From the NCBI RefSeq assembly GCF_038405225.1, contig NZ_CP151657.1:3162001-3226000 (forward strand): DNA of 64,000 bases, read 5' to 3'. The position numbers and the translations under genes are program-made. The notes beneath the pieces are model-generated. The model searched no databases. It was given only the letters and a program-made list of their open reading frames with translations, and was not told the origin of the DNA. Of the stretch, positions 1 through 64,000 are shown piece by piece. Numbering within the stretch: the first letter of the stretch is position 1; each line of letters begins with the position of its first letter. Source of the DNA: Arthrobacter citreus (GTDB taxonomy: Bacteria; Actinomycetota; Actinomycetes; Actinomycetales; Micrococcaceae).

Positions 1-1
1 G

Positions 2-190
2 GCGGAGCTGCTCACCGCCGAGGAAATTTGCCTGGCTAGCTACGCGCTGCGCCCGGTTGCGCCGGGCCGGGGAGTTCCCCGCTCCGAGCGGCGGAATGCC
101 CGCGATGCCCTGGTCGCTGTTTTGAGTCAACTCCAGTCAGCTCTGGGGCCGGATGTCCCAAAGGTGAAGGGAGGTTTCCCGCGGAAATGA
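2..190 (+). CDS. 3' end of an unidentified gene (partial)
   Basis: An open frame enters from the left edge and ends with TGA at 188-190, giving about 62 C-terminal residues (begins AELLTAEEICLASYALRP, ends GGFPRK). The composition is high-GC and protein-like, with a helical stretch (ARDALVAVLSQLQSAL) near the end. I do not recognise the family and the start lies outside the window. The sequence becomes AT-richer right after the stop, so this gene probably marks the left shoulder of the accessory segment that follows. Confidence 0.5.
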   Translation, partial: AELLTAEEICLASYALRPVAPGRGVPRSERRNARDALVAVLSQLQSALGPDVPKVKGGFPRK

Positions 191-323
191 AACACAATCA
201 ATGGATTGAATGTCCTCAGGGACGCCAAGCTACCCCTCCATCAGCTCTGGAAGCCTATTCTTGTTCATCGGACAAATGGTCAACATGTCCACTTGGATGC
301 ACCGTGAACGATAACGTGAGGAC

Positions 324-1640
324 GTGACCGTATATAACCAACAACCTCGCCCACGTGTACTGTTCGAAGCTTTGCCGGAAGAACTTGCTCGCGAGATGGC
401 TGAATTAGTCCCCACTTCACGCATAGTTGCTGCCGGCGAAGAGGTGGCCGACTCGGAGTTCGATCTTGTGGTCACTCAATCCAAATCAGCAGCGAATCGC
501 AGAACGCACATGCACGTTTTAGCGTTTGGCTCGTCGCTACTAGATCCGGTGCCGTTCCCTGCGGGACTTCCTGGTGGCCCACTCGTTCCGAAAAGGCAAG
601 CTAGGACTCTGGCTACGGAATCTTCAATTGCACCTAGCATCGACGCTGATCTTCAAGGGCTGCTCGAGCGCACAGTAATCGCGAATATTCCGGCCGGCGA
701 GAAGATGGGGTGGCGTTTCTCCTCGTTAGCCGAGGGCCGATACAAACCACTTGTTCATTTGGGTACGGAGAAGATTCCCTATGCACTTATGTGGAATAGA
801 AGCGGAGGACTAAAGACTGCATGTTCACTTGTCCTTCCCCAAGAGACAACTGATCATCGTGCCTGGTTGGCTTGGTTTCTTCGAGAGCTCACCAACGTGG
901 ATCCCGACACCTTCCCTCACGATATTGATTGGCGGTCGGCAAGGACGTGGGCGACAGCACGGACGCTGGAGTTGCATTCGAACCTCGCTGAATTACGACA
1001 GGAGCGCACCGTCATCCTGGCAAAAATGGATCAGGGAATTCTCGAGGCGGAGACGTCGCTGGAACATGCCCTGGCCGAAGACGCCCTTGAATCTCATCGA
1101 CTCTTGACTGCAGACGGTATCGAACTGGAAAACGCAGTTGAGGCCGCGCTGAAGGAACTGGGCTTTACTGTGGCGAACATGGACGATCACCACGATGCAA
1201 CGACGAAAGCCAAGCTAGAGGATCTTCGGGTTACCGATGACCTGGACCCTGGATGGCTCAGCCTCGTTGAGATAAAGGGATATGCAAAGGGAGCCAAAGC
1301 CAATGACGTCACTCAGATCATCGGCAGGCCGATGCGCTCGTTTCTTCTTGAAGCAGGTAGGGAACCTTCATCTGTGTGGCACATCGTAAATCCTCAACGG
1401 AATATTGACCCGTCTTCCCGAAACGACGCCATACCTAACGATCTTGATTTGCAGGCTCTGACAGATGCCGACGGAGCCCTGATCGAGACCAGACAACTTT
1501 TCCTAGCGCTGCGTGACGTCCAATCAGGACAAGTTAAGGCACCTGAAGTCAGGGACTCCATGAAGGCAGCTCGGACCAGATGGAACTATAGGAAGGTCGA
1601 TACCAAAGCGACCGTCCGGTGCAGTACGGCGAAAAACTAA
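324..1640 (+). CDS. PD-(D/E)XK nuclease-like protein
   Basis: A 438-residue protein starting at GTG 324. The N-terminal two thirds are not recognised. The C-terminal third carries the signature of a restriction-endonuclease-like fold: a helix with E267/E269 (LENAVEAALKELGF), an acidic turn (LEDLRVTDD, about 300-308), then the strand LVEIKG with E316 and K318. The order E...D...E-x-K is that of PD-(D/E)XK nucleases, so a DNA-cleaving role is plausible, but no specific family could be named. Codon usage is less GC-rich than the neighbouring core genes, fitting acquired DNA. It lies in the same segment as a toxin-antitoxin-chaperone module and a Wadjet-type operon, so a defence function is likely by context. 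It could instead be a cargo gene of an old mobile element. Confidence 0.6.
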   Translation: MTVYNQQPRPRVLFEALPEELAREMAELVPTSRIVAAGEEVADSEFDLVVTQSKSAANRRTHMHVLAFGSSLLDPVPFPAGLPGGPLVPKRQARTLATESSIAPSIDADLQGLLERTVIANIPAGEKMGWRFSSLAEGRYKPLVHLGTEKIPYALMWNRSGGLKTACSLVLPQETTDHRAWLAWFLRELTNVDPDTFPHDIDWRSARTWATARTLELHSNLAELRQERTVILAKMDQGILEAETSLEHALAEDALESHRLLTADGIELENAVEAALKELGFTVANMDDHHDATTKAKLEDLRVTDDLDPGWLSLVEIKGYAKGAKANDVTQIIGRPMRSFLLEAGREPSSVWHIVNPQRNIDPSSRNDAIPNDLDLQALTDADGALIETRQLFLALRDVQSGQVKAPEVRDSMKAARTRWNYRKVDTKATVRCSTAKN

Positions 1641-1735
1641 AAGCTCTCAATGCCCGCGAAACGAATATACTCGGGACCGCCGATCAGCTCCGCGGTCGTC
1701 ACGTCCGCCTGGCGCGGTTTTCGCTTTTTGCTCAC
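1637..1735 (-). CDS. small 32-aa ORF
   Basis: Reading the minus strand, GTG at 1735-1733 opens a 32-residue frame (begins VSKKRKPRQADVTTAELIGG, ends FAGIESF) that stops at 1637. A ribosome-binding-like AGAGG lies about 7 bases upstream, and the frame follows the 95-residue gene at 1758-2045 by 22 bp on the same strand, so the two could be co-transcribed. The tail overlaps the stop of the convergent nuclease gene by 4 bp. It may be a genuine small basic protein or the remnant of a longer one. I recognise no family. Confidence 0.35.
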   Translation of the reverse strand: MSKKRKPRQADVTTAELIGGPEYIRFAGIESF

Positions 1736-1757
1736 GGAGCATCCTCTCAGGCCTGCA

Positions 1758-2045
1758 TCACGGGCGGGCGCCGCAGGACCTCATCAGCCGGGCAAGCCCG
1801 TTGATGAGGTGCAGGTTGCCGGGATCGCAGCTGCCCGCGCACACCGCGAGCTCGCCCGTCAGCGCCGCCTCGCCGACGGCGGCAAACGCGGCCTCCTCCT
1901 CGTGCCGGGTGAGCATCCATTCGAGGTCCTTCTCCCGCCGGCTGGCCTCAGTCACCGCGTTCAGGGAGTCGCCTGGAAGACCACAGATGCGGCAGGTCCC
2001 GTTAGCGGCGAGGTTTCGGACAACGGCCTCGGCGATCGTGGGCAT
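1758..2045 (-). CDS. small CxxC-containing protein, unknown function
   Basis: A 95-residue protein (starts MPTIAEAVVRNLAANGTCR). ATG 2045 is preceded by GAGGAG at a suitable distance, which favours it over a longer upstream start. The protein has CRIC near residue 20 and CAGSC near residue 70, a spacing that could hold one zinc ion, and an intervening charged helix (EASRREKDLEWMLTRHEEEA). No family recognised. It is transcribed against the nuclease gene and away from the toxin-antitoxin module, so it is an independent gene of the accessory segment. Confidence 0.55.
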   Translation of the reverse strand: MPTIAEAVVRNLAANGTCRICGLPGDSLNAVTEASRREKDLEWMLTRHEEEAAFAAVGEAALTGELAVCAGSCDPGNLHLINGLARLMRSCGARP

Positions 2046-2280
2046 GCTGCTCCTCAAGTCGGCCTGCTCGGACGGCCCGGTACATCTAGGCACCAGGATC
2101 GGGCAGTGCCAGAGGTGTGAGGGGTGCGCTGGTTTGGCGTGGGGAGTCCGTGTTGGGGTACGACGCCGCTGCCGATCAGCGAAGACGTGTTCAGACTACC
2201 CAAAGTGTCCATGATGTGAGTCACCCCACGTATACTCACCTGACATGACCAGCTGGTAGGGGGCTTCTAACAACATGCGG

Positions 2281-2296
2281 TTTAGGATAGTCTAAA
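2281..2296 (+). promoter_or_regulatory. probable toxin-antitoxin promoter and operator
   Basis: TTTAG-GATAGT-CTAAA is an inverted repeat directly abutting the GTG start at 2297. TAGGAT (2283-2288) inside it resembles a -10 box, so a transcript would begin at or next to the GTG and be leaderless. No good -35 box is seen. Autorepression by the HTH antitoxin at this site is inferred from how HigBA-type modules are regulated. Confidence 0.5.
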
Positions 2297-2827
2297 GTGG
2301 AACGTACAGTCGTAGCAGACGGGGCTCTCCATGAGATAGCTTGCGCGGTCATAAAAGATGGCACCTCACCGGCCACAGAGGTTTTGGAACAGTTCTCCGC
2401 AGGTCGGTGGGAGGATGACCCGGACACGGAAAGTATGCCCGATGACGCGCAGATAAAGGACTACGATCTGTTCTTGGCTGCAATGGAATACTTCGCCGAG
2501 AACGGGATACCTCACAGTTCACAAGTTCAGTTAAATTCCCTCCGACAGGGAATTTGGGAGTTCAAGATTCACCGCAAGAGATTTTCGTTCTTCGACACGG
2601 ACGGTTTAGGCCGCAAGCTCGAACCGGTAAAATTCAAAAATCGGGAACAATGCTCGTACCCGGAAGACGAAGATTTTTGGCATGTTCCCGACTTCGAGCA
2701 CCGCATCAGACTGGGACATTGTTTTCCAAAATTGTCGGAAAAGACAACTGAAAAAGATATACGGCGCACCCTACAAGTGAGGGCGGAGGATTTGGAACAT
2801 GACAAAAAAGAAGCCAACACTCGTTGA
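2297..2827 (+). CDS. RelE/HigB-like toxin of a TAC module
   Basis: A 176-residue protein starting at GTG 2297, with no ribosome-binding site and probably a leaderless message. The core resembles HigB/Gp49-like (RelE superfamily) ribosome-dependent mRNA interferases: GIWEFKIHRKRFSFFD (85-100) matches the strand pair that in the family reads like ELRI...YRILFF, and RLGHCFPKLSEKTTEKDIRR (138-157) matches the conserved hydrophobic-F-x-K-K-T-x-K-x-x-x-x-E region. It is longer than usual (family about 100-120) owing to an acidic N-terminal extension and a linker around 105-130. The antitoxin gene starts 29 bp before its stop. The assignment rests on motif similarity plus operon order toxin, antitoxin, SecB-like. 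Confidence 0.7.
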   Translation: MERTVVADGALHEIACAVIKDGTSPATEVLEQFSAGRWEDDPDTESMPDDAQIKDYDLFLAAMEYFAENGIPHSSQVQLNSLRQGIWEFKIHRKRFSFFDTDGLGRKLEPVKFKNREQCSYPEDEDFWHVPDFEHRIRLGHCFPKLSEKTTEKDIRRTLQVRAEDLEHDKKEANTR

Positions 2828-3356
2828 GCAACGGGCATCCACCCAGTCCGGGGGACTTGGTCTGGCTGCAGCACGCCTGGCAGTGGAAACCGCCCAACTA
2901 TTAAAGGCAGCCTTCGCCGCCCGAAAAGACATCGATCAGCAAGCGCTGGCCGAGATAATCGGCGTATCCGAGGGACGCGTGTCCCAAGTCCTGCATGGTG
3001 ATGGCAACGTCCACATCGCTACTCTCGCCCGTTATCTAACAGCTTTGGGCTATGAAGCGGAGTTGACGGCCAGACCATTGGCTCCAGAGGCGCCGGTTTT
3101 GAAATCACCACGTCGGAGAGGGCGCGGAGCGCCCCAGCGACCAAACAGAGTCACTCTCACGTACACAGCCACGGCTTCCAGGGGGCTCGAAGTGGGTCGC
3201 GAGAACATCGAGGTAACTATTCCCCTCGGAGAACCCGCACCTGAGTTCCTCTCGACCCCGGTTAGAGTGACTTCCACGAGCGGTCAGTTGGAACCCCATT
3301 CGGTCACCTCAGACAAGATTCGTGAACGCTTGTTGGCCACGGCGGGTCGACCATGA
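2799..3356 (+). CDS. HTH (XRE-type) antitoxin with C-terminal tail
   Basis: A 185-residue protein. Residues about 28-90 form an XRE/HigA-like helix-turn-helix, with QALAEIIGVSEGRVSQVLHG (48-67) as the recognition region followed by ATLARYLTALGYEAEL. A long segment (about 95-185) follows the DNA-binding domain: first basic and Pro-rich (KSPRRRGRGAPQRP), then beta-rich. In toxin-antitoxin-chaperone systems the antitoxin carries a C-terminal chaperone-addiction region that makes it depend on a SecB-like partner, and this extension fits that role. It overlaps the toxin gene by 29 bp and the next gene by ATGA, so the three are translationally coupled. It probably represses its own promoter at 2281-2296. 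Confidence 0.75.
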   Translation: MTKKKPTLVEQRASTQSGGLGLAAARLAVETAQLLKAAFAARKDIDQQALAEIIGVSEGRVSQVLHGDGNVHIATLARYLTALGYEAELTARPLAPEAPVLKSPRRRGRGAPQRPNRVTLTYTATASRGLEVGRENIEVTIPLGEPAPEFLSTPVRVTSTSGQLEPHSVTSDKIRERLLATAGRP

Positions 3357-3787
3357 CATTCAGCATGGATGACCTCCAGTTTCGGAGCGTAGCTCTCTAC
3401 GAAAGCACAGCTATACGCTACGACAACGTAAGTTTTGGCGAAACAATGACCCTGGACATGAGCATTCAAAATGAATCTGGCCAAGTTCAGCAGGATGGAA
3501 GCATAGAATGCCAGAGTGTCTGCTCCCTAACTATCAAGAATGGAGATAAGGATTTTGCTCTCTTTATTTCTCAGTACCGAGCCCATTTTGATAGTCCACA
3601 AGAAATCACAGAAGCAAACCTCGCAAGCGGCACACCTCTAGGTGATGAGATTAACAGCTGGCTGCTGAGCTATATCTACCCCTATCACCGTCAACTAATC
3701 ACAGACATGAATTCCAGAATGGGGCTTGCACCCATCCCCCTTCCGTGGCTAGTCACCCAACTCCTAAACGCGGAGTCTGCCGCGTAG
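3353..3787 (+). CDS. SecB-like chaperone of a TAC module
   Basis: A 144-residue protein. The stretch SYIYPYHRQLITDMNSRMG (107-124) followed by LAPIPLP corresponds to the most conserved SecB region (FPYARE-hydrophobic-I...T-R-G-FPPL-L-P), and the length fits SecB (about 150). The N-terminal beta-rich half (MDDLQFRSVALYESTAIRYD) also fits. SecB is rare in Gram-positive actinobacteria outside toxin-antitoxin-chaperone loci such as the M. tuberculosis HigB-HigA-SecB set (Rv1955-1957), and here it sits last in exactly that order, overlapping the antitoxin stop by ATGA. The inferred role is folding the antitoxin and protecting it from degradation. It is not expected to serve general export. Confidence 0.75.
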   Translation: MTFSMDDLQFRSVALYESTAIRYDNVSFGETMTLDMSIQNESGQVQQDGSIECQSVCSLTIKNGDKDFALFISQYRAHFDSPQEITEANLASGTPLGDEINSWLLSYIYPYHRQLITDMNSRMGLAPIPLPWLVTQLLNAESAA

Positions 3788-4542
3788 GAAAAGGAAAACC
3801 TCACATTTCCTCAGTTTGGATTCACGTGACACAACGCTTTTCACGCAAAGCTGCACGTCCCCGTGCTGCGAACCCCGCGTTCCCTGGAACTCCATGATGA
3901 GCTCTTTAAATTGCTCTTGGAAGCAATGGTCTCGCCGACCGGGAAGTCGCTACAATCGAATCTCGCGCTGGCGTCAACAGACACGGGGGTAGGGTGCCGC
4001 GCATCGCGTAGGGATTTCCCGGCCGTTGCAGATCTGCACACGCGTCGTTATCCAAGCGATGCAGGCACTGACTTCAGGCCACCCCAAATCCAAGTGCTGC
4101 CCGCTCAAACGTCAGGGGTACAAGTGGCCTCATGTCAGAGTATCGTTGTAAAGCTGGCAGAAAATCCAAATTACCCCACGAAATCGGCACTCTAAATCAC
4201 AAACGGCTGCCAGAGTTGTCGGACGAGTTCAGAACACACCGGACATAACGGGTCAGATCTGGACGACCCTGAGGTGTTTTGCATATTTTCCGGTTGGAAT
4301 TGTCAAATTTACGTCTCAAACCTCCGAAAGACGCGAACCGTCAAAGCGCACAGCCACTGCGAGGTCATTCCTAAACGTCGTCGACCAGCTGGGACGCTTT
4401 CAGTACGCCATTGCCCAGGTCCTGGAACGGGGCTGCATCCACCGCCGAACGGCATCACCGCACCCCAATGCACGCTTCCGCACCGCCGACAGCTAAAATC
4501 GTCAAGGCCCGTTTGTCCTGTTCCCGGTCCGGAAAGCGCAGA
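3788..4542. other. intergenic stretch with a compositional boundary
   Basis: About 750 bp with no gene I can support. The left part is AT-richer like the module before it. Composition changes to core-like GC at about 4330-4380. One plus-strand frame ending with TAA at 4494-4496 reads NVVDQLGRFQYAIAQVLERG and then an Arg/Ala-rich tail, which looks like the C-terminus of a lost gene. I could not identify it, and it does not resemble JetD. No clear direct repeats or attachment sites were found. Confidence 0.4.
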
Positions 4543-6045
4543 ATGTCCTTCATCGAAAACGCGGTTGCCCACTGGGCGGAACTGCAGCGGCTCCAAGCCA
4601 CACCGGGCTGGAAACTCACCACCGCAAACCCCTGGGTGCTGGCCCTGTTCCGGGAAGCCTTCAGCCGCACCCGGCCGCGGATTCCGCTCGAGGAATTCCA
4701 CAACATGATCGACGGGTTCCTGCGCCAGCTGCGCATCTCGGGAGTGAGCCTGCGCGAGGACTGGACCGGAAAGAACTACGCCGATGACTGGGTGGCCCGC
4801 CGCTTCCTGGCCCGCCCCCGCGTTGACGGCCGCTTCGTCTACGAACTCACCGAATCCTCCGTGCGCTACCTCTCCTATCTGGACGGCTTCACCAGCGACA
4901 AGACCAGCCTGAACTCCTCCCGGCTGGCCACGCTGCTGGACCGCGTGGAGAACCTGGCCCACGAAACCAACCCGGACCCCGCAGCCCGGATCGCAGTGCT
5001 GAAAGAGGAAGTCGCCCGCCGCGAGGAGATGATCCGCGCCCTGGAATCCGGCGATGCACCGGCCCCGGTGGACGGGGAGACCGCCGTCGAAGCAGCACAG
5101 GACATCCTGGACCTCGCCGCAGCACTGCCCGCGGACTTCAAGCGGATGCGCGACGGCCTGGAGAAGATGCTGCACGCCCTGCGCCAGGAAATGGTGGAAT
5201 CCAACGCCGCCAAGGGCCTGACCATGGGAGAAATCCTCGAGGCGGACCGCAAGCTGCGCAACACGAGCGAAGGCCGCACCTACGAGGGCTTCACCGCCTT
5301 CCTGAACGACGCCGAACAGCAGGACCGCTTCCGCGCCGCCATCGCCGAGGTGCTGGAACGGGACTTCGCCGAGGACATGAGCCCCGAGGACAGGCAGAGC
5401 CTGCACCGGCTGATCAGCGACATGCGCGGCCAGGCCACCGAAATCCACCGCATCTACGGCCGGCTCTCCGAATCCATGCACACCTACGTGCAGAGCGACG
5501 AGTACCGCGAATCGGTCCAACTGCGCCAGCTGATCCGCACCGCGGAGACCGCCATCCACAAGGCACCGCGCAGCCGCCGCCGCACCGCCGCTGTTCCGGC
5601 ACCCCAGCTGTTCGGCGCGGCCTTCGAATCCCTGGGCATGGTGCACCTCTTTAACCCCGAAGACCACGCCCCGCCGCCCAAGCTGCCGGCACCGCCGTCG
5701 TTCAGCGAAGCCGACATCCACCGCTCCGCACGCACGCCCAAGGCCAACCGCCGGGCACTGCGCGACGCCGTCACCCGGGCCGCCGGAAAACGCGGCACCG
5801 CCACCGTGGGAGAGATCTTCGCCGAACTCGCCCCCGAGGACCGGCACCTGAACAGCATCCGCGCCCTGCTCTCGGCGGCGCTGGAAGCCGGTTCCGCTGG
5901 CTTCTCCCCCGGCTCCCGCGGCGGCAGCACCCCCGCCGGGCTGGCCGCACAACCCGAATCCGTCACCTTCACCCAAATCGACGGCAGCGAGCGCACCGCG
6001 CTGCTGCCCGCCGTCGCCGTCGCGAAAGCCCCCACCCATGAGTGA
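4543..6045 (+). CDS. jetA: Wadjet JetA (DUF3375) condensin-like kleisin subunit
   Basis: A 500-residue protein. Although the frame is open from 4411, ATG 4543 (MSFIENAVAHWAELQRLQAT) starts at the conserved N-terminus of DUF3375 proteins, and the earlier codons look non-coding. The pattern LQRLQATPGWKLTTANPW...LFREAFSRTRPRIPLEEFHN is typical of JetA. Residues about 150-330 are helical and charged, and a winged-helix-like region follows from about 430. In Wadjet defence JetA is the kleisin of an SMC complex that extrudes and recognises small circular DNA such as plasmids. The gene overlaps jetB by 8 bp, and the three jet genes form one operon. Length matches the family. Confidence 0.9.
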   Translation: MSFIENAVAHWAELQRLQATPGWKLTTANPWVLALFREAFSRTRPRIPLEEFHNMIDGFLRQLRISGVSLREDWTGKNYADDWVARRFLARPRVDGRFVYELTESSVRYLSYLDGFTSDKTSLNSSRLATLLDRVENLAHETNPDPAARIAVLKEEVARREEMIRALESGDAPAPVDGETAVEAAQDILDLAAALPADFKRMRDGLEKMLHALRQEMVESNAAKGLTMGEILEADRKLRNTSEGRTYEGFTAFLNDAEQQDRFRAAIAEVLERDFAEDMSPEDRQSLHRLISDMRGQATEIHRIYGRLSESMHTYVQSDEYRESVQLRQLIRTAETAIHKAPRSRRRTAAVPAPQLFGAAFESLGMVHLFNPEDHAPPPKLPAPPSFSEADIHRSARTPKANRRALRDAVTRAAGKRGTATVGEIFAELAPEDRHLNSIRALLSAALEAGSAGFSPGSRGGSTPAGLAAQPESVTFTQIDGSERTALLPAVAVAKAPTHE

Positions 6046-6838
6046 AACCAGCCTCGATCCGACCAGCACCGCCGGCACCACCAACCAGGCCGACGACGAT
6101 CCCTACGCGGACGACTTCACCGAGACAGCCCCGGCGGAACGGGACATCCTGGTCGACGGACCCGAGCTGTTCCCCGGCGACACCGGAACCCTGCCGCTGA
6201 AGCTGCGCCAGGCCCTGATCCGGCTGCTGCGCGGCCCGTACCTGGACGCCACCAGCTCGGACAACGTCTACAACACCGTGGTGGACAACCAGGCCGAACT
6301 GCGGACCCGGCTCAGCGAACTGTTCCTGACCCTGGTCATCGACGAGGACCGCAAGGTTGCCCTGCTGCGCCCGGTGGACATGCCCGAACCGCACACCGCG
6401 GTGCTGCAGCGGCAGCGCGAAATGACACGCGAGGAAACGCTGCTGCTGCTGCGCATGCGCCTGCTGCTGGACCGGCACGCCGGCACCGGCAACGACGCCG
6501 TGATTGCACGCAGCGACATCCTGGAAATCATCGAGGGCTACGTCGATCCGGGCCAGCGCGACGCCAAGTCCGTGGAGGACGTGGCCGACGCCGCCATCCG
6601 CAAGCTCGTGCAGGAACGCCGGCTGCTGCTGCCCACCGAGGTGGAGAACGTGTGGGTCATTTCCGGTGCCCTGCCGCTGGCGCTGCCTTATGAACACATC
6701 GGTGACATTGTCACCTTCATGCAGGCCCTGACGGACGCCTCCGGCGAACTGCCCGACCCGGCGCTTCCCGAGCCCGCACCGGCCGAACCCACACTGCCCG
6801 AAAAGGCCACAGCCAACGACGGCGAGGACATCGCGTGA
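6038..6838 (+). CDS. jetB: Wadjet JetB (DUF4194) subunit
   Basis: A 266-residue protein with a DUF4194 core (about 50-215): LPLKLRQALIRLLRGPYLDA, then YNTVVDNQAELRTRLSELFLTLVIDE and MTREETLLLLRMRLLLDRH. JetB is the MukE/KITE-like winged-helix partner that bridges JetA and JetC in the Wadjet SMC complex. The N-terminal 45 residues are acidic and disordered-looking, and the C-terminal 40 are Pro/Ala/Glu-rich. The start overlaps jetA by 8 bp, and the stop overlaps the GTG of jetC (GTGA), so expression of all three should be coupled. Confidence 0.9.
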   Translation: MSETSLDPTSTAGTTNQADDDPYADDFTETAPAERDILVDGPELFPGDTGTLPLKLRQALIRLLRGPYLDATSSDNVYNTVVDNQAELRTRLSELFLTLVIDEDRKVALLRPVDMPEPHTAVLQRQREMTREETLLLLRMRLLLDRHAGTGNDAVIARSDILEIIEGYVDPGQRDAKSVEDVADAAIRKLVQERRLLLPTEVENVWVISGALPLALPYEHIGDIVTFMQALTDASGELPDPALPEPAPAEPTLPEKATANDGEDIA

Positions 6839-9800
6839 GCATCGAAACCACCCTTCCCATGGGCGACCTGATCAACCCCGGCCAGAACCGGCTCTCCTCC
6901 GTGCAGATCGTGAACTGGGGAACGTTCGACGGCGCGCACACCATCTACGTGGACCGCGCCGGCACGCTGCTCACCGGCGACTCCGGCGTGGGCAAGTCCA
7001 CCATCTTCGACGCGATGCTCCAGGTCATGGATGCGCGGCCGAAAATGAACGAAGCCGCGCAGAACAACGGCGGCAGCCTGGCCGAGGAAAAGCGCACCGC
7101 GTTCTCCTACATGCGCGGACGCCTGGGCACCCAGGGCTCGGGCAACGGCACCGGGCCCGACGACGTCGGCACGGCCGGCGCGGACGGCACCGCCTACCAG
7201 CGCCCCGGCGCCACCTGGTCCGCCGTCTGCCTGACCTTCGACAACGGGCTCGGGCAGATCACCTCCCTCTCCGTCCTCATGGACCTGCCCGCCAACGGCA
7301 CCGAACACCACGTGGGCCGCTTCTACGCCGTGCACAACAAGCCGCTGGACATCCGCACCCTGGAAACCGAAATGCGCGGCCGCTTCACCAAGGGCAGCCT
7401 CGAAGCGCTGCTGCCCGGCGCCGCCATCTTCGATTCGCACAAGATGTTCGCCGAACGCTTCCGCACCGCCCTGGGTGTGGAGGACGAGAAGGCCTTCGGG
7501 CTGCTGCGCATCCTGCAGACCGGCAAGGGCCTGGGCGGAACGGTCAACGACTTCTTCCGCACCAACGTGCTGGACACCCCCAAAACCCTCGCCGCCGCCG
7601 ATGAAGCGGTGGAGGACTTCAGCCACCTGCGCAGCATCCGCCGGCAGCTCGAACGCGCCCGCCAGCAGCGCGACCACCTCGCCGACGTCCCGGAACTGCA
7701 CGCCCTGTTCCAAAAGACGGACACCGCGCTGCGGCACAACCGCGCCCTCACCAAGGACGGGCTGCCCGCGTACCGGCAGCGCCTGACCCTGGCCAGCCAC
7801 GAGCGCGACGTCGCCCGGCTCACCGCGCAGGAGGAAACCGGCGCCCGGGAACTGGCCGCCGCGGAAAGCCGCCGGAACGAGCTGAAGAAGAAGCTCAACG
7901 CCCTCACCGCCCGGTACAGCGAAGAAGGCGGCGGCACCATCGCCACGCTCGAGCGCGAGCTGGCAGCCGCCGTCGTGCAGCTGAACTCCCGCGTGGCGCT
8001 GGAGGAAACCGCCCGCGGTGAACTAGCCGCCGCCGGCATCGAGGTGGACTTCTCCCCCGCCGGCCTGGTCACCGCACGCAGCCGCGCCGTCGAGCTGGTG
8101 AAGTCCCTGACCCTGGAGGTGGAGGCAGCCCGCGAGCGCAGTTCCGATGCGCACGGGCAGGCCTGGCAGCTCAAGGGGCAGATTGCCAAGCTGGAAAACG
8201 ACATTGGCTCCTTCCGCCGCCGCACCTCCAACATCCGGCAGGAATCCCTGGACCAGCGGGCGAAGATCTGCGCCGCCACCGGTCTGGACGAGGCGGATCT
8301 GCCGTTCGCCGCCGAGCTGATCGACCTGGAGCCGGAGCAGCAGCAGTGGCGCCCGGCCGCCGAGCGCACGCTGCGCTCCCTCGCCACCGCGCTGCTGGTG
8401 CCGGGTGAGCACATGCGCGCCGTCACCCGCTACCTCTCCGAAACCAACCTCAACGGGTTCCTGCGCTGCATCGACGTCAGCGTTCCGGTGGAGGGGCCGT
8501 CCGAGCCCGGCCCGCGGGACCTGATCACCAAACTGGTCACGCAGGACTCCGAAATGGGCCGCTGGGTGGCCCGCAAGATCACCGCGCACTACGACTTTGT
8601 GTGCGTGGAGGATCCGGACGAGCTCGCCGGGCTCTCCCGCGGCGTGAGCCTGGGCGGCGCGGTCAAGCGCAACTCCTCCACCACGGAAAAGGATGACCGG
8701 CACGCCAAGGCATCGGACAACGTCCTGGGCTTTGACAACAAGGACACCGTGGCCGCCCTCGGCAACGAACTGCTGGCCCTGCGGGACCGGTTCACCGAAG
8801 CCGACACCCGCTCCCAGGCCCAGGCGCAGACCCAGGCCGAGCTGGTCAGCCGGCTCGCCGCGGTCCGCCGCGTCGCCGCCGACACCCGCACCTGGGAGGA
8901 GCTCTCCGCGTCCTCGCAGCGCGACGCCGTTGCTGCCGCCACCGATGCGCTCGATTCCGCCCGGGATGCCAACACGGATCTGGACCAGATCCGCTTCGAG
9001 CTGGACACCGCAGAGCTGGACCACACCGCGGCGATCGAGAAGATTGGTGTGCTCAAGGGCGACCTGGCCCGCACCCGGGAACAGCTGGCCGCCGCCACCG
9101 CCCGCCGGGACACCCTGGCCGCCAAGGCGCTGGGCGCCCTGGACGCGGGACTGCAGGAGGCGCTGGAGGAACTCTTCGCCCCCTTCGGCGAGATCACCGA
9201 CGTCGTACGCCTGCAGGAAGCCGCCTCCGAAGTGGAGCGGACCCTGATCACCGAGGGCGCCCGACTCGAAAAGACACTGCTGGAAACGAAGAACCGGCTC
9301 GAGCGGACCTTCGAAACGTTCACGGACAAGTGGGGCTCGGACTTCGGCACCTCGGTGGACGCGGCCGGCGCCTACGCGGAGCGGTTCGAGAGCATCGTCT
9401 CCGAAGGCCTGCCGCAGCACGAAACCGAGTTCCGCGAATACTTCAACAACCGCACCTATGAGCGGTTCAGCGACCTGCTCGCCCTGCTCGATGAGGAACG
9501 GCGCAGCATTTCCTCGCGTCTGTTGCCGCTGAACTCGGTGCTGCAGCGGGTGGAATACCATGTGGACAGCCATCTGGAGATCGAGGTCAAAACCACGGTT
9601 CCCGACGCCGCGCACAAGTTCCGCACCGAACTGAAAAACGCGCTGCCGATGATGGGGATGCGGCAGAACAAGGCGGACATGGACGCCCGGTACACCGCGC
9701 TGGAGAACCTGGTGGACCGGCTGAAGGATCCGGAGGAGCGCCGCTGGCGGGCCGAGGTCCTGGATGTGCGCTCCCACGTGACCATCACCTGCACGCACCG

Positions 9801-10188
9801 CCTCGCCAACGGCCAGGCCTACACCAACCTGCAGGCGTCGCTGATGTCCGGCGGCGAGGGCCAGCGCTTCACGGCGTTCATCATGGCGTCCGCGCTGGCC
9901 TACCAGCTGGGCATCGTGAGCCAGGGCTTCAGCACCTACGGCACGGTGATGATGGATGAGGCGTTTGTGAAGTCGTCGCTGTCCTTCGCGGAGGCGTCCA
10001 TCAATGCGCTGCATGAGTTCGGCTTCCAGCTGCTGCTCGCCGCGCCCGAGGACAAGGTGGACCTGTCCCGGTTCCTGGGCTCGGTTACCGAGATCCTGCG
10101 CGACGACGCCGCCAACCGTTCCGGGGTGCTGGAACGGGACATCCGGCGCGGCTCCGGTTCGGTGCCGGTGAACATCCTGCTGCGGTAG
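6835..10188 (+). CDS. jetC: Wadjet JetC, MukB/SbcC-like SMC ATPase
   Basis: A 1117-residue ATPase with the SMC layout. Walker A GDSGVGKST begins at residue 48, long coiled-coil segments (about 270-480 and 640-930) flank a hinge-like middle, the ABC signature SGGEGQ lies near 1005, and Walker B MMDEAF is at 1039-1044. The pattern GxDSGxGKSTxxDAM and the late VMMDEAFVKSS are typical of COG4913-type JetC. It supplies ATP-driven DNA loop extrusion to the Wadjet complex. GTG 6835 overlaps the jetB stop. The usual fourth gene, the toprim nuclease jetD, is absent: four bases after the stop lies the end of a convergent aldo/keto reductase gene. Confidence 0.92.
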   Translation: MSIETTLPMGDLINPGQNRLSSVQIVNWGTFDGAHTIYVDRAGTLLTGDSGVGKSTIFDAMLQVMDARPKMNEAAQNNGGSLAEEKRTAFSYMRGRLGTQGSGNGTGPDDVGTAGADGTAYQRPGATWSAVCLTFDNGLGQITSLSVLMDLPANGTEHHVGRFYAVHNKPLDIRTLETEMRGRFTKGSLEALLPGAAIFDSHKMFAERFRTALGVEDEKAFGLLRILQTGKGLGGTVNDFFRTNVLDTPKTLAAADEAVEDFSHLRSIRRQLERARQQRDHLADVPELHALFQKTDTALRHNRALTKDGLPAYRQRLTLASHERDVARLTAQEETGARELAAAESRRNELKKKLNALTARYSEEGGGTIATLERELAAAVVQLNSRVALEETARGELAAAGIEVDFSPAGLVTARSRAVELVKSLTLEVEAARERSSDAHGQAWQLKGQIAKLENDIGSFRRRTSNIRQESLDQRAKICAATGLDEADLPFAAELIDLEPEQQQWRPAAERTLRSLATALLVPGEHMRAVTRYLSETNLNGFLRCIDVSVPVEGPSEPGPRDLITKLVTQDSEMGRWVARKITAHYDFVCVEDPDELAGLSRGVSLGGAVKRNSSTTEKDDRHAKASDNVLGFDNKDTVAALGNELLALRDRFTEADTRSQAQAQTQAELVSRLAAVRRVAADTRTWEELSASSQRDAVAAATDALDSARDANTDLDQIRFELDTAELDHTAAIEKIGVLKGDLARTREQLAAATARRDTLAAKALGALDAGLQEALEELFAPFGEITDVVRLQEAASEVERTLITEGARLEKTLLETKNRLERTFETFTDKWGSDFGTSVDAAGAYAERFESIVSEGLPQHETEFREYFNNRTYERFSDLLALLDEERRSISSRLLPLNSVLQRVEYHVDSHLEIEVKTTVPDAAHKFRTELKNALPMMGMRQNKADMDARYTALENLVDRLKDPEERRWRAEVLDVRSHVTITCTHRLANGQAYTNLQASLMSGGEGQRFTAFIMASALAYQLGIVSQGFSTYGTVMMDEAFVKSSLSFAEASINALHEFGFQLLLAAPEDKVDLSRFLGSVTEILRDDAANRSGVLERDIRRGSGSVPVNILLR

Positions 10189-10192
10189 GCGG

Positions 10193-11065
10193 CTACCCGC
10201 CGATCCGGTCCAGCTCGGCGAGATCTTCGGCGGACAGCACCAGGGCGGCGCCGGCAACGTTTTCGCGCAGGTGCTCCGCTGAGGAGGTGCCCGGGATCAG
10301 CAGGATGTTCGGGGAACGCTGCAGCAGCCAAGCTAGGGCCACGGCCATGGGCGTGGAGTCCCGGCGGGTGGCCACGGCCAGGAGTGCCTCGGACTGCAGC
10401 GGGGTGAAGCCGCCCAGCGGGAAGAACGGAACGTAGGCGATGCCGTCCCGCGCCAGGGCGTCGATCAGTGCGTCGTCGGAGCGGAACGCGAGGTTGTACA
10501 TGTTCTGCACTGACACAATCGGCGCGATGGCCCGCGCCTCCGCCACCTGCTCCGGCAACACGTTGCTGAGGCCCAGGTGCCGGATCATCCCCTGCGCCTG
10601 CAGCTCCACGAGCGTTTCGAAGGCCGCCGCGAGGGGCTCCGCCACCGGCCCGCCGCTGTCGCCCATCCGCAGGTTCACAACGTCGAGCGCCTGTAGCCCC
10701 AGCGTCTCCAGGTTCTCCTCCACGGCACGGCGCAGCTGCTCCGGGGTCCGTGCCTGCGGCCAGCCGCCCTGCCCGTCGCGGACGGCTCCCACCTTGGTCA
10801 CTATGTGCAGCGCTTCCGGGTAGGGGTGCAGCGCCTCCCGGATGAGCTGGTTGGTGATGCGGGGTCCGTAGGCCTCGGCGGTGTCGATGTGGGTAATGCC
10901 CAGGTCCACTGCCGCGCGGAGGACGGCCAGGGCGCCGTCGACGTCGGCGGGCGGGCCCATGACCCCGGGACCCGCCAGCTGCATGGCGCCGTAGCCGAAC
11001 CGGGACACGTTGAGGTCGCCGAGGGTCCAGGTTCCGCCCGGGAGGGAGGTTGTAAAAGTGTTCAT
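10193..11065 (-). CDS. aldo/keto reductase
   Basis: A 290-residue (beta/alpha)8 NAD(P)H-dependent oxidoreductase. MNTFTTSLPGGTWTLGDLNV leads into FGYGAMQLAG, DTAEAYG supplies the catalytic Asp and Tyr, IVTKVGA the Lys, and LLQRSPNILLIPGTSSAEHL the C-terminal cofactor-binding loop. The strand that usually ends in the active-site His reads VVNLRMGD, so that His appears replaced, as in some non-canonical family members. The substrate is unknown. It is divergent from an HxlR regulator with two palindromes between them, a common arrangement for electrophile- or quinone-responsive reductases. It converges on jetC with a 4-bp gap, marking the end of the defence segment. Confidence 0.85.
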   Translation of the reverse strand: MNTFTTSLPGGTWTLGDLNVSRFGYGAMQLAGPGVMGPPADVDGALAVLRAAVDLGITHIDTAEAYGPRITNQLIREALHPYPEALHIVTKVGAVRDGQGGWPQARTPEQLRRAVEENLETLGLQALDVVNLRMGDSGGPVAEPLAAAFETLVELQAQGMIRHLGLSNVLPEQVAEARAIAPIVSVQNMYNLAFRSDDALIDALARDGIAYVPFFPLGGFTPLQSEALLAVATRRDSTPMAVALAWLLQRSPNILLIPGTSSAEHLRENVAGAALVLSAEDLAELDRIGG

Positions 11066-11142
11066 TTGCTGCCTTACCTTCGTGAAAAGCGGGAGAGTTC
11101 GGGGTGGTGCTCCGAGGAGCGTTACTCCACTATGGTTGGGTA

Positions 11143-11176
11143 ACTTCCCAGGGGGAAGTAGGCACTTTGAAGTGCC
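11143..11176. promoter_or_regulatory. two palindromes, probable HxlR operators
   Basis: ACTTCCC-AGG-GGGAAGT (11143-11159) and GGCACTT-TG-AAGTGCC (11161-11176) are two adjacent inverted repeats with 7-bp perfect arms in the spacer between the divergent reductase and HxlR genes. HxlR dimers bind such sites, so both divergent promoters could be controlled here (inference). Confidence 0.5.
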
Positions 11177-11220
11177 TTAGTCACCCCCCGACAGCTACCC
11201 CGGACAGATCAGGAGATGCC

Positions 11221-11646
11221 ATGGCCACCCTTACGGCAGCGGAAAAACGTGCGCAGGAGAAGACCGCCTACAACGCTTTCCTGGCGGCATGCCCCAGCCG
11301 GAAACTGCTGGATAGGATCTCCGACAAATGGGTCACGCTGGTAATTGCCGCACTGGGGAGCGGACCGGACTGCGCCGGCGAGCCGCGGCCGATGCGTTTT
11401 TCCGAACTGTCCCGCGTCCTCTCCGGCGTCAGCCAGAAAATGCTCACGCAGACCCTGCGCTCCCTGGAACGGGACGGGCTCATCACCCGGACCGCCACCG
11501 CCACGGTGCCGGTGACGGTGTCCTATGAGCTCACCGATCTGGGGATGTCCCTGCATGAACTGGTGCGCAGCATCAAGTCCTGGGCCGAACTGCACATGGA
11601 TGACGTCCTTGCCCAGCGTGCCGCGCACGACGACGGCGCGGAGTAA
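11221..11646 (+). CDS. HxlR-family transcriptional regulator
   Basis: A 141-residue winged-helix regulator. LLDRISDKWVTLVIAALGSG, MRFSELSRVLSGVSQKMLTQ and TLRSLERDGLITRT are the family hallmarks. A Cys near residue 21 (AACPSRKLLDRI) sits where redox-sensing HxlR proteins (HypR, QorR) carry their sensor cysteine, suggesting response to disulfide or quinone stress. ATG 11221 is the best start; an in-frame extension reaches back to 11104 but would run through the palindromes. Divergent to the aldo/keto reductase, its likely target. Confidence 0.88.
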   Translation: MATLTAAEKRAQEKTAYNAFLAACPSRKLLDRISDKWVTLVIAALGSGPDCAGEPRPMRFSELSRVLSGVSQKMLTQTLRSLERDGLITRTATATVPVTVSYELTDLGMSLHELVRSIKSWAELHMDDVLAQRAAHDDGAE

Positions 11647-11699
11647 TCCGGCTGTGGCAACGGTAGCGGCGAACGGCCTCCGGGCTGGAGACTGGTGAA

Positions 11700-12605
11700 G
11701 TGCTAAAAATCCTTGAGACCTGGCGCCGGCAGCTGATCGGCACCTTCAGCAACAACGCCACCGAAATTCCGCAGTGGGAACTGGAACTGGCGAAGGGCGA
11801 CGACACCGGCTATTTCGGCACGGAATCGGCAGTGTGGGCGGTGCACGGGTCCATGACGCCCATCATCGCCGGCATCCGCGCCCTGCTGCTGCAGGCGCTG
11901 CACCCCGGCGCCATGGCCGGCGTGCACGACTTCTCCGACTACAAGGAGGATCCGCTGGGCCGGCTCGCGGGCACCATCCGCTGGATCTTCACGGTCACCT
12001 ACGGGGACACCAAGGCGGCCCGCTCCGGATCCGAGTGGGTCCTGCGCCTGCATGAACGCGTGCACGGCATGTACGAGGACGCCGCCGGCGTCGAGCGCCC
12101 CTACTCGGCGAATGATCCGGAGATCGCCCGCTGGGTGCACCTGGCCTTCACCGACGCGTTCCTCAGTTCCCATCAGCGCTTCGGCGGTCCGATTCCCGGC
12201 GGGCCGGACGCCTATGTCTCCGAGTGGGCGGTCGCCGGGGAACTGATGCGCATCGACAATCCGCCGCGCTCCGAGGCCGAACTGCGGGCCCAGATGGCAG
12301 CGTACGACGGCGAACTGCGGCACAGCGCCTACGTTCAGGAGGCGCTGGGGTTCCTGCGCCGGCCGCCGCTGCCGCGCTCCCAGCTGATGGGCTACCGGGT
12401 GCTTTTTGCCGGCGCCGTCTCATCGCTGGAGCCGCGGCACCGGGAGCTGCTGGGCCTGAAAGAACCGCGGATCGGTCCGTTCCGGATTCCCATGCGGCTG
12501 CCGGTGAAGGCAGTGCTCGGCGTGATCCGGCTGGGCCTGGGGCCGCAGGGCCCCAGCGAACGGTCGGCCCGCGAGCGCATTGCGCGGCTGTCGGCCCGGC
12601 AGTAG
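11700..12605 (+). CDS. MpaB-family (DUF2236) oxygenase-like protein
   Basis: A 301-residue protein starting at GTG 11700. It has the DUF2236 hallmarks: AVHGSMTPIIAGIRALLLQALHPGAMAGV (about 43-71) with the conserved His, the GTIRWIFTVTYGD segment, and WVHLAFTDAFLSSHQRFGG with further conserved His residues. The family is related to the heme-binding latex clearing protein and the mycophenolic-acid pathway enzyme MpaB, and in actinobacteria its substrates are mostly unknown. It lies 54 bp after the HxlR gene on the same strand and could be co-transcribed. Confidence 0.8.
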   Translation: MLKILETWRRQLIGTFSNNATEIPQWELELAKGDDTGYFGTESAVWAVHGSMTPIIAGIRALLLQALHPGAMAGVHDFSDYKEDPLGRLAGTIRWIFTVTYGDTKAARSGSEWVLRLHERVHGMYEDAAGVERPYSANDPEIARWVHLAFTDAFLSSHQRFGGPIPGGPDAYVSEWAVAGELMRIDNPPRSEAELRAQMAAYDGELRHSAYVQEALGFLRRPPLPRSQLMGYRVLFAGAVSSLEPRHRELLGLKEPRIGPFRIPMRLPVKAVLGVIRLGLGPQGPSERSARERIARLSARQ

Positions 12606-12779
12606 CCGGGCCGTTGCGCCGGGCACAGGTCTGCCGGACGAAAATCACGCGGCGCCCCGCTTCCAGTCCCCCGGAACCGGATGAAACCATTAAAGGGAAA
12701 GCCAACTGCACCCGGTACCCGAAGCGTGCCTCCGCGCGCGCTTCACTTCAGAAGCTTCACGACTTCAGGAAAGGGGACT

Positions 12780-13457
12780 ATGCGCAGGGTTTTACCCTCA
12801 CTGCTCATCGCCGGCCTGCTTGTCAGCGGAGGGGTGGTGTCCTGCGGGACATCGTCGGACACCCCGGCACCGGAAACCTCAACCAGCGCTCCGGCAGCAA
12901 CCGCCGTCGCGACTGACCACGTTGATCAGGTGGCACCCGCGGACGCTCGAACCATCACCGACCCGGACGATCCGCAGGCCACCCTGGTGCTCTTCACCGA
13001 TTACCAGTGCCCGTACTGCGCCATGATGGACGACCTGATCCAGCAGGCCAAGACCGACTACGGAGACCAGGTCCGCATCGTGGTGCGCAATTACCCGCTG
13101 CCCAAGCACCAGAACGCCGAAACCTCAGCCAGGGCGGTGGAAGCCGCGGCCGAGCAGGGCAAGCTGGAGGAGATGGCCGCCGTCGTCTTCGAACACCAGC
13201 AGGACTGGAAGAACCAGGAAGACGTGGAAGACCTTTTTGTCTCCTACGCGGAGGATCTCGGGCTGGATACGCAGAAGTTCCGTGCCGACTACAACTCCGA
13301 CGCGATCAAGGAACGGGTAGCCAGGGACCTGCAGGACGCCCAAGACCTGGACTTGCCGGGCACTCCCTCGCTGGTGCTCAACAACGAGGTGCTGATGCTG
13401 GATTCCGTGGACTACAGCGCCATCTCCGAACCGCTGGACTCCGCACTAAACAAGTAG
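12780..13457 (+). CDS. DsbA-like thioredoxin-fold lipoprotein
   Basis: A 225-residue exported protein. MRRVLPSLLIAGLLVSGGVVSC is a lipoprotein signal with the acceptor Cys at 22, followed by a Thr/Pro/Ala linker. The thioredoxin fold follows with the active site CPYC (77-80) in TDYQCPYCAMMD, a helical insertion (about 110-175) and the cis-Pro loop GTPSLVLNN. This is the DsbA/BdbD/DSBA_2 type, acting on the outer face of the membrane as a thiol oxidase or isomerase. ATG 12780 is preceded by AGGAAAGGGG; the longer frame from 12681 lacks a signal peptide. Confidence 0.88.
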   Translation: MRRVLPSLLIAGLLVSGGVVSCGTSSDTPAPETSTSAPAATAVATDHVDQVAPADARTITDPDDPQATLVLFTDYQCPYCAMMDDLIQQAKTDYGDQVRIVVRNYPLPKHQNAETSARAVEAAAEQGKLEEMAAVVFEHQQDWKNQEDVEDLFVSYAEDLGLDTQKFRADYNSDAIKERVARDLQDAQDLDLPGTPSLVLNNEVLMLDSVDYSAISEPLDSALNK

Positions 13458-13560
13458 TGAAGCGCCGCACCGGCTGATTCTCCTTGAAGGTGGGCACGGC
13501 ATCGGATGTACTGTCCGCACACGCGGGCTGCCTGTACCCGCGGCAACCCTGGAGGCGGGC

Positions 13561-14142
13561 ATGGCACCGGAACACGTCATCAAACCACTCACCCCGGAGA
13601 CCTTTCCGGCATGGCTTGCCCTCGCACAGAAGCACAACGGGGTCTGGGGCGGCTGTTACTGCTCGTACTTTCACGGCGACACCAAGGACACCGTCAAAAA
13701 CGAGTACGACCGGCCCACCTTCAAGCAGCGGCTTGTCGCGGAAGGCGCAGCACACGCCGCCCTCGTTTTCGACGGCGACACAGCGATCGCATGGTGCCAG
13801 TACGGCAGCCCGGCCGAGCTGCCGGGGATCTACCACCGCAAGCAGTACGACGCCGGCGAAACCAAGCCGGCACCATGGCGCATCACGTGCTTCTTCGTGG
13901 ATCGCGACCACCGGCGTTCGGGGGTGGCCCGGGAGGCCCTGGACGGTGCACTTGAACTGATCGCCCGGTCCGGCGGAGGCGAAGTGGTCTCGTTCCCCAA
14001 CGAACTTACTCCCGGGAAGAGAACCTCATCCTCGTTCCTTCACAACGGCACGCGGGCCATGTTCGAGAAAGCCGGGTTCACCTTCGAGCGGCACATCGGC
14101 AAGAGCAAGACCGTGATGCGCATCAGCGTCCCATCCCGGTAG
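13561..14142 (+). CDS. GNAT-family N-acetyltransferase
   Basis: A 193-residue protein beginning at ATG 13561 with GGAGG upstream. It has the GNAT layout: the beta4-like strand WRITCFFVDRDHRRSGVA (about 105-122) holds the acetyl-CoA pyrophosphate loop in the form R-R-S-G-V-A, and the C-terminus has MFEKAGFTFERHIGKSKTVM. A Cys/aromatic-rich N-terminal part (GGCYCSYFHGD) resembles proteins annotated simply as GNAT in actinobacteria. The substrate is unknown. Confidence 0.8.
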   Translation: MAPEHVIKPLTPETFPAWLALAQKHNGVWGGCYCSYFHGDTKDTVKNEYDRPTFKQRLVAEGAAHAALVFDGDTAIAWCQYGSPAELPGIYHRKQYDAGETKPAPWRITCFFVDRDHRRSGVAREALDGALELIARSGGGEVVSFPNELTPGKRTSSSFLHNGTRAMFEKAGFTFERHIGKSKTVMRISVPSR

Positions 14143-14186
14143 CTGGCGTCCTCTTTAGAGGCACCTTCGGCGGTTCACCGTCGCCG

Positions 14187-14870
14187 TCACGGCAGAGACG
14201 AAGACACCGCCGGCTGCCTGGCCCCCGCCGCATTCCGGGCCGCCAGAATGTGGGTGCGCATCACCGCTTCGGCCCATTCGCCGTCGCCCGCCCGGGCCGC
14301 AGCCACCAGCTCGGCATGATGGGACATGCTGCGCTGCAGCGCCTCCGGACTGTACCGGTTGAAGGTGTGGGCCACGACGGCGGGGCGCATCAGCGTCTGC
14401 AGCGCGGCGGCGAAGTGCCGGTTGCCGCAGCGCTGAACAAACATGCCGTGAAACTCGTTGTTCAGGGTGCTCAGCACCTCCAGGGATCCGGCGGCGGCAG
14501 CCTCCTCCATTTCGCCGGCCAACACGGCAAGCCGCTCAACGTCGGCGCCGCTGAGCCGGGGCACGGCCAACAGCGCCGCATGCGGTTCAAACCCGGCGCG
14601 GACGTCATACAGATCCGCCACATCCTTGCCGCTGAAGCTCACCACCTGGGCGCCCTTGTTCCGGCTCATCTCCACAATGCCCTCGGCGGCCAGCCGGTTC
14701 AGGGCCTCCCGGATGGGGGTGCGGCTGACGCCAAGCCGTTCGGCCAGAGCAGTCTCCCGCAGCCAGGACCCCTGTTCGAGGTCACCGGAGGCAATCAGGC
14801 CGCGGATCCTGGCGTAGGCACTGTCATCAACGGGCTCAGCCGGCTGCACGGGGTGTTCGGGATGTTCCAT
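14187..14870 (-). CDS. GntR-family (FCD) regulator of the hydantoinase/CoA cluster
   Basis: A 227-residue regulator. The N-terminal winged helix (about 15-80) contains LGVSRTPIREALNRLAAEGIV. The C-terminal FCD domain (about 90-220) carries the metal- or ligand-binding residues in YDVRAGFEP, NNEFHGMF and MSHHAEL. ATG 14870 (MEHPEHPVQPAEPVDD) is chosen because a longer frame would run into the lyase gene 10 bp upstream. It is the last gene of a leftward run lyase-transferase-regulator and should control the inverted operator boxes at 17126-17135 and 17188-17197; TTGTATGCAA-like sites are typical of FadR-type GntR proteins. Confidence 0.85.
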   Translation of the reverse strand: MEHPEHPVQPAEPVDDSAYARIRGLIASGDLEQGSWLRETALAERLGVSRTPIREALNRLAAEGIVEMSRNKGAQVVSFSGKDVADLYDVRAGFEPHAALLAVPRLSGADVERLAVLAGEMEEAAAAGSLEVLSTLNNEFHGMFVQRCGNRHFAAALQTLMRPAVVAHTFNRYSPEALQRSMSHHAELVAAARAGDGEWAEAVMRTHILAARNAAGARQPAVSSSLP

Positions 14871-14880
14871 GCCCACCACG

Positions 14881-15852
14881 TTAGCCCCGGTCGGAGGCGG
14901 GTTCCGACTGCTCGGGCCAGGACGCAGCCGCCAGGTCGGCCCGGGTGCCACCCCGGGATACAAAGGACGCGGACGGCCGGCCGGTCAGCTTCACAATCCG
15001 GTCCACAGCCCGCAGATACTTCGGCAGGTCTATTCCGGTGGCAACACCCAGCCCGTCACACAAATGCACCAGGTCCTCCAACGGTGCGTTGCCCAGCACC
15101 GACGGATCACCGGGAAACCACAGATCCCCGCCGAGCCCGGCGAAGGAACCCTCCAGCCAGTCCGCTCCGGCCTGCATCGCCGCGATGGCGTTTGCCGGCG
15201 CAAACCCGTTGCGGTTGTGCAGATGGACGCCGACCTCCAGCTCCGGATACAGGCTGCGCACCTCGGCAACCCCGTTATGGAATTCACCGGGTTCCTCCTG
15301 GCCGGACGTGCCGGCCAGATAAACGCCCGCCGAACCGGCGTCGACGGCCGCATGCACCACCCGCAGCCGCTCCGCGTCGGGAACAGGGCCCCGCGCCGGC
15401 GCAAAAAAGGAGCAGGCGACGGCGGTGACGAGGCGGAGCCCGGCCTGGTCGGCGAGGTGCCCAATCCGGGAAAGACCGGCCAGGGCTTCGGACACGGAGA
15501 GCCGCTGGTTACGCTGGCTGACTTCCTCGTCCGCGGAGACCACCACCACCAGCTCATCGAGCCCGCAGTCGACGGCCCGCTCAGCACCCCGGTAGTTCGG
15601 CGCCAGGCCACGGTAACGGACGCCCGGAACCCGCGGAACGGCAGCCATCACCTCCGCCGCGTCGGCAAGCTGCGGCAGGACCTTCGGATGCGCGAAGGAA
15701 ACCGCCTCAATTTCCCGCACACCGGCGTCGATCAGCAGCTGGACGAGTTCCACTTTCTCCGCCGTCGACAGCGGTTCCGGCACCGACTGCAGGCCGTCCC
15801 GCAGCCCCACCTCCACCAGCCGGATTGACGCCGGCAGTCCGGGCAGGCTCAT
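14881..15852 (-). CDS. HMG-CoA-lyase-like acyl-CoA lyase
   Basis: A 323-residue TIM-barrel protein of the DRE-TIM/HMGL family. LVEVGLRDGLQSVP carries the catalytic Arg-Asp, EAVSFAHPKVLPQLAD follows, and GVHLHNRNG supplies the HxH metal ligands. In the loop where HMG-CoA lyases have GLGGC this protein reads GLGGD, so the usual catalytic Cys is replaced. The reaction is probably retro-Claisen cleavage of a 3-hydroxy-acyl-CoA to acetyl-CoA or another acyl-CoA plus a keto product, but the altered loop makes HMG-CoA itself uncertain. ATG 15852 overlaps the CoA-transferase stop (ATGA), so the transferase product is its likely substrate. Confidence 0.82.
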   Translation of the reverse strand: MSLPGLPASIRLVEVGLRDGLQSVPEPLSTAEKVELVQLLIDAGVREIEAVSFAHPKVLPQLADAAEVMAAVPRVPGVRYRGLAPNYRGAERAVDCGLDELVVVVSADEEVSQRNQRLSVSEALAGLSRIGHLADQAGLRLVTAVACSFFAPARGPVPDAERLRVVHAAVDAGSAGVYLAGTSGQEEPGEFHNGVAEVRSLYPELEVGVHLHNRNGFAPANAIAAMQAGADWLEGSFAGLGGDLWFPGDPSVLGNAPLEDLVHLCDGLGVATGIDLPKYLRAVDRIVKLTGRPSASFVSRGGTRADLAAASWPEQSEPASDRG

Positions 15853-17057
15853 GCCACACCCCGGGTCCGGAGGTCCTCCAGGGAGGCCTGGTCCACCCCG
15901 ACGCCGGCAAGGACCTCCGCGGTGTGGGCACCGAGTTCGGGGCCGGGCCAGCGGATGGTGCCGCGGGTGCGGCTCAGGCGGGGGAAAACGTTCTGCATGG
16001 CCAGGGAGCCAAGCGCCGGGTGCTCCACTTCGGTGATGGACCCGCGTGCCTGGAACTGCGGATCGGTGAACATGTCCACGGGGCGGAAGATCCGGCCGGA
16101 CGGGACCCCGTGCTCTTCCAGCACAGCCTCCAGCGCTTCGGCCTCCAGCGAGGAGGTAAAGGCGGCAATCCGCTCATCAAGTTCCTCCTGGCGTTCACCG
16201 CGCGCGCCGTGCGTGGCATAGCGGCCGTCCTCAGCCAGCTCGGGTTCCTGCATGGCCTTGGCCAGCCGGGCAAAAACGGTGTCCTGGTTCGCCGCAATCA
16301 GCAGCCATTGCCCGTCCTTCGTGGGGTAGACATTGCTGGGGGCAATGTTGGGCAGCACCGCCCCGGTCCGCTCCCGTTGATAACCCGTTATCTGCCACTC
16401 CGGCACCAGCGATTCCATCACCCCGAGCACCGCCTCGTAGATGGCCGAATCCACCATTTGGCCGCGGCCGCTCACCTGCCGCTCCTGCAGCGCGGCCAGG
16501 GCGCCGATGGTGGCGAACATGGCCGCGAGGGTGTCGCCGATGGAGATGCCCACCCGCGACGGCGGCGTGGACGGGTCCCCCACCACGTAGCGCAGTCCGC
16601 CCATGGCTTCACCGATGGCACCGTATCCCGCGCGCTGCGAGTAGGGGCCGTCCTGCCCGAATCCGGAGACGCGGACCATCACCAGGCGCGGGTTGATTTC
16701 CTGCAAATCCTCGAACCCCATCCCCCAGCGCTCCATGGTTCCGGGGCGGAAATTTTCCACCAGGATGTCCGCGTCGGCAATCAGTTTCCGGGCCAGTTCC
16801 TGCCCCTCGGTTTCGCGCAGGTTCAGGGTGACGGAGCGCTTGTTGCGTCCGACGACGGACCACCAGAGCGACTGGCCCTCGGGCAGCTGCCGGCCCCATT
16901 GGCGCAGCGGGTCCCCCTTGGCGGGATCCTCGATTTTTACGACGTCGGCGCCCAGGTCGCCCAGAAGCTGTCCGCAGAACGGGCCGGCCAGCAGCTGTCC
17001 CATTTCCACCACCCGCACTCCGGCCAAGGGGCCCGCAGGCTGTCCGGAACCTGTCAT
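15849..17057 (-). CDS. class III (CaiB/BaiF) CoA-transferase
   Basis: A 402-residue family III CoA-transferase. LAGVRVVEMGQLLAGPFCGQ, LGDLGADVVKIEDPAKGD and LNLRETEGQE form the N-terminal half, and VGISIGDTLAAMF holds the Asp that forms the acyl-CoA anhydride in this family. ATG 17057 is preceded by AGGAGG; the frame runs further upstream without protein-like sequence. It should activate a carboxylic acid, probably a dicarboxylate, with CoA from a donor such as succinyl-CoA and hand it to the lyase downstream. It is transcribed away from the hydantoinase genes across a shared 286-bp control region. Confidence 0.9.
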   Translation of the reverse strand: MTGSGQPAGPLAGVRVVEMGQLLAGPFCGQLLGDLGADVVKIEDPAKGDPLRQWGRQLPEGQSLWWSVVGRNKRSVTLNLRETEGQELARKLIADADILVENFRPGTMERWGMGFEDLQEINPRLVMVRVSGFGQDGPYSQRAGYGAIGEAMGGLRYVVGDPSTPPSRVGISIGDTLAAMFATIGALAALQERQVSGRGQMVDSAIYEAVLGVMESLVPEWQITGYQRERTGAVLPNIAPSNVYPTKDGQWLLIAANQDTVFARLAKAMQEPELAEDGRYATHGARGERQEELDERIAAFTSSLEAEALEAVLEEHGVPSGRIFRPVDMFTDPQFQARGSITEVEHPALGSLAMQNVFPRLSRTRGTIRWPGPELGAHTAEVLAGVGVDQASLEDLRTRGVA

Positions 17058-17125
17058 CCTGATCCTCCTGGGGCTGCCGTGAACACTTCCAAGTGATGGT
17101 GCTGCGCAGCGAAGGCGGCGCGTAG

Positions 17126-17231
17126 TGCATACAACTTTGCAGGTAGTTAGGAGCAATGTCAAGGAACACCGCGGCCGTAAAAGTTGGGTTGTATGCAATC
17201 TCTTGACAGTGGTCAGCAGCCAACCTAGCCT
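17126..17231. promoter_or_regulatory. divergent promoter region with paired GntR operators
   Basis: TGCATACAAC (17126-17135) and its exact inverse GTTGTATGCA (17188-17197) lie 52 bp apart. The rightward promoter is TTGACA (17203-17208), a 17-bp spacer and TAGCCT (17226-17231), directly beside the second box. Leftward, TTGACA (17162-17157) with a 17-bp spacer leads to CAAAGT (17139-17134), overlapping the first box. One regulator, probably the GntR protein at 14187, can thus close both promoters. Confidence 0.6.
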
Positions 17232-17343
17232 GATGCCACCGAATGCGACGCAGGCACCATCCGCGGCATTCCAGCCCGATTCCCACGCTGCACCCACCCG
17301 GCAGGACCCGCGGGTTGGAGCAGCGCCACCCCAAGGAGAAGTG

Positions 17344-19446
17344 ATGGCGTTTCGGTTAGGCGTGGATGTGGGCGGCACATTCACCGACATTTTGCTGGTC
17401 AACGAGGACACCGGGGAAACCCATCGGTACAAGACCTCCTCCACGCCGGAAGACCAGTCCCTGGGCGTGCTGCACGGCATCCGACAGGTGTGCGCGGCAG
17501 CAGGAATTGAACCGTCGGCGGTCCGCGACGTCCTGCACGGCACCACGGTTGCCACCAACGCGATCCTGGAAAAGAAGGGATCGCGGGTGGGTCTGGTGAC
17601 CACGCGCGGATTCCGGCAGGTCCTGCAGATTGCCCGGTCCTTTGTCCCCGGCGGCCTGGCCGGCTGGATCATCTGGCCCAAGCCCGAGCCGCTGGCGGAT
17701 CTGGAAGACACCGTGGAAGTGACCGAACGGGTGACCACCACCGGATCGGTGCTGACACCGCTGGACGAGGACGATGTCAGACGCCAGCTCGGCAAGCTGC
17801 GGAACAACGGCATCGAAGCCCTAAGCATCTGCCTGATCAATGCCTATGCCAACGGTGCCCACGAAACCCGGATCGCGGAAATTGCCGCGGAGGAACTGCC
17901 GGGGATTCCGGTGTCCCGCTCCTCTGTGGTGCTGCCGGAACTGCGCGAATATGAACGGGCCATCACCACCGTGGCCAACGCCTACGTCCAGGGACAGGTC
18001 TCCGGCTACGTCCGGAACCTCGACGCCCAGATGGCCGACGCCGGCATGGACGCCCGGCTGTCCATCCTGCGCAGCGACGGAGGCCTGGTCTCCGGAACGG
18101 TGGCCGCCGAGAACCCGGTGTCACTGCTGCTCTCCGGACCCGCCGGCGGTGTTACCGGAGCGGCCTGGGCGGCAGAGCAGGCCGGATACCGGGACTTTCT
18201 CACCTTCGACATGGGCGGCACCTCCACCGACGTCGCCCTGGTGCAGAACCTCCAGCCCCGGATCGGCCGCGAAACGCGGGTCGGGGACCTGACGGTCCGC
18301 GCAACCTCCGTGGATGTCAGGACCATCGGCGCCGGCGGCGGATCCATTGCGCACGTTCCACCGCTGACCCAGGCGCTGCGCGTCGGCCCGCAGTCCGCCG
18401 GAGCCGCCCCCGGGCCGGCGTCGTACGGCCGCGGCGGAACCGAACCCACAGTGACGGACGCCAATGTGGTCCTGGGCTATCTCCCGTCGCAGCTCGCCGG
18501 CGGCGAAATCGGACTGGACGCCGAAGCCGCCGCCGCGGCGGTGAAAACCATCGCGGACGCCACGGGACTGAACGAGGTGGAACGCGCCGCCGAAGGCATT
18601 GTGCACATCGTCAACGAGAACATGTTCGGTGCGCTGAAGCTCGTCTCCACCCAGCAGGGTTTTGATCCGCGGGATTTCGCTCTGGTGGCCTTTGGCGGCG
18701 CCGGGCCCCTGCACGCCAACGCACTGGGAAAACTGACCGGTGCCTGGCCCGTCATCATCCCGCCGTCGCCCGGGGTGCTCTCCGCCTACGGCGATGCCAC
18801 CACGAGCCTGCGCGATGAAGCCGGCCGCACCCTCGTACGCCCGTTCAGCGACTTCGCCGATGCCGATCTGGTGGTCCTGCTGGAAGAACTCGCGGCCACG
18901 GCGCGGGAAACACTGCTGGCTGCCGGGCTTGCGGAGGATGAGCTGACCGTCAGCTACTCCGCTGACGTGCGCTACCACGGGCAGGGTTTCGAGATTCCCG
19001 TGCCCATAGATTTCTCAGCGTTCGCAGCCGACGACGGCGGCGACGGCGGCGGTTTTGCCGGCCTCCGTTCGGCCTTTGACGCCGAGCACGAGAGGCTGTT
19101 CTCCTTCCTGCTCAATAACGAACATGAACTGGTCACCGTCCGGGCCACCGTCAACGGGCCCCACCCGGAGGTCGCGTCGATCACGCTGGAAACCGGCGGC
19201 CCGGACCCGTCCGCCGCCGAACGCACCGTGACCAGCATTTACGTGGACGGAACCACGGTTGACGCCATGGTTTATGACCGGGACCGGCTCCTGGCCGGAA
19301 ACGTGGTGCCCGGTCCGGCGGTCATCGCCGAGATGGATTCCACCACCCTGGTTTTGCCGGGTCACACCGCCACGGTGCATGAGCACGGCAGCCTGCTGAT
19401 CCGCCCCGCCGAAGGTGCCCGCCCCGCCGAAGATTCGAAGGAGTAG
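17344..19446 (+). CDS. hyuA: hydantoinase/oxoprolinase family protein, subunit A
   Basis: A 700-residue ATP-dependent ring-opening enzyme subunit. The actin-like ATPase signature is complete: FRLGVDVGGTFTDI at the start, HGTTVATNAILEKKG, GPAGGVTGAAW, FDMGGTSTDVAL and IGAGGGSIA. This family includes N-methylhydantoinase, 5-oxoprolinase, caprolactamase and acetone carboxylase subunits, all coupling ATP hydrolysis to activation of a carbonyl group. ATG 17344 follows AAGGAGAAG; an upstream in-frame start at 17125 would lie in the operator region. It pairs with the subunit B gene 4 bp downstream. Confidence 0.9.
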   Translation: MAFRLGVDVGGTFTDILLVNEDTGETHRYKTSSTPEDQSLGVLHGIRQVCAAAGIEPSAVRDVLHGTTVATNAILEKKGSRVGLVTTRGFRQVLQIARSFVPGGLAGWIIWPKPEPLADLEDTVEVTERVTTTGSVLTPLDEDDVRRQLGKLRNNGIEALSICLINAYANGAHETRIAEIAAEELPGIPVSRSSVVLPELREYERAITTVANAYVQGQVSGYVRNLDAQMADAGMDARLSILRSDGGLVSGTVAAENPVSLLLSGPAGGVTGAAWAAEQAGYRDFLTFDMGGTSTDVALVQNLQPRIGRETRVGDLTVRATSVDVRTIGAGGGSIAHVPPLTQALRVGPQSAGAAPGPASYGRGGTEPTVTDANVVLGYLPSQLAGGEIGLDAEAAAAAVKTIADATGLNEVERAAEGIVHIVNENMFGALKLVSTQQGFDPRDFALVAFGGAGPLHANALGKLTGAWPVIIPPSPGVLSAYGDATTSLRDEAGRTLVRPFSDFADADLVVLLEELAATARETLLAAGLAEDELTVSYSADVRYHGQGFEIPVPIDFSAFAADDGGDGGGFAGLRSAFDAEHERLFSFLLNNEHELVTVRATVNGPHPEVASITLETGGPDPSAAERTVTSIYVDGTTVDAMVYDRDRLLAGNVVPGPAVIAEMDSTTLVLPGHTATVHEHGSLLIRPAEGARPAEDSKE

Positions 19447-19450
19447 CCCC

Positions 19451-21325
19451 ATGGCACAGCTTGTGGAGACCGCCACCGAGGCGCTGCGCCCGGTGGACGT
19501 GGACGTTGTCACGCTCGACCTGATTGAAAACGCCCTGCGCAGCGCCCGCTACGAAATGGACGAAACCCTGTTTCGGACAGCGCTGAGTCCCGGCATCCGC
19601 GAACAGCACGACGAGTTCCCGCTCATTGCCGACCCGTCCGGGAAGATGATCGTGGGCCAGTTTGGCCTGTCCATCCCGGATTTCCTGGAGAACTTCCACG
19701 GGACCATTGAGGAGGGCGATGTCCTCTTGACCTCGGACCCCTACTCCTGCGGTGCGGCCATCAGCCATGCCAATGACTGGCTGGTGGTGATGCCCATCTT
19801 CTACGAGGGCAGGATTGTGGGCTGGTCCTCCCAGTTTGGCCACATGACCGACGTCGGCGGTAAAACTCCGGCGTCCATGCCCACCGATGCGCGCACTATC
19901 TTCGAAGAAGGCGTGGTGATTCCGCCGTTCAAGCTGTACCGGCGGGGCGAACGCGATGAAACGTCGCTGGGCATCATCCTGAACCAGGTCCGCAAGCCGG
20001 ACTGGAACCGGGCGGACCTCAACGGGCTCGTTGCCGCCTGCAGCACCGCGGCCCGGCGGGTGCAGGAAATGTGCGCCCGTTTCGGCGTCGACACCTACAC
20101 CTCGGCGCTGAACGCCCTGCTGGACCGCAATTACCGGGCCATGAAAACGCTCCTCGCCGTGGTCTTCGAGGAAGGCAAGCCGCTGTCCTTCACCGATTTT
20201 ATCGACGACGACGGCCGGGGCTTCGGACCCTACGAACTGAAGATGACCATCACCCGGACCGGCGACAAGGTGCTGATCGACCTGACCGGCAGCAGTCCGC
20301 AGGCGCAGGGGCCAATCAACTACTACATCAACGAAAACCTCATCCGGATGTTCTTCGGCATCTACATGATCACCGTTGCGGACCCGCAGATCCTGTGGAA
20401 TGACGGCTTCTACCCGCTGGTGGACGTGGAAATCCCCGAAGACACCTTCTGGAAACCGCGGTACCCGGCGGCGTTGAACGGCCGGAACCACGGAATCGGC
20501 CGGCTGTTCGATCTCTTTGGCGGACTCCTGGGCCAGGCCAACCCGGACCTGCTCAACGGCGCCGGTTTCTCCTCCTCGCCCCACTTCATGTACTCCGGAA
20601 ACTACAGCTCCGGCGACCACAAGGGTGAGTGGTTCCAGCTGTATTCCATTGGTTTCGGCGGGATTCCCGGCCGCCCGGTGGGTGACGGACCGGACGGCCA
20701 CTCGCTGTGGCCGTCGTTCACGAACATCCCGTGCGAGTACCTGGAGTCTTACTACCCGCTGATCATCGAACGCTGGGAGACCATCGCGGACACCGGCGGA
20801 GCGGGACTGCACCGCGGCGGCAACGGCGTCGACGTCGCCTACCGGTTCCTGGAGCCGGGAACCATAGCCATCCACGACGACCGCTGGCTGACCTACCCCT
20901 GGGGTGTCCGCGGCGGCGATCCGGGTGCGCGCGGCCGCAAATGGCTCGACAAGGCCGACGGCACCACCACCGTCCTGCCGTCGAAGGTCCACGACGTTTC
21001 AGTGGCACCCGGTGACGTGCTGCATTTTGTCACCTGGGGCGGCGGCGGATGGGGGGATCCGCTGGAACGGGACCCGGAGCTCGTGGCCAAGGAGGTGCGG
21101 CGAGGACTGGTCACCGGCGACGGCGCCCGGCGCTACGGCGTGGTGTGCACCGCGGACGGAGTGCTCGACGCCGGGGCCACCGAGGATCTGCGCGCCCGGC
21201 TGCGCGGGGACCGGAAGGAACCGCTGCCGCTGTTCAACCGGGGCGGTGAGCTGGCGGATCTGCTGGCCAACAGCCTCGCGGAAACGGGGCTGGAGGCACC
21301 AACTCCCCCGGTGGCCATGCTGTGA
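19451..21325 (+). CDS. hyuB: hydantoinase/oxoprolinase family protein, subunit B
   Basis: A 624-residue HyuB-type subunit. Family hallmarks are LDLIENALRSARYEMDETLFRTALSP, EGDVLLTSDPY, FGHMTDVGGKTPASMPTDA and, late, GGAGLHRGGNGVDVAYRFLEPG with VTWGGGGWGDPLERDPE. It forms the catalytic complex with HyuA and probably opens a cyclic amide or imide ring at the cost of ATP. The gene ends overlapping the start of the isochorismatase-like gene by 4 bp, so the products should act in sequence. Confidence 0.9.
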   Translation: MAQLVETATEALRPVDVDVVTLDLIENALRSARYEMDETLFRTALSPGIREQHDEFPLIADPSGKMIVGQFGLSIPDFLENFHGTIEEGDVLLTSDPYSCGAAISHANDWLVVMPIFYEGRIVGWSSQFGHMTDVGGKTPASMPTDARTIFEEGVVIPPFKLYRRGERDETSLGIILNQVRKPDWNRADLNGLVAACSTAARRVQEMCARFGVDTYTSALNALLDRNYRAMKTLLAVVFEEGKPLSFTDFIDDDGRGFGPYELKMTITRTGDKVLIDLTGSSPQAQGPINYYINENLIRMFFGIYMITVADPQILWNDGFYPLVDVEIPEDTFWKPRYPAALNGRNHGIGRLFDLFGGLLGQANPDLLNGAGFSSSPHFMYSGNYSSGDHKGEWFQLYSIGFGGIPGRPVGDGPDGHSLWPSFTNIPCEYLESYYPLIIERWETIADTGGAGLHRGGNGVDVAYRFLEPGTIAIHDDRWLTYPWGVRGGDPGARGRKWLDKADGTTTVLPSKVHDVSVAPGDVLHFVTWGGGGWGDPLERDPELVAKEVRRGLVTGDGARRYGVVCTADGVLDAGATEDLRARLRGDRKEPLPLFNRGGELADLLANSLAETGLEAPTPPVAML

Positions 21326-21930
21326 CCGGTTTCGCCGACGGGTTTGACGGAAGCCTGACCCCGGGCCACTCGCCGGCCGTGGTGTCCGTTGACCTCATGC
21401 GGGCTTACTTTGAGCCGGAAAGTCCGCTGTGCCTGCCGGAGACCAAGTTCCTGGCCACGGCGGCGGCGGTTATTGGTGCGGCACGGGCCAGTGGGATTCC
21501 GGTGCTGCATACCCGGGTCAGCTACGGCCCCGACGGCGCCGACGGCGGGATGTTCATCCTGAAGGTCCCTGCGCTGCGGCTGCTGATCGGCGACTCGGAG
21601 CTGGGCTCGATCATGCCCGAGGTGGCCCCCGAGGAAGGCGAGACCGTGCTGGTGAAACAGTATGCCAGCGCCTTCTTCGGCACCAACCTCGCCCGGGACC
21701 TGCAGGCCCAGGGGGTGGACACCCTGGTGATCGTGGGCACCAGCACCAGCGGCTGCATCCGTGCGACCGCCGTTGATGCGGTGCAGCACGGGTTCATCCC
21801 CATTGTGGTGAGCGACGCCGTCGGGGACCGGGATGAAACCGTGCACAATGCCTCGCTCTATGATCTGCAGGCTAAATACGCCGAGATCTGGGACAGTGCA
21901 AATGTGCTGGAGTACTTCCGCCCCCTGTAG
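21322..21930 (+). CDS. isochorismatase-family amidohydrolase (carbamoylsarcosine amidase-like)
   Basis: A 202-residue cysteine hydrolase starting at GTG 21322. The triad is visible: Asp in VVSVDLMRAYF, Lys in VLVKQYASAFFGT and Cys in GTSTSGCIRATAVDA. The last motif matches N-carbamoylsarcosine amidase and maleamate or nicotinamidase-type enzymes. Following HyuAB, the obvious reading is hydantoin-type ring opening to an N-carbamoyl acid followed by removal of the carbamoyl group as CO2 and ammonia. The exact substrate is not determined by sequence. A strong terminator follows. Confidence 0.85.
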   Translation: MTGFADGFDGSLTPGHSPAVVSVDLMRAYFEPESPLCLPETKFLATAAAVIGAARASGIPVLHTRVSYGPDGADGGMFILKVPALRLLIGDSELGSIMPEVAPEEGETVLVKQYASAFFGTNLARDLQAQGVDTLVIVGTSTSGCIRATAVDAVQHGFIPIVVSDAVGDRDETVHNASLYDLQAKYAEIWDSANVLEYFRPL

Positions 21931-21957
21931 TGCTTCTGTGCGGCAGGCGCCCCAGAC

Positions 21958-21999
21958 AAAGAGAAACACCCCGGTCCGAAGACCGGGGTGTTTCTCTTT
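21958..21999. terminator. bidirectional intrinsic terminator
   Basis: A perfect 19-bp stem, 21958-21976 against 21981-21999, with a CGAA loop and A/T-rich outer ends (AAAGAGAAA / TTTCTCTTT). It terminates the hydantoinase operon rightward and the tRNA-Ser gene leftward. Confidence 0.9.
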
Positions 22000-22001
22000 T
22001 G

Positions 22002-22086
22002 CGGAGGATGGGGGATTTGAACCCCCGAGGGCGTTAACCCAACACGCGTTCCAGGCGTGCGCCATAGGCCGCTAGGCGAATCCTCC
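22002..22086 (-). tRNA. tRNA-Ser (anticodon GGA)
   Basis: Read on the minus strand the gene begins GGAGGATTCGCCTAG. The acceptor stem is GGAGGAT/ATCCTCC, the anticodon arm CACGCCTGGAACGCGTG has GGA at the centre, there is a long variable arm as expected for serine, and the T-arm contains GGTTCAAATCC. The CCA end is not encoded. Confidence 0.9.
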
Positions 22087-22132
22087 AGGCATTGCTCCGT
22101 AAGAAGCAGATATAAGACTACCCGATACAGGG

Positions 22133-22846
22133 CTAATCCAACGAATCGTCAGGCGGGGCACCTATTTCGGCCGGTGCGGGGGCCCTGCTTCCGAGCACCC
22201 GGAACAGCAGGTTTACGACGACGATGGCAGTCCACGAATAGGTTGCGGCTGCAGGATTCAGAAGGGCAATCGGGATGGACAGCAGGAACACCGCAGGCGT
22301 TACCGCCACCCGGGTCCGGGCATAGGCCAGGAGCCGGGGATGAACATCATCCTGGAACAGCCCGCGATGGCCGGCGTAGAGCCACATCGCCGTGTTGACC
22401 ACTCCAATGAGCCCCAGTATCGCCGCATAAACCACAACCCCCAGCACCTGGTCACCATGAAAGGCAATCATGTCCGCGGCGTAGCCGATGAGCGCGACCA
22501 ACAGCAGCAGGGCCAGGTTCAGGCGCTGCAGCACCACGGTGAATCCGGAGAGCAGGCGGAAGAGGCGGTGGTGGCTGAGCCAATAGGCAGCGGTCACCAC
22601 AAAGGACAGCAGGTAGGCTCCGAATTCGGGAGACTGCTCAACGACTGCACGGCCCAGCTCATCGCCGGGCACCTGGGGAACCTTGATGTCCACGGCGAGC
22701 AGGGTCATGGCAATGGCAAATACGGCATCACTGAAGAAAGCGGTGCGCTCAACGTCCGGGCCGGAATTGAACCGCCGGGCGAAGGCCTGGTTCATGCTCA
22801 TGCGGGACACACAGTCCAGTGTGGCCGGGCGTGCCTTCCGCGTCAT
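22133..22846 (-). CDS. TMEM175-family potassium channel-like membrane protein
   Basis: About 237 residues. TAFFSDAVFAIAMTLLAVDI is the first-helix signature (FSDAVFAI) of bacterial TMEM175 channels, followed by four or five further hydrophobic segments (for example YLLSFVVTAAYWLSHHRLF and LALLLLVALIGYAADMIAF), giving the usual six-helix repeat. These proteins form K+-selective channels as tetramers. The start is uncertain: ATG 22846 is used, with in-frame ATGs at 22801 and 22795 possible. It lies after the rRNA operon terminator on the same strand and so needs its own promoter. Confidence 0.8.
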   Translation of the reverse strand: MTRKARPATLDCVSRMSMNQAFARRFNSGPDVERTAFFSDAVFAIAMTLLAVDIKVPQVPGDELGRAVVEQSPEFGAYLLSFVVTAAYWLSHHRLFRLLSGFTVVLQRLNLALLLLVALIGYAADMIAFHGDQVLGVVVYAAILGLIGVVNTAMWLYAGHRGLFQDDVHPRLLAYARTRVAVTPAVFLLSIPIALLNPAAATYSWTAIVVVNLLFRVLGSRAPAPAEIGAPPDDSLD

Positions 22847-22876
22847 CAGCTCCGGCCCAAACCCGGTGGTTAAACA

Positions 22877-22912
22877 GTTGAGGTCCGCACCATAAATGGT
22901 GCGGACCTCAAC
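22877..22912 (-). terminator. rRNA operon terminator
   Basis: A long GC-rich hairpin (arm GAGGTCCGCACCAT and its inverse, about 15 bp) immediately after the 5S gene in transcription direction. It is followed on the minus strand by only a short A/T-rich stretch (AACTGTTTAA). Confidence 0.8.
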
Positions 22913-22928
22913 CTCTCTGCCAGAATTT

Positions 22929-23046
22929 GTCCGGCGGTGACCTACTCTCCCACATCCTCCCGGATGCAGTACCATCGGCGCTGTGGGTCTTAGCTTCCGG
23001 GTTCGGAATGGGACCGGGCGTTTCCCCCACGCTATGACCGCCGTAA
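22929..23046 (-). rRNA. rrf: 5S ribosomal RNA
   Basis: The minus strand reads CGGCGGTCATAGCGTGGGGG at the 5' side and closes with GGTCACCGCCGG, the complementary terminal helix. Internal CCCATTCCGAACCCGGAAG is the universal 5S core. The ends are approximate to a few bases. Confidence 0.93.
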
Positions 23047-23340
23047 CCCTTCCACCCACACCACCCCAACAAACAAACCTCGGGGTGAGGGGAAAACAAT
23101 GGTCACAACAAAACACACAAAACCAATAACGACATTGAGTGTTTCAAAGCGAAGTTATAACTGTAATTATACGGCACACCAGAACCCGCAAGGGTGTGGT
23201 GGTGCCGGTTCCAGGAGTGACAAACCACACGGGTTTGTTATCCGGGAACCACATAGTGGACGCAAGCAGCACATGATCTAGCACAACCCTTATTTGGCGG
23301 GAACGTTTGAAGTCGTTTCCTGCCCAGATTGTGGTGTGGT

Positions 23341-28567
<5,227 letters not shown>

Positions 28568-28710
28568 TGTGTTACAGACACAGGACCGGAGCCAAGGAAA
28601 ATTGGCTGCACGGTCCTGCACTAAATTCGAAACCAGCTAAAAAAGCCGTCCCATACCCACGGGGTGGGCGGTAACAGCCAGTTCAACCAATTAAAATAAT
28701 TGGTATCAAT

Positions 28711-28743
28711 AAACTTGGCACACTATTGAGTTCTCAAACAACA
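28711..28743 (-). promoter_or_regulatory. rRNA leader antitermination (boxA-like) element
   Basis: The minus strand reads TGTTGTTTGAGAACTCAATA then GTGTGCC, the nut-like leader element repeated in actinobacterial rRNA operons. A near copy precedes 23S at 26631-26653. It presumably loads Nus factors to prevent premature termination. Confidence 0.65.
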
Positions 28744-28810
28744 GATGCATCCGAAATACTCGGAAAAACAATGTAATGTTTTTCTTTTCTCTTCGCTGCA
28801 GTGTTTCTTT

Positions 28811-28839
28811 ATTCTATTTCATCCGGCCGGTTTTAGCAA
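28811..28839 (-). promoter_or_regulatory. rRNA operon promoter
   Basis: On the minus strand TTGCTA (28839-28834), a 17-bp spacer, then TAGAAT (28816-28811). It lies about 245 bp before 16S. The spacer and both hexamers fit a sigma-70-type rrn promoter. No other candidate as good was seen in the 28568-29378 gap. Confidence 0.6.
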
Positions 28840-29105
28840 TTCGGGATAATTCCCGGTTAGTGCTGCATTCGGCTGGATGCACCCGCGCAAAAGCCCCGGT
28901 TTTCCGTGTCCCGGGCGGTAAGGCGCAGGATGGATCACCAGGATGTTTTTGGTGGGGTTTGGCCGCCCTGCCGGGGATGTTTTTCAACTCCCTGCCGCGG
29001 CGACTTAGAAGACTTTACACAGGTTTGCACCCCGCCGCAAATCGGCCGTTCCCGCCCCGGAAACCACCGCCAACACTGCCCACCGCGGGCGCGCTCTCCC
29101 CAGAA

Positions 29106-29142
29106 GAGGGGCACTTCTTATAGAGAGGGGCACTCCTTATAG
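29106..29142. repeat. tandem 19-bp-spaced repeat with TATAG motifs
   Basis: GAGGGGCACTTCTTATAG (29106-29123) and GAGGGGCACTCCTTATAG (29125-29142) are identical at 17 of 18 positions. Further CTATAG-type words follow at about 29163, 29197 and 29240. The 811-bp gap 28568-29378 holds this repeat field, the rrn promoter and the leader, but no gene. Confidence 0.55.
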
Positions 29143-29378
29143 GCCAGCCCGCCAGTACCCATATAGGAAGCCGGCTCCTCACCCCTCCGGCCGCTCCTAT
29201 AGATAGGGGGCCGGTTCTTCGTACTCCGTCACTCCTTCTCTATAGGTGTGTCTGAGGACAACCTCGGTTGCGTGCCACAACAGCGCAGGACGGGCAGGAT
29301 GGAGACAGGTCCTGCACCGACTAGCCTTCTGCCCTTCGCCTTCTACCCGGTTCCGTCTAATCCCTGAAAGGAGACTCC

Positions 29379-29996
29379 ATGCCCGCGGCATCACCGGCTC
29401 CCCGGGGAACGCCCCTCGTGCTCCCTGATCTCCGCACCTCCAGGGTGACGCTCCGCGCCTTCACGTCCGCCGACGTCGTCCTTATACAGTCGGCATCGCA
29501 GGATCCGCTGATTCCGCTGATCACCTCAGTGCCCTCCACCTCCGGAGAGAGTGAGGCGCTTGCCTTCATCGAGCGGCAGCACCACCGGCTGACCAGTGGC
29601 GCGGGCTGGTCCTTCGCCGTTGCGGATGCTGGCACCGGCGTCGCCGTCGGGCAGATTGGGCTGTGGCCGGGGCAGTCGTCGCGCCGCACAGGAAATCCGG
29701 ACACCATCGGCTACTGGATCGGTCCCGGGCACCGAAAGCAGGGGTATGCCGGCGAGGCCCTGAAACTGCTCACGGAGTGGGGCATGACGGTCCGGCAGAT
29801 GAAGCGGATTGAACTGTATATAGAGCCGTGGAACGAAGGTTCCTGGCGCACTGCCGAAAGAGCCGGCTACCGAAGGGACAGGCTGCTGCCCTCCTGGCAG
29901 AAAATAGGGACGCAGTGGCGGGACATGTACCGCTATCTCAGGACGGCGGAACCGCCCGGAATCGACCCCCGCAAACCCGGCCCAAAAATCGGGTAG
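29379..29996 (+). CDS. GNAT acetyltransferase (RimJ/RimL-like)
   Basis: A 205-residue protein; ATG 29379 is preceded by AAAGGAGA. Residues 15-190 form the RimJ/RimL-type GNAT fold: LRTSRVTLRAFTSADV at the start, IGYWIGPGHRKQGYAGEALK carrying the acetyl-CoA loop (R-K-Q-G-Y-A), and EPWNEGSWRTAERAGYRRDR, matching the conserved N-x-x-S-x-x-x-x-E-x-x-G-F-x-x-E motif. The likely substrate is a protein N-terminus or a small amine, not defined here. Its stop codon coincides with the -10 box of the SRP RNA gene. Confidence 0.85.
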   Translation: MPAASPAPRGTPLVLPDLRTSRVTLRAFTSADVVLIQSASQDPLIPLITSVPSTSGESEALAFIERQHHRLTSGAGWSFAVADAGTGVAVGQIGLWPGQSSRRTGNPDTIGYWIGPGHRKQGYAGEALKLLTEWGMTVRQMKRIELYIEPWNEGSWRTAERAGYRRDRLLPSWQKIGTQWRDMYRYLRTAEPPGIDPRKPGPKIG

Positions 29997-30006
29997 ACTG
30001 TTTCCC

Positions 30007-30092
30007 GGCCCCTCATGTGGTGTCATCCTGTGAACTCCCCCAGGACCGGAAGGTAGCAAGGGTAAGCGGGCTCTGGCAGGTGCATGAGGGGT
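30007..30092 (+). ncRNA. ffs: small signal recognition particle RNA
   Basis: About 86 nt beginning GCCCCTCATGTGGTGTCATC and closing with GGTGCATGAGGGG, the complementary end. The apical loop region contains CAGGACCGGAAGGTAGCAAG, the Ffh-binding domain with its GGAA-type tetraloop and conserved symmetric and asymmetric loops. A T-rich tail (GTCTTTAATTTTTTC) acts as terminator. TAGACT at 29994-29999 is a plausible -10 box. Position just before dnaX is typical of actinobacteria. Confidence 0.92.
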
Positions 30093-30177
30093 CTTTAATT
30101 TTTTCAGGATCAACAGGTTTTCCCCGCGCCAGGTGCCGGGATGCAAACCGTCAGTGCCAACCGATAGGGTTCTATCT

Positions 30178-33100
30178 GTGAGTACAGCCCTTTACCGCCG
30201 CTACCGTCCCGAGAGCTTCGCGGATGTGATCGGGCAGGAGCATGTAACGGAGCCGCTGATGGCGGCCCTCTCCAAAAACCGCGTCAATCACGCCTACCTC
30301 TTCTCGGGCCCGCGCGGCTGCGGCAAAACCACGTCCGCCCGCATCCTGGCCCGCTGCCTGAACTGCGCCGAAGGCCCCACACCGGTCCCCTGCGGAAAGT
30401 GCGACAGCTGCGTTGAACTGGCCCGCAACGGATCCGGCAGCCTGGACGTCATCGAGATCGACGCAGCCAGCCACGGCGGCGTCGACGACGCCCGCGACCT
30501 GCGCGAACGCGCCACCTTCGCCCCGGTGCGCGACCGCTATAAGATCTTCATCATTGACGAAGCCCACATGGTGACCTCCGCAGGCTTTAACGCGCTGCTC
30601 AAGATCGTCGAAGAGCCGCCGGAGCACATCAAGTTCATCTTCGCCACCACGGAGCCGGACAAGGTCATTGGCACCATCCGCTCCCGCACCCACCACTATC
30701 CGTTCCGCCTGGTTCCGCCCGAACCGCTGCTGGCGTACCTGGACCGGCTGTGCCAGCAGGAAAACGTTCCGGTGGCGCCCGGGGTCTTGTCCCTCGTCAT
30801 CCGCGCCGGCGGCGGTTCCGTCCGTGACTCGCTTTCCGTCCTGGATCAGCTGATGGCCGGAGCCGGCCCCGCAGGCCTCGACTACGAGCTGGCCGTCAAC
30901 CTCCTGGGCTACACCCCCATCTCACTGCTCGACGACGTCGTCGACGCGTTTGCGGCCGGCGACTCAGCCACCGTTTTCCGTGCGGTGGACCGGGTTATCC
31001 AGACCGGCCAAGATCCCCGGCGTTTCGTCGAGGACCTGCTGGAACGCTTCCGCGACCTGATCATCGTGCACGCGATGCCGGACAGTGCGGCAGCGGTGCT
31101 GCGCGGCATGCCCGAAGACCAGATCAGCCGGATGAGCACCCAGGCCACCCAGCTTGGCGGCGCCGAGCTTTCCCGCGCAGCGGACATCACCAACACGGCG
31201 CTGACCGAAATGACCGGCGCCACATCCCCTCGGCTGCACCTGGAACTGCTCTGCGCACGCATCCTGCTGCCCGCCTCGGATCAGACCGAACGGGGCACGG
31301 CGGCACGGGTGGACCGCATTGAACGGCGCCTGAGCTACGCCGGCGACAGCACGGAGGCCGTTGGCCGTGCAGCTGCGGCATCCTCCCCCGTCGAGTCCAT
31401 CCCGGCGGCGCGCCCGACGACGGCGGCGGAGACACCCGCCGTTGTGGCCGACGCACCCGCTGCCCGGCCTGAGCCTGCCCCCGTAGCTGCTGCCACTCCG
31501 GCCGGCAACGCCGACAGCTCACCGCTGGACTGGGGCGGCACCTGGGCCACGGCCCCCGAACCGAAGGCTCCGGCGAATGGTTCCGCTGCACCGAAGGCTC
31601 CGGATGCTGCGGCGTCGGCTCCGGCGCGCACCGCCCCCAACGCTCCTGCTCCTGCTCCTGCTCCCGAACAGGACCGACGGCCCGCGGCCTCAGCTCCGGA
31701 CCGTTCACAGGGCGCTCCGGCTGAGCCCTCCGGCCAGCCCGCGTCCCAGCCCGCGTCCCGCCAGGCACCGCCCTCCCAGTGGGACCAGCAAGCTGCTCCT
31801 TCCGCTGCTGCCGCACCGGCAACAGCGCCGGCGGCAAGCTCCGCTCCGGGCACTGCTCCCAGCGGCGGGCAAGTTGAGATGATCCGCCGGGCATGGCCGG
31901 AGATCATGGATGCCCTCACGGGAATCCGGCGTGCCACCTGGCTCAACGTGAGCAAGAACGCCAGCCCCAAGGCGTTCGACGGGCGGATCCTGGAACTGGC
32001 GTTCAGCAATCAGGGCGCTGCCACCAACTTCAACCGCCCTGACCATCTGGAGAACCTCCGCAAGGCGGTCAGCCAGGTGCTCGGCGTGGACTGCCAGGTC
32101 AATGTTGTGCACGACAGCGCAGCCGCGGCAGCGGGTGAGTCGGGCCCAAAAGCAGGTAGCCGGTTAACCCCGGCGCCGGCTTCCGCGCAGGTCCAGGCTC
32201 CGTCCCAGCAACAATCCGCCCCGCAGCAGTCCGCCCCGTCGGGTTCACAGCCGTCCGCGCCGCAGCATGCGGATGCTCAGCCGTCGGCACAGCCGGGCCA
32301 CGGTGCGGCATCCGCTGAATCACCGGTGCCAGCTCCTTCGGCGCCTGCTGCGCCCGCACCCCGCACCGCCCCGGTGCAGGCAGCGGCGGCATCTGCCCCG
32401 AACGTTCCGAACGTGCCTGCAGCCGGCGGCAAGGCCCCGGCCTGGCCAAACGCCGTTACCCCGGCGCCCGCTGCGGAGGCGGCACCTGCCCCGAACGTTC
32501 CGGCAGAAGCTGCACCGGATGCCCCTGCTGCCCCTGCTGCACCCTCCGCACACGGAGCTTCGCCCGTGGCATCGGGCCCCGCAGCAGCAGCGGCCCTGAA
32601 CCGGCGCCGCAGCCAGGGTTCCCAGAACGATTCCTCCAACACGGCACGGCACGGCGGGCAGCCGTCCGAAGCGCCTCAGCCTGCCAGCCGGAGCCGCAGA
32701 GCCGCGGGCGGGCCGCTTCCGGAAGACTGGCAGCAGGAACCGCCCGAGGATCCGTATGCGGGCGGACCGGAAAGCAATGCCTGGGAACAGGCAGAGCCGC
32801 CGGCAGACGTGTACTCGGCCGGACACTTGTCGGACACCGAATGGGCCGCGACCAACTGGGCCGGCACCGGTTCGTCTCCGGCACGCCGGGAAGACCGGGC
32901 CAACCAGCCTGCCCGGCCCCAGGGGTCCGCCCCTGCGGCACAGGCTTCGTCCGCTCCGGCAGCACCCCAGGTGCGGCAGCAGCAGGCACCTGCGCCGTCG
33001 TCGTCCGCCCCGTCGAACCCTGCCCAGCCTGCGTCCGCTCCGCCCGCGTCCGGTCCTGCAGCAACCGGCAACGGCAACGGCAACCGCCCGCTGAGCCGCT

Positions 33101-33300
33101 ACCAAAAGCTGTTGAACGAAGCCGCCCAGCGCGGCGGCCCGGTGAACACCTCGGCCGGGCGCAGCAACGTAAACTTGGTCGAAGACATCCCCAGCGCCGA
33201 CGACATCAGACTTGAGGATTCAGGACTGGTGGGTCGAAAAGCCATTGAACGGATCCTGGGCGGCCGGCTGATTGAGGAACGCAGCCTCGACGGCCGCTGA
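30178..33300 (+). CDS. dnaX: DNA polymerase III subunits gamma and tau
   Basis: A 1040-residue clamp-loader protein starting at GTG 30178 ([20 protein letters not shown]). Walker [10 protein letters not shown] is at 44-52, the zinc site uses C63, C72, C75 and C78, and the DEAH box is near 124. Domain III extends to about 370. A small folded tau-type domain ([20 protein letters not shown] onward, about 564-650) sits between two very long Ala/Pro/Ser/Gln-rich linkers (about 385-560 and 665-955). The C-terminal stretch ends in [18 protein letters not shown]. The length is unusually great even for actinobacteria because of the low-complexity linkers. TAGGGT shortly upstream suggests a possibly leaderless message. 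Confidence 0.95.
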
Positions 33301-33389
33301 CCCCTGCCGCTCCGGCACACCGCATCTGCAGGTCTCCCCACGAGTGGCCGCACAGACACAGCGCACATCTATCCAGCAGAGAAGGTCAC

Positions 33390-33986
33390 GTGTACGAAGG
33401 TGCCGTTCAGGAACTCATTGATGAGCTCGGCAGGCTCCCGGGCATCGGGCCCAAGTCTGCCCAGCGCATTGCCTTTCACATCCTGGAAGCCGATCCGGAT
33501 GATATGCGGAAGCTCGCTTCATCCATCGTCACGGTGAAGGACAAGGTCAAGTTCTGCAGTATCTGCGGCAACGTGACCGAGCAGGAAACCTGCGCCATCT
33601 GCCGCGACACCCGCCGGGATCCGACCATGATCTGCGTGGTGGAGGAGTCCAAGGACGTTATTGCGGTGGAACGCACCCGTTCCTTCCGCGGCCGCTACCA
33701 CGTGCTCGGCGGCGCCATTAACCCCATTGCCGGAATTGGCCCGGACCAGCTGCGCATCCGGGAACTGCTCAGCCGGCTGTCCGATGAACAGATCTCCGAG
33801 ATCATCATTGCCACCGACCCGAACCTCGAGGGTGAAGCAACCGCCACGTACCTGTCCCGGATGCTGAAGACCCTGGGCATCAACGTCACCCGTCTGGCGT
33901 CGGGCCTGCCCGTGGGCGGAGACCTGGAGTACGCCGACGAAATCACGCTGGGCCGCGCCTTCGAGGGCCGCCGCAGCATGTCCTAG
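33390..33986 (+). CDS. recR: recombination mediator RecR
   Basis: A 198-residue protein starting at GTG 33390. [20 protein letters not shown] leads into the helix-hairpin-helix, the zinc finger is [16 protein letters not shown] (about 56-71), and the TOPRIM domain follows ([32 protein letters not shown]). It promotes RecFOR loading of RecA at gaps. The ybaB/ebfC gene that often lies between dnaX and recR is absent here: only 89 bp separate the two. Confidence 0.96.
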
Positions 33987-34056
33987 CCGGGCCACCCGGC
34001 CCAGCCGGCCCAACCACCCCCGCCGGGCCACGGGATGCCCTCCGGCCGCCGGAACG

Positions 34057-35142
34057 CTAGGCGATCCGGGTCCCCGCTGCCAGCCGGCGGACGGGCGTGA
34101 CCAGGCGGCGCCGGCCGAAGGCCAGGAGTACGGCGGCCAGCGCGAGCTGGACCACCAAACCCAGCGGCCAGATGGGGAACGTGTCCGGAGTGGCAGGCTG
34201 GACCTCTCCGTTCACGCACGGCTGGGTGTATTCCGGTCCGGCCTGGGCCAGCCGCACCGTACTGCTGATGCCCTGCATAACCCCGGTTGGCGTGTAGTTG
34301 TACGGGTCCGGATCCGCTTCCTCGTGCGGAATGGCATCGGCCACAATGACAAAGGGATTGGCCGCCAGGAACCAGGCCACCCGTTCGGTGTGCACCACCG
34401 GGGTGTCCACCATCGGCCCCTCACAGGTGTACCCGGGGCCGGGGTCCGGATCCGAGGTCAGCGGCGCGTCGGCCTGGTAGGTCGGGTAGTTGGCCTTCAC
34501 TGTGCCCTGGACCAGGGTCAGGCTCAGCCCGAAACCGATCAGCGTCCCCGGCCCCAGCAGGGCCACCAGCATGTACGTGACCACAATGGAAAACAGCGGG
34601 CGGTTGGCAATGGCGGACACGCCCAGTCCAATGGCGCAGACGATCCCCAGTTCCACGGCCAGCATGACGACGGCGACGACGGCGGACAGCGGCCGTACTC
34701 CGCCCAGTGCCAGTCCCCAGATCAAAAACGGAAGACTCGCCACCAGGAAACCCAGCGAAGCCACCCATGAGGCCAGCCATTTTCCGGCCAGAATCTGCCC
34801 CGGAGTCAGGAGGGTGACCTGCAGGATTGCCAGGGTCCCGGCGGCGCGGTCACCATTGACCGCATTGGCGGACAGTGCGGGAGCCAGCAGCAGCCCGAAA
34901 AACAGGACAAAGCCCACGATCAGCTCGTAGAGCACCGGCCCCGTGGGCCCGTCGGACGCCGAGGCGTTTGCCGCGGTCAGCGCTGCCACCAGCCCAATGA
35001 CCACAAACCATACGGTCAGGAGGATGTACCAGCCGCGGGACCTGACGCGTTGTTTGATTTCCAGGGCAAAGACGGATCTGATGCCGCTCAGGGGCCGCAG
35101 TTGTGCCGGGCCCGGGGCCGCGGCGGTGCTTTGGGTGCTCAT
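34057..35142 (-). CDS. ABC-2-type transporter permease
   Basis: A 361-residue membrane protein. An N-terminal helix (GWYILLTVWFVVIGLVAAL) is followed by a central block of five hydrophobic segments (about 75-210, for example LYELIVGFVLFFGLLLAPAL and LVALLGPGTLIGFGLSLTL), a long extracytoplasmic loop (about 215-315) and a last helix (FPIWPLGLVVQLALAAVLLAFG). This is the ABC-2/YhgE-like exporter topology. ATG 35142 overlaps the ATPase stop by ATGA. The substrate is unknown. Confidence 0.82.
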   Translation of the reverse strand: MSTQSTAAAPGPAQLRPLSGIRSVFALEIKQRVRSRGWYILLTVWFVVIGLVAALTAANASASDGPTGPVLYELIVGFVLFFGLLLAPALSANAVNGDRAAGTLAILQVTLLTPGQILAGKWLASWVASLGFLVASLPFLIWGLALGGVRPLSAVVAVVMLAVELGIVCAIGLGVSAIANRPLFSIVVTYMLVALLGPGTLIGFGLSLTLVQGTVKANYPTYQADAPLTSDPDPGPGYTCEGPMVDTPVVHTERVAWFLAANPFVIVADAIPHEEADPDPYNYTPTGVMQGISSTVRLAQAGPEYTQPCVNGEVQPATPDTFPIWPLGLVVQLALAAVLLAFGRRRLVTPVRRLAAGTRIA

Positions 35143-36125
35143 CGGCGATCGGTGTCCAAGCTCATGTAGGTCTCTTCCAGGGCACCGCCGGCAGGAGCAA
35201 AGGCGATGACCGGTATATCGGCCAGGACCAGGGAGCGCAGCAGCTCTGAAGCGGCGTTCTCTCCGGTGAGCCGAACCTGCACCGCAGGCCTGCGGTCATC
35301 CCCCTGCATCCGGTGCGGAACCTGCAGCGCTTCCAGTTGCCGCAGCAGGGAACCCTCGTCGAGCGCGCGGACCGTGTACCAGCGGGGCTGCGCTCCGGCG
35401 TCGGCCAGTGACTGGGTGGTGACGGTCTCGCCCCGCGCCACAAACACGGCACGGTCCGCCATCTCATCCAGTTCCGAGAGCACGTGCGAGGAGACCACCA
35501 CGGTTTTCCCCTCACCGGCGAGCCTGCGCAGCAGCACCCGCAGATCCACCCGGGATCCGGGGTCCAGCCCTGACGCCGGCTCATCCAGCAGGAGAACCTC
35601 AGGATCATGGATCAGGGAGCGCGCCAGGCTCAGCCGCTGCTGCTGCCCGCGGGAAAAGACCCGCGCTGGCTTGTCCGCCAGATCACTCAGGTGCACCGTG
35701 TCCAGCAGCTCGGCCGCGCGGGCCCGGGCCGCCGGACCGGTCATTCCGTAAAAGGCGCCCATGGCCATCAGGATCTCGGTGGCGGTCAGCGAATCCCAGC
35801 TGCCCAGGGTGTCCGGCATCCAGCCCACCCGGCTGCGGACCTGCCCGGGATCGACGGTCGGGTCGAAACCACCGATCCGCACCTCTCCGGCGTCGGGCGC
35901 CAGCAGCGATGCCAGCATCAGCAGGAGCGTGGTCTTGCCGGACCCGTTGGGGCCAATCAGGGCCGTCACCGCTCCAGGCGGAGCCGTGAAGTCCATGCCC
36001 CGCACCGCCTCCACAGCGCCGAACCGGCGCCGGACTCCCAGGGCGCTCACCCCTGCGCGCACGCCGGCGGAACCGCTGCGCGCCTTGTTCATCCCGGGGT
36101 TCTCCGCGGGCTCACCGTTGGCCAT
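35139..36125 (-). CDS. ABC transporter ATP-binding protein
   Basis: A 328-residue nucleotide-binding subunit. Walker A GPNGSGKTT, signature FSRGQQQRLSLARSL and Walker B VLLLDEPASGLDP are intact, and VVVSSHVLSELDEMADR contains the switch His. About 80 extra C-terminal residues form a regulatory-like domain as in CcmA/NatA-type exporters. Partner of the permease downstream. The start at 36125 is the first ATG; 36092 is an alternative. Divergent from aspartate kinase. Confidence 0.9.
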   Translation of the reverse strand: MANGEPAENPGMNKARSGSAGVRAGVSALGVRRRFGAVEAVRGMDFTAPPGAVTALIGPNGSGKTTLLLMLASLLAPDAGEVRIGGFDPTVDPGQVRSRVGWMPDTLGSWDSLTATEILMAMGAFYGMTGPAARARAAELLDTVHLSDLADKPARVFSRGQQQRLSLARSLIHDPEVLLLDEPASGLDPGSRVDLRVLLRRLAGEGKTVVVSSHVLSELDEMADRAVFVARGETVTTQSLADAGAQPRWYTVRALDEGSLLRQLEALQVPHRMQGDDRRPAVQVRLTGENAASELLRSLVLADIPVIAFAPAGGALEETYMSLDTDRR

Positions 36126-36360
36126 GGCCCCACCCTAGGAGCCGGCGGCCGGAACAGTGCCGCCGGACTCGCCCGAACGTGACGTTAAGTTCATATGTCC
36201 GGCGGTATTTCGGCCCGGAACGGCAGCAGCGATAGACTTTTGCTGATTGGCCGCAGGATTTGCGGCCCGGCTCCCCGGAGTCCCGGGGAAAGAAATCAGA
36301 TGCACCGCGCCGAGGATGTCGCCGGGCAACAACCGGAAGTGATGCAGAGAGCGTGTACGC

Positions 36361-37647
36361 ATGAGCCTGATAGTGCAAAAATTCGGCGGGTCCTCCGTAT
36401 CGGACGCCGAAGGCATCAAGCGCGTCGCCAAGCGTGTGGTGGACACCCATGCCGCAGGCAACGAGGTGGTCGTTGTGGTCTCCGCCATGGGCGATTCCAC
36501 TGACGAGCTGCTGGACCTGGCCGGACAGATCACCAGCGGCGGCAACGCCCGCGAGATGGACATGCTCCTGAGCGCCGGGGAACGCATCTCCATGGCGCTG
36601 CTCGCCATGGCGATCAATGAACTGGGCGGTTCCGCCCAGTCCTTCACCGGCAGCCAGGCGGGCATGATCACCGACGCCATCCACGGCAAGGCACGCATCA
36701 TCGATGTCTCGCCGCACCGGATCAAGACGGCAATCGAAAAGGGCGACGTCGCCATCGTTGCCGGATTCCAGGGCATGAGCCGGGACAGCCACGACATCAC
36801 CACCCTGGGCCGCGGCGGTTCGGACACCACCGCCGTCGCCCTGGCCGCAGCGCTGGGCGCGGATGTCTGCGAGATTTACACCGACGTGGACGGCATCTAC
36901 ACGGCGGACCCCCGCGTGGTCTCGTCCGCACAGAAAATTGACACAATCTCCAGCGAGGAAATGCTGGAGCTGGCCGCCTCGGGCGCCAAAATCCTGCATC
37001 TGCGCTGCGTGGAGTATGCCCGCCGCTTCGGCGTGCCGCTGCACGTGCGGTCCTCCTTCAGCCAGCATGAGGGAACCTGGGTCCTGCCCAGCCCCGACGA
37101 CAAGATCAAGATTCAAGAGGGAGAACCCTTGGAACAGCCCATCATTTCCGGTGTTGCACATGACCGCTCGGAGGCCAAGGTCACCGTGATCGGCGTCCCG
37201 GACATCCCCGGCAAGGCAGCGGAGATCTTCGGCATTGTGGCCGGAGCCAACTCCAACATCGACATGATCGTGCAGAACGTGTCGACCCAGGGCTCGGGAA
37301 AGACTGACATTTCCTTCACGCTGCCGATCATTGACGGCAAGGACGCCATCGACGCCCTGAATGCGGCCAAGGAAGAGGTCGGCTTCGACACGGTTGATTA
37401 CGACGAGCAGATTGGCAAGCTGTCGCTGATCGGCGCCGGCATGCGGTCCAATCCCGGCGTGTCACACCGCTTCTTCGAAGCCCTGCATCATGCCGGCGTG
37501 AACATCGACATGATTTCCACGTCGGAGATCCGCATCTCTGTCGTCACCGACGCCAAGCTCCTGGACACCGCGGTCCGCGCGGTCCACGCGGCGTTTGGGC
37601 TCGACGGCGACGACGAGGCCACCGTTTACGGCGGCACCGGGCGCTAA
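36361..37647 (+). CDS. lysC: aspartate kinase
   Basis: A 428-residue aspartokinase that phosphorylates aspartate at the head of the lysine, threonine and methionine pathway. KFGGSSVSD (7-15) is the kinase signature, with LGRGGSDTTAVALAAAL and YTDVDGIYTADPRVV downstream and two ACT domains from about 260 to 420 (VTVIGVPDIPGKAAEIF and LSLIGAGMRSNPGVSHRFFE) for feedback control. A TTG at 37129 (residue 257) preceded by GAGGGAG could start a separate beta subunit, as in C. glutamicum lysC. Aspartate-semialdehyde dehydrogenase (asd), often next in actinobacteria, is not adjacent here. Confidence 0.95.
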   Translation: MSLIVQKFGGSSVSDAEGIKRVAKRVVDTHAAGNEVVVVVSAMGDSTDELLDLAGQITSGGNAREMDMLLSAGERISMALLAMAINELGGSAQSFTGSQAGMITDAIHGKARIIDVSPHRIKTAIEKGDVAIVAGFQGMSRDSHDITTLGRGGSDTTAVALAAALGADVCEIYTDVDGIYTADPRVVSSAQKIDTISSEEMLELAASGAKILHLRCVEYARRFGVPLHVRSSFSQHEGTWVLPSPDDKIKIQEGEPLEQPIISGVAHDRSEAKVTVIGVPDIPGKAAEIFGIVAGANSNIDMIVQNVSTQGSGKTDISFTLPIIDGKDAIDALNAAKEEVGFDTVDYDEQIGKLSLIGAGMRSNPGVSHRFFEALHHAGVNIDMISTSEIRISVVTDAKLLDTAVRAVHAAFGLDGDDEATVYGGTGR

Positions 37648-37673
37648 CACCGGGGGAAGCTAAGCGGCGTTCC

Positions 37674-37988
37674 TCAGAGTTCGGGGGCGTTCAGCGGCGG
37701 CCGATTGGCAAAATACCGGTAGGTTACTGCCGGTCCCGCCGGGTTTGGCTCCACCGGTAACGTCCTGCGGACACCGTAGTGCCGGCCGCCGGTGTCGGTT
37801 TCCACGCTGATGGACGCCAATTGCCGGTCAATCTCGTCCTCCACCGGATCATGAAGGTGCCGGACAGGTTCGGTGACCCGGTCCCGTTCCGCATCCCCGT
37901 AAAAGACGGACACCATATGGGCCAGCCTGCCCAGCGGTCCCCCTCCATGCGTGGCGGGTGCGGGCCGGGGCATAATTTCATCGCTCAT
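37674..37988 (-). CDS. hypothetical protein, 104 aa
   Basis: A small acidic-to-neutral protein starting MSDEIMPRPAPATHGGGPLG, with AAGGA upstream of ATG 37988. No signal peptide or membrane segment is present. Charged middle part: DPVEDEIDRQLASISVETDTGGRHYGVRRTL. I recognise no family. It converges on aspartate kinase with a 26-bp gap. Confidence 0.55.
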   Translation of the reverse strand: MSDEIMPRPAPATHGGGPLGRLAHMVSVFYGDAERDRVTEPVRHLHDPVEDEIDRQLASISVETDTGGRHYGVRRTLPVEPNPAGPAVTYRYFANRPPLNAPEL

Positions 37989-38117
37989 GGAGAATTCCTT
38001 GTGCGGTCGAGGCCGGAGGAATCCCTGGGTGAGGGCTCCGGGGGTTCATCAACCGTACGCTTCGGAAACCCCCTGACGAGGGGTCTGCGCAAAAACTCTT
38101 TGGACTTCGATATCCAA

Positions 38118-38137
38118 GGCGCCGGGGCTCCGGCGCC
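38118..38137 (-). terminator. GC-rich hairpin after the 71-aa gene
   Basis: GGCGCCGG-GGCT-CCGGCGCC, a perfect 8-bp stem with a 4-base loop just downstream of the minus-strand gene ending at 38150. No T-tract, so termination efficiency is uncertain. Confidence 0.45.
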
Positions 38138-38149
38138 GGCGGGCCGAAC

Positions 38150-38365
38150 TTACTCCGGCTGGCGCGGAACGATGTAGCTGCTGCCGTCGGCTCGGGTAAC
38201 CGTCTCCCACAGGGCCTTTTCCTGTGCCTGCTGTTCCTTGAGCAGCTGCTGGTTTTCCTCAGTCATGGGATGGTCCAGGGAACTGGTCTGGGCAGGGCCG
38301 AAAATCATCCGGACCTTGCCGGTGGTCCGCATGAATTTCGAGGTAAAGCTCTCTTTGTCCGCCAT
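38150..38365 (-). CDS. hypothetical protein, 71 aa
   Basis: A small charged protein (MADKESFTSKFMRTTGKVRM...) with a Gln/Glu-rich helix near the middle (TEENQQLLKEQQAQEKALWE). ATG 38365 is preceded by AAAGGTG at 7 bases; an in-frame GTG at 38374 lacks a usable site. It is divergent from the MarR-type gene across an 82-bp spacer that holds a palindrome. I recognise no family, though such short proteins are common in Arthrobacter relatives. Confidence 0.6.
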   Translation of the reverse strand: MADKESFTSKFMRTTGKVRMIFGPAQTSSLDHPMTEENQQLLKEQQAQEKALWETVTRADGSSYIVPRQPE

Positions 38366-38415
38366 GTCCAGCACCTTTCCGCAGCGACTACTCCTTCTGC
38401 CATAGTACGCTAATG

Positions 38416-38429
38416 ATTAGTGCACTAAT
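38416..38429. promoter_or_regulatory. palindromic operator ahead of the MarR-type gene
   Basis: ATTAGTGCACTAAT is a perfect 14-bp palindrome located 19 bp before ATG 38448, in the position of a core promoter. MarR/OhrR dimers bind such sites, so autoregulation is likely. Confidence 0.6.
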
Positions 38430-38447
38430 GATGAGAGGGAGCGGACA

Positions 38448-38912
38448 ATGGACCAAGCTGACGAGGATCTCCTGCTGGAACATCAGCTCTGCTTTGCTCT
38501 CTCCGTGGCCTCCCGCAGCGTGGTGGGCGCCTACAAGCCGGTGCTCGAGAATCTCGGGCTGACCCACCCGCAGTACCTGGTCATGCTCGCGCTCTGGGAG
38601 CAGAGCCCCCGCAGTGTCCGCAGCCTGGGCAACGCCCTGGCCATGGATCCGGCCACCCTCTCGCCAATGCTGAAGCGGCTGGAAACAGCTGGACTGCTTA
38701 CCCGGAACAGGGCACCGGGGGACGACCGGTCCCTGGCCGTCGCTCTGACGAAAGCCGGCCTGGACCTGCGCCGGGACGCCGCAGAGATTCCGGGAACCAT
38801 GATGGCCAGGCTGGGCCTGAACCGCGGGCAGGTGCAGGAACTCAATGACACCATGCGCCGGCTGATCGCAGCCGCGCAGGCTGCCCCCGCTGACGCCGGG
38901 AGTGCCGGATAG
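38448..38912 (+). CDS. MarR-family regulator, OhrR-like
   Basis: A 154-residue winged-helix regulator. HQLCFALSVASRSVVGAYKP places a Cys at residue 15, the position and context (L-C-F-A-L) of the peroxide-sensing Cys of OhrR. LTHPQYLVMLALWE, VRSLGNALAMDPATLSPMLKRLE and AGLLTRNRAPGDDRSLAVAL form the DNA-binding domain and wing. It probably senses organic hydroperoxides by oxidation of Cys15. No ohr gene lies next to it in the window, so its targets are elsewhere apart from itself. Confidence 0.82.
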   Translation: MDQADEDLLLEHQLCFALSVASRSVVGAYKPVLENLGLTHPQYLVMLALWEQSPRSVRSLGNALAMDPATLSPMLKRLETAGLLTRNRAPGDDRSLAVALTKAGLDLRRDAAEIPGTMMARLGLNRGQVQELNDTMRRLIAAAQAAPADAGSAG

Positions 38913-38959
38913 CCGGCGGGAAGCAGCCGGAACCACCGCGGACCGGGATAATGGGAACC

Positions 38960-39940
38960 GTGACCCCTTCCCCCTTTTCAACTGTCCTGACGGAGGACCA
39001 GTGGCTGCCGCTGAGCCGGCGGCACAGCGAGCGCGTGCATCCCTTCGTGGACGGCTTCCTCGAGCGCCGCTCAGCCGGGCGGAAGCACCCGGTGGAGGAT
39101 TTCCTCTTTACCTATTACTCCCAGAAACCCGGCCAGCTGCTGCGCTGGCATCCCGGCGCCGGCGTTGTGCTGACCGGTGATGCTGCGGCGGAGCGGACGC
39201 AGTGGAAGTTTTACCGCTCCCTGACAGAACCTGAGCTGGAGCGGGAGGGGCTGGACAGCAGCACCGCAGCGGTCACCGTGGACATCGACGGTTTTATCGC
39301 AGCCCGGGGCGGCGCCGTCGACTTCACCCGCCTGCTGCTATCCCGCACGGCAGCCCGGAAGCCGTCCCTGGGTTGCTTCGGCATGCATGAATGGGCCATG
39401 GCCTACAAGTCCGAAGAAAACGGCATCCGGCATGACTACCTCAAGCTGCGCCTGGGCGCTGAGGGAACCGATCAGCTGGTGGAGAAGAGCCGGATCCGCT
39501 GTACGCACATTGATGCTTTCCGCTTCTACACGCCCCAGGCCGTTCCGCTGAACGAGCTCACCCCCACCCGGGAAAATCAGTCCGAGCTGGAACAGCCGGG
39601 ATGCCTGCACGCGAACATGGACCTGTACAAGTGGACCTACAAACTGGTCCCGCTGCTGCCCAGCGCTTTGGTGATGGACTGCTTCGAGCTGTCCTGGCGA
39701 ATCCGGATCATGGACATGCGCGCGTCCCCCTATGATCTGCAGGACTGGGGCTACAGTCCCCTGCCGGTGGAGACGCCGGCCGGGCGCGGAATGTATGCTA
39801 GCGCTCAACGCGCCTTCAGCGAGGAATCGCAACAGCTGCGGGCCCGCATCCTTGGCCTGCTGGACCCCCTTCAGGAGCAGCTATGCAACCAGAACCCACA
39901 GGCCGGATCAGCCGCACCGGGGAACAGGCCTACGACCTGA
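38960..39940 (+). CDS. conserved actinobacterial protein, 3-methyladenine DNA glycosylase-like by annotation habit
   Basis: A protein of about 326 residues. The pattern RRHSERVHPFVDGFLERR, HPVEDFLFTYYSQKPGQLLR, LGCFGMHEWAMAYKS and YKWTYKLVPLLPSALVMDCFE is a well-conserved actinobacterial family that I recall being annotated as 3-methyladenine DNA glycosylase; I see no glycosylase motif to confirm it. GATAAT at 38946-38951 followed by GTG at 38960 suggests a leaderless transcript, so GTG 38960 is preferred over ATG 38951, which lies inside the box. The 3' end overlaps the next gene by 58 bp. Confidence 0.7.
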   Translation: MTPSPFSTVLTEDQWLPLSRRHSERVHPFVDGFLERRSAGRKHPVEDFLFTYYSQKPGQLLRWHPGAGVVLTGDAAAERTQWKFYRSLTEPELEREGLDSSTAAVTVDIDGFIAARGGAVDFTRLLLSRTAARKPSLGCFGMHEWAMAYKSEENGIRHDYLKLRLGAEGTDQLVEKSRIRCTHIDAFRFYTPQAVPLNELTPTRENQSELEQPGCLHANMDLYKWTYKLVPLLPSALVMDCFELSWRIRIMDMRASPYDLQDWGYSPLPVETPAGRGMYASAQRAFSEESQQLRARILGLLDPLQEQLCNQNPQAGSAAPGNRPTT

Positions 39941-40443
39941 CGCTGACCCGAAACTTCATCGAGCCGCCGTCGGCGCTGTGGAACAGTTTTACCAATCCGG
40001 TCCAGGCCGCACAGTGGTTTGGGCGGTGGGAGGGGACCCCCGCCCGCGGTGAAAGCGTTGACCTGCAGATGCTTTACGAGGACGGGCTGCCATGGAGCCG
40101 GGTGACGGTTTCCGAATGCGCCGCACCGGAGCTGCTCCGCCTCCTGGTCGAGGACGAATACGGCAGCTGGGACCTGGAGGTCCGGTTCAGCCCGCGGTCA
40201 GGCGGTACCCAACTGGATTTCATCCACCACCTGGAAGACCCGCTCGCCGCCGAGAGCGTGGGCCCGGGCTGGGAATACTATCTTGACCGGATGACGGCGG
40301 CCCTCACCGGCGGAACCGCCCCCGAGTTTGATGACTATTACCCCGGCCAGGGGCCCTACTTCCTGGCGCAGGCACGGGCCGCTGCCGATTCGGGCGGGAC
40401 CCCGGACGAAAACCCCGGACAGGTTCCCGGGACGTCAGGCTAG
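39883..40443 (+). CDS. SRPBCC (AHSA1-like) domain protein
   Basis: A 186-residue protein. ATG 39883 is preceded by AGGAGC, inside the end of the previous gene. The Bet v1/AHSA1 fold is recognisable: LTRNFIEPPSALWNSFTNPV, AAQWFGRWEG, VEDEYGSWDLEVRFSPRSGG and TQLDFIHHLED with GWEYYLDRMTAALTG at the end. These proteins bind hydrophobic ligands or act as Hsp90 co-chaperone-like domains; the specific role is unknown. It is translationally linked to the upstream gene. Confidence 0.8.
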   Translation: MQPEPTGRISRTGEQAYDLTLTRNFIEPPSALWNSFTNPVQAAQWFGRWEGTPARGESVDLQMLYEDGLPWSRVTVSECAAPELLRLLVEDEYGSWDLEVRFSPRSGGTQLDFIHHLEDPLAAESVGPGWEYYLDRMTAALTGGTAPEFDDYYPGQGPYFLAQARAAADSGGTPDENPGQVPGTSG

Positions 40444-40474
40444 GCTGGGACCCACCCTAGCTGGAGGTCTCACC

Positions 40475-40999
40475 ATGCTCCGTCCGTTCCGTTACCTGCT
40501 GATTCCCGCGATCACCGTCATGGCCCTCGCCGGATGCGGAAGTTCCGGCGGCAGCGAGCCGTCCGAACCGGCATCCCCGTCCGCGTCGAACACGACGCCG
40601 TCGAGCCCGGCATCCTCAAGTCCCTCAGCCTCAGGCCCCGCGGCAGCTCCGTCGTCACCGGCCACCACATCCCTGACCGTGGAGTTCCGCGCGGAGGGCA
40701 CCGACGTCACCGACACGTATTCACTCGAGTGCGACGGCGAAACCCCCGTGGGCGACTCCGGAGCCCCTGACCCGGCCGCCGCCTGCGCTGCGCTGGCCAC
40801 CCGGGGTACGGAAGCGTTCGCCCCTCTGGACCCCAATCTCATGTGCACCCAAATCATCACGGGCCCCCAGCGGGCGCATGTAAGCGGCACGCTCAACGGT
40901 GCCGCCGTGGATCGTGAGTTCTCGCTGTCCAACGGCTGCGAAATCGGCCGCTGGGAAAGCCTTGCCGGACTGCTCGGCCCCGCCGCAGGCGCCCTCTAA
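40475..40999 (+). CDS. subtilisin-inhibitor-like (SSI family) lipoprotein
   Basis: A 174-residue exported protein. The signal ends in VMALAGCGSSGG, a lipobox with the anchored Cys, followed by a Ser/Pro/Ala-rich spacer (about 25-65). The rest matches Streptomyces subtilisin inhibitor-like domains: YSLECDGETP, DPAAACAALATRG, LMCTQIITGP and FSLSNGCEIGRWESL give the four Cys of the two conserved disulfides in the right order. The reactive loop would follow MCTQ. It probably protects the cell surface from serine proteases, or is a derived fold with another use. ATG 40475 follows CTGGAGG. Confidence 0.72.
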   Translation: MLRPFRYLLIPAITVMALAGCGSSGGSEPSEPASPSASNTTPSSPASSSPSASGPAAAPSSPATTSLTVEFRAEGTDVTDTYSLECDGETPVGDSGAPDPAAACAALATRGTEAFAPLDPNLMCTQIITGPQRAHVSGTLNGAAVDREFSLSNGCEIGRWESLAGLLGPAAGAL

Positions 41000-41085
41000 C
41001 CGAACCTCCGCCGGCAGCCCCTGCCCTCTGGCCCGGGAACTTTTTTCGCCGGACTTGTCTGTCCCGGAACCACTTGCGTAAACTG

Positions 41086-41101
41086 AGTAAGCATACTTAC
41101 T
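41086..41101. promoter_or_regulatory. palindrome upstream of the zinc-ribbon gene
   Basis: AGTAAG-CATA-CTTACT, an inverted repeat with 6-bp arms 53 bp before ATG 41155, placed like an operator. The regulator is unknown. Confidence 0.4.
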
Positions 41102-41154
41102 ACCTGTTCTGGGCGATGGAGTTCTCCGTCCGGACCTGAACTGGAGGAACGATT

Positions 41155-41565
41155 ATGTCAACGCAAGCGAGACCCGAAGGTGCAGCCGACCCGGCCCCGG
41201 AACCCTACGTCCCGTGGTGCACTCACTGCGGGACGGATGAATTCCTGATCATTGAATCCGTGGAACCGGCCGTTGGCGAAGACGCAGCGGAGTTTCTGGA
41301 AATCAGTTACACCTGCTCGGAATGCGACCGCTTTTACGGGCATCCGGTCCGGCACTCCCCCGTATGGGCCCGCCGGATGAACAAGGACAGTGCGGTCATG
41401 GAATACCTGCACTGCGGTGAGCCCATGCAGCCCAAGGACACCACCTCAGTGTCCATTTTTGAACCCGTCTACACCGGACCGGACAACATCGTGGTTCCCG
41501 AGGTGCAGCTGGACACCACAGTGCTGCGGTGCCGCTGCGGGTTCCAGATGGGCGTTCCCGCCTAA
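41155..41565 (+). CDS. small protein with two CxxC zinc-ribbon-like pairs
   Basis: A 136-residue soluble protein, ATG 41155 after GGAGGAACG. WCTHCGTDEF and TCSECDRFYG form a likely zinc ribbon in the first half, and YLHCGEPM with LRCRCGFQMG near the C-terminus supplies further cysteines. The arrangement resembles small metal-binding proteins of unknown role in Micrococcaceae. A palindrome upstream suggests regulated expression. I cannot assign a function. Confidence 0.65.
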   Translation: MSTQARPEGAADPAPEPYVPWCTHCGTDEFLIIESVEPAVGEDAAEFLEISYTCSECDRFYGHPVRHSPVWARRMNKDSAVMEYLHCGEPMQPKDTTSVSIFEPVYTGPDNIVVPEVQLDTTVLRCRCGFQMGVPA

Positions 41566-41586
41566 GCGGGTCCCGCAATTGTCCTT

Positions 41587-41633
41587 CCGGCGGATCTACA
41601 CACGGCGTAATGTCCCCTGTGGAGATCCGCCGG
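41587..41633 (+). other. long imperfect hairpin ahead of the amino-acid importer
   Basis: CCGGCGGATCT (41587-41597) pairs perfectly with AGATCCGCCGG (41623-41633), with CACA/TGTG continuing the stem after one mismatch. It lies between the zinc-ribbon gene and the transporter genes. No T-tract follows. It may be a terminator, an mRNA processing site or a cis-regulatory structure. Confidence 0.45.
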
Positions 41634-41671
41634 CAGTGCGTAACGTGGCAGCCAGACCCCTTAGGAGACAC

Positions 41672-42481
41672 ATGCGCACGCATAAGACCCTCGCAGCACT
41701 TGCACTGGCTGCCGCTGCTTCCCTGGGCCTGGCCGCCTGCGGATCAGGCGATGCCGGCTCAGAGGCCACGGCTGCAACCGGACTTGAGGCCGTCCAGGAG
41801 GCGGGCACCATTGTGGTGGGGACGGAGGGCACGTACCGCCCGTTCAGCTTCCACGCCGACGGCGCGGGTGATCTCACCGGATACGACGTCGAGATCACCG
41901 AGGCGGTAGCGGAGAAGCTCGGTGTTGAGGTGAAGTTCGAAGAGACCCAGTGGGACGCCATCTTCGCCGGGCTGGAAGCCAACCGCTTCGCGATGATCGC
42001 CAACCAGGTCTCCATTAACCCCCAGCGCGAGGAATCGTACGAGTTCTCGGAGCCGTACACCGTGAGCCCGGGCGTGATCGTGGTGCCTGCCGGCGAAACG
42101 TCGATCAGCTCCTTCGCGGATCTCAAGGACAAGACCACCGCACAGTCCCTGACCAGCAATTGGTACACGCTTGCCAAGGACAATGGAGCAAACGTCGAGG
42201 CGGTGGAAGGCTGGGCGCAGGCGGTCGCCCTGCTCGAGCAGGGCCGTGTGGATGCAACGGTCAACGACAAACTGACTTTCCTCGACTATATGCAGCAAAC
42301 TCCGGACGCACCGCTTGAGGTCGCGGCCGAAACCGACGATCCGGCCCTTTCGGCGTTCGCTTTCGCAAAGGGCAACACTGAACTGCGCGACGCCGTCAAC
42401 GAAGCGCTGTCCGAACTGCGCGCTGACGGAACGCTCGCCGAGATCTCGGAGAAGTACTTCGGCGAGAACGTCTCCGAGTAG
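41672..42481 (+). CDS. amino-acid ABC transporter substrate-binding lipoprotein
   Basis: A 269-residue extracytoplasmic binding protein. The signal MRTHKTLAALALAAAASLGL ends at the lipobox LAACG. The family 3 solute-binding pattern is clear: AGTIVVGTEGTYRPFSFH, LTGYDVEITEAVAEKLGVEV, WDAIFAGLEANRFAMIANQV and LRADGTLAEISEKYFG. Closest in style to cystine- or polar-amino-acid-binding proteins (FliY/TcyA-like). ATG 41672 follows TTAGGAGA. First gene of a three-gene importer operon. Confidence 0.9.
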   Translation: MRTHKTLAALALAAAASLGLAACGSGDAGSEATAATGLEAVQEAGTIVVGTEGTYRPFSFHADGAGDLTGYDVEITEAVAEKLGVEVKFEETQWDAIFAGLEANRFAMIANQVSINPQREESYEFSEPYTVSPGVIVVPAGETSISSFADLKDKTTAQSLTSNWYTLAKDNGANVEAVEGWAQAVALLEQGRVDATVNDKLTFLDYMQQTPDAPLEVAAETDDPALSAFAFAKGNTELRDAVNEALSELRADGTLAEISEKYFGENVSE

Positions 42482-42489
42482 CTCCGCGC

Positions 42490-43158
42490 ATGGATGAGTC
42501 GACGTGGGACCTTGTTCTGCGCTCCTTCCTGCCGATGCTGGAAGGAGCGGTGAAGGGCACCATTCCGCTGGCCCTGGTCTCGTTTGTCCTGGGTCTGGCC
42601 ATTGCGCTCGGCGTTGCCCTCATGCGCCTGTCCAAGGTGCGGATCCTCTCCGGGATTGCCCGCGTCTACGTGTCGATTATCCGGGGAACCCCCCTGCTGG
42701 TGCAGCTCTTCGTCATCTTCTACGGGCTGCCGTCCATCGGTGTGGTGGTTCCCTCCTGGCCCAGCGCCGTCATCGCTTTCTCCCTCAACGTGGGCGGCTA
42801 CGCGGCAGAAGTCATCCGGGCTGCCATCCTTTCGGTCCCGCGCGGCCAGTGGGAAGCGGCGTACACCATCCGGATGTCTCCCGCGCAGACGCTCATCCGC
42901 GTGATCCTTCCCCAGGCGGCACGGGTATCGGTGCCGCCGCTCTCAAACACCTTCATCAGCTTGGTCAAGGACACGTCCCTCGCCTCGCTGATCCTCGTCA
43001 CTGAGCTCTTCCGGCAGGCACAGGAAATAGCGGCCTTCAGCCGGGAGTTTATGGCCCTCTACATTGAGGCCGCCGTCATCTATTGGATGATCTGCCTTGT
43101 CCTGTCCACGGGACAATCAGCCCTTGAAAGGAGGCTGGACCGCCATGTCGCCAAGTGA
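42490..43158 (+). CDS. amino-acid ABC transporter permease
   Basis: A 222-residue HisM-type permease. LEGAVKGTIPLALVSFVLGL starts the conserved domain, VSIIRGTPLLVQLFVIFYGL contains the typical R-G-T-P-L motif, GGYAAEVIRAAILSVPRGQWEAA is the EAA loop contacting the ATPase, and SFxSLVKDTSL-type sequence (TFISLVKDTSLASLI) follows. Five membrane segments are visible. It starts 9 bp after the binding-protein gene. Confidence 0.92.
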   Translation: MDESTWDLVLRSFLPMLEGAVKGTIPLALVSFVLGLAIALGVALMRLSKVRILSGIARVYVSIIRGTPLLVQLFVIFYGLPSIGVVVPSWPSAVIAFSLNVGGYAAEVIRAAILSVPRGQWEAAYTIRMSPAQTLIRVILPQAARVSVPPLSNTFISLVKDTSLASLILVTELFRQAQEIAAFSREFMALYIEAAVIYWMICLVLSTGQSALERRLDRHVAK

Positions 43159-43951
43159 CAGCTCAGATGAACTCACCAGCGGGAAGGGACGGGCTGCTGC
43201 GGCGGACGTCCTGGCCGTCCGGGACCTGCACAAGCGCTTCGGCGCCGTCGAGGTGCTCAAGGGCATCGACCTGGACATCCGGCGCGGCCAAGTGGTTGCA
43301 CTGATTGGACCCAGCGGATCAGGCAAAACCACCGTCCTGCGCTGCCTCAACGGCTTGGAGGTGCCGGACTCGGGGACGGTGCAGTTTGCCGAAGGGGCGG
43401 CGGTGGACTTCGGCAGCAAACCTTCGCGCCGCACGGTGTCGGGACTGCGGGAACACAGTGCCATGGTGTTTCAGCACTACAACCTGTTTCCGCACCGCAC
43501 GGTGTTGGAAAACGTGATGGAGGGGCCGGTCCGGGTGCAGCGGCGCTCCCGGGAGGAAGCCTCCGCAGATTCGCTGGCCCTGCTGGAGCGGGTGGGACTG
43601 GCCGACAAACGCGACGCCTACCCCTACGAACTCTCCGGCGGCCAGCAGCAGCGGGTGGGCATTGTCCGCGCGCTCGCCCTGAAGCCGCGGCTGCTGCTCT
43701 TTGACGAGCCCACCTCCGCACTGGATCCGGAGCTCGTGGGTGAGGTCCTGGAGGCCATCCGTGAACTCGCAGCCGAGGGCTGGACAATGCTCCTTGTCAC
43801 GCACGAGCTTCGCTTCGCACGCGATGTGGCGGACCGCGTCATCTTTATGGACGGAGGCGTCGTGGTCGAGGAGGGGCCGCCCTCGGAGGTTCTTACGTCC
43901 CCGAAACAGGAGCGCACCCGCCAATTCGTGCAGCGGCTGCTGGATCACTAG
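43145..43951 (+). CDS. amino-acid ABC transporter ATP-binding protein
   Basis: A 268-residue ATPase. Walker A GPSGSGKTT, signature LSGGQQQRVGIVRAL, Walker B LLLFDEPTSALDPELVGEVL and switch VTHELRFARDV are of the GlnQ/HisP/TcyC type. ATG 43145 is preceded by AAAGGAGG and overlaps the permease gene by 14 bp; the frame open from 43097 is not used. Completes the importer. Confidence 0.92.
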   Translation: MSPSDSSDELTSGKGRAAAADVLAVRDLHKRFGAVEVLKGIDLDIRRGQVVALIGPSGSGKTTVLRCLNGLEVPDSGTVQFAEGAAVDFGSKPSRRTVSGLREHSAMVFQHYNLFPHRTVLENVMEGPVRVQRRSREEASADSLALLERVGLADKRDAYPYELSGGQQQRVGIVRALALKPRLLLFDEPTSALDPELVGEVLEAIRELAAEGWTMLLVTHELRFARDVADRVIFMDGGVVVEEGPPSEVLTSPKQERTRQFVQRLLDH

Positions 43952-44108
43952 CGGCCCCGGCGAAGGGGCTGTTCGTGACCCCTGAAAGACACGAAAGGAC
44001 TGGCGCGGAATTCGCCGCTAGACTGGGAGGTGCAAGCTCGCGGAGCGCTGAATCAGCGTGAGACGGCAGGGTCCGCGGCCACCCATTTCTCTCACAGGAG
44101 TTGCCCGG

Positions 44109-44363
44109 ATGCCCCGGATCGTTGTTGACGTCATGCCCAAACCCGAAATCCTCGATCCCCAGGGCAAGGCCATCGCCGGCGCCCTTCCCCGGCTGGGCCT
44201 GACCGGGTTCACCGGAGTCCGGCAGGGCAAGCGCTTCGAGCTGACCGTTGACGGCGACGTCACACCGGAAATCCTCGAACAGGCCCGCACTGCGGCTGCC
44301 ACGCTGCTGTCCAACCCCGTCATCGAGGACGTCACCCGCGTTGAAGTAATCCCGGAGGCCTGA
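44109..44363 (+). CDS. purS: phosphoribosylformylglycinamidine synthase subunit PurS
   Basis: An 84-residue protein beginning MPRIVVDVMPKPEILDPQGK, with ATG 44109 after AGGAG. GLTGFTGVRQGKRFELTVDG is characteristic. PurS bridges PurL and PurQ in the three-component FGAM synthase of Gram-positive bacteria. TAGACT at 44019-44024 is a candidate -10 box for the operon. No purine riboswitch was recognised in the leader. Confidence 0.95.
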   Translation: MPRIVVDVMPKPEILDPQGKAIAGALPRLGLTGFTGVRQGKRFELTVDGDVTPEILEQARTAAATLLSNPVIEDVTRVEVIPEA

Positions 44364-44365
44364 CC

Positions 44366-45139
44366 TTGAGCACTCCCCTGATCGGCGATTTCGCCGCTGC
44401 GCCCGCCAATGACGAGCTGCGGGCCATCCGGATCGGCATCATCACCTTTCCCGGCACCCTCGACGACCGCGACGCCGCCCGTGCGGTGACCCTCGCCGGA
44501 GGCACCGCCGTCGGGCTGTGGCACAACGAAGCCAACCTGCAGTCCGTGGACGCCGTCATCATTCCCGGCGGCTTCTCCTACGGCGACTACCTGCGCGCCG
44601 GCGCCATTGCCCGCTTCGCCCCGCTGATGGACAAGGTGGTGGATGCGGCGAACGGCGGCATGCCCGTGCTGGGCATCTGCAACGGTTTCCAGATCCTCAC
44701 CGAGGCGCACCTTTTGCCCGGCTCGATGATCAAGAACAACCACCTGAAGTTCTCCTGCGCGGACCAGCTGCTGCGCGTGGAAAACAACACCACGGCCTGG
44801 ACATCCGCGTACGCCAAGGATTCCGGCATGGTCATTCCGCTGAAAAACCAGGACGGCCAGTACGTCGCCGACGAAAAGACGCTGGACGAGCTCGAGGGCG
44901 AAGGCCGCGTGGTGTTCCGCTACGACGGCGTCAACCCGAACGGCTCGCGCCGGAACATTGCCGGCATTTCCAACGCCGCCGGGAACGTCGTCGGGCTCAT
45001 GCCGCACCCGGAGCACGCCGTCGAGGCCGGGTTCGGCCCGGATTCCTCCGCCTACGGCGAAGTCGGGCTGGGTTACGGCACCGACGGCCTGGGCATCTTC
45101 ACTTCAGTACTCACCTCGCTCGTTGCCGGAGGCAAATAA
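44366..45139 (+). CDS. purQ: phosphoribosylformylglycinamidine synthase subunit PurQ
   Basis: A 257-residue glutamine amidotransferase subunit starting at TTG 44366, two bases after the purS stop. The class I triad is visible: the nucleophile Cys in GICNGFQIL, and His-Glu in GLMPHPEHAVE. It supplies ammonia to PurL for FGAM formation. It is slightly longer than the typical PurQ (about 225-230) at the N-terminus (STPLIGDFAAAPANDELRAI). Confidence 0.95.
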   Translation: MSTPLIGDFAAAPANDELRAIRIGIITFPGTLDDRDAARAVTLAGGTAVGLWHNEANLQSVDAVIIPGGFSYGDYLRAGAIARFAPLMDKVVDAANGGMPVLGICNGFQILTEAHLLPGSMIKNNHLKFSCADQLLRVENNTTAWTSAYAKDSGMVIPLKNQDGQYVADEKTLDELEGEGRVVFRYDGVNPNGSRRNIAGISNAAGNVVGLMPHPEHAVEAGFGPDSSAYGEVGLGYGTDGLGIFTSVLTSLVAGGK

Positions 45140-47446
45140 ATGACCGTTTCCGCAGCCTCCACCGAGGCGAAGAAATTCCGTATCGACACCGTCGAACACG
45201 CAGCCGCCACTCCTGAAACGCAGCTTCCCTGGGCCGAACTGGGCCTGAAGGAAGACGAGTTCAACCGCGTCGTCGAAATCCTGGGCCGCCGCCCCACCGC
45301 CGCGGAACTGGCAATGTACTCGGTCATGTGGTCCGAGCACTGCTCCTACAAGTCCTCCAAGGTGCACCTGAAGCAGTTCGGTGACAAGGTCACCGAGAAG
45401 ATGAAGGAACACCTGCTGGTCGGCATCGGCGAGAACGCCGGCGTCGTGGACATCGGTGATGGCTGGGCCGTGACGTTCAAGGTCGAATCCCACAACCACC
45501 CCTCCTTTGTGGAGCCCTACCAGGGCGCCGCGACCGGCGTCGGCGGCATTGTCCGCGACATCATCTCCATGGGCGCCCGCCCGGTCGCCGTGATGGATCC
45601 GCTGCGTTTCGGCGCCATCGACCACCCCGACACCGCCCGGCTGGTGCACGGCATCGTCTCCGGCATCGGCGGCTACGGCAACTCGCTCGGCCTGCCGAAC
45701 ATCGGCGGCGAGCTGGTCTTCGACTCCGTTTACCAGGGCAACCCGCTGGTCAACGCACTGGCCGTGGGCGTCATGCGCCACGAGGACATCCGCCTGGCCA
45801 ACGCCTCCGGCACCGGGAACAAGGTGGTGCTCTTCGGCGCGCGCACCGGCGGCGACGGCATTGGCGGCGCCTCGGTGCTGGCCTCCGAGTCCTTCGATTC
45901 CACCAAGCCGTCCAAGCGCCCCGCGGTGCAGGTGGGCGACCCGTTCGCCGAAAAGGTCCTCATCGAGTGCTGCCTGGAACTGTTCAAGGCCTCCGTGGTC
46001 GAGGGCATCCAGGACCTGGGGGCTGCCGGCATTTCCTGCGCGACGTCGGAGCTCGCCTCCAATGGCGACGGCGGCATGCACGTGGAGCTGACCAATGTGC
46101 TGCTGCGCGATCCCACCCTGACCCCGGGCGAAATCCTGATGTCCGAGTCGCAGGAACGCATGATGGCCGTGGTGACGCCGGAGAACGTCGAGGCGTTTGA
46201 AGCGATCATGGCCAAGTGGAACGTGGAGTACTCCTGGCTCGGCGAGGTCACCGGCACCGGACGCCTGGTCATCGACTGGGCCGGCGAAACCATTGTCGAC
46301 GTCGACCCCAAGACCGTGGCCCACGAAGGCCCCGTGTACAACCGCCCGTTCCACCGCCCCGAAGGCCAGGACAAGCTGCAGGCGGATTCCTTCGCCGAAA
46401 CCCGTCCGTTCGGCAGCGAAGCGGTCAAGAAGACCATCCTGGAACTGATGGCGTCGCCGAACATGTGCGACAAATCCTGGGTCACCAATCAGTTTGACCG
46501 CTACGTGCAGGGCAACACCGCACTGGCCATGCCCGACGACGCCGGCGTGATCCGCGTGGATGAAACCACCGGGCTCGGGGTTGCCATCTCCACCGACGCC
46601 AACGGCCGTTACGCCTACCTGGACCCGTACGAGGGCGCGAAGCTGGCCCTGGCCGAGTCCTACCGCAACGTCGCCACGTCCGGGGCAACACCGCTGGCCG
46701 TGTCCGACTGCCTGAACTTCGGCTCCCCCGAGGATCCCGAGGTCATGTGGCAGTTCGCCGAGGCCGTCCGCGGCCTGGCGGACGGCTGCCAGGAGCTGGG
46801 CATCCCGGTCACCGGCGGCAACGTGTCGCTGTACAACCAGACCGGCGGCGTCGCCATCCACCCCACCCCCGTGGTGGGCGTGCTGGGAGTGTTCGACGAC
46901 GTCGCGCGCCGCACGCCGTCGGGCTGGCGTGAAGACGGGCAGGCGATTTACCTGATGGGCGTCACGAAGGACGAGCTGGACGGCTCGGAATTCGCGAACC
47001 TGCGCGGACACCTGGGCGGCCGGCCGCCGGCTGTGGACCTGCAGCGCGAAAAGCTGCTCGGCGAACTGCTGGTCAACGCCTCCCGTGACGGCATGATTGA
47101 CGCCGCCCACGACCTCTCCGAGGGCGGCCTCGCTGCGGCACTGTCCGAAATGGCGCTGCGCTTCGGCGTCGGGGCCCGGATCGGGCTGGATGAAGTCTGT
47201 GAGCGCGACGGCGTGGACCTGTTCACCCTGCTGTTCTCCGAAACTCAGTCCCGCGCCCTGGTCTCCGTGGCCCGCAGCGAAGAGGTCCGGTTCAAGGACA
47301 TGTGCGGTGCCCGCGGCTACGCCCACATGCGGATTGGCGTGGTGGATACCGAGATTGGCGCCCTGGACTTCCAGGGCCACTTCTCGCTGCCGCTGTCGGA
47401 GCTGAAGGAAGCCTACGAGGGGACCCTGCCGAAGCACTTCGGCTAA
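45140..47446 (+). CDS. purL: phosphoribosylformylglycinamidine synthase subunit PurL
   Basis: A 768-residue small-type PurL (the large E. coli form is about 1300). Landmarks are [52 protein letters not shown] and [12 protein letters not shown]. It catalyses ATP-dependent conversion of FGAR to FGAM using ammonia from PurQ. ATG 45140 directly abuts the purQ stop. Followed by a convergent gene beyond a palindromic repeat. Confidence 0.97.
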
Positions 47447-47484
47447 CCCTCTCTTCCCTCCCCCTGCCCCGTCAAAGGACGTCC

Positions 47485-47544
47485 CCCGAGATGGCAGACA
47501 GTGCGGTTCTCAGCCCTGAGAGCCGCACTGTCTGCCATTTCGGG
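47485..47544. repeat. long palindrome, copy 1 of a REP-like pair
   Basis: A 28-bp stem (47485-47512 with 47517-47544) broken only by two G-T wobbles, with loop GCCC. The core reads CAGACAGTGCGGTTCTCAG then CCCTGAGAGCCGCACTGTC. The same sequence, inverted and partly diverged, lies at 48557-48620 on the other side of the DUF559 gene, whose last codons and stop (47510) fall inside this palindrome. Confidence 0.85.
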
Positions 47545-48505
47545 AAGCCTCCGCAGGGCCGAGACGCCAACCTGCAGCAATCAGCGCTGACCGGACCTTG
47601 TTAACGGCAGGCCCGCCGCCGTCGGCCATATGCCGCCGGGATATTCGAACCTCGGTCCAGCCCAGCGCCCGGATCCGTTCCTCGCGGCTGATGTCCCGTT
47701 CCACCTGACCGGGTTCGGAGTGCCCCGCGCCCTCATACTCCACGGCCACCCTGTATTCGGGGTAGGAAAGGTCCGGCTGATGGTGCATATTGCCCGCAGT
47801 ATCAGGAACCGGCGCATTCACCAGCGGTTCGGGCAGCCCTGCGTCCACCAGCGCCAGCCGAAGCAGCGTTTCCGGAGGCGAATCCGCTCCCATACGGCTC
47901 AGGTCCAAGGCCAGCCTGGCCTTCCGGATCCCCCGTTTGCCGGTATGCCGGTCGATGACCTCCTGCAAAGACTCCTTGGTGGCATACGGCGCCGTCCTGT
48001 TTTCATACTCGGGACGGGGGATGCGGATCAAATGGTCTGCTATGACTGTGAGATCCGGGACGGTCAGACGCTGGGCCAGGTCAAGCCATGTCCGTTCCCT
48101 CGATGTCAGCGACAGTCCGTCCACGACACAGATCTCCCCCGCGAACATTTGTCCGGTGTGTCCGCTGACTCCTCCACGCCGCTGCGGAGACATGCCGGTG
48201 AGCCTCGTAATGTGCAGCATGCCGTCGTCGGCGAAGTGCGGCATCGGAAACTCCCAGACTTCGGCCGCGGAGTAGTGGGATGCGACGGAATAGGGAGTCA
48301 CTTGGGTGAATGCCCGGTAGCGGCGTTGCGGGGGCATGCTTTGCAGGTCGGCCAGGTCCTGGGAATCCACCCACCGGATGGACCGGCTCAGGCGGGTAAT
48401 CCGGGCGTGCCGCAGTCGGCCGCGGGAAATGCCGGACGCATCTGCCTCACTGACGGTGAAAGGGCCAGCAGTCAACCCCTGGGGCAACGGTTCAGGAATA
48501 CGCAT
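47510..48505 (-). CDS. DUF559 / VSR-like endonuclease-domain protein with AbiEi-like N-terminus
   Basis: A 331-residue protein. The N-terminus LTAGPFTVSEADASGISRGR resembles the winged-helix opening found in AbiEi-like proteins and in many actinobacterial DUF559 proteins, which supports ATG 48505 over earlier starts. The C-terminal 110 residues form the VSR/DUF559 nuclease fold: SPPETLLRLALVDAGLPEPL, then PDLSYPEYRVAVEYEGAGHS with the acidic residues D...E-Y-E, and RDISREERIRALGWTEVRIS. The function is unknown; multi-copy genes of this type are common in related genomes. It is bracketed by two inverted copies of one palindrome, and its final ten residues are encoded within one of them. Confidence 0.75.
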   Translation of the reverse strand: MRIPEPLPQGLTAGPFTVSEADASGISRGRLRHARITRLSRSIRWVDSQDLADLQSMPPQRRYRAFTQVTPYSVASHYSAAEVWEFPMPHFADDGMLHITRLTGMSPQRRGGVSGHTGQMFAGEICVVDGLSLTSRERTWLDLAQRLTVPDLTVIADHLIRIPRPEYENRTAPYATKESLQEVIDRHTGKRGIRKARLALDLSRMGADSPPETLLRLALVDAGLPEPLVNAPVPDTAGNMHHQPDLSYPEYRVAVEYEGAGHSEPGQVERDISREERIRALGWTEVRISRRHMADGGGPAVNKVRSALIAAGWRLGPAEASRNGRQCGSQG

Positions 48506-48556
48506 GCGAGAAGAATGGCCCTTTCGCATTTCCTCTGCAGCGGCTATCCACACCCT

Positions 48557-48620
48557 CCCGCGAACTGGCTGAAAGTGCACGTTTCAGGGCTGGGAAGCGC
48601 ACTTTCTGCCAGTTCGCGGG
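48557..48620. repeat. long palindrome, copy 2 of a REP-like pair
   Basis: 30-nt arms (48557-48586 with 48591-48620) with three mismatches and two wobbles, loop GGGC. The reverse complement contains CAGAAAGTGCGCTTCCCAG then CCCTGAAACGTGCACTTTC, clearly the same element as 47485-47544 in opposite orientation (shared words TGGCAGA, AGTGCG, CAGCCCTGA, GCACT, GCCA). It lies 52 bp before the start of the DUF559 gene. Confidence 0.85.
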
Positions 48621-48734
48621 AACAGGAGCTGGGCCGTCGCGGGAAGGGGGCGCGCGAAGAGTCGGCCCGGGACGCGAAAAAGATACTGGTCACGAAATTG
48701 CGGTAAATCCGGCGCGGGCGTGGACAATTAGCCA

Positions 48735-49310
48735 GTGACCTTGACCCCTGACCACACAGCATCGGCCGCGGAACCCCCCGTCCCGGCCACCGGTCCCGCC
48801 AGCGCTTCGGCCGGGCTTTCCACCGAGCGGCTGCAGCTGACTCCCATCACCGCCGCGGAGCTGGACGCCCTGATCGTCCAGTCCCGGCTCCCGGACTGGG
48901 CCCCGGATTTTCCACAGCCCACTGACCACGACGCCGCCCGGCAGTTCTTCGAAGCGGGCCTGAGCACCGTGGAAAAGGCCCTGAGCACCCGCCTCATCCG
49001 CGAACGCTCAACGGACCAGGTGGTGGGGACCATCGGCTTCCTGCTGCTGCCCGAAGAAGGGGACGTTGAGGTCAGCTACAGCATCGTCCCGTCACGGCGC
49101 GGCCAGGGCTACGCCACCGAAGCGCTCACCACGCTGGCACGGCACGCCCTGGACCAGGATGCGGTGTCGCGGGTCATCGCCTACACGGAGCCCGAAAACG
49201 ACGCATCCCAGGCACTGCTGCTCACGGCCGGATTCCTCCCCGTCGAGACTCCGGGCATGGGGCTGGGCTTCATCCTTCAGGCAGCTGCGCTGCCCGAAGC
49301 CAACGTGTAG
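48735..49310 (+). CDS. GNAT-family N-acetyltransferase
   Basis: A 191-residue protein starting at GTG 48735. After a Pro/Ala-rich N-terminus, LSTERLQLTPITAAELDALI begins a RimJ/RimL-type GNAT domain. VEVSYSIVPSRRGQGYATEAL holds the acetyl-CoA loop R-R-G-Q-G-Y-A, and YTEPENDASQALLLTAGF the second conserved motif. The substrate is unknown. The end overlaps the convergent DUF1990 gene by 34 bp. Confidence 0.85.
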   Translation: MTLTPDHTASAAEPPVPATGPASASAGLSTERLQLTPITAAELDALIVQSRLPDWAPDFPQPTDHDAARQFFEAGLSTVEKALSTRLIRERSTDQVVGTIGFLLLPEEGDVEVSYSIVPSRRGQGYATEALTTLARHALDQDAVSRVIAYTEPENDASQALLLTAGFLPVETPGMGLGFILQAAALPEANV

Positions 49311-49855
49311 GCTGCCGCGACATACCGCCGCGTGATGAACCCCTGCACGGCACGGTTGGCGAAATCTCCGGCGGCTATCAGCCGGTTGGCGGGCCTGCTG
49401 TACGCCGCCACCCGGAAGGCCAGCTTTCCCTCGCCGTCCAGCTCGGCGTAAAAGCCCTCCTCACCCTGTTCCGGGTGTCCTTTGAGGGTGCCGTAACCAA
49501 ACCCGGCGCGCTGCCCCGCTATGGGAACGCCGCCGTCGTCGACTTCGGGTTCCTCGGCCCACAGCACGCGGCAGGGGGCGTAATACCGCAGCGGACCCAG
49601 CCCGACTCCCGAGGACATCTCCACGCCCGCAGCCGCGCGGGGTGTCCGCGCCGCAACCCGGAGCCCGGACAGCCGGTGCAGGTCCCAGTTCAGGATGCCG
49701 TTGGCCAGGCGGAGGAATCCTGCCGCCGGATCCGCAACGTCCAGCCGTTCCCGCCGCAGGACCAGCCGGTATCCCTCCGGCCAGCGGTGCGTCAGCGGCT
49801 GGGGATAGGGCCGGCGGGTGTAGCCGGAATCCGGATAACTCAGGCCGCGGATCAC
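49277..49855 (-). CDS. DUF1990 family protein
   Basis: A 192-residue protein. The start GTG 49855 overlaps the stop of the upstream MmcQ-like gene (GTGA), which is preferred over ATG 49876. The family pattern is visible: LSYPDSGYTR, LGPLRYYAPCRVLW, RAGFGYGTLKGHPEQGEEGF and LAFRVAAYSRPANRL, ending VQGFITRRYVAAA. Function unknown; the fold is related to START/SRPBCC-like domains. Co-transcribed with the MmcQ-like gene. Confidence 0.85.
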   Translation of the reverse strand: MIRGLSYPDSGYTRRPYPQPLTHRWPEGYRLVLRRERLDVADPAAGFLRLANGILNWDLHRLSGLRVAARTPRAAAGVEMSSGVGLGPLRYYAPCRVLWAEEPEVDDGGVPIAGQRAGFGYGTLKGHPEQGEEGFYAELDGEGKLAFRVAAYSRPANRLIAAGDFANRAVQGFITRRYVAAAYTLASGSAAA

Positions 49856-50238
49856 CCGCCGGCCAGCCCTTTCCACATCAGCGATTCCCGGTCCCGCCGC
49901 GGCAGCGAGGCCACCACCAGATCGTAGGAGTCCTCCACGAGGTCCTGCACCAGGTCAACGTCCAGGCCGTCGTCGAGCCGCACCGAGTTCCAGTGCTTCT
50001 TGTTCATGTGCCACGCACCGTTGATCTGGGAATGGGCGGCGCGCAGCTGCAGCGCCAGCTCCGGTTCGCATTTGAGGCTGATGGTCAGTGGTGAGCCGCC
50101 CAGCCAGCACAGGGCAAACATCTTCGCTTTTCCGCCCGAGGCCTGCACCTTGAACACTGACGCATCCGGGCCGAACGGAAAGTCCTCATAGGCCCCCGGG
50201 AACTGCAGGCACACCCGCCTAACCTCTGCCTCGTCCAT
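49852..50238 (-). CDS. MmcQ/YjbR-family DNA-binding-like protein
   Basis: A 128-residue protein with the MmcQ/YjbR pattern: VRRVCLQFPGAYEDFPFGPD, VFKVQASGGKAKMFALCWLG, LTISLKCEPELALQLRA and GAWHMNKKHWNSVRLDDGLD, ending LVEDSYDLVVASLPRRDRE. This CyaY-like fold is widespread and of unclear function. Coupled to the DUF1990 gene by a 4-bp overlap. Confidence 0.88.
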   Translation of the reverse strand: MDEAEVRRVCLQFPGAYEDFPFGPDASVFKVQASGGKAKMFALCWLGGSPLTISLKCEPELALQLRAAHSQINGAWHMNKKHWNSVRLDDGLDVDLVQDLVEDSYDLVVASLPRRDRESLMWKGLAGG

Positions 50239-50350
50239 CCATCGAGCCTAGTCCGCCGCAGCACGCAGGCGCCACAAGTGACAGGATGGGAGCACCCGCA
50301 TCTCAACCCGGCGCTCACCCCGAGTGGGCGCCCGAAACACGGAGGACACT

Positions 50351-51178
50351 TTGGCTCGCACAGGACACGGGGACCGGCTGGCGTCGGCCGCCGCGAAGGC
50401 CGCCGATTCCAAGAGCTTTGAACGCGCTGCCCGCGTCGGTTACGCCGCCAGCGGGCTGCTGCATCTGCTCATCGGAGTCATTGCACTGCGGATCGCCTCC
50501 GGAGGCAGCGGCGACGCCGATTCCTCCGGTGCGGTGTCGGCACTGTCCGGGCAGCCGGGCGGGCTGGTGCTGCTCTGGGTCTGCTTCCTGGGCTGCCTCA
50601 CCCTTGCCCTTTTCCAGCTGTCCAGGATTTGGTTGCAGGGCGGAGGCTTGAAGGACAAGGAGCTGTGGAAGATGCGCGGTTCCGCCGCCGGCCAGGCCAT
50701 TGCCTACGGCGCCATCGGCGTGACCTTTGGTTCGTTTGCCCTGGGCGGCGGATCGGACAGCGGCGAAAGCTCCACCAGTTGGAGCGCCCGGCTCATGGCA
50801 CAGCCCGCCGGAGCGCTGCTGCTGGGCCTCGTGGGCCTGGGGATCGTCGCCGTCGGCGGTTACTTCGTCTTCAAGGGCGCCAGCCGCCGCTTCCGCAAAG
50901 ACCTCCGCGCTGTTCCGCCGGGAGCCTGGGACCGCGCGGTCACCGTCACGGGTGTTTTGGGATTCATAGCCAAGGGTATTTCCCTGGCCATCCTTGGCGT
51001 CCTGGTGATGGTTGCCGCAGCCACCGCCGATCCCGAACGTTCCAGCGGTCTCGACGGCGCCCTGCATGCCCTGCGCGAACAGCCCTTTGGCTGGCTGGCT
51101 CTGGGGGCTGTGGGTGCTGGCCTCATTTGCTACGGCCTCTACACCGGGATCCTGCGGGCTCGGTTCGCCAGGCTGTAG
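50351..51178 (+). CDS. DUF1206 family membrane protein
   Basis: A 275-residue membrane protein. TTG 50351 with GGAGG six bases upstream is chosen over GTG 50324. Six hydrophobic segments are arranged as three similar pairs, each beginning with an Arg/Gly-rich turn: ARVGYAASGLLHLLIGVIAL, MRGSAAGQAIAYGAIGVTFG and VTVTGVLGFIAKGISLAILG. This threefold repeat is the DUF1206 architecture. The function is unknown. Confidence 0.85.
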   Translation: MARTGHGDRLASAAAKAADSKSFERAARVGYAASGLLHLLIGVIALRIASGGSGDADSSGAVSALSGQPGGLVLLWVCFLGCLTLALFQLSRIWLQGGGLKDKELWKMRGSAAGQAIAYGAIGVTFGSFALGGGSDSGESSTSWSARLMAQPAGALLLGLVGLGIVAVGGYFVFKGASRRFRKDLRAVPPGAWDRAVTVTGVLGFIAKGISLAILGVLVMVAAATADPERSSGLDGALHALREQPFGWLALGAVGAGLICYGLYTGILRARFARL

Positions 51179-51202
51179 GCGGCTTCCAAGCTGCAGGAGG
51201 GC

Positions 51203-51631
51203 TCAGAGCCCGAAGTGCGGGGCCTCAATAACGGGGCAGGTGTTCATGACAACGTCCAGGCCGGCGTCCTCGGCACGGCGGGCTGCCGCTTCGTCAATAA
51301 CGCCCAGCTGCAGCCACACCGCTTTGGCGCCGACGGCGATGGCCTGGTCCACGACGTCACCAACACGGCTCGAGTTCACGAAACAGTCCACGACATCGAT
51401 GGGGCCCGGAATGTCGCTGAGCCGCTTGTAGCCCTGGTTGCCGTGGACGTCATCGCCCTTGAGGCTGACCGGAATGATCTCCATGCCCAGGTGGTCCTGA
51501 ATGTACTTGGACACCCCCAGCGCCGTGCGCAGGGGGTTGTTGGACAGCCCGACGACGGCCCACCGGCCCTTCTCCCGAAGCAGGCGCTCGACTACCGCCG
51601 GGTCATTTACGTGTGCGCCGTCAACTGCCAT
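51203..51631 (-). CDS. CoA-binding domain protein (YccU-like)
   Basis: A 142-residue Rossmann protein. GRWAVVGLSNNPLRTALGVS contains the CoA/nucleotide-binding glycine loop, and IPGPIDVVDCFVNSSRVGDV and GAKAVWLQLGVIDEAAARRA complete the family pattern. YccU-type proteins resemble the CoA-binding domain of succinyl-CoA synthetase; their role is unknown. It converges with the DUF1206 gene and reads toward it. Confidence 0.88.
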   Translation of the reverse strand: MAVDGAHVNDPAVVERLLREKGRWAVVGLSNNPLRTALGVSKYIQDHLGMEIIPVSLKGDDVHGNQGYKRLSDIPGPIDVVDCFVNSSRVGDVVDQAIAVGAKAVWLQLGVIDEAAARRAEDAGLDVVMNTCPVIEAPHFGL

Positions 51632-51670
51632 GTGCCGTCCTTTGTGGGAGCCGTGATGGGGCTCCAGCTT

Positions 51671-51718
51671 ACGCCGGGGCTGCGGACACCCGCGAGGAGG
51701 TGTCCGCAGCCCCGGCGT
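51671..51718. terminator. strong GC-rich terminator hairpin
   Basis: A perfect 20-bp stem (51671-51690 with 51699-51718; arm ACGCCGGGGCTGCGGACACC) and 8-base loop between the surface-protein gene and the CoA-binding gene, both on the minus strand. It ends the long surface-protein transcript. A short T-run (AAGC beyond) is poor, so it may also protect the mRNA 3' end. Confidence 0.75.
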
Positions 51719-51736
51719 TATGCGGAGGAAACCCGG

Positions 51737-54700
51737 CTACAGATCCTCGCCGGATCCGCGGCGCCGCTTAGCCGCCAGGAGCAGCAAGGCCCCAAGCCCC
51801 AGGGCTCCGGCTCCCGCCGACATCACCAGAACCGTCCCGTCGCTGCCGGTTGTGGGGAGCTTCCCCCGCTTTCCGGGCTTCTCCGGCTTTTCCGGAGCGG
51901 GTGTTGGCGCCGGCGTCGGAGCTGGTGTCGGCGTCGGCGTCGGAGTCGGAGTCGGCTCCACTACGGTGTAGGCATTGGTTACCGTGAGGCTGGCTGAACC
52001 GCCGGCCGCCACTGCAACCGGATCCGGCAGCGTGGTCTGCACGGTCACGGTTTCGCTGCTGCCGTTTGCCGGCTCCGTCACCACACACTCCGATCCTGCC
52101 TGCACGCCGGGAGTTTCCTGGCTGTAGCTGCCGGTGAAGCCGGACGGAACCGTGATCTCGGTTTCCAGGGTCAGGTCCTCACCAATAGCGCACCGGAGCA
52201 TGAGCCTGACCTCACCCTGTTGTCCGGCGGCGCCTCCCGTAATCGCCTTGGTGACGGTGACAACTCCGGGGTTGAAGCCGTAGGTGTTGGTTACCGTTCC
52301 CGCCACCGAGCCGCCGCCCACGATCGTCAGGACACCCGGAAGATCCGTGGTGACTCCAACTTCCGCAGTGGAACCGGTAACCGGCTCCGTCACGGTGCAT
52401 TCGGCTCCGGTGGGGACGGTGTCGAAAGTCCAGGCGCTGGGGTCCGTGGTCCCGGCGGCAACCGTGACCGTTTCATTCAGGACCTCAACATCACCGGAGA
52501 GGCACACGACGTTCAACTGGATCTCGCCCTGCTCCCCGGCTGCTTCACCGGCCACGACCTTGTTCAGCACCAGCGAACCGGCGATGAAGGTGTAGGTGTT
52601 GGCCACCACGGCTTCCGCACCGTCACCGGCCGGAATCGTGACCGGGTCCGGCAGATCGGTCTGCACGCCAACGGTTTCCGTTGCGCCGGTGACCGGTTCA
52701 GTCACCGTGCACTCGGCTCCGGCGGGCAGGTCCTCAAAGGCCGTCTCGAAGGTCTCTGTTTCGCCGCCCGGGATGTTGACCGTCTCATTCAGCACGGTGC
52801 CGCCGTCGTCGGTGCAGACGACGAGCAGCTGCACGTCTCCCTGGGAACCCGCGGCCTCGCCGGCAAAGGTTTTACGCACTGCCAGCGTGCCCGGGTTGAA
52901 GGAATACGTGTTGGTCACCTGCGCCTCGACCACGTCCCCTGCGGGAATGGTGACGGGATCCGGTGTTACGGTGACCACCGAAATGGCGCCCGTGGTGCCG
53001 GCACTGGTTTCCGTCACGGTGCACTCGGTTCCTGCCGGAATGTTGCGGAACTGGGCATCTCCGGTGCCCGTAATGCCCGGCTGGATGTTCCAGGTTTCGA
53101 GCAGAACCGATCCGTCCGGTCCGCAGCTGACAACGATGGTGATCGCCTCTTGAAGGCCCGCTGCCTCGCCGTCAACCGTCTTGAACACCTGCAGGACACC
53201 GGGTTTGAGGGTGTAGGTGTTGGTCACCGTTGCGGTGGCCGCGCCCCCGGCCGGGACGACCACCGTGTCCGGCAGCGCCACATCCACCGCAACAGTCGCC
53301 GTTTCACCGGTCGCCGGTTCGGTAACATCACACTCGGCGTTGGCCGGAATGTCCGTGAAGGTCTGGGAAACACCGGTGGCTGATCCCGCGGCCAGTGAAA
53401 CGGTCTCGTTCAGCACGGTGGCTCCGTCACTGGTGCAGGTCACCTGCAGGGTCACTGCGCCCTGCTGTCCCGCCGCCGGCCCGGCCAGCGCCTTCGTTAC
53501 GGTCAGGCTGCCCGGGTTGAGCGTGTAGGTGTCGGTCACCGTGATTTCCGCGCCGCCGGCGGGTGGAATAACTACGTCTCCGGTGCTTTCCGTGACGACG
53601 CCGACGGCGGTGGTGGCGCCGGTGGACGTTTCCACCACGGTGCAGGTGGCGCCCGCGGGGACACCTGGATATTCGTTCCGAATGGTGTCGGTGGAACCGG
53701 CGGGAATGGTAATGGTTTGGCTGAACACGGTGGTGCCGGCGCTGGTGCAGGTCAGCGAGAGCACCACGTCGCCCTGCTGCCCGGCCGCGGCACCGGCAAT
53801 GACCTTGTTGACCGCGATGACGCCGGGGTTATAGGTGTAGTCGTTGCTGACCGTGCTGGTCACGCTGTCAGCAACCGGAATCGTCACGTCGGCGGGAAGG
53901 GTGGGCGTCGCCGTCACTTCGGTGGTGCTGCCGGTGGTTGGTTCGGTGACGGTGCAGACCGTCCCGGCGGGCACATCGGCGAATTCCGTGGTGAAGGGCT
54001 CAGTCTGTCCGGCCGGAATGGTCACCGTGGTGTTCAGTGCGGTGCCGCAGACGACCTGCAGGACAACCACACCGTGGTTGCCGGCAGCTTCACCGGTGAA
54101 TAGCTTTTCCACCACCAGGGTGCCCGGAGCGAACGTGTAGGTGTCGGTGACCGTGGCCTGCGCCGCCGTTCCGGCCTCGATAGTGACGGGCTGCGGCAGC
54201 GCCGTACTGACGAGGACGGTGTCTGTGGCCCCGGTGACGGGTTCTGTCACGGTGCAGGTGTTGCCAACGGGAATCCCGGTGAAGGTTTGGGACGCCCCGG
54301 TGGTGCTGCCGGCTTCCACCTCAAGGGTGAACTGATATCCGGTTCCGCAGTCGATGGCGATGGTGACCGCTTCTTGGCTGCCGGCTGCTTCGCCGAGAAT
54401 GGTCTTGGTGACCGTCAGGGATCCGACGGCGAAGAATTCCGCGGTGGCGGTGGCGGTGCTGGACAGGTCCCGGGTGTTGGCCAGAATCAGTTTTTGCGCT
54501 GCCGTCACGTCGGGATTGGTGCCGTCATACAGGTAGACGTTGCCGGTGGGCACCGTGACCACCGCCCGCGCGGTGACCATCGCCGGGTCCGTGCTGCCCG
54601 TATCGCTGCGGACCCACACCTGGGTTCCCGATGGCACCGGATTTTCCAGCGGCTGGGTGCCCGCCGCGTCGGTGTAGAGGCTGTAGCCGGCAGGAACGCT

Positions 54701-55471
54701 GACAGTCACTGTGGCGGCGTCTTCGGCGGCAACCGTGTAAGGACCGGTGACCCCGTCAGTGGGGCCGGCTGCCGTGGCCGGGGTGATGCTGATGTCCGGC
54801 GCGTCCGGTTCGGTAAGGGGGCCGGCGGCGACCGTGGCGTTCACGATCGCTTGGACGGCCGGGTACAGCGCGTTGCGGGGATTCACGACGTAGCCGTCGC
54901 TGAAGAACCAGATGGCCGCCTGGACGGCTGCCGCCCGCTGATTGTTATTCAGCCCCGCCGGCTGGTTGGGGACGGCGGGGTAGTACGAGTTGAGGATCCG
55001 GTTGACGTAGCCAATGTTGGGCACGGTCGCTTCGTCCCACGTGCCGTTCTCATAACCGATCCCGACACGGGTTTCGGTGCGGATATCGATGCAGTACATG
55101 GGCGCCGTTGTTTCGCCGTTAATGTCCTCGGTAACGATGACGCCGGCGAAACTCGGGTTATTGGTTTCGTAGCCTTGCGGGATGGATGTCGGGTACGTCG
55201 TGACCGGCCACGTGGTCCCCACCGGAGGCAGGGCTCCCGTCAGGGCCTGCCCCTCCCCCAGTCGGCTGATGACAATGTCGGTGTTGGGGCCGTAAGGCCC
55301 GTTAGCCGTCGGGACCCCCCGCACAAATTCGATTCTGGCCGACGCCGGAGAAGCGAGCGGGGCAGCCACCATCAGCAGCGCCAGGAGCACCCCCAGCAGG
55401 CCGCGTCCGGTAACTTGCAACGGCTTTCTCAGCGCTCCGTGGTGTGCTGCGGAAAGTGGTTGTGAACTCAT
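51737..55471 (-). CDS. LPXTG surface protein with thioester-type domain and eight DUF5979-like repeats
   Basis: A 1244-residue wall-anchored protein. A signal peptide (about 20-45, LLGVLLALLMVAAPLASPAS) precedes an N-terminal domain with YCID (Cys127) and VQAAIWFFSDG (Gln184), the Cys/Gln pair of thioester (TQXA) adhesin domains that can bond covalently to host or matrix amines. Then a linker and eight repeats of about 105 residues (about 351-1190), each opening like GSLTVTK...GEAAG and closing like VTNTYTF, each with two Cys (in VxC and xCTVTEP). A Thr/Pro stretch leads to LPTTG (1205-1209), a membrane helix and KRRR. Sortase-linked adhesin. No sortase gene lies nearby. Confidence 0.88.
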   Translation of the reverse strand: MSSQPLSAAHHGALRKPLQVTGRGLLGVLLALLMVAAPLASPASARIEFVRGVPTANGPYGPNTDIVISRLGEGQALTGALPPVGTTWPVTTYPTSIPQGYETNNPSFAGVIVTEDINGETTAPMYCIDIRTETRVGIGYENGTWDEATVPNIGYVNRILNSYYPAVPNQPAGLNNNQRAAAVQAAIWFFSDGYVVNPRNALYPAVQAIVNATVAAGPLTEPDAPDISITPATAAGPTDGVTGPYTVAAEDAATVTVSVPAGYSLYTDAAGTQPLENPVPSGTQVWVRSDTGSTDPAMVTARAVVTVPTGNVYLYDGTNPDVTAAQKLILANTRDLSSTATATAEFFAVGSLTVTKTILGEAAGSQEAVTIAIDCGTGYQFTLEVEAGSTTGASQTFTGIPVGNTCTVTEPVTGATDTVLVSTALPQPVTIEAGTAAQATVTDTYTFAPGTLVVEKLFTGEAAGNHGVVVLQVVCGTALNTTVTIPAGQTEPFTTEFADVPAGTVCTVTEPTTGSTTEVTATPTLPADVTIPVADSVTSTVSNDYTYNPGVIAVNKVIAGAAAGQQGDVVLSLTCTSAGTTVFSQTITIPAGSTDTIRNEYPGVPAGATCTVVETSTGATTAVGVVTESTGDVVIPPAGGAEITVTDTYTLNPGSLTVTKALAGPAAGQQGAVTLQVTCTSDGATVLNETVSLAAGSATGVSQTFTDIPANAECDVTEPATGETATVAVDVALPDTVVVPAGGAATATVTNTYTLKPGVLQVFKTVDGEAAGLQEAITIVVSCGPDGSVLLETWNIQPGITGTGDAQFRNIPAGTECTVTETSAGTTGAISVVTVTPDPVTIPAGDVVEAQVTNTYSFNPGTLAVRKTFAGEAAGSQGDVQLLVVCTDDGGTVLNETVNIPGGETETFETAFEDLPAGAECTVTEPVTGATETVGVQTDLPDPVTIPAGDGAEAVVANTYTFIAGSLVLNKVVAGEAAGEQGEIQLNVVCLSGDVEVLNETVTVAAGTTDPSAWTFDTVPTGAECTVTEPVTGSTAEVGVTTDLPGVLTIVGGGSVAGTVTNTYGFNPGVVTVTKAITGGAAGQQGEVRLMLRCAIGEDLTLETEITVPSGFTGSYSQETPGVQAGSECVVTEPANGSSETVTVQTTLPDPVAVAAGGSASLTVTNAYTVVEPTPTPTPTPTPAPTPAPTPAPEKPEKPGKRGKLPTTGSDGTVLVMSAGAGALGLGALLLLAAKRRRGSGEDL

Positions 55472-55770
55472 AGGGTGTGCCTGCCTCTGTTGAGATCAAA
55501 AAGCGCAGTGAAACGCTTGGGGTTCCCGAACATATCGGCAGGCAACAACAGCGTTCCAGAGCGGCAAGCAATATTGGCTGTTCAACTCGCAAAGTTTTTG
55601 GAAGCTGCGTCTGCTCCGGAGCAAAAACCCGGGAAAACCGGAGCATGTACCTTTCCGGCAACCCGGAGAAACTCGTTGAGGACGCGGAAAAATACGGGCC
55701 GAATACTTGCGCCGGGATCCAGGAAAGGCGGCTTGACTCCGACGCAGCGTCATAGTTCTTACTCAAGAGC

Positions 55771-57096
55771 ATGAATCGAACCACAATTTTCTACCTCACG
55801 TCCTACGCCCTGTCACTGCTGGGCAACTCGGTAGCTGCAATAGCCCTTCCCCTGATCGTGCTGCAGGCTACCGGCAGCATCATGTCCGCCGGCATCCTGG
55901 CGGTAGCCACCGCCATCCCCGCATTTCTGGCCGGGCTGCTGACGGGAGTGGTCATTGACCGCGTCAACCGACGCACTGCCTCTGCGGCTGCAGACGTTAT
56001 TTCCGCCGTTTCGCTTGCGGCGCTGCCGGTGGTCGATGCCCTCACCGGCCTGAGTCTGGGATGGTTTATTGTTTTCGGCATTCTTGGTGCGCTGGGTGAT
56101 ATGCCGGGCTTAACGGCGCGGGAGGCGCTCCTTCCGGCCGTAGCCCGTTCAGCAGGTCTTTCCGCCGGGAAACTCATCGGAATTCGGGAGAGCATCGGGG
56201 CGATGGTTATGGTTATTGGCCCGGCTGCCGCGGGCGGATTAATGCTCTCCTTCGAGGGGTCGACCGTCCTCTGGATAACCGCCGCAACTTCACTGGCTGC
56301 GGCTGCAGTGACGCTGCTGATGCCGCGCAGCACCGGTGTTCATGCTGCCGCCCCGGACGCTGCCCGGGAAGCTGACCCGGAATCCATTGAAGATTCCGCT
56401 CCGGCAGGCGCCTCCGCAGGGAACCAGCTGCGGCAGGGCTGGGCCACCTTGTTCCGGGGCGACAAAACCCTGCGCGCCGCCACCTTCCTGACCCTGGCGA
56501 TGGTGGCTTCCCTGGTTGCCCTGCAGGGCATCATCCTGCCCGCCCATTTTTCGCTGGGAAACAACCCCGGGCAGCTGGGCTTCACCCTCACCGCGCTGGC
56601 AGCCGGCACTTTGGCGGGCGGCATCCTCTACGCCGGCTGGTGTTCCGGGGCCGGCCGGCGCCGCTGGCTGACGGCAGGCCTTGCCGGGACGGCGGCCGGC
56701 CTGGCCATCCTGGGCGCCCTCCCGCCGTCGTGGGTTCTGATGGCCGGAGCCGTGATCCTGGGCTTGGCCTCCGGGCTGCTGGGATGTGGAACGGGAACCC
56801 TGATGGTTGAACGCATTCCGGAAGAGATGCTGGGACGGATTATGGGAACCCAAAACTCCCTGGCCCTTCTTGCGGCGCCACTGGGGATGCTCGCGGCCGC
56901 CGTGATCGCCGAACGGCACGGGCTGGCAGCGGCAGGCATCACGGTTGCCGCTGCGTGGACGCTGGCGGCGGTTTGGGCACTGACATCGCCTTCCCTGCGA
57001 CTTCCCGCGACTGCCACGGCAGGGGCGGGAAGCCCACACCTGGCAACACCCGGCACAATGGACCCGGAGAGGACGGTTGCCCATGAAAAGCAGTGA
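55771..57096 (+). CDS. MFS transporter
   Basis: A 441-residue membrane protein with about twelve hydrophobic segments. SLLGNSVAAIALPLIVLQATG opens it, GVVIDRVNRRTA is the loop 2-3 motif of drug-efflux-like MFS proteins, and GLLGCGTGTLMVERIPEEML lies in the second half. A charged central loop (about 190-220) separates the two six-helix halves. It is coupled to a MerR regulator (14-bp overlap), so it is probably induced by a ligand that it exports. The substrate is unknown. The 299-bp gap before it shows no gene. Confidence 0.85.
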   Translation: MNRTTIFYLTSYALSLLGNSVAAIALPLIVLQATGSIMSAGILAVATAIPAFLAGLLTGVVIDRVNRRTASAAADVISAVSLAALPVVDALTGLSLGWFIVFGILGALGDMPGLTAREALLPAVARSAGLSAGKLIGIRESIGAMVMVIGPAAAGGLMLSFEGSTVLWITAATSLAAAAVTLLMPRSTGVHAAAPDAAREADPESIEDSAPAGASAGNQLRQGWATLFRGDKTLRAATFLTLAMVASLVALQGIILPAHFSLGNNPGQLGFTLTALAAGTLAGGILYAGWCSGAGRRRWLTAGLAGTAAGLAILGALPPSWVLMAGAVILGLASGLLGCGTGTLMVERIPEEMLGRIMGTQNSLALLAAPLGMLAAAVIAERHGLAAAGITVAAAWTLAAVWALTSPSLRLPATATAGAGSPHLATPGTMDPERTVAHEKQ

Positions 57097-57853
57097 GCTG
57101 GCTGCGCTGGCCGGAGTGACGGTGCGGGCTTTGCGGCATTATCACCAGCTTGGCGTGCTGCCCGAACCGGAGCGCGGGTACAACGGTTACCGCAGCTACG
57201 ACGCCAGGGATCTGATCCGCCTCCTGCGCATTAAGCGCCTGGCCGCCATCGGAATTCCGCTGGATGCAATGGGGGAGCTGTTGGACGATGACGGCGTACA
57301 CCGCGGCGGGGCAGGTCCGGCCGCGCTCCTTGATGAACTGGAGGAAGGCATCGACGCGGAGCTGGCACGGTTGCAGCAGCAGAAACGCCTGATCAGCGGC
57401 CTGCGGACGGCACAGGCACTGGATCTGCCGCCGGAGCTGGCCCTTATTGTCGATTCTTTTGCCGCCTCGGCGCCGCCGTCAGTACGCCGGATGGACCGCG
57501 AGCAGGCGGTGCTCCTCGCACATCTTGCCGGCGAGGAGGGTCTTGACGGGCTCACGCAGGTGTACAAGAAAATGAGCTCCCCGGACCTGGCCGAACAGGT
57601 GCTGCAGTTTTACGCGGGCTTCGCCGCACTCACGCCGGAGACCCCCGCCGAAGACCTGGAGCGCCTGGTTGCCGGATTTATGGAAACCGTCGCCGGGCCG
57701 GTCAAGGCGGCGCTGGCAGGTTCGGAAACGCCCCTCTTTGCGGATGAATCGGCTGTTGCGGCAGTTTTCGACGAGTACCGGCACAGCGCACTCAATTCCG
57801 CCCAGCAGCTTGCCTTGGCCCGAATCACGGCCCGACTGGAGAGTGCCGGCTAA
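57083..57853 (+). CDS. MerR-family transcriptional regulator
   Basis: A 256-residue regulator. The N-terminal winged helix (MKSSELAALAGVTVRALRHY, then LGVLPEPERGYNGYRSYDA and LIRLLRIKRLAAIGIPL) is complete. A coiled coil (LDELEEGIDAELARLQQQKR) follows, and then a helical effector domain of about 130 residues resembling TipAS/globin-like ligand domains. ATG 57083 after GAGAGGA is used instead of TTG 57077. It likely controls the upstream MFS gene. Confidence 0.88.
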   Translation: MKSSELAALAGVTVRALRHYHQLGVLPEPERGYNGYRSYDARDLIRLLRIKRLAAIGIPLDAMGELLDDDGVHRGGAGPAALLDELEEGIDAELARLQQQKRLISGLRTAQALDLPPELALIVDSFAASAPPSVRRMDREQAVLLAHLAGEEGLDGLTQVYKKMSSPDLAEQVLQFYAGFAALTPETPAEDLERLVAGFMETVAGPVKAALAGSETPLFADESAVAAVFDEYRHSALNSAQQLALARITARLESAG

Positions 57854-57879
57854 GCTCCACCGGTTGGCGCCCCACGGCC

Positions 57880-58497
57880 TCAGCTCAGGAAGGAGCCGAT
57901 GGCATCAGCGAGCGCCGCGTCGGGGACACTGCTCGCGTCGCCCTCCAGCAGCTGAAACTCACCCTCGTCCAGGGCTGCCGCGGCACGGCGGGCCAGGTCC
58001 TGTGTTTCGTCGCCGCTGGTGCTGCCGGCCAGAACCAGAACCGGAACGGAGACGCCGCCCAGCCCCTCCAGTTCCGTCTGCAGGAGCAGCAGTTCGTCCT
58101 CGCCCTCGTTCAGGGCCAATGCTGGTTCCAGCGCCACCACCCGGGTGATGACCGCTGACTCCTCTGCTGCGCGCAGCGCGAGGAAGGCGCCGGAGCCAAA
58201 CCCGTACAGGCTGGCGGAACCACCGGCCACCTGCACCACGGCCAGCAGGTCATCGACGTCGGACTCCTCCGTGTACTCCTCGCCCGTCCCGCTCTCGCCG
58301 GTGCCCCTCCGGTCATAGGTGTACACGGTGTGGTTCTCCGACAGCAGGTCGGCCAGGACCTGAGTGCTGGAGCTGCTCCGGTCAGCCATGAGCGGGTCGA
58401 CAATCACAAGCGGCGGACCGGATCCCTGCCGGGACCAGGCGATGCGGGTTCCGTCGGCGGAGAGAGCGGTTCCGGAGGCGCTGGGCGGGTGTTCCAT
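57880..58497 (-). CDS. alpha/beta hydrolase, catalytic His apparently missing
   Basis: A 205-residue alpha/beta hydrolase (MEHPPSASGTALSADGTRIA). The oxyanion region GSGPPLVIVDPLM, the typical HTVYTYDRRGTGESG and the nucleophile elbow YGFGSGAFLAL are present, but where the close paralogue at 60277-61050 has GGWHGVQDQVLA this protein has GDASSVPDAALA, so the catalytic His is replaced by Ser. It also lacks much of the cap region. It may be inactive or a binding protein. ATG 58497 is chosen because the upstream frame is not protein-like. Confidence 0.78.
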   Translation of the reverse strand: MEHPPSASGTALSADGTRIAWSRQGSGPPLVIVDPLMADRSSSSTQVLADLLSENHTVYTYDRRGTGESGTGEEYTEESDVDDLLAVVQVAGGSASLYGFGSGAFLALRAAEESAVITRVVALEPALALNEGEDELLLLQTELEGLGGVSVPVLVLAGSTSGDETQDLARRAAAALDEGEFQLLEGDASSVPDAALADAIGSFLS

Positions 58498-58638
58498 GGC
58501 AGGCTCCTGCTCACATGGGGAAGAGGCGCCGGATGTGCGCCACCTTTCCAAACTAGGAGCGGGCCACGGGAGGGTCAACGCTCCGGCCCGTAATCCGGAC
58601 CCGCGCCGGCGTACTGCCAGGGAACAGGGTTGGTGAGG

Positions 58639-60054
58639 TCAACGCACTGCGGGGCTCAGCCGGTACGAGGCGCCGCGGTGCTCCGCCGGCAGCTTGTCCC
58701 CCCGGCCGAAGAGTTTCTCGCGGAGGGTTCCGGGCGTGTACTCGGTCCGGTACGCGCCGCGCTGCTGCAGTTCGGGCACCACAAACTCGACGATGTCCTC
58801 AAACGTGCCCGGTGTGACCGCATAGGCCAGGTTGAAACCGTCGACGTCGGTTTCCTCCACCCAGCGGATCATTTCCTCGGCGATTTCCGCGCCTGAGCCG
58901 ACCATCCGCGGCCCCAATCCACCGATGCCCACGGAATCGGCGATGTCGCGCACCGTCCAGGGTTCGCCGTCGTCCTTCGGTTTCTGGAAGTTGCCGGCCG
59001 CTGACTGGATGGCGTTGGATTTCACGTTGCCCAGCGGTTCGTCGAGGTTGTAGGTGGACAGGTCCACGCCCATCCACCCGGACATCAGTGCCAGCGCGCC
59101 CTCGTGGCTGGCGTACTGCTGGTAGTCCTCGTGTTTGGCGGCGGCTTCCTCGGCGGTGGCGGCGGTAATGACCGTCATCAGCGTGTAAATGCGGATGGAG
59201 TGCCGGTCCCGGCCCGCGGCCTCGGCGGCGTCGCGGATCCTGGTGACCGTGGCCTTGAGCTTTTCCTTGGTGGGCGCTCCGACAAAAACCGCCTCCGCAT
59301 TTTCGGCGGCGAAAGCCACACCGCGCGGCGAGGCACCGGCCTGGTAGATCACCGGGGTGCGCTGCGGCGACGGCTCGCTGATGTGGATGCCGGGGACGGT
59401 GAAGTATTTGCCCTCGTGGTTGATGTCGTGGACCTTTGCCGGGTCGGTGAAAACGCCGGTTTCGCGGTTGCGGACGACGGCGCCGTCCTCCCAGGAGCCT
59501 TCGAGCAGTTTGTAGATGACCTCGAGGTATTCATCCGCATGGTTGTAGCGCTCATCGTGTTCCAGCTGGTCTGCAGCGCCAAGGTTCCGCGCGGCGGAGG
59601 GCAGGTAGCCGGTGACGACGTTCCAGCCCACGCGTCCGTTGGTGAGATGGTCCAGCGTGGAGAGCCTGCGCGCAAACGGATACGGATGCTCATACGCGGT
59701 GCCCGCTGTGACACCAAAACCGAGGTGTTCGGTGACCAGGGCCATCGCGGACACCAACAGCAGCGGATCATTCACCGGAACCTGGGTGCCCTGCCGCAGC
59801 GTGGCCTCGTTGGAACTGCCGTACACGTCATACGTGCCCAGGACATCGGCCAGGAAAATGCCGTCAAACAGGCCCTTCTCGCAGGTTTTCGCCAAATGGG
59901 CCCAGTAGCGCAGATCGGTGTAGTCCGAGGACCGGTCCTCCGGATGGCGCCACAGTCCCGGAGACTGGTGGCCCACGCAGTTCATGTCAAAAGCGTTGAA
60001 GCGGATCTGCCGCCGGCCGGTCTCTGTGGTCAAGGGGGTGTCCTGTTCGGACAT
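58639..60054 (-). CDS. LLM-class flavin-dependent monooxygenase (NtaA/SnaA/DszA-type)
   Basis: A 471-residue FMN-dependent monooxygenase of the bacterial luciferase superfamily. IRFNAFDMNCVGHQSPGLWR, KGLFDGIFLADVLGTYDVYG, VNDPLLLVSAMALVTEHLGF, NGRVGWNVVTGYLPSAARN and TPVIYQAGASPRGVAFAAE are the hallmarks of the NtaA/SnaA/DszA/SfnG subgroup, which oxidise sulfones, sulfonates, nitrilotriacetate and similar compounds with FMNH2 from a partner reductase. ATG 60054 has AAAGGTG upstream. Its neighbours, a SAM riboswitch and an Ssu-type transporter, point to organosulfur use (inference). Confidence 0.9.
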   Translation of the reverse strand: MSEQDTPLTTETGRRQIRFNAFDMNCVGHQSPGLWRHPEDRSSDYTDLRYWAHLAKTCEKGLFDGIFLADVLGTYDVYGSSNEATLRQGTQVPVNDPLLLVSAMALVTEHLGFGVTAGTAYEHPYPFARRLSTLDHLTNGRVGWNVVTGYLPSAARNLGAADQLEHDERYNHADEYLEVIYKLLEGSWEDGAVVRNRETGVFTDPAKVHDINHEGKYFTVPGIHISEPSPQRTPVIYQAGASPRGVAFAAENAEAVFVGAPTKEKLKATVTRIRDAAEAAGRDRHSIRIYTLMTVITAATAEEAAAKHEDYQQYASHEGALALMSGWMGVDLSTYNLDEPLGNVKSNAIQSAAGNFQKPKDDGEPWTVRDIADSVGIGGLGPRMVGSGAEIAEEMIRWVEETDVDGFNLAYAVTPGTFEDIVEFVVPELQQRGAYRTEYTPGTLREKLFGRGDKLPAEHRGASYRLSPAVR

Positions 60055-60276
60055 ATGGGTGCACCTTTCGCAACGGGACGCACCAGGGGAGCGCCGTACT
60101 TGCCGTCCGCGGGCGCGGTACGGCCGGATCCTCATCTGGGGCACCCCGCTACGGAGAAGAGGGTTGCCGCCCAACCAGCCAGAGCTTCGCGTTGGGACTC
60201 ATGATCCTTCGGCTCCAGTATCAGCACAGCTGCGGAGCGCAGGGAAGTCGATGACCAAATATGAACCCGCCGGACG

Positions 60277-61050
60277 CTAGGCCAAAAACCCGTTAATGGC
60301 TTCAGCCAGCACCTGGTCCTGAACTCCGTGCCACCCGCCCTCGAGCACCTGCAGCCGGGCATCGGCCAGCGCTTCAGCGGTTTCCCGCGCCCATTCGTGC
60401 AGCCGCGGGTCACTTCCGCCGCTGACCAGCACCAGAACCGGGACCCGGATGCCGCCCAGGCTGCCCGGGTCCGCCTCCGCATTCAGGGTCAGGTCATAGG
60501 CAATCGTGTGGGCAGCCGGAGCAAACACCTCCACGTCCGACGCCTGAACCATTTCCTCCGGAACACCAATGGAGCGCTGGAACAGCCGCACGGCCTCGGC
60601 GCGTTCCCCCGCATTCACCAGGTCCTGCAGCTGGCCGCGGATGTCCGGGGTGTCCTCCACGCGGCCAGACAACGGAGGTTCCAGGGCCACCACACCGGTT
60701 ACGGCGGGGGAATCCGCTGCGGTCATAAGCGCCAGCACCGCCCCGGATGAAAACCCATACAGGTCCGCCTCGCCGCCGGCCGCTTCGATGACGGCCAGGA
60801 GGTCTTCAACTTCCCGGCCCGGCTCGTAGTCCGCACTGTCACCGCTTTCGCCTTTACCCCGCCGGTCATACGTGTAGACCGTCCGGGTTGGAGCCAGCAG
60901 CTCCGCCAGGCCTGCGGCTACGGAGGTCCGGCGATCCATCAGAACCGGATCAACGATGACCAGCGGCGGCCCGGATCCCCGGCGTTCCCAGGCAATAGGC
61001 GTGCCGTCCGCAGACTGCACCTTTCCCGACGCTGACGCTGACGCGGCCAT
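60277..61050 (-). CDS. alpha/beta hydrolase
   Basis: A 257-residue hydrolase; ATG 61050 has GGAGG upstream. GSGPPLVIVDPVLMDRRTSV, TRTVYTYDRRGKGESGD, the nucleophile elbow YGFSSGAVLAL, a cap segment (about 135-190) and the C-terminal His in EGGWHGVQDQVLAEAI make a complete catalytic set. The paralogue at 57880-58497 lacks the cap and the His. The substrate is unknown; the family includes esterases and C-C hydrolases. It is divergent from the riboswitch-controlled transporter. Confidence 0.85.
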   Translation of the reverse strand: MAASASASGKVQSADGTPIAWERRGSGPPLVIVDPVLMDRRTSVAAGLAELLAPTRTVYTYDRRGKGESGDSADYEPGREVEDLLAVIEAAGGEADLYGFSSGAVLALMTAADSPAVTGVVALEPPLSGRVEDTPDIRGQLQDLVNAGERAEAVRLFQRSIGVPEEMVQASDVEVFAPAAHTIAYDLTLNAEADPGSLGGIRVPVLVLVSGGSDPRLHEWARETAEALADARLQVLEGGWHGVQDQVLAEAINGFLA

Positions 61051-61253
61051 GACTGCCTCCCTGCGTGGACGACGGCAGGCTCCCGCCGCACCGTTTCCCT
61101 GGAGCCTAGGATCCACTCCTCCACAGGGTCAACGCCCGACCGCAAATCCGGAAAACAACGCAACTCCGGTTGCCTGCCGCCCACGACCAGCGGCGCGAAA
61201 TATTACGCGGAGGACTTGCCCGTTTCACGAATGGCGCGTTTAGTAGCACTTGA

Positions 61254-61410
61254 CCATCCCGAGCGGCTGAGAGACCTGGATCAGTGAAGCCGCAGCAACC
61301 CTGGTTGCCGTACCTCCTCCTTGAGGAACGGCAATATCGAGGACAACACCGCAGGAGGCCGTAACCGGCCCAAGGCGTTTTCCGTAGGGTGCTACTGCCA
61401 GGACCGATGG
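61254..61410 (+). promoter_or_regulatory. SAM-I (S-box) riboswitch
   Basis: GAGCGGCTGAGAGACCTGGA, then TCAGTGAAGCCGCAGCAACC and GGTGCTACTGCC, match the conserved core of actinobacterial S-box leaders. P1 is CCATC (61254-61258) with GATGG (61406-61410). The 3' strand of P1 runs into the ribosome-binding site GGAGAG of the next gene (ATG 61420), so SAM binding should mask it and switch translation off when sulfur is plentiful. Confidence 0.85.
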
Positions 61411-61419
61411 AGAGTTAAC

Positions 61420-62241
61420 ATGACCGCCTTGGCTTCAAAGTCCCCTGCCGCCGCGCCGCCCGCTGCGCCGGCCGGCTCCGCCCTTCCCGTCACGTTTTCC
61501 GAGCTGGGCCGCAGCTTTGGCTCCGGTCCGGCGGCACACCATGTGCTGCGTGACATCAGCTTCGAGGTCCGCCCCGGCGAGGTCCTGGCCATTCTGGGGT
61601 CCAGCGGCTGCGGAAAGTCCACGCTGCTGCGCGCCGCAGCAGGGCTGGACGCCGCCAGCACCGGGGAAGTCCTGATCAACGGCACTGCTGTCCGCGGGAT
61701 TGACGACCGCTGCGCCGTCGCCTTCCAGGAACCGAGGCTGCTGCCGTGGCAGACCCTGCAGGCCAACATTGCCATGGGCCTGCCCAAGAGCATGAGCGCC
61801 AAGCACGGCAAGGCCAAAGTGGCCGAGCTGCTGGAACTGGTGGAACTGACGGCCTTCGCCAAACACCGCCCGCGCGCCGTTTCCGGCGGCATGGCCCAGC
61901 GTGCGTCCCTTGCCCGCGCCCTGGCACGAACCCCCGGAGTGCTGCTGCTCGATGAGCCCTTCGGTGCCCTGGACGCCCTCACCCGGCTCAAGATGCAGGA
62001 CCTGCTGCTCTCGGTGCACCGGGCCACCCCCACCACCGTGCTGCTGGTCACGCACGACGTGGACGAGGCCCTCCAGCTGGCGGACCGCATCATCATTCTC
62101 GGCAAAGAGCCCGGGAAACACGGAGCCACCATCACTGACGTCATCACCGTCCCCGGCGCCCGGCCCCGCGACCGTTCCTCGGCCGAGCTGGCCCGAATGC
62201 GCGGCGAGCTCCTGGCCCGCCTCGGCGTCGACCGCCACTAA
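61420..62241 (+). CDS. ssuB: Ssu/Tau-type ABC transporter ATP-binding protein
   Basis: A 273-residue ATPase. Walker A GSSGCGKST, the Q-loop FQEPRLLPWQTL typical of nitrate/sulfonate/taurine importers, signature VSGGMAQRASLARALARTP and Walker B LLLDEPFGALDALTRLKMQ are present. It energises uptake of alkanesulfonates or related sulfur compounds. ATG 61420 sits directly after the riboswitch. First gene of ssuBA(C). Confidence 0.9.
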   Translation: MTALASKSPAAAPPAAPAGSALPVTFSELGRSFGSGPAAHHVLRDISFEVRPGEVLAILGSSGCGKSTLLRAAAGLDAASTGEVLINGTAVRGIDDRCAVAFQEPRLLPWQTLQANIAMGLPKSMSAKHGKAKVAELLELVELTAFAKHRPRAVSGGMAQRASLARALARTPGVLLLDEPFGALDALTRLKMQDLLLSVHRATPTTVLLVTHDVDEALQLADRIIILGKEPGKHGATITDVITVPGARPRDRSSAELARMRGELLARLGVDRH

Positions 62242-62369
62242 CAGCGGCACCGCCGGCTTCCCGGCAGCTCTTTCCCAACAGCGCCTCCGGTTGCGTTCCC
62301 TTGACGCTTCCCCACCCCTTCCGTGCCGTTTGCCGCACGGCCCCTCTCCTCCACCAGAAAGAAATCCCC

Positions 62370-63422
62370 ATGAACAGCCGTTCCTTCACCACCTCGGTTC
62401 CCTCCCCGCTCAAGGCCCTCGCCGCAGCTGCGGCCGCCGCCTCCCTGCTGCTGACCGGCTGCGTGGCCGGCGAGGACAGTGAATCCGCCGCGAACGCCGG
62501 CGCCGCCGACGGCGGAACCCTCACCCTGGACTTCGCGACCTACAACCCGCTCAGCCTGATCATCAAGGACCAGGGCTGGCTGGAGGAGACCCTCGCCGAG
62601 GACGGCGTCACCGTGGAATGGGTGCAGTCGGCCGGTTCCAACAAGGCGAACGAAAACCTGCGGTCCGGCGCCGTGGACATCGGGTCAACGGCCGGGTCCG
62701 CAGCCCTGCTCAACCGTGCCAACGGCTCCCCGATCAAGGCCATCGACGTCTTCTCCCAGCCGGAGTGGTCCGCGCTGGTGGTTGGCGCGGATTCGGAGAT
62801 CACCTCCGTGGCGGACCTCAAGGGCAAGTCCGTGGCAGCCACGAAGGGCACGGACCCCTACTTCTTCCTGGTGCAGGCACTGGATGAGGCCGGGCTGAGC
62901 CTCTCGGACGTCACCGTGGAGCAGCTGCAACACGCTGACGGGCGGACGGCACTGGAAAACGGGTCCGTGGACGCGTGGGCCGGCCTGGATCCGATCATGG
63001 CCGGCGCGGAACAAAGCGGAGCCAAGCTGATCTACCGGAATTTGGACTTCAACACCTACGGCATCCTGGCCGCCAACGAGGACTTCCTTGAAGCGGATCC
63101 CGAGCAGGCCCAGGCCGTGGTCAACGCCTACGAGAAGGCCCGGGCCTGGGCCGCGGAAAACCCGGACGAAACCGCGCGGATCCTGGCCGACGTCGCCGGC
63201 CTGGACCCGGCCGTGGCGCAGACCGTGGTGCTCGAACGCAGCAACCTCGACGTGGACCCGGCCCCGGGCGATGCGCAGCGCAGCGTACTGGAGAAGATCG
63301 GGCCCACGCTCGTGGAAACCGGAGACGTCGCGGATCAGGCCAAGATCGACACCGCCCTGGAGAGCCTGTTTGACGACTCCTTCGTCCGCAGCGCCGCACC
63401 GGATGCGGTCAAGGAGTCCTGA
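62370..63422 (+). CDS. ssuA: Ssu-type ABC transporter substrate-binding lipoprotein
   Basis: A 350-residue binding protein. The signal MNSRSFTTSVPSPLKALAAA ends at the lipobox LLLTGC. The NMT1/SsuA pattern follows: FATYNPLSLIIKDQGWLEE, VEWVQSAGSNKANENLRSGA, VDIGSTAGSAALLNRANG and LKGKSVAATKGTDPYFFLVQ. Aliphatic sulfonates are the most likely ligands. The stop overlaps the permease start by one base (TGATG). Confidence 0.9.
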   Translation: MNSRSFTTSVPSPLKALAAAAAAASLLLTGCVAGEDSESAANAGAADGGTLTLDFATYNPLSLIIKDQGWLEETLAEDGVTVEWVQSAGSNKANENLRSGAVDIGSTAGSAALLNRANGSPIKAIDVFSQPEWSALVVGADSEITSVADLKGKSVAATKGTDPYFFLVQALDEAGLSLSDVTVEQLQHADGRTALENGSVDAWAGLDPIMAGAEQSGAKLIYRNLDFNTYGILAANEDFLEADPEQAQAVVNAYEKARAWAAENPDETARILADVAGLDPAVAQTVVLERSNLDVDPAPGDAQRSVLEKIGPTLVETGDVADQAKIDTALESLFDDSFVRSAAPDAVKES

Positions 63423-64000
63423 TGCCGAATATCGGAAACCCGTACCTCTCGGGAAACAGTGTTGTTCCCACATCCCGGGCCGGCCTGGCCGCCACCGGAG
63501 CGGCAGGAACCGGGCCGGCACCCGCTCCCGGCGGGCCGCAGCGGGACGCCGCAGCAGCCGGCGCGCTGTCCCGCCGCTGGGTGCGGCTTTCGCTGGGCCT
63601 CGTGGTTCCCGCCGTCCTGCTCGCGGCCTGGCAGCTGAGCACGGCCGCCGGCGTTTTCACAGCAGTTCAGCTGCCCTCCCCCACAGCCGTTTACACCGCG
63701 GCCATCGACCTCTTGGACCGCGGCCAGCTTGGCCTGCACATTGCCATTTCCACTCAGCGGGTGCTCATCGGCTTTGCTATCGGCGCCCTGCTGGGGCTGG
63801 CACTGGGTGCCCTGCTGGGCCTGTCCCGGCTGGCGGACATCCTGTTGGGTCCGGCCATCGGCGCGCTGCGCGCCGTACCGTCCCTGGCCTGGGTGCCGCT
63901 GCTGATCCTGTGGCTGAAGATTGGCGAGGACTCAAAAATCACTTTGATCGCCATCGGCGCGTTCTTTCCGGTGTTCACCACCGTGTCCCTGGCCCTGCGC
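63422..64000 (+). CDS. ssuC: Ssu-type ABC transporter permease (partial)
   Basis: ATG 63422 opens a frame that runs off the window (193 codons). After a 45-residue Gly/Ala/Pro-rich N-terminus come VRLSLGLVVPAVLLAAWQLS, IAISTQRVLIGFAIGALLGL, LGPAIGALRAVPSLAWVPLL and LWLKIGEDSKITLIAIGAFF, the SsuC/TauC signature of BPD permeases. It completes the importer begun by ssuB and ssuA. Confidence 0.9.
   Translation, partial: MPNIGNPYLSGNSVVPTSRAGLAATGAAGTGPAPAPGGPQRDAAAAGALSRRWVRLSLGLVVPAVLLAAWQLSTAAGVFTAVQLPSPTAVYTAAIDLLDRGQLGLHIAISTQRVLIGFAIGALLGLALGALLGLSRLADILLGPAIGALRAVPSLAWVPLLILWLKIGEDSKITLIAIGAFFPVFTTVSLALR

Follow-up and report, generated by a model that had tools for sequence, protein, structure and literature searches.

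A predicted nuclease gene enclosed by matched palindromes in actinobacterial genomes: a candidate REPtron-like unit

A gene for a predicted nuclease, found in a 64-kb window (the whole stretch of DNA analysed here, i.e., positions 3162001-3226000 of a 3.88-Mb Arthrobacter genome), lies between two long palindromes of related sequence. In other genomes, many genes of the same family are associated with palindromes of their own, which match within a pair, are replaced in concert at a locus where the gene stays in place, and recur as dispersed copies in the same genome. The explanation that we judge probable is that the gene and its two palindromes make up a co-evolving unit akin to a REPtron but built on an enzyme unrelated to RAYT, in which the nuclease would recognise and cleave the palindromes and drive their spread.

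The locus and its predicted nuclease

The two palindromes, here called DN and UP for their positions downstream and upstream of the nuclease gene (Table 1), head the list of 11 close inverted repeats that a search of the window returned (arms of at least 16 nt, distance of 60 or less). The preliminary description of this DNA had taken them for inverted copies of one palindrome enclosing a single gene, and both points were confirmed: over their whole length they are near-inverted copies (61 nt, 79% complementary), and the nuclease gene, beside purL, is the only one between them. Folded as DNA, DN has an energy of -32.5 kcal/mol (z -12.1) and UP one of -29.2 kcal/mol (z -7.7); none of 200 shuffles attained the energy in either case. 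DN sits where purL and the nuclease gene converge and overlaps the 3' end of the latter, whose stop codon (47510-47512) falls within it, while UP is placed about 50 bp 5' of the start codon, between the divergently oriented nuclease and GNAT genes. The start was taken as the ATG at 48505; a longer frame, from a GTG within UP, also exists.

Table 1. Features of the locus (positions in the window)
Feature	Position	Strand	Remarks
DN (downstream) palindrome	47485..47544		29-nt arms (47485-47513 and 47516-47544, 93% complementary), 2-nt centre; inverted-repeat search and folding
UP (upstream) palindrome	48556..48621		32-nt arms (48556-48587 and 48590-48621, 84% complementary); inverted-repeat search and folding
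Nuclease gene	47510..48505	-	331 aa; AbiEi-like region and Vsr/EDxHD-type nuclease domain by predicted fold
purL	45140..47446	+	adjoins the nuclease gene and marks the locus in related species; named purL from its sequence
GNAT-family acetyltransferase gene	48735..49310	+	other neighbour marking the locus; named by look

A reading of the palindromes as members of an RNA family was rejected: six of the seven Rfam matches at E <=0.1 were microRNA precursors, far under their gathering scores, which arise at the palindromes because near-perfect hairpins give such matches, and the seventh, Ocean-VII, is located in purL. Elsewhere in the window there are a third strong hairpin of unrelated sequence (51662-51727, 29-nt arms, 86% complementary), two perfect inverted repeats (21958-21999 and 22877-22912, with 19- and 17-nt arms) and, at 51737-55471 on the minus strand, a gene for a 1244-aa protein with repeated domains and, by eye, a C-terminal LPTTG-like sorting signal.

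The earlier assignment of the gene to the VSR/DUF559 type was right but weak, with Pfam matches of the window protein to MTES_1575 (E 2.8e-5), DUF559 (E 0.03) and AbiEi_4 (E 0.05) that are all under the curated cut-off; MTES_1575, DUF559 and AbiEi are also the families that recur among its relatives. The predicted fold places an AbiEi-like region at residues ~2-204 and a Vsr/EDxHD-type nuclease domain at residues ~207-313. In a Foldseek search of the PDB, no entry reached an E of 0.001 or lower, and the domain matches (EDxHD/Vsr, AbiEi) come from a second look. Four residues, E212, D245, H262 and D271, are invariant in all 60 members of the protein alignment A1 and, judged by the predicted fold, would be those of the EDxHD motif and a putative active site. 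The gene does not encode a tyrosine (IS200/605-type) transposase, Pfam and the C-terminal fold pointing instead to MTES_1575/DUF559/AbiEi and EDxHD/Vsr, and an AbiEii nucleotidyltransferase partner is absent among the immediate neighbours (purL, GNAT) in the window and six congeners.

Matched palindromes within and between loci

Two sets of loci were compared. The first holds 111 loci, namely the window gene, its two paralogues and 108 others from the list of relatives; the second holds 80 named loci from Arthrobacter, Pseudarthrobacter, Paenarthrobacter and their kin (the best 80 of 179), and is not wholly independent of the first, with which it shares at least 8 loci. At a hairpin score of at least 16, the first set has hairpins upstream of the gene in 28 loci, downstream in 44 and on both sides in 22, and at a score of at least 13 the two-sided loci number 26. 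The upstream and downstream sequences match in 24 of these 26 (the exceptions are L025 and L066), the mean score of a pair being 68.7 against 15.9 with shuffled partners (maximum 31.7, 10,000 shuffles). A palindrome's own partner is strictly the best in 20 of the 26, and in four of the remaining six it ties with or loses to a sister orthologue only. In the second set, 49 of the 80 loci have hairpins on both sides, and all these pairs except that of L340 (48 of 49) reach a self score of at least 40, with a mean of 81.8 against 26.6 for shuffled partners (maximum 39.8); 16% of the cross pairs also score at least 40, because related loci share palindrome types. The link of hairpins to DUF559-type genes in related genomes, which the preliminary description had put forward, is thus borne out by both sets. 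Hairpins are also denser near the genes than in the far flanks (0.79 vs 0.016 per kb in the first set, 1.70 vs 0.016 in the second), mainly a contrast of intergenic with coding DNA and an unfair control if taken alone.

The palindromes differ in sequence from gene to gene despite the match within each pair, and paralogues of one genome carry unlike pairs (L020, L055 and L063 in G037; L035, L070 and L097 in G036). By no means every family gene has such a pair: in the first set, the majority lack a clear one. Genomes with the unit are numerous in the window's family and include some from its order at large. No published association of DUF559/MTES_1575/AbiEi-DUF559 nuclease genes with palindromes was found in the full-text literature searched, a body outside which most subscription papers fall. 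The window's own genome has a distant second family member (L005, G000:C1:2159477-2160619), whose two flanking 44-bp palindromes are identical to each other and belong to another type; an additional copy, at 2717349, is among the matches listed.

Each arm in the second set consists of an outer part, an invariant C, an A or G, a 7-nt core, an inner part and the loop. There are 25 core types in the 49 loci, and the best UP/DN core mismatch within a locus is 0 in 31 of 44 cases, 1 in 9, 2 in 2, 3 in 1 and 4 in 1, with a mean of 0.45 within loci vs 3.3 of 7 between them; when all filtered arm pairs are taken, the means are 1.2 and 3.5. Covariation between protein residues and core is weak (best partial r 0.283, where 200 shuffles gave at most 0.238, phylogeny ignored) and is not counted as support. 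The flanks of 43 copies are pyrimidine-rich on the left (mean 0.68) and purine-rich on the right (mean 0.63), a pattern that is suggestive only.

Relative to the end of the matched stretch, the DN palindromes of the second set start, with few exceptions, between 66 bp ahead of it and 44 bp beyond it, and most UP palindromes start ~112-135 bp 5' of the point where the matched reading frame begins. The latter position, like the match of the N-terminal part to the AbiEi antitoxin, would suit palindromes that serve as operators through which the AbiEi-like region represses its own gene, the dispersed copies being regulatory and without mobility. AbiEi autoregulates through inverted repeats. We nevertheless consider this explanation unlikely: it leaves unaccounted for the second, matching palindrome at the gene's 3' end, the copy numbers of as many as 30 in a genome, with copies often close to the 3' ends of genes, and the invariance of the putative active-site residues of the nuclease.

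Turnover at the locus and dispersal in the genome

Within the genus of the window, the gene stays at one locus while its flanking pair changes in concert. In each of the seven genomes with the orthologue (at least 59% identity), the window's own among them, it adjoins purL. Three palindrome types accompany it: TGGCAG in G000, G010 and, more diverged, G003; TTACAGAAACTG in G005 and G022 (A. citreus); and GGCCA-TTACGG in G023 and G025 (A. koreensis). Similarly, among the 49 two-sided loci of the second set, both flanks are shared with locus L303 in 29, one flank in 4 and none in 16, and the 29 loci at the chromosomal place of L303 carry 15 core types. In the purL tree the gene is found in two clades, and the suggestion that gene and palindromes may have been exchanged together comes from the types of G005/G022 and G023/G025, which are discordant with that tree.

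Copies of the window's palindrome type were sought in 29 genomes of the genus with a 46-nt pattern allowing up to 3 mismatches, and were found in nine of them (G000 20, G023 6, G010 4, G022 16, G005 18, G003 2, G025 25, G016 9 and G004 30), while a backward control pattern had no matches in the same 29. They are present in all seven genomes with the orthologue and persist in two of the 22 without it, namely G004 and G016, the latter nested among gene-bearing species. In the six gene-bearing genomes for which every copy was recorded, those away from the gene number 18 in G000, 2 in G010, 2 in G003, 18 in G005, 15 in G022 and 6 in G023. The preliminary description had proposed that the nuclease gene and REP-like hairpins travel or are maintained together. 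Maintenance is upheld by the matched gene-specific pairs, the dispersed copies in the same genome and the co-occurrence within the genus, and travel is not, the gene being fixed within the genus and at the shared place of the second set.

Dispersal is also seen further afield. A pool of 20 hairpins taken from 12 genomes, when searched against the same 12, gave 404 matches (a palindrome often being counted on both strands), which, among the matches listed, fell in the hairpin's own genome only. The pooled test shows only that the types are private to a genome, because the 12 genomes belong to 12 genera and genome-private repeats of any origin would look private too; the link of these types to the gene rests on the hairpins having been chosen there. 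In G036, one palindrome type is found at no fewer than 21 places apart from the pair flanking the gene. Dispersed copies of the A. koreensis type occur in G023, G025 and G022; the last of these holds at least 12 of them, and its gene is at present flanked by another type. Genomes thus seem to keep other, perhaps earlier, palindrome types.

Classification of 42 window-type copies by a simple coding measure (best-match loci of several genomes and G000, 3 of the 42 at the gene) placed 18 between convergent genes, 16 between tandem and 2 between divergent ones, 1 inside a gene and 5 undecided. Positions between convergent and between tandem genes are typical of terminators, and the palindromes might be bidirectional transcription terminators, of a sort common in the genus, that bracket the gene by chance; this explanation also draws on the other hairpins at orthologous sites of other species, some with a similar inner core, and on the ordinary hairpins that follow purL in many genomes without the gene. 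UP, however, lies 5' of the gene, and in the window in a divergent gap and not at a gene end; nor does termination need a matched sequence, yet the pairs match locus by locus and those of paralogues differ. Chance bracketing by terminators therefore appears quite improbable to us, although a terminator role can coexist with a nuclease-palindrome unit. The palindromes are not simply ordinary terminators unconnected with DUF559-type genes, the alternative that the preliminary description had named, though many copies are at terminator-like places. Two dispersed palindromes of the window's genome (L150 and L151, at G000:C1:2748273 and 2952601) stand, by eye, just before a 5S rRNA-like sequence.

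Sites with and without a palindrome were compared by eye at ten dispersed places of G000 that are alignable in G010, with flanks about 83-96% identical. The counterpart site in G010 has the same type within the pattern in two cases (L152, L155), a diverged relative in two (L153, L159), another hairpin in four (L147, L154, L158, L162), some with a similar inner core, and no hairpin in two (L148, L161). The comparison of occupied with empty sites, as had been proposed earlier, therefore revealed that palindrome presence differs between species, but neither a consistent or clear target duplication nor an insertion mechanism was found at the ten sites. At the gene locus, G004 lacks the nuclease gene and has, in the purL-GNAT gap, a single intact palindrome of the window type. 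This state fits a target that was never filled, and equally a gene deleted when its two palindromes recombined. In the other 21 genomes of the genus without the gene, that place shows, at the threshold used, either no hairpin or an ordinary one, and ordinary hairpins scoring 16-18 follow purL in 5 of the 22.

The dispersal of the palindromes and their presence or absence between species also resemble the behaviour of MITE-like repeats, which another transposase (e.g., a HUH/RAYT enzyme elsewhere) would move, the nuclease gene merely lying between two of them. Indeed, G024 has, beside a family gene, a palindrome array that holds an IS110-like gene (L272:6100-8560; 377 aa, named by look). We find this explanation very unlikely, in view of the paralogues in one genome that each have their own matched and dispersed type (three in G036) and of the pair that changes in concert at a fixed gene. 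The corresponding locus of G006, a close relative of G024, aligns with that of G024 in pieces mostly 90-93% identical, and a large internal deletion of the nuclease gene in G006 is likely, because only the two ends of the G024 gene are matched there, a difference that speaks neither for nor against mobility.

Known systems and a possible mechanism

The closest parallel to the proposed nuclease-palindrome unit is the RAYT-REP system (REPtron), which, as described in PMC2817692 and PMC3733652, likewise has a gene between two inverted palindromes, intergenic dispersal of the same type, several repeat-specific units per genome, and repeat-bearing genomes from which the units are missing. It differs in its enzyme, a tyrosine transposase there and a predicted Vsr/EDxHD-fold nuclease with an AbiEi-like region here, and in its repeats, which are REPs of 20-40 bp tagged with GTAG or CGTC there and palindromes of mostly about 42-74 bp with no end tag here. 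In the 98 hairpins of the second set, GTAG occurs at palindrome ends (from 6 nt outside to 4 nt inside the end) in 8 and CGTC in 7, near the chance value of ~5, while GTAG lies inside the stem in 43. The hosts here are, moreover, actinobacterial. The unit is not counted as a REPtron member because it has neither a tyrosine transposase nor tagged 20-40-bp REPs, yet it may work alike. CGTC-type REPs are reported to be without a dedicated transposase (PMC3733652), which leaves room for other enzyme partners.

The catalytic domain of the window protein has the predicted fold of EDxHD/Vsr nucleases. One of these, the EDxHD homing endonuclease I-Bth0305I (PDB 3r3p), is reported in PMC3943268 to dimerise on nearly 60 bp and has a phage-type DNA-binding part where the window protein has an AbiEi-like one. 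It differs further from the present case, in which no intron is seen, two target-like palindromes flank the gene and copies are dispersed.

The sequences show association, matching, turnover and dispersal, from which recognition, cleavage and nuclease-driven spread are inferred. By the mechanism that we propose, a dimer of the protein would bind the ~60-bp palindrome, one monomer per arm, with the 7-nt core supplying the binding specificity, and the bound nuclease would nick or cut the palindrome. Repair that copies from another copy might then homogenise the flanking pair, and the same repair might spread the palindrome to tolerated intergenic places, often gene 3' ends. Copies at gene ends may act as transcription terminators as well, a role that could account for their persistence once the gene is lost.

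The broader proposal, for and against which we are evenly divided, is that there is an undescribed class of selfish or domesticated elements, in which EDxHD/Vsr-fold nucleases with an AbiEi-like DNA-reading part each recognise, homogenise and spread a private ~60-bp palindrome, with fast turnover of a 7-nt core common to the arms at the gene and the dispersed copies. If true, genomes would have a second, independent route to extragenic palindrome families, one whose enzyme is not related to RAYTs, and the proposal would provide a function for a nuclease family known only as DUF559/MTES_1575; the matched protein-palindrome pairs, with cores that change at a fixed locus, would be material for reading how nucleases choose their DNA.

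To our knowledge, no palindromes are linked to the Vsr mismatch-repair endonuclease. Compared with that enzyme (PDB 1cw0), the window protein has an added N-terminal region, and compared with the AbiEi antitoxin of the type IV toxin-antitoxin system (PDB 6y8q), its AbiEi-like region is joined to a nuclease domain and the immediate neighbours of its gene are purL and GNAT. Relatives of the window protein are encoded in eight plasmid records and one phage record. A 6.7-kb record named "Bacteriophage sp." (MT837503.1:4953-5972) encodes a near full-length relative, covering 95% of the query at 35.5% identity.
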